Positions 1-44,666 of a stretch of 44,666 nucleotides of DNA are shown in pieces (the first letter of the stretch is position 1; each line of letters starts with the position of its first letter). The position numbers and the translations under genes were made by a program. This stretch comes from an uncultured Brachyspira sp. (GTDB lineage: Bacteria; Spirochaetota; Brachyspiria; Brachyspirales; Brachyspiraceae). The stretch is taken from NCBI RefSeq assembly GCF_944390595.1, contig NZ_CALXRN010000032.1, positions 1 to 44,666 of the forward strand. The letters are read 5' to 3'. The notes beneath the pieces were generated by a model. The model was not told the origin of the DNA. It was given only the letters and a program-made list of their open reading frames with translations, and did no database searches.

Positions 1-195
1 GCTCTTACTAATGAATGGGTTGATATGTTAAAAGCTGGTATTATTGATCCTGCTAAAGTTTCAAGAAGTGCTTTACAAAATGCTGCTTCTATTGCCAGTC
101 AAGTATTAACTGCTGAAGTTATTATTACAGATATACCTGAACCTGAAAAACCAATGCCTCCAATGCCTGGCGGCGGAATGGGCGGTATGTATTAA
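1..195 (+). CDS. groEL: Chaperonin GroEL, C-terminal end (partial)
   Basis: This is the last 64 codons of a gene that starts before the window. The reading frame is open from base 1 and ends in TAA at 193-195. The residues match the end of GroEL: the helix with [17 protein letters not shown], then the acidic-proline stretch and a Gly/Met-rich tail ending GGGMGGMY. GroEL forms the cytoplasmic double-ring folding chamber with GroES. The GGM tail projects into the central cavity and is typical of bacterial group I chaperonins. A strong hairpin follows at 242-277, so this is the end of its transcript. The upstream part cannot be judged from this window. Confidence 0.97.
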
Positions 196-241
196 TAAAT
201 AGCCTGTTTTATATTAGAATAAAAAATTATAATATAAATAA

Positions 242-277
242 AAAAGCCTCAGTATTATTACTGGGGCTTTTATTTTT
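242..277. terminator. Intrinsic terminator between groEL and uvrB
   Basis: A 13-bp stem (242-254 with 259-271, one G-T pair) with a 4-base loop TTAT is followed by a T-rich run to 277. The left arm begins with AAAA, so the hairpin can also act on the opposite strand. It sits between two convergent genes and probably stops both. Confidence 0.9.
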
Positions 278-285
278 ACTAAGAA

Positions 286-2337
286 TTACTTTTTACGTTG
301 TTTTCCATTAGGATTTTTGGAAGTTATGTTTTTATGAACATTTTTCTTTTGAGGTTTTAATTGTTTTAATTGATTTATTTTCTCTCTTATTTCAATAGCC
401 TTTTCAAACTCTAAACTGTCAGAAGCTTTTTTCATTTCTTTTTCAAGCTCTTTTATATAATCATCGCTTTTCTGCTCTGGGTCGATTTTTACTCTTTCAT
501 TGAAGCGTCTGAAATCAAAATGAAGTTCATAAGATGTTTCAACTTTTTCTTCGCGTTCAATTATATCCTGTATCTTTTTAATAATTGTTTTAGGAGTGAT
601 ATTATGTTCTTTGTTGTACTCCATTTGTATATTTCTTCTTCTTTCTGTTTCATCTATAGCAACCCTCATAGCATCGCTTATAGTATCTGCAAACATTATA
701 ACTCTTCCGTTAGCGTTTCTTGCCGCACGTCCAATAGTTTGTATTAGGGTAGTGGTGTTCCTTAAAAAACCTGTTTTATCAGCATCAAGTATTAATATTA
801 ATGATACCTCAGGTACATCAAGTCCCTCTCTAAGCAAGTTAATACCTACAAGTACATCGAAAGCACCAAGTCTTAAATCTCTTATTATCTCTACACGTTC
901 AACTGTTTGAATATCAGAATGAAGATAACGTGTTCTAACTCCGTTTTCATTTAAATATTTTGTTAAATCCTCAGCCATTTTTTTAGTAAGAGTTGTTATA
1001 AATATTCTTTCATTGTTTGATACAGTCTTTTTTATTTCTTCAAGTATTCGGTCTATTTGTCCGTCAATAGGGTATACTTCTATAATTGGATCAAGCAATC
1101 CTGTAGGACGAATTATCTGCTCTACAACCTGACTGCTTTTCTTTAATTCATATTCTGCAGGAGTGGCGCTAATATATATAGTGTCATTGGTTAGTTTTTC
1201 AAATTCTTCAAAAAATAATGGCCTGTTGTCAAGTGCTGAAGGAAGTCTGAAGCCGTACTTTACTAAAGTTTCTTTTCTGCTTCTGTCTCCGAAAAACATT
1301 CCTCTAATCTGAGGCACACTTACATGCGATTCATCTATTATAGTTAAAAAGTCTTCAGGAAAATAGTCTATCAAACAAGCAGGTCTGTCTCCTTCTTTTC
1401 TTCCTGATAATGGGCGTGAATAATTTTCTATTCCGGCACAGTATCCTACTTCTCTAAGCATTTCTAAATCATATTTTGTTCTTCCGTATATGCGTTCTGC
1501 TTCTACAAGTTTACCTTCTGATTTGAATTTATTATACTGCTCTTCAAGTTCTTCTTCTATTAATTTTATTCCGGCCGCTAATTTATCTCCTCCTGTAACG
1601 AAGTGCTTTGCCGGATATATAACAACTCTGTCCTGCTCTGCTAATTTTTGTCTTGTTATAGGATTTATTTTCATTATACGTTCAACAGTATCACCGAAAA
1701 ATTCAACTCTTATAACTTCATCAGAATAAGCACTCATTATTTCTAAAGTATCGCCTATTACTTTAAATCTCGCCCTTTCAAGTACATCTTTTACGCGTTC
1801 ATATTGTATTGAAACCAATTTTTCAATTATTTCATCTCTGTCATATTCGCCGTTTTTTTCTATTGAAATATATAATTTTCTGTAATCTTCAGGAGAACCC
1901 AAGCCGTATATACATGAAACAGAAGCTACTATTATAACATCTCTTCTTTCAAGTAATGATGTAGTTGCTTTAAGTCTTAATCTATCAATTTCATCATTAA
2001 CAGAGGCATCTTTATCGATATATAAATCCTTTGCAGGAACATAAGCTTCGGGCTGATAATAATCGTAGTATGAAACGAAGTATTCAACAGCATTATTGGG
2101 AAAAAAATCTTTAAGCTCTCTGTAAAGCTGAGCCGCTAAGGTTTTGTTATGCGACATTACTAGAGTAGGGCGGTTTGCTTTTTCTATAACATTAGCTATA
2201 GTGAAAGTTTTTCCGCTTGCTGTAACTCCCAAAAGAGTTTGATATTTATTTTTATTTTCAAGTCCTTTTACTAGAGATTCTATAGCTGTTACTTGGTCGC
2301 CTGAAGGTTTGAAATTTGATTCTATTTTAAAATTCAT
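286..2337 (-). CDS. uvrB: UvrABC excinuclease subunit B
   Basis: UvrB is the damage-verifying helicase-like subunit of nucleotide excision repair. UvrA loads it on damaged DNA, and it then recruits UvrC for incision. The 683-residue protein has the usual length and order. Walker A GVTASGKT is at residues 37-44. The aromatic beta-hairpin that probes DNA ([12 protein letters not shown]) is near residue 92. The DEAH-like box is DESH near residue 338, and helicase motifs V and VI (GLDVPEVSL and QTIGRAAR) follow. The C-terminal UVR coiled-coil that contacts UvrC and UvrA is near residues 625-655, followed by a short basic tail. The gene stands alone, converging on groEL. No clear Shine-Dalgarno precedes the ATG, but the N-terminus fits the family. 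Confidence 0.97.
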
Positions 2338-2372
2338 ATAATAATTATACTATATTTTATATATTTAGTAAA

Positions 2373-3280
2373 TTATTTGAAAAAATTTTTCAATTTAGAT
2401 TTGAAAACATTAAATTCTCTGTATAGATTTATATAATAAGGATTAAAGTTTAAATCTTTATTTAAATAAAGTCTTTTTATGTATAATTTAGACCATACAA
2501 TAAAATGTAATGAATGAAATCTTATTTTTTTATTTATATTATCATTATGGTAATCGCAAAATGGAATATTATTTTCAAAGAATATTTTCTTCATTTCATA
2601 TTTACCTTTTTTCAGCATTTCAAATTGAGGTGCTCCATAAACAATAGAAGAATCAAATATTGAATCATTTTCTATTTCTGATAAATTTCCTACTTTAAAA
2701 TTTGTATGTGAAAAAAATTCTCTTGAAATATCCATATCTGAAATACTTCCTGCAATACCATTATTTACTCTGTTGGGATCGTCATAATACATACTTTTTA
2801 ATTTATTTATTTCTTTTTCATCAGTATATTTAAATAATAAATACTTTGAAAACTCTTCTAATACTTTTATATCTCTTATATACATAGTTAAAGCTAAATT
2901 ATGTGCCAATGATATATCGTATTTTATAAATGGTTTTAAAGCTTCATTTAAATCAGAAAAAAGTAATATATCACTATCAATATGAAAGCATTCTGTTAAA
3001 TTATATTCTTTCATAAAATCTTTTAAAATAATCCATCTTTGCATACAGAACATTTCATAATTAGGATTGCTTTTACCAAGATGTATGTATTTATTTTGAA
3101 AAATTATAGATTCTTCTTTTTTGAGTTTTTCTACATCTACAAAAGTTGAATATTTAGAATATTCTTTATATTCTCTATTTGATATTAAAAATATATTGGC
3201 ATTTCTATTTGTTTCTTTTAATTTTTTAGTGTGTAAATTACATATTTAGAAAAACCAGTGTGTATAATTACGATATTCAT
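2373..3280 (-). pseudogene. Putative glycosyltransferase, frameshifted near its 5' end
   Basis: The intact downstream piece (2373-3053, 226 codons from an internal ATG) contains a DXD-type nucleotide-sugar motif, HIDSDILLF, after a helix rich in aromatic residues. This resembles small sugar transferases with a GT-A fold. The frame stays open upstream of that ATG to about 3246. A second frame carries a natural start at 3278-3280, reading MNIVIIHTGFSKYVIYTLK. The two join if one A is added to the run of six A (plus-strand T at 3222-3227), which gives TLKKLKETNRNANIFLISN and a protein of about 302 residues. The gene therefore looks complete apart from one missing base. It could be a true inactivation, a slippage-controlled gene or a sequencing error. 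A start at 3053 would drop the first strand of the fold. Confidence 0.75.
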
Positions 3281-3640
3281 AGTATAAAAACATTACCATT
3301 ATAATATTTTTCAAAATTATATTGTATATTTAATTTTATAAAAAATATAATATTATAATATTATAAATTGTCAATATTACTTAAATTAGTATATAATAAA
3401 TTTATTGCAAAATTAGAATATAAAATTATTTAATTTTAAATTATAAAAATAATACTTGATATTATGTTTAGTATATTTAATAGAGTATTTATATCATTTA
3501 CCTAATTATTCTAAAATAGTATGTTTTTTAAGCTTAGTTGTAGATAAACCATTTTTTATTAAGAAATCAATACTCTATTGGCATAATATTTTTATTATAC
3601 GAATTAAAAATTAAATTAATATGTATTCTTTTTATATGAT
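3281..3640. other. Gene-free AT-rich stretch
   Basis: No convincing gene, RNA or terminator is visible here. It separates the broken glycosyltransferase from the broken RND pump, both on the minus strand. A plus-strand frame of about 55 codons is open to a stop near 3610, but it has no plausible start or ribosome binding site and I do not recognise it. Confidence 0.5.
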
Positions 3641-6600
3641 TTATTTCAATTTTATTAATTTAAAATCTATGGCTATCATAAATACGCATGGTAAAAATAT
3701 TAAAGTTATAAGTGTAGAAAATATCAAACCATAAGCCAAACTCATAACTATAGGTACTATCAGGTCAGCACGTCCTCCTATACCGTACACTGTAGGAAGA
3801 AGTCCGCCGACAGTTGTTATAGTTGTTAAAAATATTGGAAGAAGTCTTTGAGTTGCACCTTCTACTATTGAATTGAATGCAAATTTCTTAGGGTTATTTA
3901 ATGCATCAGGATTTGTTTTTCCGGATTCTATTATTTTGTTTATTAAGTCTATCATTATTATTCCGTCATTAACAAGAACTCCGCATAATCCGACTATGCC
4001 TATAAATCCTATAAATGACATAGGCATGCCATGTATATAAAATGCTATAAATACTCCAGTTAATGTAAATGGTATCAAGAACATTATCATTAAAGGCTGA
4101 ATAAATTTCTTGAATTGCAGTAACAGTATCAAGTATATTAATACTATAGCTATTAATAATGTGGCTGTAAGTCCGTCTAATGCTCCTACAGTTTGGTCAG
4201 CTTCTCCTCCGAAACCTATTATTATACCAGGATATCTTTGGCTGATATCTTTAAATTTATTTTGTATTGCAAACATAACTTGTATTGATGTATTTTTACC
4301 TTGAATTAAATCGGCTGTTATGGTTATACACCTTTATCCGTTATAGTGTCTTATAGCAGATACTCCGTTTGTATTGATTATATCCGCAACATTTTTTAAA
4401 TATAAAAGTCTATTGTATGTATTTGGTATAACTAGATTATTCAATACATTAGTGTCAAATATATAATCTCTGTCGAGCTGCACTCTAAAATCTAATTTGT
4501 AATCTAGTTCCTGAATATATGTAGCAACTGTTCCGCTGTATGCAGTTCTTAATTCGTTTGCAACATTGGCAACATTCATTCCTAATTGTGCTATTTCATC
4601 ATAATTGAATATAACTCTTAATTCATCTTTTCCTATTTTATCATCATCATAATAATTTATTACCCCGTCTAAGCTAAGTAAATAAGCTTTTACTTCATCT
4701 CTAACTTTTCTAGTTTTTTCTATATCATTTCCTACTATTTTTATATCTACTGCTTTTCCAGGATCCATTGGAAGTTTAACAGATACCATTAAAGCATCTA
4801 ATTCTTTTCTTAAACTTGTTTTTTCTATCTCTGCATTTATATCATCCATTATATCGTATGCTGTTTTTTTTCTTTCTGTTGATGGTATTAGATAAACTGT
4901 TATGCCAGCAAGATTTACAGATTCCTCTGAAATATCAACTATATTTTGATTCACTTGTTTTCCTACCACACTATTAACTGCAATTAAGTTCTCAGGATCA
5001 ACTGATTTGTATATTATATTTTCTATTTGCTCAACGTATTTCATTGTATTTTTGATAGAATTTCCTATTCCAGAGTCAATATTTATCATTATGCTATCTG
5101 AGCTTGTATCATATATAAGTATGAATTTCTGCAGACTTTCTTTAGCCAAAAAAAATGAAAATATTAAAAGAACTACGAAAAATAAAACAACTAAATATCT
5201 GAATTTTAATAATATTTTTAATGCCTTATTAAAAGGATTTTTCATTGCATTAAAAAGTTTTTCTTTATCGAAATCTAACGGATTTTTAATATTTTTGAAA
5301 AAATTAAATTTTGATTTTTTCTTTGTTTTGTCCTGCAAATTATTAGGAAGAATAAATATTGCTTGAAACAAACTAGCAAGCAAAGCAGCAACTACAACTT
5401 TAGGAAAAGGTGCAATTAATTTGCCTACAACATCTTTAGTTAAAAGCATTGGTATAAAAGCAACAACAGTAGTCATTGTAGCAACCATTATAGGACTTAC
5501 AACATCTCTTACTGCTTCAACAGTTCCTTCTAATCCTGTTTTACCTGATTTTTGAAAATCATATATGTTTTCGCATACTACAATACTATTATCAACAACC
5601 ATTCCTATAACAGTAATTATACCAGCAAGAGATATTATATTAAATGTTAATTCAGAAAAATGAATATATGAAAATGTTATAAATATTACAACTATCATTC
5701 CTATGCTTGTGAATAATGCACTTTTGAAATCTAAAAATATTATTAGAACTATTAATATTATTATAAATCCGAATATTAAATTGCTTGTAGCTACATTAGT
5801 TAATGCTAATACCATTCTTGAAGTCTCTCCCATAGTGGTAACTTCTACATTTTCCGGTATTAGATTTTTATTATTTTTTAAAAATTCATTTATGTTTTCT
5901 GTGGTTTTAACTATATCGGCATTTTCTTTTTTTAATATGTTTAATGAATATCCTTCTACGCTGTTTATTCTTACATAAATAGATTTTTCAACAAAACTTC
6001 TATCTACTTTTGCCAAATCTTGTATTCTTACTCTTTGTCCATTAAAAGTAGAACGTACCACAACATTCGTGGCTTCAATAGGATCATCAAATTGTCCCAT
6101 TGTAACGACAGTTTTTTCTTCTTCATTTTCCTCTAAATCCATGTATAGAGGTTTTTTAAAATCACCGCTTGTTGCTCTTATATTCCTTGCAGAAAGAGAA
6201 TTTACTATGTCTGTAAGAGATATATAATATTCCTGCAATTTTTTAGGGTCTGCTAGTATTTTTATTTCAGGATCTGTTCTTCCCTGAACTCTTATATCAG
6301 CAACTCCGTCTACATATTTTAATTGTCTTTCTAATTCTTTACTGAAATCATATAAAATCTTTTCATCTCCATTATATCCTTTTTTAAAATGAACACCTAT
6401 ATTATATATTGGAGTTAATTTTGGATTTATATCTGTTATTTCTATTGTTTCAACTTCTTCTGCCATATCAGGTACGCTTTGCATTTTTCTAAAAATATCA
6501 TCTTTAGCTTTACTTGTATCTATTTCCATATCCAATTGTACAAATATTATAGCAGCATTTTCTGTTATTATCGATGTAAATTCATCTATTCCTGATATAG

Positions 6601-6820
6601 TCCTTAATTGGTCTTCTATTTGTATAACGGCATTTTGTTCAACATCTAATGGAGATGCCCCAGGATATACAACCTGCAAAATCATTAATTCTAAATCAGT
6701 AGATGGAAATGATTCTTTATCTATATTGTAGTATGAATATAAACCTAACATAATAGAAACAAATATGATAATGTTTACAAGCATTCTATTGTTAGCAAAA
6801 AAATATATTAAATTTTTCAT
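3641..6820 (-). pseudogene. RND-family efflux pump permease with one in-frame stop
   Basis: RND permeases of the HAE1/AcrB type use the proton gradient to push drugs or other compounds out through an adaptor and an outer-membrane channel. The frame spans 1,058 sense codons, the normal family length, but TAA at 4334-4336 cuts it after 828 codons. The 19 codons between that stop and the next ATG (4276) stay in the same frame, and the remaining 211 codons encode the last transmembrane helices, so this is a nonsense mutation and not two genes. Visible features are the N-terminal helix, two porter domains and the TM4 proton-relay motif GMVVDNSIVV. The truncated form would lose TM8-12. No adaptor or TolC-like gene lies beside it. 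The divergent TetR gene may regulate it. Confidence 0.88.
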
Positions 6821-6939
6821 AGTATAAAAAATCTCTAAATAATTATTTCTATTAGAATAGTATAATAAATTTTTGTATGAATTTATACCTCTTATTATTA
6901 AAAAAAATATTATGTTATTGTTTTTATATAATATTTTTG

Positions 6940-6967
6940 TAAATTAGTATGTTTTTTTACTAATTTA
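6940..6967. promoter_or_regulatory. Perfect inverted repeat, candidate TetR-type operator
   Basis: TAAATTAGTA (6940-6949) and TACTAATTTA (6958-6967) are exact reverse complements separated by 8 bases. The repeat lies about midway in the 318-bp gap between the RND gene and the divergent TetR-type regulator, where an operator for both would be expected. Apart from the tetR promoter nothing else stands out in this gap. The arms are AT-rich, so chance is possible in this genome. Confidence 0.4.
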
Positions 6968-7052
6968 TAGACATAAATATTATAATGTTGATTATATAAG
7001 TATTATAATATAATTTTTTTTCATTTATCATTTATTATTGTTATATTAACAG

Positions 7053-7080
7053 TTTACATTTTACAAGATTATAATATAAT
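7053..7080 (+). promoter_or_regulatory. Probable promoter of the TetR-type regulator
   Basis: TTTACA (7053-7058), 16 bp, then TATAAT (7075-7080), about 58 bp upstream of the chosen start. A second overlapping TATAAT at 7070-7075 has poor spacing. Confidence 0.5.
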
Positions 7081-7138
7081 ATGATGTAGTATTGAAAATT
7101 AATTATATTTTCGTTTATAGTTTATAGGAACATTGTAT

Positions 7139-7726
7139 ATGAAAAATGATTCAAATAAAAATAATGCAAGAGTAAGAAAAACTAAAAAATTACTTGAAGA
7201 TTCTTTAGGACTCTTATTGGAAGAGAAACCTTTTGAAGATATTAGAGTAATAGATATATGTGCAAAAGCTAATATGCATAGAAGCACTTTTTATACTTAT
7301 TACAATTATAAATATGAACTATTAAAGTCAAAATTAGATGAATATGAAGCTAAATTTTTAGAAGATTTGAACAGATATAAAATAGAAAATAAATTAAAAG
7401 ATTCTCATGTGGACATAATGGAAAAAATACTTCAATATTTTTATTTAAACAGAAAATATTTAAAAATAATATTTAAAAATAATAAAGACGGCAGTATTAC
7501 TAAAATTTTAAGAGAATATTTAGCTTCTTATGTTATAGAGGGTATAAAAGATTTCAAAACTATACGTCCTGATAAAGAAAACGTTATGAGAATAATGGGC
7601 AGTTTTTATTCAGGAGCTTTCATATCGGTTCTTACAGATTGGATTTTAAATGATTGTTTTATATCTGTTGAAGATTTGGCTGTGTATATATCAGATATAA
7701 TAATGCAAAGAGTTTTTGCTGAATAA
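7139..7726 (+). CDS. TetR/AcrR-family transcriptional regulator
   Basis: This 195-residue protein has the TetR layout: an N-terminal three-helix DNA-binding domain, then a larger all-helical ligand domain. The recognition-helix region is DICAKANMHRSTFYTYYNYKYELL, a good match to the family signature of a small helix-turn-helix followed by TFYxYF-like residues. The C-terminal part resembles the TetR_C domain of AcrR-like proteins. I chose the ATG at 7139 because AGGAA at 7126-7130 lies 8 bases before it. A TTG two codons earlier is too close to that site. It diverges from the RND pump gene, so a role as its repressor is likely by context, although the pump is now broken. Confidence 0.88.
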   Translation: MKNDSNKNNARVRKTKKLLEDSLGLLLEEKPFEDIRVIDICAKANMHRSTFYTYYNYKYELLKSKLDEYEAKFLEDLNRYKIENKLKDSHVDIMEKILQYFYLNRKYLKIIFKNNKDGSITKILREYLASYVIEGIKDFKTIRPDKENVMRIMGSFYSGAFISVLTDWILNDCFISVEDLAVYISDIIMQRVFAE

Positions 7727-7869
7727 TTATTAGTCAGTTTAAATTAAGATATCTATATTGTATGAAATTTGTCGATAATATAAAAAGATTATAATAATTA
7801 TTTTACATTTATATTATTTAATTTGATTTAATAAACTAGGTATATTTGTAAAAAGGAGAATACCACATT

Positions 7870-8397
7870 ATGAAGAAAATAATATTATTTATATCTTTTA
7901 TATTATCATTTCATTTATTGAATGCTCAAAATATCACTAAAGAAAGCGACTATTCAAAAAATTGGGTTAATTTTGTTTTTAAGAAAACAATAGATATGAA
8001 AGGAGCTTTATATGAGGGAAGACCTGGAGGAGATTTGGAATTAATTTCTGGAAGAACTCCTATAATGCTTGTGAAAATGTATAAATTTTTAGGTGCAAGA
8101 TCTGATTCACATGCCTATTATTCTCATCAAGTTCCTATATCTATGTTCTATGATAACGCTCCTGCTTTAGGTGTTAATTTAGTAGAAGGTTATTCTATTG
8201 AAGACGGTAAAGTTATGAGATATTCTAAATATATAAGAAGTTATCAAGGTAAATTAGATACATGGAAAAAGGCTAATTCTATTTTTACTAATGAGAGATG
8301 GGTTGCAAATACTAATGCAGATTGGGATTCTTATCCAGTACCTCAGCCTGAAGATGTTAATTGGGCAGAGGGAGAATATGCCGGAGAGTTATATTAA
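7870..8397 (+). CDS. Exported protein of unrecognised family (copy 1)
   Basis: I do not recognise the family. The 175-residue product starts with a clear signal peptide (MKKIILFISFILSFHLLNAQ), which suggests cleavage after NA and a periplasmic or surface location. The mature part is rich in aromatic residues. Its C-terminal half (EGYSIEDGKV, then LDTWKKANSIF, ERWVANTNADWDSYPVPQPEDVNW) aligns with the next gene, so the two are tandem duplicates. AAGGAG at 7853-7858 precedes the ATG. Only 13 bases separate it from the next gene, so they are probably cotranscribed. No catalytic motif or metal site is evident. Confidence 0.8.
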   Translation: MKKIILFISFILSFHLLNAQNITKESDYSKNWVNFVFKKTIDMKGALYEGRPGGDLELISGRTPIMLVKMYKFLGARSDSHAYYSHQVPISMFYDNAPALGVNLVEGYSIEDGKVMRYSKYIRSYQGKLDTWKKANSIFTNERWVANTNADWDSYPVPQPEDVNWAEGEYAGELY

Positions 8398-8410
8398 TTA
8401 AAAAACGTAA

Positions 8411-8926
8411 ATGCAATATGTTTTTATTATTTTATCTATTATATTGCTTCTTGTAGTTTTATTATTTATAAGTAATAAGAAAGTTGTATCTTATGATAAT
8501 GAATGGGTAAAGCTTGTAAGAAATAGAGTTGTCAATGCTGATAAACATTATTTATTTAAAGATGATGCAGAGCTTATAATAGATAATAAAAAGAAATTAA
8601 TATTTATTAAAGCTAAATATAATAATATGGCTGTATATAGTAATACAGATTATTTGAATAAATTTATGTTAATTTTTTCTGGTTATCCTTCTATAAAAGC
8701 TGCTTTTATGGAAGGATATATTGTTGAAAATAATAAGTTATATTATACCTATGCTTATAAATCATCTTATTATGATAAACTTCATAATTGGATGGAACTT
8801 AATGGTGTTTTTCAGTCTAAAGAAGTTTGGGTAGCTAAAAAAAATATCAAATGGAATACTTTTCCTTCTCCTCAGTATAATGATATAAATTGGGAAAAAA
8901 AAGCAATGATTGGGGTATTATCATAA
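8411..8926 (+). CDS. Membrane-anchored paralogue of the preceding gene (copy 2)
   Basis: This 171-residue protein shares the C-terminal pattern of its neighbour: EGYIVENNKL, LHNWMELNGVFQSKEVWVAKKN, then KWNTFPSPQYNDINW. Instead of a cleavable signal peptide it begins with a single uncleaved-looking helix (residues 2-21, VFIILSIILLLVVLLFI), so it is likely held in the inner membrane with the domain outside. The Shine-Dalgarno is weak. The pair probably arose by duplication followed by a change of N-terminus. The function is unknown and no known domain is visible. Confidence 0.75.
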   Translation: MQYVFIILSIILLLVVLLFISNKKVVSYDNEWVKLVRNRVVNADKHYLFKDDAELIIDNKKKLIFIKAKYNNMAVYSNTDYLNKFMLIFSGYPSIKAAFMEGYIVENNKLYYTYAYKSSYYDKLHNWMELNGVFQSKEVWVAKKNIKWNTFPSPQYNDINWEKKAMIGVLS

Positions 8927-8948
8927 ATCAATTCATTTATCTTTTATA

Positions 8949-8977
8949 TTGACTTAAACATTTTTATTTGTTATAAT
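8949..8977 (+). promoter_or_regulatory. Consensus promoter of the STAS gene
   Basis: TTGACT (8949-8954), exactly 17 bp, then TATAAT (8972-8977). This gives a leader of about 28 bases before the start at 9012. Confidence 0.8.
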
Positions 8978-9011
8978 TTTCAAAGTTATAATTATGAAGA
9001 AGGAGTATAAT

Positions 9012-9344
9012 ATGAGTTTAAATATAGAAGATAAAGGTAAAGCTAAAATAATTAGATTAGAAGGAAAGTTAGACGTTAATTTATCTATTTCTATAGAAAC
9101 AGAATTAGAACAATTAGTTGAATCAGGTTCTAATAAATTAATATTAGAATTATCAGGTGTTGAATATTTAAGTTCCAGCGGAATTAGAGTATTCATTTCT
9201 ATAATGAGAAAAATAAAATCAAAAGACGGTAAATTAGTATTAGCTTGTGTTCCAGATATTATTAAAAAAATATTAAAAACTGTAGAGCTAGAAGATTTAT
9301 TTGAAGTTTATGAATCTGTAGATGATGCTTTAAATGCATTTTAA
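9012..9344 (+). CDS. STAS-domain anti-sigma factor antagonist (RsbV/SpoIIAA type)
   Basis: The 110-residue protein is a single STAS domain. It opens with a beta-strand (AKIIRLEGKLDV), and carries the conserved loop VEYLSSSGIRVFI, where one of the serines is the usual site phosphorylated by a partner anti-sigma kinase. It ends with LVLACVPDIIKKIL and the last helix DLFEVYESVDDAL. In known systems the unphosphorylated form releases a sigma factor or a regulator from its kinase. No partner kinase or sigma factor is encoded nearby. I chose the ATG at 9012 because AGAAGGAG at 8998-9005 sits 6 bases before it. A start six codons earlier would place this site inside the gene. Confidence 0.92.
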   Translation: MSLNIEDKGKAKIIRLEGKLDVNLSISIETELEQLVESGSNKLILELSGVEYLSSSGIRVFISIMRKIKSKDGKLVLACVPDIIKKILKTVELEDLFEVYESVDDALNAF

Positions 9345-9356
9345 TTTTTTATAATA

Positions 9357-9384
9357 TTGCTTTATTAGTATTTTTTTGTATAAT
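9357..9384 (+). promoter_or_regulatory. Promoter of the giant lipoprotein gene
   Basis: TTGCTT (9357-9362), 16 bp, TATAAT (9379-9384). Its position supports the downstream ATG at 9424, since an upstream TTG start at 9376 would overlap the -10 box. Confidence 0.6.
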
Positions 9385-9423
9385 ATAAAAATATATAAAA
9401 AAATACTAATATTAGAATATTTT

Positions 9424-12400
9424 ATGAAGATAGTAAATTTTGTAGAATTTAAAATTTTGATTTTGATTTCTTTTGTACTATTTGCATGTGCATCAAGTCA
9501 AAAGAATTCGGACTATGTATTCAGCAGCAGACCATTTTTAAGAGAGTATAAAAGATATTCTCTTACATCCGGAGAGTCTAATCCGGCTTTGGATGCTGTA
9601 ATAGATAGAGAAGGTACTTGGATATATTATACAAGAGAAAATGCCGGAAATACTGACATTTTTGCAGTAGATTCGTATACTCTTGAAGATTACAGACTTA
9701 CTAGAAGTCCTGGTATAGATACTTCTGTTTCTATTGATGACAAATCTAAATATTTAGTATTCTCTTCTACTAGAGATGATGCTTTCGGAGATATTTATCT
9801 TTATAAACTAGTAAATATTTTTGGTGTAAGAACTTCAAAAAATAATTTAGAAAATTTAGAACAAAATATTGTAAGGCTTACAGATTATAAAGGTTATGAT
9901 GAAGACCCTGTAATTTCACATAAGGGAAATCTTATAGCTTTTGTATCAGATAGAGATGCTGGAACTAAAAAGTTATTTACCATGAGAGCTAATGGTAAAG
10001 AGTTAAAAAAACTTTCAGATATAGAGGCAAGTTCTCCGGCTTTTTCTTTTGATGATAGTAAAATAGCTTTTATAACTTCAAAAATAGGAGAGAAATATTC
10101 TCAGTTAGTTGTTTTAGATTTAAATGCTGACACTAATGCAGAAACAAATTTAACTATTCTTACTGATACTAAAACATTCAAATTTAACCCTACATTTTAT
10201 AATGATGATACAATAATATTTTTTGAAATAGAAAGAGATTCAGACAGAGACGGTAATTTAACTTATTATGATAAAAGACGTCTGATGTCATATTCTTTAT
10301 CAACTCATCAGTATTATGTATTGGATGAAGATACAAAATTGAGTACTTTTAATGTAGCGTATCCTTCCAGCTTAGTAGGTGCTTATGTTGTAAGTGAAGG
10401 ATCTACAAGTATAGTAACAATGGGTTCTACAAAAGAGTATTTTATAAAAGATGCTAATGCTAATACTATGTATAGCACATTTACCGAGCTTCCTTATGAA
10501 AGAAAACTTGATGTTATAGATAGATTCTCAGAATATTTTCCTTTTTATGATGATCAAAGCAGTGTAGCTAAAGCATATTTTAATATAATGATATCATCAT
10601 ATACAAATACAAATACTACCGAATATAATAAAGCAATAAAAGTATTAACAGATGAATATCAGGAAACTTTTGCGGGATTTTTAGCATCTAGGATAAATAG
10701 GAATTTTAATACTAATGATAATTGGCTTGATATAAAATATTATACTAATGAGTACTTTTTAACTAATAACAGCAGTGACGAGATTGTTAATTTTGTTTCT
10801 TGGGCTGGATATATATCAGCAAATGAAAAATATAAAGCTAATAATAGAAATGCAAGTACATTAACTATTTTAAGCAATATTATGACATTAAACAATCAAA
10901 AAGATTTATACATGCTTATAGCTAAGTTATATTCACGTTCTGCTGAAGGTAATGGCTATAAATATCATCTTAATGAAAATATTTATAATAATCCTTATAG
11001 AAGAAAAGATTTAATATTTTCTGAAAGGTTAGAGATAGCTAAAGATTTTATAAAAGATACAAAAATTCCTTATGATTCTATATTAACTAATGCACATCCT
11101 TATGCTCCATTATCAGTTGCAGCAAGACTAAAATATTTAGATAGTTTAATACTTTCAAGAAACTATAATGATGCTACAAATTTATTTAAACCTTATATTG
11201 AATCCAGAAATGATATAATGCATGCTTTAGGATATTATGCAAATGCTAAAGTTCTTTTGGCACAAAAAGATGATGGTTCTTATGCTTTGTTTAAGAATGC
11301 TTTAACTTCAGGAGGAAATAATTTCAATTTCACATCTGAAGCTAATGAATGTAAAATTATTTTAGCTAATTATTATAAGTCATTAGCAGATAGTGCGTAT
11401 AATGAAGGAAGATATGCTGTTGCTTATGATAATTATCAGGAAGTATTAAAATATAATCCTAATGATGCTTCTTCATCATCAAAATTAATAGAAAGCGGAC
11501 TTAGAGCATATAGTACTATAGATTCTCTTGAAAAGACTATTGCCGAAAGAGAAAAAAATATCATATCTACAAGGTATTCGGATCATGAAGCAAATGCTGA
11601 GCTTGCTAATGCCTATTATTATTTAGCTAATAGATATTATTCTATGGCTATAGGAAAACAATATAGTCCTGATAGATACGTTTTAAGTGAGAAGAAAAGA
11701 GAAGATGGTTTTTATTTGTATTTGAACAAGTCTTTTAATGCTATAGTTGATAAGGCTAAATCATATATTGATTTTGCAATATTCTTATATCCGGATAATG
11801 AAGATTATTATATAAAAAAAGCGGAGATGCTGACATTTGCACAAGCATTGAAAATGCAGGTTTTACAGGATCAGAAAACATATAAGAGTGTAATAGAACT
11901 TGTACCGGCATATAAAGATGATGCTGTGACTAATGATAAATATATGGGTTATAACATGCTGGCATTTCAAACCGCTAATTTAGATTCTGAAATAATAGAT
12001 TCTCTTATAATGGCTAAAAGTAAGGTTAGAACTAAGCCTAATGTGGTTTCTCTAATGCTTGCTAACTCATATTTAATAAACGGCAGATATTCGGATGCTG
12101 CTAATGAATATAAAGAGGCAGAAAAATTAATTAGACAAGCTGGAAGCGATAAAAGTATGGCTTGGTATCATTTCTTCCATGGTTATTCGCTTTGGATGAA
12201 TAATGATGTAAATGGAGCTTATAAAGAATATGAATTGGCACGTAAATTATTTGAAAAATTGGGTGATAAAGAGTCTGTTTATAAAATAGTAGGATATACT
12301 TCAATAGCAGCAATAGAGCAGGAAGATTATAAAAAAGCTGTAGAATCCCTATTAGAGAGAGATAAGCTTACACAAAACGATGTTGATAAAAATGAACTTA

Positions 12401-15400
12401 ATCAGCTATTGCTTGCGGCATGTTATTTAAAATTAGAAGATTATAATAATGCATTAATGTATTGTGATAATGTAAAAGCTAAAATTGATAGTTTAGATTC
12501 TTCTTTATATACTCCTAATTATTTGAGTATAACTTTTTATGGTGCTAATATTAATATAATAAATTTGGGTTTGGCATCTTTAGGAGGATATATACCTGGA
12601 GAGCCTTTGAATGTTGATAAACAGCAGATGCTTTATTCTATATACCAGGAATTGTATGAGAAGATGGGCAGATATTCTGAAGCAAGAGAGGCTTTATCTT
12701 CTTATAGAAATTATATTATTAAAGATAAGCCTAAAAAATCTATTCAGCCTTTGATGCTCGCTACATATTACAATAATGAAGGTTATTTATATTATCAGCA
12801 GGGTGAACAGTCAAATTCTATTATGTCTTTCAAGGCTTCTATAGAAGAGTATAAAAAAACTTTGGATGAAAAAACACTTGCAAATAATCCTAGTCTGCAG
12901 TATCAAAATGCTGAAAATGATGCTAAGAATTATCTTAGTTTATCATCTTTATATTTAAGATATTTATCAGAAAATGATTTAACTTCTATTAGAAGAGAAT
13001 TTTTTATAGAGCTTTTTAATACTACAAAAACTCTTCAAATATTGTCAACTAATAATGCTGTAAGTACAAAAGATAGATTATTGTTATATTCTCATATAGC
13101 AGCATTTAAATATATAATGGCATTTAAACTTACAGCGGATAATAGTATAGAATATAATAGAAAGAGAAATGATGATCCTACAGATATGACAGATTATGAC
13201 ATAAATATACAAAGATTATCAATGCTTAAAGATGCAATTGACAGATATAAATATATTCTTTCCTCAAACTCTAATTTTCCTGTTGATTTGAAAACAGAAA
13301 TAATAATAAGATATAATTTAGCAAAGGCCTATGAGCTTGCGGGTTATATTGAAGAGGCAGCAAGAGAATATATGTCAGCATTCTCAAAGGCACAGGTTTC
13401 TGCTTTTGCTGTTGAAGAAATAGCTATTCTTACGACATTGATTGATTTTAGCTCTAAATATAGAGACAGATATCCTGATAGTTTAGATTATCCTGTGCAG
13501 TATGTATTTAGAATACTTCAAAGAATTAGAGAAAGCGTATTCATGATAACTTTTGTTGAAGGAAATAATTTTATATTAAGACAAGCAAAATATAAAGTTA
13601 TAGAATTCCTTCAGGATAAATATCCGGATGCAAGTTTGAACATACTTGCTATGTTTGACGCTATTGATATGAGAAGAAAGTTTTTGGATAGAAGACTTTA
13701 TACATTAGGAGAGAATAATTATTATTTAAGAGAATACTATAAACTTTATGAAAAAGCTCTTTATTCATATCAAAGATATTTAAATGCTGTTGCAACTCCT
13801 TATGATAGTAAAACAGAGTCAGCAATGCTCAAAGAAATTTTGAATTATGAAAAAGAGGCTGTATCACAATTTTCCGGTACTCCTATAGAATCAATAGTTA
13901 TATGCGATGTTAAGCCTGAAGATATTGATAGATCTATGCGTAAAGATGAAACTCTAATTTGGGATACTTATTTAGGATATAGATTTGTAAGAGAAAATGG
14001 AAAAACTTCATTCTATATACAAAGCAATGCTATGCCTAAGACAAAAAATTATGTTACTCATATAGGATTCAGACCTATCAGTATAAGCAATAGAAATATT
14101 TTTGTAAGGGAGCTTTATGATTCTACAGAGTATATGCTTCCTCCTAAAACTGCATATATAGATACTAAATTAATTTCGTTCTTTAGAACGGGAAGAAATG
14201 CTGAAAAAGAAATAAATACTATGAGTATGTCAAGCAATACTAACTCTACAAATAATACTTATAGTTATAATACTAATAATTTAGCTATGAATGTAGCCTA
14301 TAATAGTGATACTAATACTATATCCTCAAATGATTCTGTATCTACGAATAGAAGGAGAAGAAGAGGTAATTTTAAATTTATAGAACTTAAAGATATAGTT
14401 ACAAATTCTTATGTTCCTTTAGTTGTTGATATAACAGGTGCAAGTGCTTCTGATATATCAAATGTTATGAGTAAAAATCTTTATATTGTATACAGCGATA
14501 AGGAAACATTTGATAAAAATAGAAGAGTTTTGAGAAATATTAATAATATAGCTTTAGTTGTTGGTAATAGCGGCAAAGATTCTAGAATGATGTTCTATAC
14601 AAATTATTTTAGAAGATTATCAACTAATTCATTAGAAGAAACAATGAAAGGATATGATAATAATTTATTTACTATATATGGCAAGCCGGATTACAGTATG
14701 TCATCATTATCTAATGCAGCTTATGAATTTAAGACAAGACTTTATACATCTTATGATAATAATGCTAATCCTTCTATTTCTATGATGTCAAATGTTATAG
14801 CATATTCTCAAAGTGATGATGAGAAAATGTTTAATTATGCTAAGATTGTTGAAGACAGATATAATGCAAAAGATACAAACACAGCATACATATTTTCTGA
14901 AGAAGGATATAAATTCTTTGCTAGTTCATATAGTAATATAAGTGATTCAAATGCTTATAAATTTATTAAATCAATGCTTCCTGTTTATAGAAGAATGGGA
15001 GAGGAAGGTGCTGTTAAAGGAGCAAACAGAGCATTGCATTTTATATATTTATATACTAATAATAATTATGATTTGATTGATGAATATTTTACTCCTAGAA
15101 CTTTATCAAGATTCTTGAAAGCCAGAGACGATGCAAAAGAGAATGTAAGATATTTAAATTATATAGCAAATAAAGTTGATGGAGATAATAAAGATAAAAT
15201 TCTTGAAGTTGCAGTTCTATATGATTTAATATATGCTAAGACACCTATTGATACGGTAACTAATTTATTGAGCAGAATGAAAAATACTAATGAAATATTA
15301 ACTGTTGCAAATACAATATTAGATAATCAAGTTAGTAATGAAAATGATATATTCAGAACAATGAATTATATTTATGGAAATCAATATATATTTGAAACAG

Positions 15401-16353
15401 AAACTGTATCATCCTTTGCCGATAGATTCTATTCATTATATAAAACTAATTCGGCCTATATATACGGTCTATTAAATAAAATAAGAGTTCCTGGGAGTGA
15501 CTTTAATAATAATATAGAAAATGCTTATGAAATATTTTCTAATGAGAATACTAATACAATGTTTATATTCTATGCCTATGAGAATAATAAATATGTTGCT
15601 TATAGTTATGTTGTAGGCGATTCTGAAGTCAAGAAAGCTAATTTAATTGATATGAAAAAATTAGGCAGCTATTTAGAAAGCTTTACTAATGCTTCAAAAG
15701 CAAGGGATAGAAGAAATGCATTAAAATCTATTGAGGGCGGAATGCTGTCATCAGATATAATTAAAGATTCTCAAAGGGTAGAGAGAATTTATATAACAGG
15801 TTCTTATGCAAATTTATTTACTGTTCCTTTTGCATATTTGAATGCTTTTAAAAACAATGATGTAATAAAAATAAGAGAGTTTAAATATTCTCCTAGCTAT
15901 ATTTTAAATATTGGAAACCCTACTGTTAAATTGAATGTTGGAACTAATTTCTATACTTCATTAGAAACAGCAGCAGTTAAATCCTTTAACAAACCTAAAG
16001 GAAATATTGCATTAACTCATTATATAGGTATAGATACTAATAGAAATAAGCCTTTTAATGATATGGATTTATTCTTATCTCCTGCTAGAAATGCAGATAT
16101 TTTTGGATATTTAAGAGCAAGAAGTGAAACTAAACTTATGTTTACTTACACAACCAATAGTTCAGGCGATTATTATACAGTTATGAAATATCTATATAAT
16201 AACTTTGGAGATGGAATAATAGATGCTTATAGATTTATAAAAACTAATAGAGTTCCTATTAATACTATAAATACAGGCGATAGAAATATCCTTTATGTGG
16301 CTAATTATTCCTTATTTGATTATATATTGCCCGGAATTCCAAGAGATAAATAA
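9424..16353 (+). CDS. Giant lipoprotein: TolB-like propeller, TPR-like repeats, CHAT-like regions
   Basis: The 2,309-residue product begins with a lipoprotein signal ending LFAC (Cys 22), so it should be anchored by lipid in the periplasm or outer membrane. Residues about 50-330 contain repeats such as GTWIYYTRENAGNTDIFAV and LIAFVSDRDAGTKKLFTM, the PD40/TolB propeller pattern. A long helical region (about 390-1480) has TPR-like units, for example NEGRYAVAYDNYQEVLKYNPND. Residues about 1485-1750 and 2035-2309 each resemble a CHAT domain: an entry segment (DETLIWDTYLGYRF; NTMFIFYAYENNKYVAYSYV), an IYITGSYANLFTVPFAYL-like strand in the second, and end segments. The cysteine expected in the SACxT motif is absent (VVDITGAS; FTYTTNSSG), so they look non-proteolytic. 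An Asn/Ser/Thr-rich linker lies near 1592-1650. The domain calls beyond propeller and TPR are inference. Confidence 0.8.
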   Translation: MKIVNFVEFKILILISFVLFACASSQKNSDYVFSSRPFLREYKRYSLTSGESNPALDAVIDREGTWIYYTRENAGNTDIFAVDSYTLEDYRLTRSPGIDTSVSIDDKSKYLVFSSTRDDAFGDIYLYKLVNIFGVRTSKNNLENLEQNIVRLTDYKGYDEDPVISHKGNLIAFVSDRDAGTKKLFTMRANGKELKKLSDIEASSPAFSFDDSKIAFITSKIGEKYSQLVVLDLNADTNAETNLTILTDTKTFKFNPTFYNDDTIIFFEIERDSDRDGNLTYYDKRRLMSYSLSTHQYYVLDEDTKLSTFNVAYPSSLVGAYVVSEGSTSIVTMGSTKEYFIKDANANTMYSTFTELPYERKLDVIDRFSEYFPFYDDQSSVAKAYFNIMISSYTNTNTTEYNKAIKVLTDEYQETFAGFLASRINRNFNTNDNWLDIKYYTNEYFLTNNSSDEIVNFVSWAGYISANEKYKANNRNASTLTILSNIMTLNNQKDLYMLIAKLYSRSAEGNGYKYHLNENIYNNPYRRKDLIFSERLEIAKDFIKDTKIPYDSILTNAHPYAPLSVAARLKYLDSLILSRNYNDATNLFKPYIESRNDIMHALGYYANAKVLLAQKDDGSYALFKNALTSGGNNFNFTSEANECKIILANYYKSLADSAYNEGRYAVAYDNYQEVLKYNPNDASSSSKLIESGLRAYSTIDSLEKTIAEREKNIISTRYSDHEANAELANAYYYLANRYYSMAIGKQYSPDRYVLSEKKREDGFYLYLNKSFNAIVDKAKSYIDFAIFLYPDNEDYYIKKAEMLTFAQALKMQVLQDQKTYKSVIELVPAYKDDAVTNDKYMGYNMLAFQTANLDSEIIDSLIMAKSKVRTKPNVVSLMLANSYLINGRYSDAANEYKEAEKLIRQAGSDKSMAWYHFFHGYSLWMNNDVNGAYKEYELARKLFEKLGDKESVYKIVGYTSIAAIEQEDYKKAVESLLERDKLTQNDVDKNELNQLLLAACYLKLEDYNNALMYCDNVKAKIDSLDSSLYTPNYLSITFYGANINIINLGLASLGGYIPGEPLNVDKQQMLYSIYQELYEKMGRYSEAREALSSYRNYIIKDKPKKSIQPLMLATYYNNEGYLYYQQGEQSNSIMSFKASIEEYKKTLDEKTLANNPSLQYQNAENDAKNYLSLSSLYLRYLSENDLTSIRREFFIELFNTTKTLQILSTNNAVSTKDRLLLYSHIAAFKYIMAFKLTADNSIEYNRKRNDDPTDMTDYDINIQRLSMLKDAIDRYKYILSSNSNFPVDLKTEIIIRYNLAKAYELAGYIEEAAREYMSAFSKAQVSAFAVEEIAILTTLIDFSSKYRDRYPDSLDYPVQYVFRILQRIRESVFMITFVEGNNFILRQAKYKVIEFLQDKYPDASLNILAMFDAIDMRRKFLDRRLYTLGENNYYLREYYKLYEKALYSYQRYLNAVATPYDSKTESAMLKEILNYEKEAVSQFSGTPIESIVICDVKPEDIDRSMRKDETLIWDTYLGYRFVRENGKTSFYIQSNAMPKTKNYVTHIGFRPISISNRNIFVRELYDSTEYMLPPKTAYIDTKLISFFRTGRNAEKEINTMSMSSNTNSTNNTYSYNTNNLAMNVAYNSDTNTISSNDSVSTNRRRRRGNFKFIELKDIVTNSYVPLVVDITGASASDISNVMSKNLYIVYSDKETFDKNRRVLRNINNIALVVGNSGKDSRMMFYTNYFRRLSTNSLEETMKGYDNNLFTIYGKPDYSMSSLSNAAYEFKTRLYTSYDNNANPSISMMSNVIAYSQSDDEKMFNYAKIVEDRYNAKDTNTAYIFSEEGYKFFASSYSNISDSNAYKFIKSMLPVYRRMGEEGAVKGANRALHFIYLYTNNNYDLIDEYFTPRTLSRFLKARDDAKENVRYLNYIANKVDGDNKDKILEVAVLYDLIYAKTPIDTVTNLLSRMKNTNEILTVANTILDNQVSNENDIFRTMNYIYGNQYIFETETVSSFADRFYSLYKTNSAYIYGLLNKIRVPGSDFNNNIENAYEIFSNENTNTMFIFYAYENNKYVAYSYVVGDSEVKKANLIDMKKLGSYLESFTNASKARDRRNALKSIEGGMLSSDIIKDSQRVERIYITGSYANLFTVPFAYLNAFKNNDVIKIREFKYSPSYILNIGNPTVKLNVGTNFYTSLETAAVKSFNKPKGNIALTHYIGIDTNRNKPFNDMDLFLSPARNADIFGYLRARSETKLMFTYTTNSSGDYYTVMKYLYNNFGDGIIDAYRFIKTNRVPINTINTGDRNILYVANYSLFDYILPGIPRDK

Positions 16354-16396
16354 TTTTTACATTGTGTATTTTTTAGTAAAAATTATTTACTTTTTC

Positions 16397-16425
16397 TTGA
16401 CATTTTGTTTACAATATATTATAAT
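16397..16425 (+). promoter_or_regulatory. Consensus promoter of the outer-membrane barrel gene
   Basis: TTGACA (16397-16402), 17 bp, TATAAT (16420-16425): both boxes match the sigma-70 consensus fully. It lies 31 bases before the start at 16457. Confidence 0.88.
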
Positions 16426-16456
16426 ATAAGTATAACAAATGAATACGGGGGATATT

Positions 16457-17182
16457 ATGAAAAAGATATCTATTATAATCAGTATAATTTTTTTAACCCA
16501 AATATCAAATCTTTTTGCAGATTTTAATGCAGGAATAGGTTTTTATATACCGCTTGGGGCATCTATTTCACAGAGCTATCAGGATTATAGATTAGGAGTT
16601 AATAATAATGACGGCAAATTAACATCAGGTGCCGGCTTTGAATGGGGTATAGGAATAACACCTGGTATTTATTCTGGGTTTGATGATTATATGGGGTTTT
16701 CTGTAGCATTAGATATAGCTTATCATAGAGATGTTTATTCATATAAAGAAAGTAAAGCAGCAGGTACTGGAGGAGCATATCAGTCAGTTAATACATCATA
16801 TTATTTTGATAGCTTGGTTATCGGTATTTTGCCTAAATTTAATATAGCTAACTTTTTTATAGGAATAGGTGCTGGAGTAAAAATTCCATTGGCAGGCGGA
16901 GAGTCTACGCAAAATTATAATACTACATATAGTCAATTTGAAAATGCTAATTATTATTATAATTTAAGTGCTTTAAAAGGCAAATATTCTAGTTCTGTAA
17001 TACCGTATATTAAACTTACTTTAGATTATTTATTCTTCTTTAGCGATGATACTGCTATGGGCATTGGATTTTATGCTGGATATGATTTCGGACCAAAAAT
17101 TAATGACTCAAGATTTACTAAAAATGATTTAGGAGCTGTTGATTTAGGAGGTCAAATAAGTTTCTATTTTGTTGATAATTAA
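16457..17182 (+). CDS. Outer-membrane beta-barrel protein (copy A)
   Basis: The 241-residue protein has a signal peptide (MKKISIIISIIFLTQISNLFA) followed by alternating aromatic and glycine-rich strands ending in an aromatic residue near the C-terminus (ISFYFVDN), as in small outer-membrane barrels. Segments such as DSLVIGILPKFNIANFFIGIGAGVKIP and SSSVIPYIKLTLDYLF are shared with the two genes at 27186 and 27905, so the three form one family. The function is unknown; a porin or adhesin role is possible. I chose the ATG at 16457 because GGGGG at 16447-16451 lies just before it. An upstream in-frame ATG at 16439 would put that site inside the gene. It has its own strong promoter and terminator. 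Confidence 0.85.
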   Translation: MKKISIIISIIFLTQISNLFADFNAGIGFYIPLGASISQSYQDYRLGVNNNDGKLTSGAGFEWGIGITPGIYSGFDDYMGFSVALDIAYHRDVYSYKESKAAGTGGAYQSVNTSYYFDSLVIGILPKFNIANFFIGIGAGVKIPLAGGESTQNYNTTYSQFENANYYYNLSALKGKYSSSVIPYIKLTLDYLFFFSDDTAMGIGFYAGYDFGPKINDSRFTKNDLGAVDLGGQISFYFVDN

Positions 17183-17206
17183 TTGTTTTTAAGTTTGATT
17201 AACGCG

Positions 17207-17239
17207 ATGGCAGGCTTAAATTTAGGTCTGTCATTTTTT
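17207..17239 (+). terminator. Terminator after the barrel gene
   Basis: A long imperfect hairpin spans 17207-17234 (ATGGCAGGC pairing with GGTCTGTCAT through several G-T pairs) and leads into TTTTTT. Confidence 0.85.
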
Positions 17240-17325
17240 ATTAAGTTGACATAATTTTTTCTATTGCTTTTTTAAAACTATCCGAGAATTATTATAGTAT
17301 TATGTAAACAAAACGGGGTAGTTTA

Positions 17326-18135
17326 ATGATTAAAGCGATAATTTTAGGTTTGGTGCAGGCTATAACTGAATTTTTACCAGTATCAAGTTCCGGACATCTA
17401 AGAATAATTGAGCATTTTCTTAATTTTCATGCAGAGAATATATTATCATTCGAGGTAGCACTTCATTTTGGAACTTTCTTAGCTACTTGTTTTATATTTC
17501 ATAAAGATATTATAAAAGCTATAACAGGTTTTTTTACAGGCTTAAAAGATGTTAAAAATTCTAGTAAAAATGATGAAGGATTTAGAACATCGCTTATGGT
17601 TATTATAGCATCTATTCCGGTTGCTATAGTTGGTCTTCTTTTAGAAAAGTATTTAAGCAATTTAGAATTACAAAGGATAGGACTTAATCTTATAATAACA
17701 GGATGTATACTTCTTTTAACTAGAAAATTGGATAAAAATACTTACAGTAATGATTTAAAAAATATATTTACAATGACATATTATAATGCATTTGTAATAG
17801 GTTTAGCACAGGCTGTTGCAGTTTTTCCTGGTATTTCAAGATCTGGAATGACTATAAGTGCGGCTTTATTTTTAGGATTAAACAGAGATTTGGCTGGGAG
17901 ATTTTCATTTTTAATATCTCTTCCTGCTATATTTGGAGCTTTGCTTCTTTCTATAAAGGATATTGCTGATTTTAACCTTACTTATGCTTTAGTAGGATTT
18001 ATTACAGCATTTGTATTTGGTATTATAGCATTGAAGTTTTTACTTGTATTTTTGAAGAAAGGTAAGCTTTTCTGTTTTGGTTTTTACTGCATGATAGTAG
18101 GAATAGCTGTTTTTCTATACTTTATAAAAGTGTGA
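17326..18135 (+). CDS. uppP: Undecaprenyl-diphosphatase (UppP/BacA)
   Basis: UppP removes a phosphate from undecaprenyl diphosphate, recycling the lipid carrier for peptidoglycan and other surface polymers. It is an inner-membrane enzyme with its active site facing the periplasm. The 269-residue length is normal. The two catalytic signatures are present: EFLPVSSSGH at residues 15-24 and PGISRSGMT near residue 168. Several hydrophobic helices follow. A GGGG-type ribosome site precedes the ATG. ftsK follows after 21 bases, so envelope precursor recycling and division genes may share a transcript. Confidence 0.96.
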   Translation: MIKAIILGLVQAITEFLPVSSSGHLRIIEHFLNFHAENILSFEVALHFGTFLATCFIFHKDIIKAITGFFTGLKDVKNSSKNDEGFRTSLMVIIASIPVAIVGLLLEKYLSNLELQRIGLNLIITGCILLLTRKLDKNTYSNDLKNIFTMTYYNAFVIGLAQAVAVFPGISRSGMTISAALFLGLNRDLAGRFSFLISLPAIFGALLLSIKDIADFNLTYALVGFITAFVFGIIALKFLLVFLKKGKLFCFGFYCMIVGIAVFLYFIKV

Positions 18136-18156
18136 TTTAGGTATTGGAGTTTTATT

Positions 18157-21100
18157 ATGGGATTATTTAAAAGAAAATTAGCAATACAAAAAAGAGCTGA
18201 AGAAAAAGGAACAGAAAATAAATCTTTTGAAGAAGAATATGAAAATAGAAATATATTTTTTGATATAGTTGGTTTTTTATGCCTCTTATTTGCTGGAATA
18301 CTTCTTCTTTCATATTTGAGTATGAATATGGAGGATTTAAACTCTGGAAAAGATATAACAAATTTATTAGGAATATTCGGAGCTTATATATCTTCTTATT
18401 CTTTTTTAGCATTTGGTTTTTCATCATATATAATACCGGCATTTTTTATATATGCGGGTGTTAATATTATATTAAAAAACTCTACTGATAAGGTGCTTAT
18501 ATCTGCATTGTCATCATCTATATTAATGATACTTCTTAGTGTATTATTGAATATATTTTTAGGAGATTTAGATTTCTATAATAAAGGCGGCATGATGGGA
18601 GAGTTTATTGGAGGCTCTTTGGTATCTATATTTGGGAAAACAGGTGCCTTTATGATAGTTATATCAGCATTATTAATAACTGCTATAGTATTTACTAAAG
18701 TTTCTATAATGGATTTGGTAAATTATTTTAGAAATATGATTAGAAATGTTGATTTAGAAAAAATAAAAGATATAGAGAAAAAAGTTGTTAATGGAATAAA
18801 AGATTTAGAAATGAAAAATACTAAAACTAAAGAAAACAATAATATAGAAAATAATAATGATGGAAAGTTTTATACAAAAGATTATTTGCCTTTATTTTAT
18901 ACTAAAGAGGTAAGCGAATTAGAGTTTAAAACTACACCTTTTATAGAAAAAAAAGATTTAAATTATTATGGTTTTGATGAGAAGAAATATAGAGAAGATT
19001 TATCTAAAAAAAGCAGTATTATGAATGATTTTTTTAATAAAAATGATTCAGAAAATAGAGAAATAGATAATATAGTATCAAATTTAAAAAATAGTCATTT
19101 TACCGGTATCAATGTAAATATAATGGAAACTAAAGAGGAAGATTTGGGATTAACTTTAGCAGAAACTGTATTTGGAAGAGAACGAGTACATAATAGTAGT
19201 TATAATACGCAGGTATATGAAAGTTCTATGGAAAAGGAAGACAATTTTTATAGAGATTATTATAATGACTTTATAAATAAAAAAAAAAATGAAGATGTAG
19301 AAGAGTATATTGGGGAACTTGATTATAATATAAATTATTTAAGAAAGTCTGATTTTAAAAGAGCCGCCTATGAAGACTCTGTTGATAATTATGCAAAATA
19401 TAATGTAGGGGAAAAATATATAAAATATAAATATCCTGAAGAAGAAAGTTTTGAAATTGAAAGAATTGCTGAAGCTAAAGAAGATGAGAAAGAAGAAGAT
19501 AATCAATATATAATAAATGAATCATACGAATTAAATAAAAATAATAAATTATATGAAGATGAAAAAATAATAGAAGAAAATAAAAAAGAAGAATATGTTT
19601 CTGCATATAATAAAGCACCTGAAATAAATAAAAAGAAGAGAGAAGCTTTTGAATTTGGTATGGGTTATGCTTCAAAAAGAGAATATAACAGAGCAGATCA
19701 TATACCAAATTATAATCATTATACTGACAGTAAAATAGATGAATTTGATTTAGATGAAGAAGAGCTTTATCATGCTAATGATGAGGATATTGAAGATACT
19801 AGAATTAATTATGAAACTGATAATTATATAATAGATGATGATATGTATTCAGAATATTTGAATAATTTACAAGAGCATAATAAATTAGAAAACATTGCCA
19901 ATATAGATAGAAATGCAGAAAGATATGAATCAGAAATCATAAAGGAATCAGAAGAAGTAAAAAATATAGAGCCAGCAGAAAAAAGCGAAGAAGTAAAAGA
20001 GATAGAAGAAGTAAAGGATATAGAAGAAACAAAAAAAACAGAAGAAATAAATAATTCTGCAGAAGAAGCATCAGGTTTCATAAATATGGAATCTCAAAAG
20101 ACTGTTGATACATTGCAAAAACCTAAAAAAGTTATAATTGGAACTAAAAGTATCAAAAATATGGATACAGAACGCATACAATCTAATTTTGATACTAAAT
20201 ATGTTGATAAACATTATAAGCACCCTCCATTTGATTTATTGAATAGATCCATACCTGTAAATGACGGTGCTATGATGGAGTCTATTAAACAGACAGCAAT
20301 GCAGCTTGAGCATACTTTATTAGACTTTAATATTGAAGCAAAAGTAACAGGAGTATCAAGAGGACCTGTTATTACTAGATATGAACTTGAAATTGCATCT
20401 GGTATTAGAGTTTCAAAAATTTCTAACCTTACAGATAATATTGCATTGGCTTTAGCATCTGAAAGTGTAAGGATAATTGCTCCTATACCTGGCCGTTCTG
20501 TTATAGGAATAGAGATACCTAATAAAGTTAGAAATGCAGTTTTCTTAAGAGATGTTTTAGAGAGTACTGATTTTAGACAATCTAAACTTGATATACCATT
20601 TGTACTTGGAAAAGGTATTTACGGAAATAATGTTGTATCCGATATGTCAGAAGCTCCTCACTTATTGGTTGCTGGTACTACAGGTTCCGGTAAAAGTGTT
20701 TGCTTATCTACAATAATACTTTCACTTTTATATAAATTCAGACCGGATGAACTTAAATTTATATTTGTTGATAAAAAGAGAGTAGAGCTTTCTATTTATA
20801 ACGGTATACCTCATTTGATGTCGCCTGTAGTTTCTGATGAGAAGAAAGCTACTATAGTATTAAGATATATTGTAGATATAATGGAAAAGAGATATGAGAG
20901 AATGGAAAGATTCTTCGTTAGAAATGTTAAAACCTATAATGAAAAGGTAAGACAATTACTTAAAGAAGGTGAAACAGAATTTAACGGAGAGCCTTTAGAA
21001 TTATTTCCATATATAGTTCTTGTAATAGACGAGCTTCATAACTTGATGGTTGTTGCTTCAAAAGAGGTAGAAGATTTAATATCACGTTTGGCTGGTATGA

Positions 21101-21660
21101 GTAGGGCAGTTGGTATACATTTGATTATAGCTACTCAAAGACCTTCTGCCGATGTTGTTACAGGAGTTATTAAGGCCAATCTTCCAACAAGAATAGCATT
21201 CCAAGTACCTAACAAAACAAACTCAAGAATTATAATTGATATGTCAGGTGCTGAACAGTTATTAGGTAAAGGAGATGCTTTATTCTGTGCTTCCGGAAGT
21301 CAAATGCCGGACAGAGTACAGGGGGCTTTTGTTTCTGATAATGAAGTTAAAAAGGTTGTTGATTATTTATCCGGACAAATGTCTCCTATGTTTGATGAGA
21401 GCTTAATTGCTGCTTTAGAGGGAAGCGATGCAGATGATAAAAATACAGATGAAGAAGATATACTTGATGAAGAGCTTTGGGAGGATGCAGTTCAGTTGGT
21501 TGCTAGAACCGGTAAAGCAAGTGCTTCATTCTTACAAAGACGCTTGAAAATAGGATATAACAGAGCAGCAAGAATAGTAGAGATAATGGAGCGTCAAGGA
21601 ATAGTTGGACCAGAGAATGGAAGTAAGCCTAGAGAGGTTTTAATAACTTTAGATGAATAA
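18157..21660 (+). CDS. ftsK: DNA translocase FtsK
   Basis: FtsK pumps chromosome ends through the closing septum and activates XerCD recombination at dif. The 1,167-residue protein has four N-terminal membrane helices (about residues 35-185), then a long charged linker (about 200-660) with Glu/Lys repeats such as EEVKEIEEVKDIEETKK. The RecA-like motor follows: Walker A GTTGSGKS near residue 840 and Walker B IVLVIDELH near 954. The C-terminal gamma winged helix (RTGKASASFLQRRLKIGYNRAARIVEIMERQGI, about 1115-1150) reads KOPS sequences. TTGGAG lies before the ATG. The linker is variable between species and of low complexity. It is read after uppP and ends at a strong terminator. Confidence 0.96.
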   Translation: MGLFKRKLAIQKRAEEKGTENKSFEEEYENRNIFFDIVGFLCLLFAGILLLSYLSMNMEDLNSGKDITNLLGIFGAYISSYSFLAFGFSSYIIPAFFIYAGVNIILKNSTDKVLISALSSSILMILLSVLLNIFLGDLDFYNKGGMMGEFIGGSLVSIFGKTGAFMIVISALLITAIVFTKVSIMDLVNYFRNMIRNVDLEKIKDIEKKVVNGIKDLEMKNTKTKENNNIENNNDGKFYTKDYLPLFYTKEVSELEFKTTPFIEKKDLNYYGFDEKKYREDLSKKSSIMNDFFNKNDSENREIDNIVSNLKNSHFTGINVNIMETKEEDLGLTLAETVFGRERVHNSSYNTQVYESSMEKEDNFYRDYYNDFINKKKNEDVEEYIGELDYNINYLRKSDFKRAAYEDSVDNYAKYNVGEKYIKYKYPEEESFEIERIAEAKEDEKEEDNQYIINESYELNKNNKLYEDEKIIEENKKEEYVSAYNKAPEINKKKREAFEFGMGYASKREYNRADHIPNYNHYTDSKIDEFDLDEEELYHANDEDIEDTRINYETDNYIIDDDMYSEYLNNLQEHNKLENIANIDRNAERYESEIIKESEEVKNIEPAEKSEEVKEIEEVKDIEETKKTEEINNSAEEASGFINMESQKTVDTLQKPKKVIIGTKSIKNMDTERIQSNFDTKYVDKHYKHPPFDLLNRSIPVNDGAMMESIKQTAMQLEHTLLDFNIEAKVTGVSRGPVITRYELEIASGIRVSKISNLTDNIALALASESVRIIAPIPGRSVIGIEIPNKVRNAVFLRDVLESTDFRQSKLDIPFVLGKGIYGNNVVSDMSEAPHLLVAGTTGSGKSVCLSTIILSLLYKFRPDELKFIFVDKKRVELSIYNGIPHLMSPVVSDEKKATIVLRYIVDIMEKRYERMERFFVRNVKTYNEKVRQLLKEGETEFNGEPLELFPYIVLVIDELHNLMVVASKEVEDLISRLAGMSRAVGIHLIIATQRPSADVVTGVIKANLPTRIAFQVPNKTNSRIIIDMSGAEQLLGKGDALFCASGSQMPDRVQGAFVSDNEVKKVVDYLSGQMSPMFDESLIAALEGSDADDKNTDEEDILDEELWEDAVQLVARTGKASASFLQRRLKIGYNRAARIVEIMERQGIVGPENGSKPREVLITLDE

Positions 21661-21707
21661 TTAATATAGAAACTATCAAATTTATATATATGTTTATACC
21701 TATCTAC

Positions 21708-21750
21708 AAAAGACAGGAGAGTTAAGTAATTAATTCTCTTGTCTTTTATA
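21708..21750 (+). terminator. Terminator after ftsK
   Basis: An 18-bp stem with a few G-T pairs (21708-21725 with 21730-21747, AAAAGACAGGAGAG to TTCTCTTGTCTTTT) is followed by more AT. It could work from both sides. Confidence 0.85.
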
Positions 21751-21845
21751 TTATTTACTTCAAATAAAATTATTTTTTATTTAAACTAGAAAAAAATTAA
21801 TATTGTGTTAGTATTATAGCGTTATAAAAATTATGAGGTTTAATA

Positions 21846-22859
21846 ATGTTATTTAATTTATTTAATAAAAAAGAAAAAACAGATGGTCATTCTAATGAAG
21901 AAGAAGTGAGTTTTTTAATACCGTTAATCGGCGGAAGAGAAAATATTGTAAAAATAAACAATTGTGCTACTAGGTTAAGATTAGTATTGAAAGATGTTAA
22001 TAAAATAAATACAGAAGAAATAAAAAAATATTATCCTGCAGTACAAAAAATTGATGATAAAGAAGTGCATATAGTTGTTGGTACTAATGCAAGTATTATC
22101 GCAGAATTATTAAGAAAGATTGTAGATTCAGATGACAGCCCTTGTAATAGAGCATTAATACTTATTCCATTAATTGGCGGAAGAGAAAATATTATAGAGA
22201 TAAACAATTGTGCTACTAGATTAAGATTACAATTAAAAGATGTTAATAAAATAAATACAGAAGAAATAAAAAAATATTATCCTGCGGTACAAAAGATTGA
22301 TGATAAAGAAGTACATATAATTGTTGGTACAAAGGCTGATTTTCTTGCTGAGGAATTAAAGAATTTAGTTTCAAATAATACATCTGATTTTAATAAAGCA
22401 TTATTGATTCTTCCTTTATTAGGCGGTATTGATAATATTACAAAAGTTGGTTATTGTGCTACTAGATTAAGATTAGAAGTAAAAGATGCTGATAAAGTAA
22501 ATGCAGATGAGATAAAAAAATATTATCCTGTTGTACAAAAGATTAATGATAAAGAAGTGCATGTAGTTGTTGGTACAAAGGCTGATTTTCTTGCTGAGGA
22601 ATTGAAAAAGTTATTAGAAAGTCAAAGCATTAAAACTTCATTGATTCTTCCTTTGGTTGGAGGTATTGATAACATTACAAAAGTTGGTTATTGTGCTACT
22701 AGATTGAGATTACAAGTAAAAGATGCAGATAAAGTAAATACAGAAGAGATAAAAAAATATTATCCTGCTTTAGAGAAAATTAATAATAATGAAGTACATA
22801 TAGTTGTTGGCACCGATGCTAATTTGCTAGCGGATGAGTTTAAAAAATTTGTTATATGA
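21846..22859 (+). CDS. Four tandem PTS EIIB (glucose-type) domains
   Basis: This 337-residue soluble protein is four EIIB domains in a row with no EIIC or EIIA part. EIIB normally takes phosphate from EIIA on a cysteine and passes it to sugar during transport. Each copy has the start xPLxGGxxNI, the phosphocysteine motif CATRLRL (Cys 40, 122, 204, 283) and the end EVHIVVGT. All four cysteines are kept. Copies 1 and 2 share GGRENI and DVNKIN, while copies 3 and 4 share GGIDNITKVGYC and DADKVN, so the array probably grew by pairwise duplication. An ATPase of the UgpC/MalK type begins 61 bases downstream. Without an EIIC, a transport role is unlikely; phosphate sensing or regulation is an inference. 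Confidence 0.9.
   Translation: MLFNLFNKKEKTDGHSNEEEVSFLIPLIGGRENIVKINNCATRLRLVLKDVNKINTEEIKKYYPAVQKIDDKEVHIVVGTNASIIAELLRKIVDSDDSPCNRALILIPLIGGRENIIEINNCATRLRLQLKDVNKINTEEIKKYYPAVQKIDDKEVHIIVGTKADFLAEELKNLVSNNTSDFNKALLILPLLGGIDNITKVGYCATRLRLEVKDADKVNADEIKKYYPVVQKINDKEVHVVVGTKADFLAEELKKLLESQSIKTSLILPLVGGIDNITKVGYCATRLRLQVKDADKVNTEEIKKYYPALEKINNNEVHIVVGTDANLLADEFKKFVI
21909..22856 (+). repeat. Four-copy internal domain repeat (about 240-bp unit)
   Basis: The unit repeats every 246, 246 and 237 bases, judged from the phosphocysteine codons. Long stretches are nearly identical at DNA level, for example the segment encoding EEIKKYYPAVQKI in copies 1 and 2. This makes the array prone to recombination. 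Confidence 0.9.
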
Positions 22860-22920
22860 TTTAAAAATTAATATACCTATCATATTTTAATAAACTAATT
22901 ACAATATAAAGAAGGAAGTT

Positions 22921-24030
22921 ATGTCAAGCATTAAATTTGAACATATTAGAAAGGTATATGATAATAATGTTGAAGTTGTTAAAGATTTCAATTTATATAT
23001 AGAGGATAAAGAGTTTGTAATATTGGTAGGTCCTTCAGGATGCGGTAAATCCACAACTTTGCGTATGATAGCAGGACTTGAAGATATAACAGACGGCAGG
23101 CTTTATATAGGTGATAAATTAGTAAATGATACGGCACCTAAGGATAGGGATATAGCTATGGTTTTTCAAAATTATGCTTTATATCCCCATATGTCTGTAT
23201 TTAAAAATATGGCTTTTGGTTTGGAGCTTAGAAAAACGCCGAAAGAAGAGATAAAGAAACGTGTTGAATGGGCTGCTAAAGTTCTTGATATATCTCATTT
23301 ATTAAGCAGAAAACCTAAAGCATTATCCGGAGGCCAGCGTCAAAGAGTGGCTTTAGGAAGAGCTATGGTAAGAAATCCGTCAGTATTTTTATTGGATGAG
23401 CCTTTATCCAATCTTGATGCTAAATTAAGAGTTCAAATGCGTACAGAATTAATTAAGCTTCATAAGCAGCTTCAAACTACTTTTGTATATGTTACGCATG
23501 ATCAAATTGAAGCTATGACAATGGGTACTAGAATTGTTGTTATGAAAGACGGAGATATAATGCAGGCTGATGATGCTAAAACTCTTTATAATAACCCGAA
23601 GAACTTATTTGTAGCAGGATTTATAGGTGCACCTCAAATGAATTTTATTAATGCTTTATTAAATAAAAATAATGATAAGTGGCATGCAAATTTTGAGGGA
23701 TATAAAATAGAATTGAATAATGATAAAATATCTAAATTAGATAATTCATATAATGGAAAAGAAGTTATATTAGGAATAAGACCTGAAAATATTACTTTAT
23801 GTAAAGATAACTCTTTAGCATCTTCATCAAATATGATGGAAGGTGTTATCGATGTTATAGAGATGATAGGCTCTGAAAGTTACTTATATATGAAATTTGG
23901 AAATTCTCAAATAATCATACGTACAAATAGTTCTGATGATTATCAAAGAGAACAGCATGTTTTTATTGAATTTGATTTAAATAAGATTCATATTTTTGAT
24001 AAAGATACAGAAGAAAACATTTTAATATAA
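22921..24030 (+). CDS. ugpC: ABC transporter ATP-binding protein (UgpC/MsmK/MalK type)
   Basis: This is the ATPase of carbohydrate-type (CUT1) import systems. The 369 residues show Walker A GPSGCGKST (37-45), Q-loop VFQNYALYPH, the signature LSGGQRQRVALGRA, Walker B VFLLDEPLSNLDAKLR and the switch histidine VTHDQIEA. A C-terminal TOBE/OB-type regulatory domain follows (GIRPENITL), as in MalK, MsmK and UgpC. No binding protein or permease genes are beside it, so it may energise several distant sugar importers, as MsmK-like shared ATPases do elsewhere. It follows the tetra-EIIB gene by 61 bases on the same strand, with GAAGGAAG before its ATG. Confidence 0.92.
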   Translation: MSSIKFEHIRKVYDNNVEVVKDFNLYIEDKEFVILVGPSGCGKSTTLRMIAGLEDITDGRLYIGDKLVNDTAPKDRDIAMVFQNYALYPHMSVFKNMAFGLELRKTPKEEIKKRVEWAAKVLDISHLLSRKPKALSGGQRQRVALGRAMVRNPSVFLLDEPLSNLDAKLRVQMRTELIKLHKQLQTTFVYVTHDQIEAMTMGTRIVVMKDGDIMQADDAKTLYNNPKNLFVAGFIGAPQMNFINALLNKNNDKWHANFEGYKIELNNDKISKLDNSYNGKEVILGIRPENITLCKDNSLASSSNMMEGVIDVIEMIGSESYLYMKFGNSQIIIRTNSSDDYQREQHVFIEFDLNKIHIFDKDTEENILI

Positions 24031-24043
24031 AAATTATCTATAC

Positions 24044-24071
24044 TTGTAAAAAAGTATTTTATATATATAAT
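24044..24071 (+). promoter_or_regulatory. Probable promoter of the lipoprotein gene
   Basis: TTGTAA (24044-24049), 16 bp, TATAAT (24066-24071), 26 bases before the start at 24098. Confidence 0.5.
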
Positions 24072-24097
24072 AGTACAAACATTTTATTGGGGTTACT

Positions 24098-25984
24098 ATG
24101 TTTAAAAAAGTATTTTGTATAGTTTCTATCGTTATTTTGGTATTGGTTTTTCATGGATGCAAAAATGCTGCTAATGATTCTGAAAAAGAAAATTTAAGTT
24201 TAAATAATGGAAAAAAGAAATATACATACTTTTTTGATATGAAATATGTTTATAAAGCTGTTAGAGGAGATAAAAATAATTTCAGTAATGCACTTACTAA
24301 TTATTATTATGATGAATCTTACAGCAACATTCTAAATAAAAATAAAGATTTTCTTAATAGAAAACTTGTCGGCGATAATGATATAAAAAAATATTCAATA
24401 GATTTTATATCTAATGCATATCATAATCAATATGAAGCTAAAATAGATGGATTAGATTTGTACGGGGATGATTTTTCTTCATATTATGCTTCCGAATATA
24501 TATATGTTGAGAGAAATTTAGCTTTGAAAAAGGCAAGAGATTTACTTTTAACTATTAAAAATAAAGATGCTGATATTTATTTTGCTTTATTTTTATCTCA
24601 TATGGCTACAGATTCATTATATTATTTTTCAGATATTCAGAATTATTTAAAAGAGTGGAAAAAATCAGGCGGTACCAATATTGATATGATGGTCGGAATA
24701 GTTAATGAACATGATAATATAAATGAAGTTTATTCTAATAAAATGAATTTAATTAATTATATAATAGAGGCACCGGAAGATTTAAAAGCTGAACAATTAA
24801 TTGCTGATGCTTATGAAAAGAATTTTCTAAAATATATATATAAAACAGCAGGTTATTTAGATGTTTATAATGAGAATAATTATAATCTTGCTTCTATAAT
24901 TTATGAAGGTACTGCTCATATTTCATATATTGGTGTTATAAATGATACTGTTAATACTAATATAATGAATAGATACGTAAAAACTTATATTCCAAGAAAC
25001 AGATCATCTAACTATAAAGATTTTTATAATCTTGAAAATTCATCTCCTAAAGAAAAGTACGATGAATTATCAGATTTATATTTTTTAGAGTTTAATAAGA
25101 ATACTTTTGTTTATGCTGTTTATGAAGATAAATTAAAAGAGGTATATTGTTTTAATCCTATGTATATTGGAAATACAAGATATGCATCTTATGATACAGA
25201 AGAAACATTTAATTTTAGATTGGGAGATGATCAAAAATTAAATTCAGCTAATATAACTATGATAAAAACAAATGATTTAAAAGATTTTGTTACTAATTCA
25301 AAGTTTATATCTAATGGAAAATTTAACAGAGATGAATACGCTGAATATTTATATGATATATTATATTTCCCTATATATTACCCAAACTTTTTCTTATGCG
25401 ATATAAATAATGATGGTAAAGAAGAAATAATGCTTACAGGTACTTATGAACATTCAGGAGGAAGAGGAGGTACAGCATCATATACCGTACTTTTGAAAGA
25501 TAATTTAGAATTGGATTTGGAAAGCGTATTAGGAAAATCTTTAAATGGCAGCAGCAGACAAGGATTAAATACTTCTCAAAGATTATATGAGGAGAATGGA
25601 AAAAATAAAATACTTCTTATTGATATGTATGCCAATATGGCTCAGGATATATTTTCTGAAAATGGTGTTGTTAATGTAGATGAGTTTGCATATAAGACTT
25701 ATAAGTTTAAACCGAAATCATTATGGAAAGAAGATATGCTTGACGGACTTTTGAAAACTGATGCTGGTTTCGATATGCTTCATTTAGCAAATAATTATGA
25801 AAAGGCTGTAATATCAGATAAAACTTTGAGAATAGCAGATAAACTTTATTATCAAGAACTTGAAAAATCTAATGCTGATAAAGATGATAAAGCTTTAGAG
25901 GATAAATATTCTCAGATTAAAGATAGTTCCGATATAATGCAGATAGAAAATGAAATGATTAATATATTGGGTATAGATAATTAA
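24098..25984 (+). CDS. Lipoprotein of unrecognised family with a DxNxDG loop
   Basis: The 628-residue protein has a lipoprotein signal ending VFHGC (Cys 21), so it is probably anchored in the periplasm or outer membrane. The rest is rich in Asn, Asp and Tyr. Near residue 434 it has CDINNDGKEEIMLTG, which fits the calcium-binding DxNxDG loop seen in FG-GAP/VCBS and EF-hand-like repeats, followed by a Gly-rich HSGGRGGTASY strand. The beginning and end are mostly helical and charged. I do not recognise the family as a whole. A membrane protein gene starts 2 bases after its stop, so the two are likely translated together. Confidence 0.75.
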   Translation: MFKKVFCIVSIVILVLVFHGCKNAANDSEKENLSLNNGKKKYTYFFDMKYVYKAVRGDKNNFSNALTNYYYDESYSNILNKNKDFLNRKLVGDNDIKKYSIDFISNAYHNQYEAKIDGLDLYGDDFSSYYASEYIYVERNLALKKARDLLLTIKNKDADIYFALFLSHMATDSLYYFSDIQNYLKEWKKSGGTNIDMMVGIVNEHDNINEVYSNKMNLINYIIEAPEDLKAEQLIADAYEKNFLKYIYKTAGYLDVYNENNYNLASIIYEGTAHISYIGVINDTVNTNIMNRYVKTYIPRNRSSNYKDFYNLENSSPKEKYDELSDLYFLEFNKNTFVYAVYEDKLKEVYCFNPMYIGNTRYASYDTEETFNFRLGDDQKLNSANITMIKTNDLKDFVTNSKFISNGKFNRDEYAEYLYDILYFPIYYPNFFLCDINNDGKEEIMLTGTYEHSGGRGGTASYTVLLKDNLELDLESVLGKSLNGSSRQGLNTSQRLYEENGKNKILLIDMYANMAQDIFSENGVVNVDEFAYKTYKFKPKSLWKEDMLDGLLKTDAGFDMLHLANNYEKAVISDKTLRIADKLYYQELEKSNADKDDKALEDKYSQIKDSSDIMQIENEMINILGIDN

Positions 25985-25986
25985 TC

Positions 25987-27144
25987 GTGAATAATATAGA
26001 TGTAAATAATACCAATACTATTGCTTATAAAAATATAGTTAGAAATTTTAATATTATTATAGGTATTAGTTTTATAGTGATTATATCTCTTATATATATA
26101 ATATCTTTATTTAATATTAATATTCCAAATTTAAATTATAATACAGATTTATCATCATTAGAAAATATTGTTAAAGAAAATTTTGTATTTTATATCAGAA
26201 TATTGTTTTCTTTTTTAATACCTTTAACTTTTTTTATATTTATTTTTCTTTTTGTACTTAATCCAATTAGTATTAAATCAATATTAATATCATTTGTATT
26301 GATATTTTTGACTGCTTTTTATTTGTATAAACTTGATTATAATATATTAACATACCCATTTGATGATTTAAATTCTTTTATTAAATTAATAATACATATA
26401 GTATCAGCTAATTTTATTATGCTTTTTATATCCGGTATGGCGTACATAAGATATAATATAAAAAAAATGCACACTTTGTACGGTTTTTATACTATGATTG
26501 CTGAAATGATTATATGGTCTTTTTTAATATTTTTTATTATTTCTTTGATAATGCTTTCAATATTTGCATTTTTTTATTTTAATGGAAAAATAGAAATAAG
26601 AAGGCTTATAAGATTTTTTATTAATGATAATATGAAAAAATTGAAAATAATCATTTCTATTTTTATAATTTTAAAAACTTCTGTGATATATTTTTCTTAT
26701 GTTATTTATAATAAAATGATTAATACGAAATTATCAGTTAGTGTTTCTAGGGTATTAACATTATTTTTAAGTATTATATCAATTTTTATGATTATATATT
26801 ACTTTATGAATGATAATCATTCGGCTTTTTTATTGTTAGGTTATTTTATATTTTCTGTAATTTTTTTACTTAATATATTTCTATTTAGAATAGATAAAGA
26901 AAACAATAAAGCTTATTTTATTATATATATTATTTCAAATATAATAGGCTGTTTATTTTCCATATTTTGTTTTAAAGAATGTATTGGGAGATTTTCTAAT
27001 ATATTTTTTAATATTTTGAACATTATAATGATTATTAATTTTATATATAATATAGCATTTACCATTATGAAAAGATGTACTAAATTTATATTTTTTTATA
27101 ATTATTTATATATTATATTTTTAATAATGTTATTATCATATTGA
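25987..27144 (+). CDS. Polytopic membrane protein, unknown function
   Basis: The 385-residue product has about eleven hydrophobic helices and almost no conserved polar motif. It is rich in Ile, Phe, Asn and Lys, as expected from the base composition. The start is a GTG two bases after the stop of the lipoprotein gene, with only a weak ribosome site, so it probably depends on translational coupling. The tight spacing suggests the two proteins work together, perhaps as an anchored complex, but no function can be assigned. Confidence 0.65.
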   Translation: MNNIDVNNTNTIAYKNIVRNFNIIIGISFIVIISLIYIISLFNINIPNLNYNTDLSSLENIVKENFVFYIRILFSFLIPLTFFIFIFLFVLNPISIKSILISFVLIFLTAFYLYKLDYNILTYPFDDLNSFIKLIIHIVSANFIMLFISGMAYIRYNIKKMHTLYGFYTMIAEMIIWSFLIFFIISLIMLSIFAFFYFNGKIEIRRLIRFFINDNMKKLKIIISIFIILKTSVIYFSYVIYNKMINTKLSVSVSRVLTLFLSIISIFMIIYYFMNDNHSAFLLLGYFIFSVIFLLNIFLFRIDKENNKAYFIIYIISNIIGCLFSIFCFKECIGRFSNIFFNILNIIMIINFIYNIAFTIMKRCTKFIFFYNYLYIIFLIMLLSY

Positions 27145-27169
27145 CTTTATAATATCTTTATATTATACT
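27141..27169 (+). promoter_or_regulatory. Promoter of the tandem barrel genes
   Basis: TTGACT (27141-27146), 17 bp, TATACT (27164-27169). If used, the leader before the ATG at 27186 would be only about 10 bases. A TATAAT at 27148-27153 is an alternative -10. Confidence 0.55.
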
Positions 27170-27185
27170 ATATAAGGGTACATAA

Positions 27186-27887
27186 ATGGAAGCAATGATG
27201 AAATTAAAACTAAAAGTATTATTTATAACTTTTTTTATATTAATTATTCCTTTTCATAATTTGAAAGCAGCAAATCTAGCGGTAGGCTTTATAAGCCAAT
27301 TTGCATTAAGCGGAGCTAATACAAATGCATCAAAAGTTTTTCCTTCAGGTTTTAGAGACTTTGATTCCGGATTTGCATTTTCCATAGGGGTAAATCAGCC
27401 TATAAACTCATCATCAATGTCTTTTTCTGTTCTTCTTGATTTAGGATATTATCATGATTCTTATGATTTAAGATACACTATAAATGGAAAAAGAGCAACA
27501 GAAAATTATCAGTTTGATAGTTTCCTTATAGGAGGATATGCTAGATTTAATTTTAGTTTTATATCTTTAGGGGCAGGAGGAGGAGTTAAGATACCTGGTT
27601 CTGCTACATATAAATTAGATTCATATAATAAATACAGATTTTATAGATTTAGTTTCGGAGATTTGAGCGATATATTTGAGAGTGCTGTTATACCTTATGT
27701 AAGATTTTCTATTGATTTTAGTATATTTAACTATTGGATGATTGGAGTGTACGCTAATTATGATTTCCCTTTGCATTTTCAGCATAATAACTACATAAGT
27801 GATACAATTATTAATAATAATTCTCTAAGTGCTTTGGATATAGGTATTCAATTCGGATATTATATAAATATTGATTTTAATAAATAA
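27186..27887 (+). CDS. Outer-membrane beta-barrel protein (copy B)
   Basis: The 233-residue protein carries a signal peptide (residues about 1-27, ending LKAA) and short glycine/aromatic strands ending near a C-terminal aromatic pattern. Phrases such as SKVFPSGFRDFDSGFAFSIG, DSFLIGGYARFNFSFISLGAGGGVKIPG and SAVIPYVRFSIDF are close to the next gene (SKVFTSDFRDFDNSFSFQPG) and related to the barrel at 16457. AAGGG at 27174-27178 supports the first ATG. A later ATG at 27198 is possible. The next copy starts 17 bases after its stop. The function is unknown, and a surface-exposed outer-membrane role is likely. Confidence 0.83.
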   Translation: MEAMMKLKLKVLFITFFILIIPFHNLKAANLAVGFISQFALSGANTNASKVFPSGFRDFDSGFAFSIGVNQPINSSSMSFSVLLDLGYYHDSYDLRYTINGKRATENYQFDSFLIGGYARFNFSFISLGAGGGVKIPGSATYKLDSYNKYRFYRFSFGDLSDIFESAVIPYVRFSIDFSIFNYWMIGVYANYDFPLHFQHNNYISDTIINNNSLSALDIGIQFGYYINIDFNK

Positions 27888-27904
27888 ACTAGGGGTAATA
27901 AATT

Positions 27905-28588
27905 ATGAAAAACAAGTTTTTTTCATTATTTTTTGTTTTATTTTTTGTATTATCAATTAACAATTTGTACGCTGCAGATTTTATTGCTGGATTTGTAGGA
28001 CGTTTAGGTGCAAGCAGTGCTACAACAGAGAGGAGTAAAGTATTTACTTCAGATTTTAGGGATTTTGATAATTCTTTCTCTTTTCAGCCTGGTATATTTT
28101 GGGGTTATGATGATACTTTATCAAGTGCTTTTTTATTCGATATAGGATATAATAAGGATAGATATCAAATAAAATATAATATAGAAGGAAAAAGAGTTGT
28201 TGAAAATTATAACTTCAGCAGTTTTTCATTCGGATTATTTCCAAGACTTAATATAGGATTTTTCTCTATAGGAGTGGGAGGCGGAATAAAATTACCTATA
28301 TCAATGACTTATAGTTCTAAAGGAAGAGAAGATTCTAATAAATACCGTTTAGATTTTGGGGATATAAAAGATTCTTTTGAAACTTGTTATATACCTTATG
28401 TAAAAGTATCAATGGACTTTTTAATAAAAACTAAGGGCAAATTTATGATGTCATTTGGAGTATATGCTAATTATGATTTTCCTATAGATATAGATAAAAA
28501 TGGAATATTAAAAGATTTTACTATTAATCAAGATTCTTTAGCTTCATTTGATATAGGATTCCAATTTGGCATGTATTTTATAAAATAA
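27905..28588 (+). CDS. Outer-membrane beta-barrel protein (copy C)
   Basis: This 227-residue protein is the closest paralogue of the previous gene. It has a signal peptide ending NNLYAADF and the strand set GLFPRLNIGFFSIGVGGGIKLP, SCYIPYVKVSMDFL-like and YANYDFPIDI. AGGGG precedes the ATG by a few bases. The two genes probably share one transcript. It ends only 12 bases from the convergent galM stop, with no hairpin between them. Divergent loops against conserved strands would fit surface exposure, but that is inference. Confidence 0.83.
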   Translation: MKNKFFSLFFVLFFVLSINNLYAADFIAGFVGRLGASSATTERSKVFTSDFRDFDNSFSFQPGIFWGYDDTLSSAFLFDIGYNKDRYQIKYNIEGKRVVENYNFSSFSFGLFPRLNIGFFSIGVGGGIKLPISMTYSSKGREDSNKYRLDFGDIKDSFETCYIPYVKVSMDFLIKTKGKFMMSFGVYANYDFPIDIDKNGILKDFTINQDSLASFDIGFQFGMYFIK

Positions 28589-28599
28589 TTTTATTTTTA

Positions 28600-29607
28600 T
28601 TAAATTAATCCAAATTTGTATATTGTTCTATGATTGAATTCTCTGTCTGGATATAATATAATACTTGGAAAATGATTAAAGTTTAAAGAACATGAAAAAT
28701 ATTGGGCTTCCAAACAAAATGCCTCATGCTTATTAAGTACTTGATTTCTTACTTTCATGTCATTTAAATAATTAGCGGTGTAGAATAATACAGAAGGCAT
28801 TGTAGTAAACATTTCTAAACTTATTGAGCTGCTTCTTGATATTACTTTAACTCTCTTTTTATTTATATCATTATCATCAAAAATGAAGCAATTATCGCAG
28901 CCATTTTTAAGTTTTATTATTTCATCCATTTTTTTTGCTGATGTAAAATCATAAGAAGTATTTTTAGTTTTTAATATTTCACCGGATGTTATACCATTTT
29001 CATCATCTCCTAAATAATATTTTGCATCTATAAATATTTCATGATCATTTATTTTTCCTCCTCCATTTAAATTAAAATATGAATGATTCATAATATTTAA
29101 AGGAGTGGGCTTATCTGTAGTAGCTATATAGTCTATTATTAATTCATTTTGTTCAGTTATAGTGTATTTTACTATTAGATTAACATTTCCAGGATATCCT
29201 TCTTCTCCGTCTTTTGAAATGTAAGAAAACAATACTTCATTATCTTTCTTTTGTATTGAATTATATATTACATAGGAAAGTCCATTAACACCTCCATGCG
29301 TATGGTCAGGAGATTTATTTGGTGTAATATTATACTCTATATCGTCTATTTTAAATTTTGAATTCATTGTACGTCCTGCAACTCTTCCAACAGTAGCTCC
29401 CATATGTCCATTTTTTGCTTTATCAGTATAAAATTCTATATCATCAGAACCAAATGCAACTTCGATTTCTTTGTTATCTTTATTTTTAAAGAAAATTCCA
29501 GTTATAGAGGCACCAACTTCCGCTAATTTTACTTTTAAACCATTATCATTTTCTAAAGTATATACAAATGAATTTTTTCCAAAATCTTCTTTTTTAGATT
29601 TGAACAT
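28600..29607 (-). CDS. galM: Aldose 1-epimerase (galactose mutarotase)
   Basis: GalM interconverts alpha and beta forms of galactose or glucose before the Leloir pathway. The 335-residue length is typical. The conserved features are GRVAGRTMNSKF, the first catalytic-region histidine in DHTHGGVNGL, the general-acid histidine in MNHSYFNLNGG, and the general-base glutamate in CLEAQYFSC. The protein is cytoplasmic, without a signal peptide. It stands alone on the minus strand, and no galK or galT is adjacent. Confidence 0.95.
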   Translation of the reverse strand: MFKSKKEDFGKNSFVYTLENDNGLKVKLAEVGASITGIFFKNKDNKEIEVAFGSDDIEFYTDKAKNGHMGATVGRVAGRTMNSKFKIDDIEYNITPNKSPDHTHGGVNGLSYVIYNSIQKKDNEVLFSYISKDGEEGYPGNVNLIVKYTITEQNELIIDYIATTDKPTPLNIMNHSYFNLNGGGKINDHEIFIDAKYYLGDDENGITSGEILKTKNTSYDFTSAKKMDEIIKLKNGCDNCFIFDDNDINKKRVKVISRSSSISLEMFTTMPSVLFYTANYLNDMKVRNQVLNKHEAFCLEAQYFSCSLNFNHFPSIILYPDREFNHRTIYKFGLI

Positions 29608-29708
29608 ATCTATATCCTTAAAGTAATTTATATATCAATTATATACTATTTTTTTATTTTTTTATATATAAAAAAATAAATATTTTTCTAATACATAGCG
29701 TGGGTATG

Positions 29709-29736
29709 TTGACAATTGCGATATTTTGTATATACT
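29709..29736 (+). promoter_or_regulatory. Consensus promoter of a small transcription unit
   Basis: TTGACA (29709-29714), 16 bp, TATACT (29731-29736). It points away from galM into the small unit ending at the hairpin near 29914. Confidence 0.75.
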
Positions 29737-29762
29737 ATTAATATATAGATGAAGGAGGTATT

Positions 29763-29846
29763 ATGTGATTAATAATAGAGCTAATTAGTTCAATTAGTAA
29801 TTTTATAAAAGAAAAATTTTTTAAAAGTAAAAAAATTAAACAGTAA
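29763..29846 (+). other. Small transcription unit with 27-codon ORF, UGA at codon 2
   Basis: Within the 305-bp gap between galM and yjbQ a promoter (29709-29736), a near-perfect Shine-Dalgarno AAGGAGG (29752-29758) and a hairpin (29884-29914) frame a short transcript of about 170 bases. The ATG after the Shine-Dalgarno is followed directly by TGA. The same frame then reads LIIELISSISNFIKEKFF and a Lys-rich tail to TAA at 29846. Hydrophobic helix plus basic tail is the style of small membrane-active peptides, such as type I toxins. A GTG two bases later would give only a 7-residue peptide (MINNRAN). It may be a broken small gene, a recoded one or a non-coding RNA. Confidence 0.5.
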
Positions 29847-29883
29847 TTGATCGGCATTTAATATAATAGATTTATCCCTGAAC

Positions 29884-29914
29884 AGATAGCGAGGAGATTC
29901 TTTCCTCGCTATTT
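29884..29914 (+). terminator. Hairpin ending the small transcription unit
   Basis: A perfect 10-bp GC-containing stem, ATAGCGAGGA (29886-29895) with TCCTCGCTAT (29903-29912), extends by two more pairs and is followed by TTTATTTA. It overlaps the yjbQ stop codon and may also serve that gene. Confidence 0.75.
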
Positions 29915-30308
29915 ATTTACCAATTATTTGAATATGCACCTTTCTATTTCTAGCACCATCAAATTCAAAAAAATATATATCCTGCCAAGTACCTAATACA
30001 ATTTTTGAATTTTCTATTATTAGAGTCAAACTTGGAGATACTAAAGATGATAAAACATGGGCTTGAGAATTACCTTCTGAATGTTCATAATTATCATGCT
30101 GCGGTACTAATTTATTAAAAGCATTCTTCATATCAAAAACTACATCAGGATCAGCATTTTCATTTATACCTACAGCTGCTGTTGTATGAGGTACAAATAT
30201 TACAGCTATGCCGCTTTGTATTTTTTCTTCATTTACACATTTTTGAACTTCATCGGTAATATCAACTATATCAAATCTTGATTTTGTTTTTACATTAATA
30301 GTATACAT
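29913..30308 (-). CDS. YjbQ/UPF0047 family protein
   Basis: The 131-residue protein matches the YjbQ family, a compact beta-sandwich trimer reported to have weak thiamine-phosphate synthase activity. Typical motifs are IAVIFVPHTTAAVGINENADPDV near the middle, DNYEHSEGNSQAHVLSSL with clustered histidines, and the end GTWQDIYFFEFDGARNRKVHIQI. The His and Glu residues may bind a metal. It is cytoplasmic and single, diverging from the flavin-like gene. No thiamine genes are nearby, so its real role here is uncertain. Confidence 0.92.
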   Translation of the reverse strand: MYTINVKTKSRFDIVDITDEVQKCVNEEKIQSGIAVIFVPHTTAAVGINENADPDVVFDMKNAFNKLVPQHDNYEHSEGNSQAHVLSSLVSPSLTLIIENSKIVLGTWQDIYFFEFDGARNRKVHIQIIGK

Positions 30309-30348
30309 TTACTTTCCTTTTATTCTTTATATATTTAATACTATTAAT

Positions 30349-30375
30349 ACTATATGATAATAAAATGATTGTCAA
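30349..30375 (-). promoter_or_regulatory. Probable promoter of yjbQ
   Basis: On the minus strand TTGACA (30370-30375) is followed after 15 bp by TATAGT (30349-30354), with the transcript starting about 35 bases before the yjbQ ATG. Confidence 0.5.
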
Positions 30376-30465
30376 TTGATTATTTTTTTATAAAATATAT
30401 AATTTATAATATTTTATTATTCTAACAATATATATGTTTTATATTAATAATTAGGAATTATTTTT

Positions 30466-30957
30466 ATGTTTAGAGAAATGAGAAGAAAAAAACAGCTTTT
30501 ATCAAATGAAGAAACTATAGCAATATTAGAAAAATGTACATCAGGAGTATTAGCTATTTTAGGAGATGATAATTATCCTTATGCTGTACCATTGAGTTAT
30601 GCTTATTATGATAATAGAATAGTTTTTCATTCTGCAAGAAATGGTTATAAATTGAATGCTATAAGAAATAATAATAAGGCATCATTTTGCGTCATAGAAA
30701 AAGATGATATTAAACCGGAAGAATATACAACTTATTATAGAAGTGTTATTGCTTTTGGTAAGGTTTTTATAATTGAGGATGAAGATAAAAAGAGAGAGGC
30801 TATTGAAAAACTTTCTATAAAGTATCATCCTTATGATAAAAAGGAAAATAGAGATTATGCTATAGACAGAGAATACAATGCATTATGTATGATTGAACTT
30901 TGTATAGAGTATATGACAGGAAAAGAGGCTATAGAATTGGTTAATAGTAAAAAATAA
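30466..30957 (+). CDS. Pyridoxamine 5'-phosphate oxidase-like flavoprotein (NimA-like)
   Basis: The 163 residues match the small split-barrel FMN proteins related to nitroimidazole reductase NimA. It starts MRRKKQLLSNEETIAILEKCTSGVLAIL, then the strand YPYAVPLSYAYYDNRIVFHSA and GYKLNAIRNNNKASFCVIE, a typical FMN-contact region. The end has the family's YMTGKEAIEL helix. It is probably a cytoplasmic FMN or heme-binding oxidoreductase; the substrate is unknown. tldD starts 11 bases downstream, so they may be cotranscribed. Resistance to nitroimidazoles cannot be concluded from the sequence. Confidence 0.88.
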   Translation: MFREMRRKKQLLSNEETIAILEKCTSGVLAILGDDNYPYAVPLSYAYYDNRIVFHSARNGYKLNAIRNNNKASFCVIEKDDIKPEEYTTYYRSVIAFGKVFIIEDEDKKREAIEKLSIKYHPYDKKENRDYAIDREYNALCMIELCIEYMTGKEAIELVNSKK

Positions 30958-30968
30958 TAGGAGTATTA

Positions 30969-32357
30969 ATGAAATATTTTAATTTTGACAAAAATTTTTT
31001 GTATACTGTTTTACAAGAGGCTTTGAAAAATGGGGGAGAATATGCTGATCTATTTTTTGAAGATACTAAAATTAATTCAGTAAGTTATTTAGATTCAAAA
31101 GTAGATGATATGAATTTAGGTATTAATTATGGAGTTGGTTTAAGAGTTATATCAGATAAAAAAACAATATATTTATATTCTAATGATACAAGCAATGATA
31201 GTTTAATTAATTTGGCTAAGAGTGCAGCTTCCGTTGTAAATAATAAAAAATATATAGTTAATGATTTTATTGAATCTAAAGAAAATAATAATCATCCTTT
31301 GCATATAGATCCGTTTTCTATTAAATTTGATGAAAAAATAGATGTTCTTTCATATTTGGATAAAACAGCCAGAGGAGTTTCTGATAAAATCAAACAGGTA
31401 AGTGTACGTTATAATGAAAAACAAAGAAATATTTTAGTATGTACAAGCAAGGGTATTTTGAGAGAAGATTCTCAAATTTACGTTAGACTTGTTATGATGT
31501 CAATGGCTTCTGATGGTGCTAATACTCAAACAGCAAGCAGAACTAAAGGTGCTTTAGACGGATATCAAGTAATAAAAGATATTAATTTAGAAAATATGGC
31601 TAAAGAAACAGCTGAATCTGCAATTAAAATGCTTAATTCTAAATATCCGAAATCAGGAAAATATCCGGTAGTAATAGATAATGCATTCGGAGGTGTAATA
31701 TTCCATGAGGCTTGCGGACATGCTTTAGAGGCTACGGCTGTTGCTGATAATGCAAGTGTATTTTGCAATAAATTAGGTGAGAAAATAGCTTCAGATGCTG
31801 TTACTGCTATTGATGACGGAACGATAAAAAATGCTTGGGGAAGTTATAATATTGATGATGAAGGTAATGATGCACAAAGAACTGTTTTAATAGAGAATGG
31901 TATATTAAAAAGTTATTTAGTTGATGAGCTTGGTTCTATGAAAATGAATCAAAATATTACAGGAAGTGCAAGAAGAGAAAGTTATAAATATCCTCCTACA
32001 TCAAGAATGAGAAACACATTTATAGATAAAGGAAATTCAAGTTTTGAAGATTTAATTTCCGGTATAGAGTACGGACTTTATGCTAAAAAAATGGGAGGAG
32101 GTTCCGTTGATCCTGCCACTACTGATTATAACTTTGCTGTTTCCGAAGGATATTTAATAGAAAATGGAAAGATTACAGAACCTGTAAGAGGGGCTACGCT
32201 TATAGGACGCGGAGATGAAACACTTATGAATATTGAAGCTGTATCATCTAATTTGGAATTAGCAGATGGTATATGCGGAAGTGTGTCCGGCTCTGTACCT
32301 ACTACTGTGGGACAGCCCGCTTTAAGAGTAAAAGAACTAACAGTAGGAGGCAGATAA
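30969..32357 (+). CDS. tldD: Metalloprotease TldD
   Basis: TldD is the catalytic half of the TldD/TldE heterodimer, a zinc peptidase that trims unfolded peptides such as modified peptide precursors. The 462-residue protein has the HExxxH zinc motif in IFHEACGHALEATAVADNASVF. Further conserved pieces include SYKYPPTSRMRNTFI and the Gly-rich end GSVSGSVPTTVGQPALRVKELTVGG. GGAG lies just before the ATG. tldE starts 2 bases after its stop, as in the usual operon. No peptide precursor gene was seen next to it. Confidence 0.96.
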   Translation: MKYFNFDKNFLYTVLQEALKNGGEYADLFFEDTKINSVSYLDSKVDDMNLGINYGVGLRVISDKKTIYLYSNDTSNDSLINLAKSAASVVNNKKYIVNDFIESKENNNHPLHIDPFSIKFDEKIDVLSYLDKTARGVSDKIKQVSVRYNEKQRNILVCTSKGILREDSQIYVRLVMMSMASDGANTQTASRTKGALDGYQVIKDINLENMAKETAESAIKMLNSKYPKSGKYPVVIDNAFGGVIFHEACGHALEATAVADNASVFCNKLGEKIASDAVTAIDDGTIKNAWGSYNIDDEGNDAQRTVLIENGILKSYLVDELGSMKMNQNITGSARRESYKYPPTSRMRNTFIDKGNSSFEDLISGIEYGLYAKKMGGGSVDPATTDYNFAVSEGYLIENGKITEPVRGATLIGRGDETLMNIEAVSSNLELADGICGSVSGSVPTTVGQPALRVKELTVGGR

Positions 32358-32359
32358 TA

Positions 32360-33712
32360 ATGTCTGATAGTATGGATAGATTAAAAGAAATTTATGATTC
32401 TGTTAAAAATAAAGCTAATGGTATTGATAAAATAGAAATTTATATGTCTAAAAGTGCAGAAGAAGAATTTACTGTAAGGGAAAGAGATTTAGATAAATAT
32501 ACATTTGCTGAATCTGGAGGAATTGGATTGAGACTTATAGATAATGGAAAAGTTGGAATAAGTTTTACAGAAAAAATTAATTCTAAAGAATCTATTGAAA
32601 ATCTTGTTAGTAATGCCAAAAACTCTTTAACTTATGCATCTTCCGAGCCTGATTTTAATGTATTAATAGAAAAAGATGAAGATAATGAAAAAAGTTATGA
32701 TATGATAAATAAAGATATAGTTAATTTATCAAGCGATGAGTTAAAAAACATATCTTTGTCAATAGAGGATAAATTATATTCATTGGATAAAAGAATAGTT
32801 AATGTTCCGTCAGCAGGATTAGCCAGATATAGTTTTGATAAATGTATAATTAATAGTAATGGGGTATGCAAAGAAGAGAATAAAAATAGTATAATGTATT
32901 ATGCTGAGGTAATAGCTAAGGATGCAGATACTATAAAAACTTTTTTTGATATTTATTCATCAGCGGATGCTGTCTTTGATACGGATTCTTTTGCTAAAAA
33001 TATTGTTGATAATGCAGTAAGCAAATTAAGTGCTAAGCCCATATCAAGCGGAAAGTATCAAACAGTATTTACAAGCAAGGCAATGAGAACTATTATAGCA
33101 GCATATTTGGGACTTTTTTCATCAGAAGCTGTACAGAAAAAGTTATCTCTTCTTCAAGGGAAATTGAATCAAAAAATAGCAAGTGATATAATAAATATTA
33201 AAGATATACCAGTATTCGATAAGGGTTTAGCTAATACTCATTTTGACGGAGAAGGTTCTGCTACAAAAGATTTAAATATAATAACAAATGGAATATTAAA
33301 CAGTTATTTATACAATAATTATACAGCAAAAAAAGATAATAGAAAAACAACCTCTCATGCTTCAAGGAGTTTTAAATCATCAATAGGAATATCATGTCAT
33401 AATTTCATTTTAGAAAATGGCAAGAATACTCAGGAAGAACTTATTTCTCAGATTAAAGATGGAATATTAGTGAATTCACTTACTGGAACGCATTCCGGAG
33501 TTAACTCTGTAAGCGGAGATTTTTCTTTACAGGCAGAAGGAGTAAAAATAGAAAATGGCAAGCTTTCATATACTGCAAGTCCTTTTATAGTGTCTGGTAA
33601 TATATTAGATTTTTTAAGTAATGTAGAAATGCTTGCAGATGATACAGATTATAATCATTCATCTATTTATACACCAAGTGCTTTAATTAGAGAATTATCA
33701 TTTGCTTCATAA
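32360..33712 (+). CDS. tldE: TldE/PmbA, partner of TldD
   Basis: The 450-residue protein is the non-catalytic partner: it aligns with TldD in layout but lacks HExxxH. Typical features are FAESGGIGLRLIDNGKVGISFTE near the start, the DGEGSATKDLNIITNGILNSYLYN region and the end SPFIVSGNILDFLSNVEMLADD. I chose the ATG at 32360 because TAGGAGG at 32344-32350 precedes it by 9 bases; an upstream ATG-like frame start at 32273 lies inside tldD and encodes an unrelated Cys/Arg-rich stretch. It is probably cotranscribed with tldD and ends before a new promoter. Confidence 0.95.
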   Translation: MSDSMDRLKEIYDSVKNKANGIDKIEIYMSKSAEEEFTVRERDLDKYTFAESGGIGLRLIDNGKVGISFTEKINSKESIENLVSNAKNSLTYASSEPDFNVLIEKDEDNEKSYDMINKDIVNLSSDELKNISLSIEDKLYSLDKRIVNVPSAGLARYSFDKCIINSNGVCKEENKNSIMYYAEVIAKDADTIKTFFDIYSSADAVFDTDSFAKNIVDNAVSKLSAKPISSGKYQTVFTSKAMRTIIAAYLGLFSSEAVQKKLSLLQGKLNQKIASDIINIKDIPVFDKGLANTHFDGEGSATKDLNIITNGILNSYLYNNYTAKKDNRKTTSHASRSFKSSIGISCHNFILENGKNTQEELISQIKDGILVNSLTGTHSGVNSVSGDFSLQAEGVKIENGKLSYTASPFIVSGNILDFLSNVEMLADDTDYNHSSIYTPSALIRELSFAS

Positions 33713-33739
33713 AGATATTATTATATAATAAATACATAT

Positions 33740-33768
33740 TTGACAATATTGTAATTTTGTAGTATCAT
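33740..33768 (+). promoter_or_regulatory. Promoter of the transketolase genes
   Basis: TTGACA (33740-33745), 17 bp, TATCAT (33763-33768), 35 bases before the start at 33803. Confidence 0.7.
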
Positions 33769-33802
33769 TATTTGCGTAAAATTTATTTTATAAGGAATTA
33801 TT

Positions 33803-34600
33803 ATGTCTTCTTTAAATACTCAAATAAGAAAAGATATAGTAAGTATGGTTTATAATGCTAATTCAGGGCATATAGGCGGTTCTTTATCATTGGTAGAGAT
33901 AATGCATACACTATACTTTAAGATTATGAATATAGACCCTAAGAATCCTAAAATGGAAGGAAGGGATATACTTATAATGTCTAAAGGGCATGCCTCAGCT
34001 GTACTTTATTCTACATTGGCACATAGGGGATATTTTTCAACTGATGAACTTATGACTTATAGAAAATTAGGTTCAAAACTTCAAGGACATCCTGATAAAA
34101 AGCATTTGGAAGGAGTTGAGGCTTCTACAGGTTCTCTTGGTCAAGGAGTTTGTATAGCTTTAGGAATTGCTTTAGGATATAAGCTTGATAAGAAAGATGG
34201 TAAAATATTTGCTATTGCTGGAGATGGCGAGGCACAGGAAGGTACTTTTTGGGAATCGGCTATGGCAGCAGCCAATTATAAATTGGATAATTATACTCTT
34301 ATAATAGACTGGAATGGTTTACAGATAGACGGAAAAAATGATGAGGTTATGAGTTTGGGAGATTTAGAGGGCAAAATGAAAGCATTTGGTTTTGAGACAT
34401 TTATTGTTGATGGACATAATGAGGCTGAACTTGAAGAGGTATTTAAGAAAAAGGTATCTGGTAAACCTAAATGCGTTATGGCTAAAACTGTTAAAGGTAA
34501 AGGAGTTTCATTTATGGAAAATGCTGTAGGCTGGCATGGAAAAGCTCCTAATAAAGAAGAGTATGAAAAAGCTATGGAAGAGTTAAATAGACTTGACTAA
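33803..34600 (+). CDS. Transketolase, N-terminal subunit
   Basis: Transketolase moves two-carbon units between sugar phosphates in the non-oxidative pentose phosphate pathway. Here the enzyme is split in two, as in archaea and several anaerobes. This 265-residue part carries the thiamine-diphosphate domain: HIGGSLSLVEIMHTLYF, the histidine in SKGHAS, GSLGQGVCIALGIA and the metal/cofactor motif GDGEAQEGTFWESAMAAANY. GKGVSFMEN near the end is also typical. GGAA lies before the ATG. The partner subunit starts 28 bases downstream on the same strand. Confidence 0.95.
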   Translation: MSSLNTQIRKDIVSMVYNANSGHIGGSLSLVEIMHTLYFKIMNIDPKNPKMEGRDILIMSKGHASAVLYSTLAHRGYFSTDELMTYRKLGSKLQGHPDKKHLEGVEASTGSLGQGVCIALGIALGYKLDKKDGKIFAIAGDGEAQEGTFWESAMAAANYKLDNYTLIIDWNGLQIDGKNDEVMSLGDLEGKMKAFGFETFIVDGHNEAELEEVFKKKVSGKPKCVMAKTVKGKGVSFMENAVGWHGKAPNKEEYEKAMEELNRLD

Positions 34601-34627
34601 ATAATTAAAAATTGAGGAATAAGTACT

Positions 34628-35545
34628 ATGGAAAAAAAGGCAATAAGAAATGCTTACGGCGAGGCTTTAAAACGTCTTGGCGAAATAAATAAAAATGTAG
34701 TAGTTTTAGATGGAGATTTATCTGGTTCTACTATGACAAAAACTTTCAAAGCTGCTTTTCCGGAAAGATTTTTTAACATGGGAATAGCAGAACAAAATAT
34801 TATGGGAGCTGCTGCTGGATTTGCTATAGATGGTAAAATACCTTTTGCTTCTACTTTTGCTATGTTTGGAGCAGGCAGGGCTTTTGAAATAATTAGAAAC
34901 TCTATATGTTATCCTAAGTTAAATGTTAAAGTAGCTGTTACTCATGCTGGTATATCTGTAGGAGAGGACGGAGCAAGTCATCAATCTATAGAAGATATAT
35001 CTATTATGCGTTCTATACCAAATATGACTGTAATTGTTCCATGCGATGCGGTTGAGGCTGAAAAGGCTGTGTTTGCTGCTGCTGAATTTGATGGTCCTTG
35101 TTATTTAAGAATGGCAAGACCTGCTACAAATATTATTACTAATAATGATACTCCTTTTAAAATTGGTAAGGCCAATGTATTGAGAGAAGGTAAGGATGTA
35201 TGTATATTTGCTTGCGGTATAGTTGTTCCTGAAGCTTTAGCAGCTGCTGAAATGGATGAAAAAGACGGTATATCTGTTACTGTTGTTAATATTCATACAA
35301 TTAAACCAATAGATAGAGATATTATTGTTGAAATGGCTAAAAAACATAAAAAGTTAATAAGTGTAGAAGAGCATTCTATTATAGGAGGACTTGGTTCTGC
35401 TATATCTGAGGTACTAACTGATGAATATCCTAGCAAATTAATAAGACTTGGCATAAAAGATACATTCGGTGAATCAGGTACAGTTGATGAACTTATGAAT
35501 AAATATAAATTAAATGCTGCTTCTTTGTATGATGCTATAAAATAA
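34628..35545 (+). CDS. Transketolase, C-terminal subunit
   Basis: This 305-residue part supplies the pyrimidine-binding and C-terminal domains. It includes LDGDLSGSTMTKTF, NMGIAEQNIMGAAAGFA with the catalytic-assist glutamate, FASTFAMFGAGRAFEIIRNS and AVTHAGISVGEDGASHQSIEDI. The end VVNIHTIKPIDRDII and SVEEHSIIGGLGSAI match the C-terminal domain. Both halves are needed for activity. DXS has a similar layout, but the split gene and the N-terminal subunit next door fit transketolase better. A terminator follows at 35564-35598. Confidence 0.95.
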   Translation: MEKKAIRNAYGEALKRLGEINKNVVVLDGDLSGSTMTKTFKAAFPERFFNMGIAEQNIMGAAAGFAIDGKIPFASTFAMFGAGRAFEIIRNSICYPKLNVKVAVTHAGISVGEDGASHQSIEDISIMRSIPNMTVIVPCDAVEAEKAVFAAAEFDGPCYLRMARPATNIITNNDTPFKIGKANVLREGKDVCIFACGIVVPEALAAAEMDEKDGISVTVVNIHTIKPIDRDIIVEMAKKHKKLISVEEHSIIGGLGSAISEVLTDEYPSKLIRLGIKDTFGESGTVDELMNKYKLNAASLYDAIK

Positions 35546-35563
35546 ATATTATTTGTAAATATT

Positions 35564-35598
35564 AAAGGAATAGGATTTTGAAAACCTATTCCTTTTTT
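35564..35598 (+). terminator. Terminator after the transketolase genes
   Basis: AAAGGAATAGG (35564-35574) pairs perfectly with CCTATTCCTTT (35585-35595) and runs into TTTTTT. It may also serve the convergent minus-strand gene ending at 35609. Confidence 0.92.
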
Positions 35599-35608
35599 AC
35601 ATCAAATT

Positions 35609-35773
35609 TTATTTAAAAATCTCTTTTAGTTTGTTTCGGCATCCTCCGCATGCTGTTCCTGCTTTTGTTTTTTTCACTAGTTCTTTTAAGGTATTGATGC
35701 CGTATTCTTTTTTAAGCATTTCTATCTCTTCCAATGATAGTTCTTTACATTGACATATAAACTTATTATTCAT
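35609..35773 (-). CDS. BFD-like [2Fe-2S] miniprotein (second of two)
   Basis: This 54-residue gene is easy to miss. It encodes FICQCKELSLEEIEML, then KAGTACGGCRNKLKEIF. The four cysteines in CxC and CxxC spacing match the BFD-like [2Fe-2S] fold of bacterioferritin-associated ferredoxin and of small domains in NAD(P)H-dependent oxidoreductases. Its ATG overlaps the stop of the upstream gene by 8 bases (ATGAATAA), so translation is likely coupled. Its neighbour has the same fold, so the pair is probably a duplication. It may carry electrons or help mobilise iron; no bacterioferritin gene is in the window. Confidence 0.85.
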   Translation of the reverse strand: MNNKFICQCKELSLEEIEMLKKEYGINTLKELVKKTKAGTACGGCRNKLKEIFK

Positions 35774-35978
35774 TGATATCTATATCACCTGTTTTATTAT
35801 ATTCTTCTAATAGATCCTTTATATCACCTCTGCAGCTCCAGCATGTAATACCTGCTTTGGTGGTATGCATAACCTCTTCAAGAGTTTTTAAATCCTTTTT
35901 TTTGATGGCATTTACCACATCTTTGTACTTTATATTTTTGCAAAAGCATAAAGTACTATTGGCATTTTTTTGTAACAT
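35766..35978 (-). CDS. BFD-like [2Fe-2S] miniprotein (first of two)
   Basis: The 70-residue protein starts MLQKNANSTLCFCKNIKYKD and ends with TTKAGITCWSCRGDIKDLLEEY plus an acidic tail. CxC and CxxC cysteines and the helix VVNAIKKKDLKTLEEVMHTT match the BFD-like domain. I chose the ATG at 35978 because GGGGAG lies just upstream of it; an earlier in-frame ATG at 36011 would add 11 hydrophobic residues and place this ribosome site inside the gene. It overlaps the next small gene. Whether the pair form a heterodimer is unknown. Confidence 0.85.
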   Translation of the reverse strand: MLQKNANSTLCFCKNIKYKDVVNAIKKKDLKTLEEVMHTTKAGITCWSCRGDIKDLLEEYNKTGDIDINE

Positions 35979-36050
35979 AATTTTCTCCCCAAATATTAGT
36001 ATGAAAAACATTCATTAATTTTAACAAAATGAAAAATAAAATCAATAATA

Positions 36051-36581
36051 TTATATTTTAAAAAATTTTCCATACGCAAACCATAATTGAAGTGTTATAA
36101 TTCCATAAAGTATTAAACATAATCCAAGTACAACACTTACATAAATAGCACCTAAAATAGGGTTGAAAGTTAATATTATACCAACTATTAAAGTAAGTAT
36201 ACCGCTTAACATAGCAAATCTCCATTGATTATATCCGTGCTTCTTTAATTCTATAGAAGATGATATAGATACAACTCCTCTTACTATTACAAAAAATGCT
36301 ACCATATAAGGTATAAATGCACCGCTTATAGCAAGATTAGAAATTATAATGATACCGCATATAGTAGATATTATACCATCTAATAAAATTAAACTTGAAC
36401 CTGATGCATGTCTTATACTGAAAAAATAAACTATGGCGCTAATTCCGGAAAATAGAGTTAAAAATCCTATAGTATATGCCAATACTAATATGGTTTCTGC
36501 CGGATTAAACATTGTAGCAATTCCTGATATTATTAATAATATGCCAAATATCAGCCATAATACTCTTCCTAATTTTCCCAT
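36051..36581 (-). CDS. HdeD-family membrane protein (DUF308)
   Basis: The 176-residue protein has six hydrophobic helices in three pairs with conserved glycines and short polar turns, for example LIFGILLIISGIATMFNPAET and LSGILTLIVGIILTFNPILG. The repeated GxxxIxxGxxxxxNP pattern is that of HdeD, an inner-membrane protein linked to acid resistance in enterobacteria. In other phyla its role is unknown. It is a single gene on the minus strand; no acid-resistance genes lie nearby. Confidence 0.88.
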   Translation of the reverse strand: MGKLGRVLWLIFGILLIISGIATMFNPAETILVLAYTIGFLTLFSGISAIVYFFSIRHASGSSLILLDGIISTICGIIIISNLAISGAFIPYMVAFFVIVRGVVSISSSIELKKHGYNQWRFAMLSGILTLIVGIILTFNPILGAIYVSVVLGLCLILYGIITLQLWFAYGKFFKI

Positions 36582-36667
36582 AAAATAAATCCTTTAAAAA
36601 TATTTGTATAAATAATAATAAATTATTCAAAAAAAACAATATTAATATTTGCTAATTTCGGCAGTGA

Positions 36668-37168
36668 TTATAAAGATTTACCGTCTATAGTACGTAATTG
36701 ATTTCTAGGGACATCATTGTATTTATTAGGAAGTCTAGTCCATTTTACAGTAGCACCTACAACTCCGGATTTATCTAGTGATGCTTTAAGAAATAAAGTA
36801 TTCTTATCTTCTGATAAACTTATATTAGCATAAAATGTGCTTCCTTGATCTGTATGATATATTTTTCCTGTTTGCCATTTTCCATTTTCAAATACTATAT
36901 CATATATAAATATTAATCCTATAAGTTTTTTATCTCTCAATGATTTATTTGGATTATGTATATCTAAATCATTTTTTACATCATCATGTAATTTTACAGC
37001 GTATGCATAAAGATTATTGTTAATGACTATTATTTTTACTACTTCCATTCTGCCTTTTGGTTTAGCTGGCATTAACCAAAAACCTTCAGCATCCTTTGAA
37101 TTATAAGCATAAATCAGATTTGTTAAAAATGTGAAAATAATTATTATAAGTAATATATTTTTTTTCAT
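36668..37168 (-). CDS. Exported DUF2147-family protein
   Basis: The 166-residue protein has a signal peptide (to about residue 21, ending IYA) and one beta-rich domain. It follows the DUF2147 pattern: an opening AEGFWLMPAKPKGRMEVVKI, then NPNKSLRDKKLIGLIFI, a W in GKWQTGKIYHTDQGSTFYANISL, and the end GATVKWTRL. It is likely periplasmic. The function of the family is not known; related proteins are common in Gram-negative bacteria. It stands alone and faces away from thrC. Confidence 0.8.
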   Translation of the reverse strand: MKKNILLIIIIFTFLTNLIYAYNSKDAEGFWLMPAKPKGRMEVVKIIVINNNLYAYAVKLHDDVKNDLDIHNPNKSLRDKKLIGLIFIYDIVFENGKWQTGKIYHTDQGSTFYANISLSEDKNTLFLKASLDKSGVVGATVKWTRLPNKYNDVPRNQLRTIDGKSL

Positions 37169-37390
37169 ATTAAAATCTCTCTATATTTATTTTAACACTT
37201 TAAATATTATTGTCAATTTTATATAAATTATTTTGATTATAAAAAATTATGATATAACATTTTTTAAGTTTTTTAATTATAAAAAACTTTTTCTATAAAT
37301 ATAAAAGTATTGAAAAATTATTCTTTATACTATATTCTATACGGATACTATTTATAATAATTTGTTTATTAACAAAAAGAGGATAATATT

Positions 37391-38446
37391 ATGAAAGCAT
37401 GGAATGGACTTTTAAGAGAATACAAAGAGTATTTGCCTATTACAGATAAAACCCCTTTGATTAGTTTGCATGAAGGAAACACCCCTTTAATAAAAGCTGA
37501 AAAAATAGGAAAAGAACTTGGAGGAATAGAGTTATATTTTAAATATGACGGGCTTAATCCTACAGGCTCATTTAAAGACAGAGGCATGGTTATGGCTGTT
37601 GCTAAAGCACTTGAAGAAGGTTCTAAGGCTATAATGTGTGCTTCTACTGGAAATACTTCTGCATCTGCTGCTGCCTATGCTGCTAGAAGCGGTATTCAAT
37701 GTATCGTAATTATACCAGACGGAAATATTGCTTTGGGAAAATTGGCACAGGCTTTAATGTATGGTGCTAAGGTTATAGCTATTAAAGGCAACTTTGATGA
37801 GGCATTAAAAGCTGTTATTGAAATTACAAATAAATATCCTATAACTTTGGTAAACTCTATTAATCCTTTCAGACTTCAAGGACAGAAAACTTCTGCTTTT
37901 GAAATTTGCGATACTTTAGGAAAAGCACCTGATTATTTGGTTATACCTGTAGGAAATGCTGGAAATATATCTGCATATTGGATGGGTTTTAAAGAGTATA
38001 AAGAAAACGGCAAGTCATCTAATTTACCAAAGATGATAGGTTTTGAGGCTGAAGGCTCTGCTGCTATAGTGCAAAATAGGGTAATAGAAAATCCTCAAAC
38101 TATTGCTACTGCTATAAAAATAGGAAATCCTGCCAGCTGGAAATTGGCTGTTAATGCTGCAAATGAATCAAATGGTTTTATAGATTCTGTTACTGATGAT
38201 GAAATATTAGAGGCTTATAAAATGCTTACAAGAGAAGAGGGTATATTTGCTGAACCTGCTTCTGCTGCTTCATTAGCTGGTATAATTAAAACTTATAAAG
38301 CCGGTAAATTAAATAAAGGAGATACTGTAGTTTCTGTACTTACAGGAAACGGACTTAAAGATCCCGATAATGCTATTAAAGTTTGTAATGCTCCTATAAA
38401 AGTTGATAACAATATAGAAGAAATAAGGAATGCTATAGGAATATAA
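37391..38446 (+). CDS. thrC: Threonine synthase
   Basis: ThrC turns O-phosphohomoserine into threonine with pyridoxal phosphate. The 351-residue length fits the short bacterial form. Lys 62 in [11 protein letters not shown] is the PLP-binding lysine. The phosphate loop appears as [12 protein letters not shown], and [18 protein letters not shown] is the substrate region. AGAGGA lies upstream of the ATG. thrB follows after 2 bases, so these last two steps of threonine synthesis are one operon. The earlier steps are not in this window. Confidence 0.97.
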
Positions 38447-38448
38447 TT

Positions 38449-39414
38449 ATGAATAATGTTAAAAAAGTTAAAAATAATAAAACTGTAATGAATAAAAAAT
38501 TAGTAACTTTCAAAATACCTGCTACTTCTGCTAATATTGGTTCTGGTTTTGATAGTGTAGGACTTGCTTTAGATTTGTACAATGAAATACATATTTATTC
38601 TAATGAAAATTCTAAAAAGATAGAGTTTGAAATCAGCGGAGAAGGTGAAAATGAAATATCAAAAGATGACAATATGATACTTGATGCCATGAAATTGGTA
38701 TATAAAAGATTAAAAGCAAAGCCGGATAAAGGATATATAATAAAATGTGTAAATAGAATACCTCTCTCACGCGGGCTTGGAAGCAGTTCTGCTGCTATAA
38801 TAGGAGGACTTCTTTCTGCTAATTATATACTTGGCAATAAGCTTTCTATAGAAGATGATATATTAAATATGTCTGTTCAATTGGAGGGACATCCGGATAA
38901 TGTATCTCCTGCCATACTTGGAGGAATAATATCCGGAGTTGTACGTAAAAATGAAGATTTCAAATATGTTAAAATTAATCCGCCTAAAAATTTAAAAGCA
39001 ATAGTAGCTATTCCAAATTTTCATTTAAGTACTGAAATTGCTAGAAATGCATTGCCTAAAGAAATAAGTTTTAAAGATGCCATATTCAATATTTCAAGAG
39101 CGGCACTTTTAACATCGGCTTTATCTTCAAACAGACTTGATTTGCTTGAAGTGGCAACAGATGATAAACTGCATCAGGATTATAGGGCTAAATTTATACC
39201 TGGGCTTAAAGATTTATTCAAACAGGCAAAAGATTCCGGAGCTTATTCTGTTACAATCAGCGGTGCCGGTTCTTCAATACTTGCATTGGTAAAAAATGAT
39301 GAGAAAATAATTAAAAAAGTTTCCGAATCCATGAAAAATAGTTTCTCTAAAAAGAAAATAGATTCTGAAATAAAAGTTCTAAATATTCCTGTGAAAGGTA
39401 TTTTAATAAAATAA
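38449..39414 (+). CDS. thrB: Homoserine kinase
   Basis: ThrB phosphorylates homoserine with ATP, making the substrate for ThrC. The 321-residue protein is a GHMP kinase: the start PATSANIGSGFDSVGLALDLYN, the ATP loop PLSRGLGSSSAAIIGG (GLGSSSAA at 109-116) and the C-terminal motif VTISGAGSSILALV. The first 15 residues are Lys/Asn-rich and not conserved, so a later start at Met 14 is possible, but TAGGA before the first ATG supports it. It is translationally close to thrC and ends at a clear terminator. Confidence 0.96.
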   Translation: MNNVKKVKNNKTVMNKKLVTFKIPATSANIGSGFDSVGLALDLYNEIHIYSNENSKKIEFEISGEGENEISKDDNMILDAMKLVYKRLKAKPDKGYIIKCVNRIPLSRGLGSSSAAIIGGLLSANYILGNKLSIEDDILNMSVQLEGHPDNVSPAILGGIISGVVRKNEDFKYVKINPPKNLKAIVAIPNFHLSTEIARNALPKEISFKDAIFNISRAALLTSALSSNRLDLLEVATDDKLHQDYRAKFIPGLKDLFKQAKDSGAYSVTISGAGSSILALVKNDEKIIKKVSESMKNSFSKKKIDSEIKVLNIPVKGILIK

Positions 39415-39427
39415 ATTTTTATTTTGT

Positions 39428-39461
39428 AACATGCTGGTATTTTTTATCAGCATGTTTTTTA
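39428..39461 (+). terminator. Terminator after thrCB
   Basis: AACATGCTGGT (39428-39438) pairs with ATCAGCATGTT (39446-39456) and is followed by a T-run. It lies just before the recN stop on the other strand and may serve both. Confidence 0.9.
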
Positions 39462-39464
39462 TAG

Positions 39465-41186
39465 TTATGATATTATAGATTTTTTGGCATGTTCTAATAA
39501 CTCTTCAGCATGTTTAATGCTTGCTTCTGTAATTTCTTTACCTGTAATCATTCTAGCTATTTCTTTAACACGCATAGAATCATCAAGTTCTTCAATTGTT
39601 GAAGTTACTATATCTTCTCCTTCATTTTTTGTAACTTTAAAATGATTATTGGCGTATATTGCAATCTGTGCTAAATGTGTAACACTTAAAACCTGTTTTC
39701 TTTTTGAAAGCGATGCTATCTTTTCTCCTATTACCTCAGCTATTCTTCCTCCGACTCCAACATCAATTTCATCGAATACGCATGTTTCGCAGTAATCTCC
39801 TATTGATAATACACTTTTTAATGAAAGCATTATTCTTGATATTTCACCGCCTGAAGCTATTTTTCTTAAAGGCTGGAACATACTTTGTTTATTTGGTGCT
39901 ATGATAAATTCTATATTATCTATACCGCTGGAAGAGGCTTTAACATGTGAGCCGTCTATAACAAGTATTCCGTCATCGTCTTCATCAAGTGTTATTTCTA
40001 CATCAAATTTTGTGGATGACATTCCTAAATCATTCATTTCATTTTCTATAGCTTTTATAAATTCGTCTTTTCTATTATGTCTTATTTCAGAAATTTCTTT
40101 TGCAAATTGCGAAGTTTTTTCTCTTAATGATTCAATTTCATTTTTGAGATTTTGAATATCATCTTCAGAGAAATTTAATGACTCCAATTTTTCTTTGGCT
40201 TCTTTTGCATAATTTATAATGTCTTTTATATTTGAGCCGTATTTTTTCTTTAATGTATTTATAAAGAAAAGCCTCTCATTTAAAGACTGCATTTCTTCAG
40301 GATCGAATTTAGTTTTTGCTCTTATTTCTGTCAATACGCTTTTTATATCTTCAAGATTTAATGTTATGCCTTCTATTTGAGAAGCCATATCAGAAAGTCT
40401 GTTATCATATTTTGATACAGCCTGCAATGCTGATATGCTTCTAGTAAGTTTTATATATGCTCCGGATTCGCTTCCGAATATATCTTTGTTAATAGAAGAT
40501 AATGAAGATGCTATACTTTCAGCATTTGACATCATAGTTATATCATTTTTTATATCTTCATCTTCATTTGGCTTTAATTTTGCATTCTCTATTTCATCTA
40601 TGGCATATTCCAAAAAAGATTTTTCTTTTAGGATTGTATTTTTATTTTGCAATATTTCATTGTACTGCTTTATAAGTTTTACTAATTTATTGTAATGCTC
40701 TTTATAATTTTCTAGTTTATCATCAATATTTAAATAGCTGTCATAAAAATTTAAATGATTAATAGGATTAAACAATGACTGATGTTCATGCTGTCCATGT
40801 ATATCAACTATTAAATCCCCAAGTTCTTTTAATTCTGCAACTTTTACTCCAACATTATTTATGAATGATTTACTTTTTCCGTCTTTTGTTATTTCTCTTT
40901 TTATATTAAGCTCATCATTATTTATTTCTATATTCCATTCTTTTAATTTTGATTTTACTATGTTTGATGATGACTGCAGACTGAAACATCCTGTAACTAT
41001 TAATCTGTCACCATTTGCTCCAACCATTCTAGTAGAACCTTTTTCTCCTGTTATAAGTTCTAATGCACTAATAATTATACTTTTTCCTGCACCTGTTTCT
41101 CCAGTTAATACATTAAATCCATTATTAAAATTAATTTTCAATTTATCTATTAGTACAAAATTTCTTATTTCAAGATATTTGAGCAT
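39465..41186 (-). CDS. recN: DNA repair protein RecN
   Basis: RecN is an SMC-like ATPase that tethers DNA ends in double-strand break repair. The 573 residues show the Walker A loop GETGAGKSII (29-38) near the start, a long coiled coil in the middle (about 150-380) and, near the end, the signature LASGGEISRIMLSLKSVL with Walker B CVFDEIDVGVGG. The H-loop is VTHLAQIA. The ATG overlaps the nadK stop by one base (TAATG), so the two are coupled. RecN is often next to NAD kinase in bacteria, which fits. Confidence 0.96.
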   Translation of the reverse strand: MLKYLEIRNFVLIDKLKINFNNGFNVLTGETGAGKSIIISALELITGEKGSTRMVGANGDRLIVTGCFSLQSSSNIVKSKLKEWNIEINNDELNIKREITKDGKSKSFINNVGVKVAELKELGDLIVDIHGQHEHQSLFNPINHLNFYDSYLNIDDKLENYKEHYNKLVKLIKQYNEILQNKNTILKEKSFLEYAIDEIENAKLKPNEDEDIKNDITMMSNAESIASSLSSINKDIFGSESGAYIKLTRSISALQAVSKYDNRLSDMASQIEGITLNLEDIKSVLTEIRAKTKFDPEEMQSLNERLFFINTLKKKYGSNIKDIINYAKEAKEKLESLNFSEDDIQNLKNEIESLREKTSQFAKEISEIRHNRKDEFIKAIENEMNDLGMSSTKFDVEITLDEDDDGILVIDGSHVKASSSGIDNIEFIIAPNKQSMFQPLRKIASGGEISRIMLSLKSVLSIGDYCETCVFDEIDVGVGGRIAEVIGEKIASLSKRKQVLSVTHLAQIAIYANNHFKVTKNEGEDIVTSTIEELDDSMRVKEIARMITGKEITEASIKHAEELLEHAKKSIIS

Positions 41187-42073
41187 TATCTACCCCAATT
41201 AAGTTTATTACGAAGTATATCATAAAATAATCTATTGGCACTTTGGAATATATAGCAGCTTCTATTGCTGACTTCTGCTTTTACAATATTATTATTATCA
41301 AATTTACATACTTCATATCCGTCTATAGTAATCATAGCTTTTAATGAATTGCTGGCTAATTCTAATTGTATGCTGTCGCCTTTAGGTATTACTAAAGGTC
41401 TGAATGTTAGTGAATGAGGAGCTACTGGTACAAATGAAATAGCATCAATAGTAGGTGCTAGTATAGGGCCTCCTGCACTTAAAGCATAAGCAGTAGAACC
41501 TGTAGGCGTAGCTATTACGACCCCGTCTCCTACAATAGATGATATCATTTTGCCGGATATTTTAATGTTTATATAAATTGCTCTTCCGCCGCATTTGCTT
41601 AAAACTAATTCATTAACAGCAAAATATTCTTTTACTTTTGAACTTTTAGTTGAAGATATTCTAACTGATAATAATGTTCTCGGTTCTATTTCATATAATG
41701 TTTTTCTATTATCAAAGTATTCCTCTAATATAAGGTATGCTTCATCCGGAGGAATTTCTGATATAAATCCTAATGTTCCGTTATATATAGGAAGAACTGA
41801 TATATCATATTTTATAGCTATTTTTAATGCAGATAATAAAGTTCCGTCTCCGCCTATTGATATAAGCATTGATACATCTTTTAATTGTTTTATTGCTTTA
41901 ATGATATTATAATATGTGGATATATCATAATCTACAACTATATCTTTTATATTATGCTTTTCTAATATTTTTTTTATATTTGCTACTATGATATTGGGGT
42001 CGCCTCTCATTTTATTAACGATGATCCCAACAGTATTTTTATTTTTTTTGTTGTTTTTTATATTACTTTCCAT
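41186..42073 (-). CDS. nadK: NAD kinase
   Basis: NadK makes NADP from NAD and ATP (or polyphosphate). The 295-residue protein has GGDGTLLSA near residue 75, the loop NGTLGFISEI and the NAD-site segment TPTGSTAYALSAGGPI. A basic leader of about 15 residues precedes the conserved part. It is the first gene of a two-gene unit with recN and has a consensus-like promoter upstream, diverging from plsC. Confidence 0.96.
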   Translation of the reverse strand: MESNIKNNKKNKNTVGIIVNKMRGDPNIIVANIKKILEKHNIKDIVVDYDISTYYNIIKAIKQLKDVSMLISIGGDGTLLSALKIAIKYDISVLPIYNGTLGFISEIPPDEAYLILEEYFDNRKTLYEIEPRTLLSVRISSTKSSKVKEYFAVNELVLSKCGGRAIYINIKISGKMISSIVGDGVVIATPTGSTAYALSAGGPILAPTIDAISFVPVAPHSLTFRPLVIPKGDSIQLELASNSLKAMITIDGYEVCKFDNNNIVKAEVSNRSCYIFQSANRLFYDILRNKLNWGR

Positions 42074-42106
42074 AATAAATTAATCTATCATTAAAAATAA
42101 AGTATA

Positions 42107-42135
42107 ATTATAACAAACACTCATTAATATATCAA
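42107..42135 (-). promoter_or_regulatory. Promoter of nadK-recN
   Basis: On the minus strand TTGATA (42130-42135), 17 bp, TATAAT (42107-42112), 33 bases upstream of the nadK ATG. Confidence 0.75.
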
Positions 42136-42178
42136 GGTATATATTGATAATTTTTTAATTTTGTATTAAACTGTCAAT

Positions 42179-42916
42179 ATGATTTTATTTAGTATATTTT
42201 ATTTTTTAATATCTATTACCTTTACATTGATATGTGTTTTAGTATTATTTTTATTTTATCCATTTGTTAGAATATTCAGCAGAGTATCAGCTATAAATTA
42301 TGTTCATTCTATAGCTAAGCTTTGGGGAAGCATAATAATGCGTTTAACTTTAGCGTCTTTCAAAATAGAAGGAAAAGAAAATTATGATCCTAACAAAACT
42401 TATTTATTAACACCTAATCATCAAAGCTCATTTGATATATTCTGCTGTTTTACAATATTTAGAAAATCTTATGCTTTTGTTTCAAAAGATACTTATGGAA
42501 AGGTTCCATTTATAGGGAAAGGAATGTCTCTTGCTAATTATATATTTGTGAAAAGAGGTACTGTAGGAGCGGCTAAGTCAATAGATGATATGGAAGAAAG
42601 GCTTAAATCAAATACAAGCATTATTATATACCCTGAAGGAACTAGAAGCGATAGCGGGGAAATAAAAAAAACTAAAAGGGGAATATTAAAGATAGCAGAG
42701 AGATGTCCTGATATTCCTGTGCTTCCGGTTGTTATATGCGGTACTAGAAATATTATGAAGGCTAGAAGCTTGAAAGTTTCTCCGTTTAGAAAAATAACAA
42801 TTAGATTTTTGAAGCCTTTTTATTTTAAAGATATAGAAGGCGATGATAATGCCAAGTTAGATTATTGGTATGATGTAATGTCAAAAAATTACAATGAGTT
42901 AAAGTCTGAAAAGTAA
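42179..42916 (+). CDS. plsC: 1-acyl-sn-glycerol-3-phosphate acyltransferase
   Basis: PlsC adds the second fatty acid to lysophosphatidic acid in phospholipid synthesis at the inner membrane. The 245-residue protein begins with a hydrophobic helix (about residues 3-28). The catalytic HX4D motif is NHQSSFD (His 81, Asp 86), with FVKRG and the acceptor-binding YPEGTRS block further on. The C-terminal VVICGTRNI and the basic residues after it also match. The start has no clear Shine-Dalgarno, so the exact N-terminus is uncertain. A small zinc-ribbon gene follows after 69 bases. Confidence 0.93.
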   Translation: MILFSIFYFLISITFTLICVLVLFLFYPFVRIFSRVSAINYVHSIAKLWGSIIMRLTLASFKIEGKENYDPNKTYLLTPNHQSSFDIFCCFTIFRKSYAFVSKDTYGKVPFIGKGMSLANYIFVKRGTVGAAKSIDDMEERLKSNTSIIIYPEGTRSDSGEIKKTKRGILKIAERCPDIPVLPVVICGTRNIMKARSLKVSPFRKITIRFLKPFYFKDIEGDDNAKLDYWYDVMSKNYNELKSEK

Positions 42917-42985
42917 TTAATAGGTATTTACAAAGTTAAAATTATCTGTATAATATTAGCTATTAAATTATATGAGGTAAAATAA

Positions 42986-43276
42986 ATGTCTGTAAAATGT
43001 GTTTGGTGCGGCAAACAAATAGAGGAAGTACAAGGTCAGGCTACTATGGATACCTGCGATGAATGCGAAGATTTTTTTGAAGAACATATTGATGATATAT
43101 CAGATTCTTTAAATGAGCTTCTTAAAAAAAATGAATCTTCATCATCAAAGCCTACAGATAAAAAGGCTTGTATTAGTTATTCTCTTATAACAGCCATTCA
43201 CATGTTAAGTTCAAAACCATATATAGAGTTTAAAGATTCTAAATATAAAGATTTACTTTCGGATAATAAAAAATGA
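42986..43276 (+). CDS. Small zinc-ribbon protein
   Basis: The 96-residue protein starts MSVKCVWCGKQIEE and continues with TCDECEDFFEEHIDD. Two CxxC pairs form a zinc-ribbon-like knuckle, followed by an acidic helix, a Ser/Lys linker and a helical end. No catalytic residues are seen. It is probably cytoplasmic. It overlaps the next gene by 4 bases (ATGA), so the two are translated together. GAGG precedes the ATG. I cannot name its family. Confidence 0.75.
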   Translation: MSVKCVWCGKQIEEVQGQATMDTCDECEDFFEEHIDDISDSLNELLKKNESSSSKPTDKKACISYSLITAIHMLSSKPYIEFKDSKYKDLLSDNKK

Positions 43277-43590
43277 GAAAATTATACATAATAACTTTTA
43301 TATTTTTTTGTTTTACTGTAAGTTTAGTGCCAAAATCTCAGGAGAATTTTTACTGCGAATATTGCGGCAATAGATTTAATTCTGTCAAAATATTAACATC
43401 TCAAAACTGTATGCGTCATCCTAATGGTAATTATAAAGGAAAGCATAAACTTTATGAGGGAAGCGAAAAAGATGAGTATACATGTAAATATTGCGGTAAT
43501 AAATATAAAACATTAAAACAATTAACTTCTGCAAAATGCATGCGTCATCCTAATGGTAATTATAAAGGATATCATGCTCCCACTTTATAA
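43273..43590 (+). CDS. Exported protein with two Cys/His repeats
   Basis: The 105-residue product has a signal peptide (about residues 1-22) followed by two near-identical units of about 38 residues. Each reads like YCEYCGNRFNSVKILTSQNC, then MRHPNGNYKGKH; the second is CKYCGNKYKTLKQLTSAKC, then MRHPNGNYKGYH. The CxxC pair plus the later Cys and His residues suggest a zinc or other metal site per unit, unusual for an exported protein. The linker is LYEGSEKDEYT. I recall similar repeats in other anaerobes but cannot name the family with certainty. It is coupled to the preceding zinc-ribbon gene by an ATGA overlap. Confidence 0.8.
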   Translation: MRKLYIITFIFFCFTVSLVPKSQENFYCEYCGNRFNSVKILTSQNCMRHPNGNYKGKHKLYEGSEKDEYTCKYCGNKYKTLKQLTSAKCMRHPNGNYKGYHAPTL

Positions 43591-43607
43591 TCTAGCTAAA
43601 AAATAAC

Positions 43608-44100
43608 TTGACTATAAATAATTTTAAATATATATTTATTATATTATTCTTATTTAATATTCTTTTATATTCTCAGACTCCAGATGTTAAATGCATTACA
43701 CAGAATAGTAGTTATAATAGAAATTCAGCTTTAATGTAATTCAAGATTTCCAGAACGTATATTATGTTATTGGGCTTCTAATTATAGTAAATTATTAAAG
43801 CACGGATAAAAATATGATGCTTTAACTCTGTAATTAGTATTAATTGATATTATACTTATAATATTTTTAATTAGTAATAAAATAAATTTATGTTGTAATG
43901 TAATGTAGTCAGCCACACATATAAAAGACTATCTATAATATTTTGAAATAAGGTGCCGGTTGATGCTACAGCTTGTAGGATGTTATTATGTTAGATTTAG
44001 TAAAAGAAAAACTATAATGGAAAAATTATAAAAAAGATAAAGTAGATTTTAATACAATCTCTAAATAACAGGTTTAAGTATACAGGAAATAGAAAAGTGA
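43608..44100 (+). pseudogene. Decayed ankyrin-repeat gene
   Basis: A signal-peptide-like start (FKYIFIILFLFNILLYSQ) leads into RNSALM followed by a stop. Fragments continue in shifted frames: CNSRFPERILCYW, SKLLKHG, KYDALTL, then LDLVKEKL, NYKKDKVDFNTISK and TGLSIQEIEK with a final stop at 44098-44100. Pieces like NSALM..AC.NSRFPEI, LLKHG and YDALTL fit the ankyrin-repeat helices (ALMxAxxxG, LLxxGA). At least three stops and two frameshifts break the frame, so it is a pseudogene. There is no Shine-Dalgarno at the start. It is a degraded accessory gene behind the Cys/His-repeat protein. Confidence 0.6.
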
Positions 44101-44139
44101 TAATAACAAAATGAATATTATATAATTTTAACTTTATAT

Positions 44140-44168
44140 TTGACAAAATATATTTTTTATGATATAAT
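44140..44168 (+). promoter_or_regulatory. Perfect consensus promoter before the heptamer tract
   Basis: TTGACA (44140-44145), exactly 17 bp, TATAAT (44163-44168). Transcription would start near 44175, directly before the repeat tract. Confidence 0.85.
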
Positions 44169-44187
44169 ATAAAAACAGATTTGAGAG

Positions 44188-44255
44188 AAACTCTAAACTC
44201 TAAACTCTAAACTCTAAACTCTAAACTCTAAACTCTAAACTCTAAACTCTAAACT
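44188..44255 (+). repeat. AAACTCT heptamer tandem repeat (9.7 copies)
   Basis: Nine exact copies of AAACTCT run from 44188 to 44250, followed by a partial unit AAACT. The tract lies in the 5' untranslated region of the following gene, between its promoter and its ribosome site. A weak stem, TTTAAC (44265-44270) with GTTAAA (44276-44281), and a T-run at 44287-44292 follow. Copy number could change by replication slippage. Confidence 0.95.
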
Positions 44256-44338
44256 TGTTTAAAATTTAACTAGGGGTTAAAAGTTGTTTTTTACATTTTT
44301 ATAATAATTAACTATAATTTAATTAAAAGGAAATAACA

Positions 44339-44666
44339 ATGAATAATGATTTTGAAAAACAAATATAACCATTCTTTTTTGTAGAACATAAAAATAGTGC
44401 TTCTCTTTGCCTAAATATTGGAGAATATAAAACAGAAATATTTGAAGAAAGAGAAGATGAAGGTTTTGAAGGCGGAGGGTATGATTGGCAGTCTTTGGCT
44501 ATAGTATTTTTAGAAGAAAAAGTGCCAGAGTTAAAAGGCATTATTGATTTTGATTCTGAGGCAAGTATGTTCTGTGCTTATAGTAGTAATATTGAAGCAT
44601 TAAAGAAATTTGCTTTGTTATTTAAAGATGCATGCGAAGATGATAAACTTATAAGCGATTTATTTT
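44339..44666 (+). pseudogene. Imm51-like immunity protein, interrupted at codon 10 (partial)
   Basis: AAAGGAA at 44326-44332 and ATG at 44339 start a frame that meets TAA at 44366-44368. The frame then stays open to the end of the window: PFFFVEHKNSASLCLNIGEY, EERED EGFEGGGYDWQSLA, then EEKVPELKGIIDFDSEASMFCAYSS and KKFALLFKDACED. This matches the Imm51 family of immunity proteins, which protect against polymorphic toxins. TAT or CAA in place of TAA would restore the usual start, so a single substitution explains the break. No toxin gene is visible in the window. The 3' end lies outside. Confidence 0.75.

Follow-up and report, generated by a model that had tools for sequence, protein, structure and literature searches.

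A Brachyspira protein of four tandem glucose-type EIIB domains, a possible soluble acceptor of phosphotransferase phosphate

Results

A gene for four EIIB domains between ftsK and an ABC ATPase gene

The window analysed here is a 44,666-nucleotide stretch of a Brachyspira genome (3.02 Mb, 91% complete) whose nearest named relative is B. alvinipulli, at 97% identity. Within it, a gene encoding a 337-aa protein made of EIIB domains of the phosphotransferase system (PTS) is flanked by ftsK and by a gene for a UgpC/MalK-type ABC ATPase. The features of this locus are as follows.

21708..21747, + strand: terminator-like hairpin after ftsK, parting ftsK from the EIIB gene; 18-pair stem with a T-rich tail (1 found, 0.3 expected in shuffles)
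21787..21814, + strand: promoter-like block, conserved; hexamers TAGAAA and TAGTAT 16 nt apart, a TG standing one base ahead of the second (alignment of 19 upstream regions, by eye)
21835..21838, + strand: ribosome-binding site GAGG, 7 nt upstream of the ATG (sequence; kept in nearly all upstream regions)
21846..22859, + strand: four-EIIB gene, 337 aa, ATG start (ORF, PF00367, TIGR00826, AlphaFold2)
21903..22130, + strand: EIIB unit 1; Cys40 codon 21963-21965, His75 codon 22068-22070
22146..22379, + strand: EIIB unit 2; Cys122 codon 22209-22211, His157 codon 22314-22316
22392..22625, + strand: EIIB unit 3; Cys204 codon 22455-22457, His239 codon 22560-22562
22632..22856, + strand: EIIB unit 4; Cys283 codon 22692-22694, His318 codon 22797-22799
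22921..24030, + strand: UgpC/MalK-type sugar ABC importer ATPase (NF008653 UgpC, 477.7 bits, cut-off 432; synteny); its functional link to the EIIB gene is putative only

Profile searches recognize four glucose-type EIIB domains in the 337-aa protein and no other content. PF00367 (PTS_EIIB) matches it four times, at 182.1 bits against a cut-off of 27 and a whole-protein E-value of 1e-54, and NCBIfam TIGR00826 (EIIB_glc) also matches four times, at 123.7 bits against 45.75. Each of the four units retains an intact phosphoacceptor motif, NCATRLR in the first two and YCATRLR in the last two, with the cysteines at residues 40, 122, 204 and 283. The Pfam and NCBIfam profiles found no EIIC, EIIA or further domain, and matches to permease profiles are confined to their EIIB part, indicating that the EIIC membrane domain is absent. 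AlphaFold2 modeling gave four alpha/beta EIIB folds separated by short linkers (mean pLDDT 80), in which the longest helix has at most 17 residues and residues 1-15 are predicted to be disordered (pLDDT < 50); because the whole-chain pTM is 0.47, the mutual placement of the units is not predicted. The best solved matches in Foldseek are the E. coli IIBGlc structures 1o2f (TM-score on target 0.90) and 3bp3 (0.86), and the Mlc-EIIB structure 3bp8 (TM 0.88) is also among the best. An earlier note on this DNA had described four tandem EIIB domains and nothing else, a phosphocysteine in every unit and no transport domains. The two profile families, the intact motifs and the lack of an EIIC match bear out each part of that description, and the predicted fold, which the note had named as a point on which its reading could fail, is that of EIIB.

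The PTS of the source genome

The earlier note had also regarded a genome lacking EIIA, HPr and EI as an argument against its reading; family searches of the source genome instead recovered EI-type genes, HPr, two EIIA (one of them stand-alone), EIIC and five other EIIB proteins. The nearest transporter is a NagE-type EIICB (TIGR01998, 640.8 bits, cut-off 553.2) that bears its own intact EIIB, and the same searches found no orphan glucose-family EIIC. An EIIC on another contig (C169) was considered as an EIIB-less partner and ruled out, since a separate EIIB-like gene adjoins it. Two ROK proteins of repressor length (373 and 411 aa) are encoded. Near the end of contig C99 a short ORF (L006 1471-1677) carries an extra EIIB start, HCVTRMR, and is probably a transporter truncated by the contig end.

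Distribution and synteny in Brachyspira

The search for orthologues with two to six EIIB units that the earlier note had suggested returned genes of two to four units across Brachyspira. The multi-EIIB gene is present in 18 of 26 species, with four units in 16 of these, three in one and a gene cut by a contig end in the remaining one; two species have a second multi-EIIB gene, of two units in G009 and three in G015. Because the four-unit gene recurs in 16 species, including some with genomes in one or two contigs, chance or an assembly artefact is ruled out as the source of the architecture.

A NagE-type EIICB gene, to which an EIIA gene is divergent, is immediately followed by a multi-unit gene in 14 of the 18 species. 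The two-unit gene of G009 sits between the EIICB gene and the four-unit gene, the gene directly after EIICB in G015 is the second, three-unit one, and in G008 the two are parted by a contig end, a fragment of a unit nonetheless following EIICB. In the alvinipulli group the EIIB gene has moved away from EIICB: in this group, to which the window belongs (G000, G019 and G002, the last placed from its gene positions), it lies with the ABC ATPase gene beside ftsK, and EIIA and EIICB are found together elsewhere. In 11 of the 18 species the next gene after the multi-EIIB gene encodes a UgpC/MalK-type ATPase, and the pair is together at the ftsK site too; in the remaining species oxidoreductase or DusB genes follow.

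All eight species without a multi-EIIB gene keep EIICB, and a tblastn search downstream of EIICB in six of these genomes found no decayed copies. In the EIICB tree the eight comprise two deep lineages and one later clade. This pattern suggests one gain, with or without one loss, in an order that the EIICB tree leaves unsettled.

A promoter-like block upstream of the multi-EIIB genes

A block of the form TAGAAA..ATATT(A/G)TGTTA(G/A)TAT precedes each of the 19 multi-EIIB genes aligned, among them the window gene and the two-unit gene of G009, and is conserved at two genomic sites, one adjacent to EIICB and the other to ftsK. Its reading as a promoter was made by eye, and a consensus scanner does not list it. 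The seven EIICB-EIIB intergenic regions read contain a hairpin followed by T, then the block TAGAAATAAAATAAATATTATGTTAGTATTATA, then the GAGG site. An operon of EIICB and the EIIB gene was rejected for these seven regions, since a terminator-like hairpin and the promoter-like block lie between the two genes.

The tandem units form a distinct class of EIIB

The tandem units are about 50% identical to the EIIB of the Brachyspira EIICB, and with it and E. coli PtsG (EIICB-Glc) they share the EIIB fold, the phosphocysteine and the TRLR motif. Cys421, Thr423, Arg424 and Arg426 (PtsG numbering) are invariant across the tandem units, the phosphocysteine and both arginines being kept in 75 of 75. Position 456, however, is His in all 75, with TQVHIVVG in unit 1 of G021 as an example, and every one of the 23 Brachyspira EIICBs and six E. 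coli EIIBs compared has Gln there. Gln456 is conserved in nearly every EIIB examined, as an observation and not as a formal criterion of the family, and we take it to be Gln70 of IIBGlc, at the active site. Its replacement by His might lower or abolish phosphate acceptance. Further class-specific residues are Lys434, Tyr444, Ile450 and Glu454, and the motifs Tyr-Pro-Ala and Glu-Val-His stand where EIICB and PtsG have Phe-Pro-Gly and Ser-Val-Gln. In a tree the tandem units all fall into a single group, separate from every transporter EIIB (SH-aLRT 100), with weak inner forks because the alignment has only 76 columns. The uniform presence of His456 argues that the units are a specialized EIIB clade of their own and not the products of recent decay.

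Selection and exchange of units

The median dN/dS of the multi-EIIB gene over 105 species pairs is about 0.25, compared with 0.11 for EIICB. These values point to purifying selection on a gene that nevertheless evolves faster than EIICB, under correspondingly weaker constraint; together with the invariance of Cys, Thr and both arginines they argue that the acceptor sites are under selection. In many comparisons the middle units show far smaller synonymous distances than EIICB. The DNA of unit 3 is 100% identical (to rounding) among G019, G023 and G024, whose EIICB genes have dS of 0.57-0.73, and G025 and G007 differ by dS of 0.02 in units 2 and 3 and 0.26 in EIICB. Such low values suggest that middle units have been swapped between species as cassettes. 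An assembly error is unlikely to account for the G025/G007 case, since the G007 assembly has two contigs and that of G025 about 30, and could affect some other near-identical cases, which are metagenome bins. Near-identical middle units in otherwise well-diverged species were seen at loci L011, L019, L021, L022 and L023. The EIIB repeats also seem to break short-read assemblies, as in G008.

Comparison with known EIIB architectures

Several known arrangements resemble the tandem protein in part. NagE-type EIICB and PtsG differ from it in unit number, in the presence of EIIC and in keeping Gln456. A single stand-alone EIIB encoded on a Tsukamurella plasmid is likewise soluble and free of EIIC, but it has one unit, retains Gln and seems to act for an EIIC that has a gene of its own, the EIIB gene adjoining those for EIIA and EIIC, whereas the EIIC neighboring the tandem protein has its own EIIB. 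Two EIIB domains per chain occur in the EIIC-EIIB-EIIB transporters of the spirochaete G316 and of Azospirillum, which differ by their fusion to EIIC. In the G316 transporter (L067 1-2010; L095 3966-8587), whose gene is followed by one for an EIIA-HPr-EI fusion, the first and extra EIIB has His at the Gln456 position and the second has Gln; the His appears to have arisen independently of that in Brachyspira, and three genomes of the same order contained no further tandem. PtsG from a plasmid of Azospirillum lipoferum 4B (L126 768-2552) has a C-terminal second EIIB-like unit in which Cys is lost (FATTRLR), and would be a natural inactive double. The EIIB domain is also duplicated within one protein in fructose transporters (FruA), but that EIIB belongs to another family, provides one extra domain and is fused to EIIC.

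No chain composed only of EIIB units was found outside Brachyspira among 393 genomes of the phylum, for each of which only the best candidates were scored. Beyond the phylum the search covered plasmids and viral contigs, together with a single pattern-based scan of genome contigs; the plasmids gave single EIIBs and the Azospirillum double, with no EIIB-only chain, and the viral contigs no tandem EIIB. Plasmid matches from E. coli were rejected as tandem EIIBs because they are EIICB genes. A literature search found no description of tandem EIIB proteins and no mention of the four-unit protein in the Brachyspira literature that it returned. Single EIIBs, EIICBs and EIIC-EIIB-EIIB chains are thus known or were encountered in these searches, and within their scope the EIIB-only chain appears to be new.

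Discussion

In the PTS, EIIB is the last carrier of phosphate before the sugar. We put at about even the chances that the four-unit protein is a soluble multi-cysteine acceptor of EIIA phosphate that buffers or reports PTS phosphorylation, and not a transport subunit. On this reading it is a soluble accessory to the GlcNAc/glucose-type PTS of Brachyspira. Phosphate would reach it along the route from PEP through EI and HPr to EIIA, encoded divergently to EIICB, and from phosphorylated EIIA the phosphate would pass to the cysteine of each of the four units. The protein would then hold it, buffering the pool of phosphorylated EIIA, or report the phosphorylation state to a partner. Phosphorylation by EIIA, its reversibility, the buffering or signaling role and any partner are what we infer from the data above. 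Holding or reporting is likelier than phosphorylation of an incoming sugar because the protein has no EIIC and its active site is unlike that of the transporter's EIIB. EIIAs of the glucose family in B. subtilis pass phosphate to EIIBs other than their cognate ones (PMC6148471), which makes use in trans plausible. The earlier note had proposed a storage or signaling device that reads EIIA phosphorylation; synteny with EIIA and EIICB, the conserved phosphotransfer residues and purifying selection favor that proposal, which we carry forward as a reading of the sequences. Against an acceptor role stand the dispensability of the gene in 8 of 26 species, its weaker constraint relative to EIICB and the chance that His456 impairs acceptance of phosphate.

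A related possibility is that the units supply additional phospho-EIIB in trans to the neighboring NagE-type EIIC, or to further EIICs of the glucose family, and thereby increase transport capacity. The direct synteny with EIICB is in keeping with such an auxiliary donor, as are the equivalents of Arg424 and Arg426 kept in all units, which Lanz and Erni in 1998 reportedly found to be needed for transfer to sugar. However, EIICB keeps its own intact EIIB, so that extra units are not needed for transport, the source genome yielded no orphan glucose-family EIIC, and the units carry the class-specific substitutions K434, Y444, I450, E454 and H456. The gene has its own promoter-like block, is missing from eight species in which EIICB is kept, and has left the side of EIICB in the alvinipulli group. 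In B. subtilis, moreover, EIIB split from EIIC did not restore growth on glucose (PMC6148471). Since EIICB has its own EIIB, the separated EIIB failed and the active site is changed, a transport role is the less likely one, and we regard the donor reading as unlikely.

Signaling through a bound regulator has a precedent in E. coli, where Mlc is sequestered by dephosphorylated EIICBGlc, making a single dephospho-EIIB a known sensor (PMC3901232). By analogy, the dephospho or phospho form of the tandem protein could bind a ROK repressor, as in Mlc-EIIB, or the UgpC/MalK-type ATPase, with the repeats adding avidity. The two encoded ROK proteins are possible signaling partners, the rank of 3bp8 among the fold matches fits such binding, and the ATPase gene, which comes next in 11 of 18 species, remained beside the EIIB gene where both lie away from EIICB. 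The ATPase neighbor is not universal, though, oxidoreductase or DusB genes taking its place elsewhere, and fast change and unit exchange are atypical of a specific docking hub; such a hub seems to us improbable. Those same dynamics, with unit numbers from two to four, mosaic exchange among units, absence by loss or lack of gain in eight species and a dN/dS twice that of EIICB, would be expected if a duplicated EIIB had been amplified largely neutrally and retained by unequal crossing-over with little function. That account is very improbable given that Cys, Thr and both arginines are kept in 75 of 75 units, that a new His and a Tyr-Pro motif are common to all, that dN/dS is well below 1 and that the promoter-like block is conserved at two genomic sites; the second EIIB of Azospirillum PtsG, which lost its Cys, offers the contrast.

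We advance tentatively, and with more doubt than confidence, that the tandem units are a distinct EIIB class in which His in place of the active-site Gln tunes or shares the phosphate on the neighboring Cys, so that a chain of two to four units is a phosphate store or graded sensor setting the level of phosphorylated EIIA. Such a store or sensor would be a PTS component without counterpart in the studied models. The acceptor reading would more broadly imply that an EIIB branch untied to transport can exist in the PTS, under a promoter of its own and retained by most species of a genus. The sugar regulation of these gut spirochaetes has, to our knowledge, been little studied. One soluble protein with four cysteines and a natural Q-to-H switch would be a simple test system for phosphocysteine lifetime and for valency in PTS regulation.

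Other genes in the window

Three similar proteins of 227-247 aa, secreted or outer-membrane-like and starting with signal-like sequences, are encoded at 16439-17182, 27186-27887 and 27905-28588, and a Pfam search with two of them gave no match; nor did one with the lipoprotein-like 628-aa protein encoded at 24098-25984. A 2309-aa ORF with a lipoprotein-like start, at 9424-16350, has weak matches only, to beta-propeller and TPR families.
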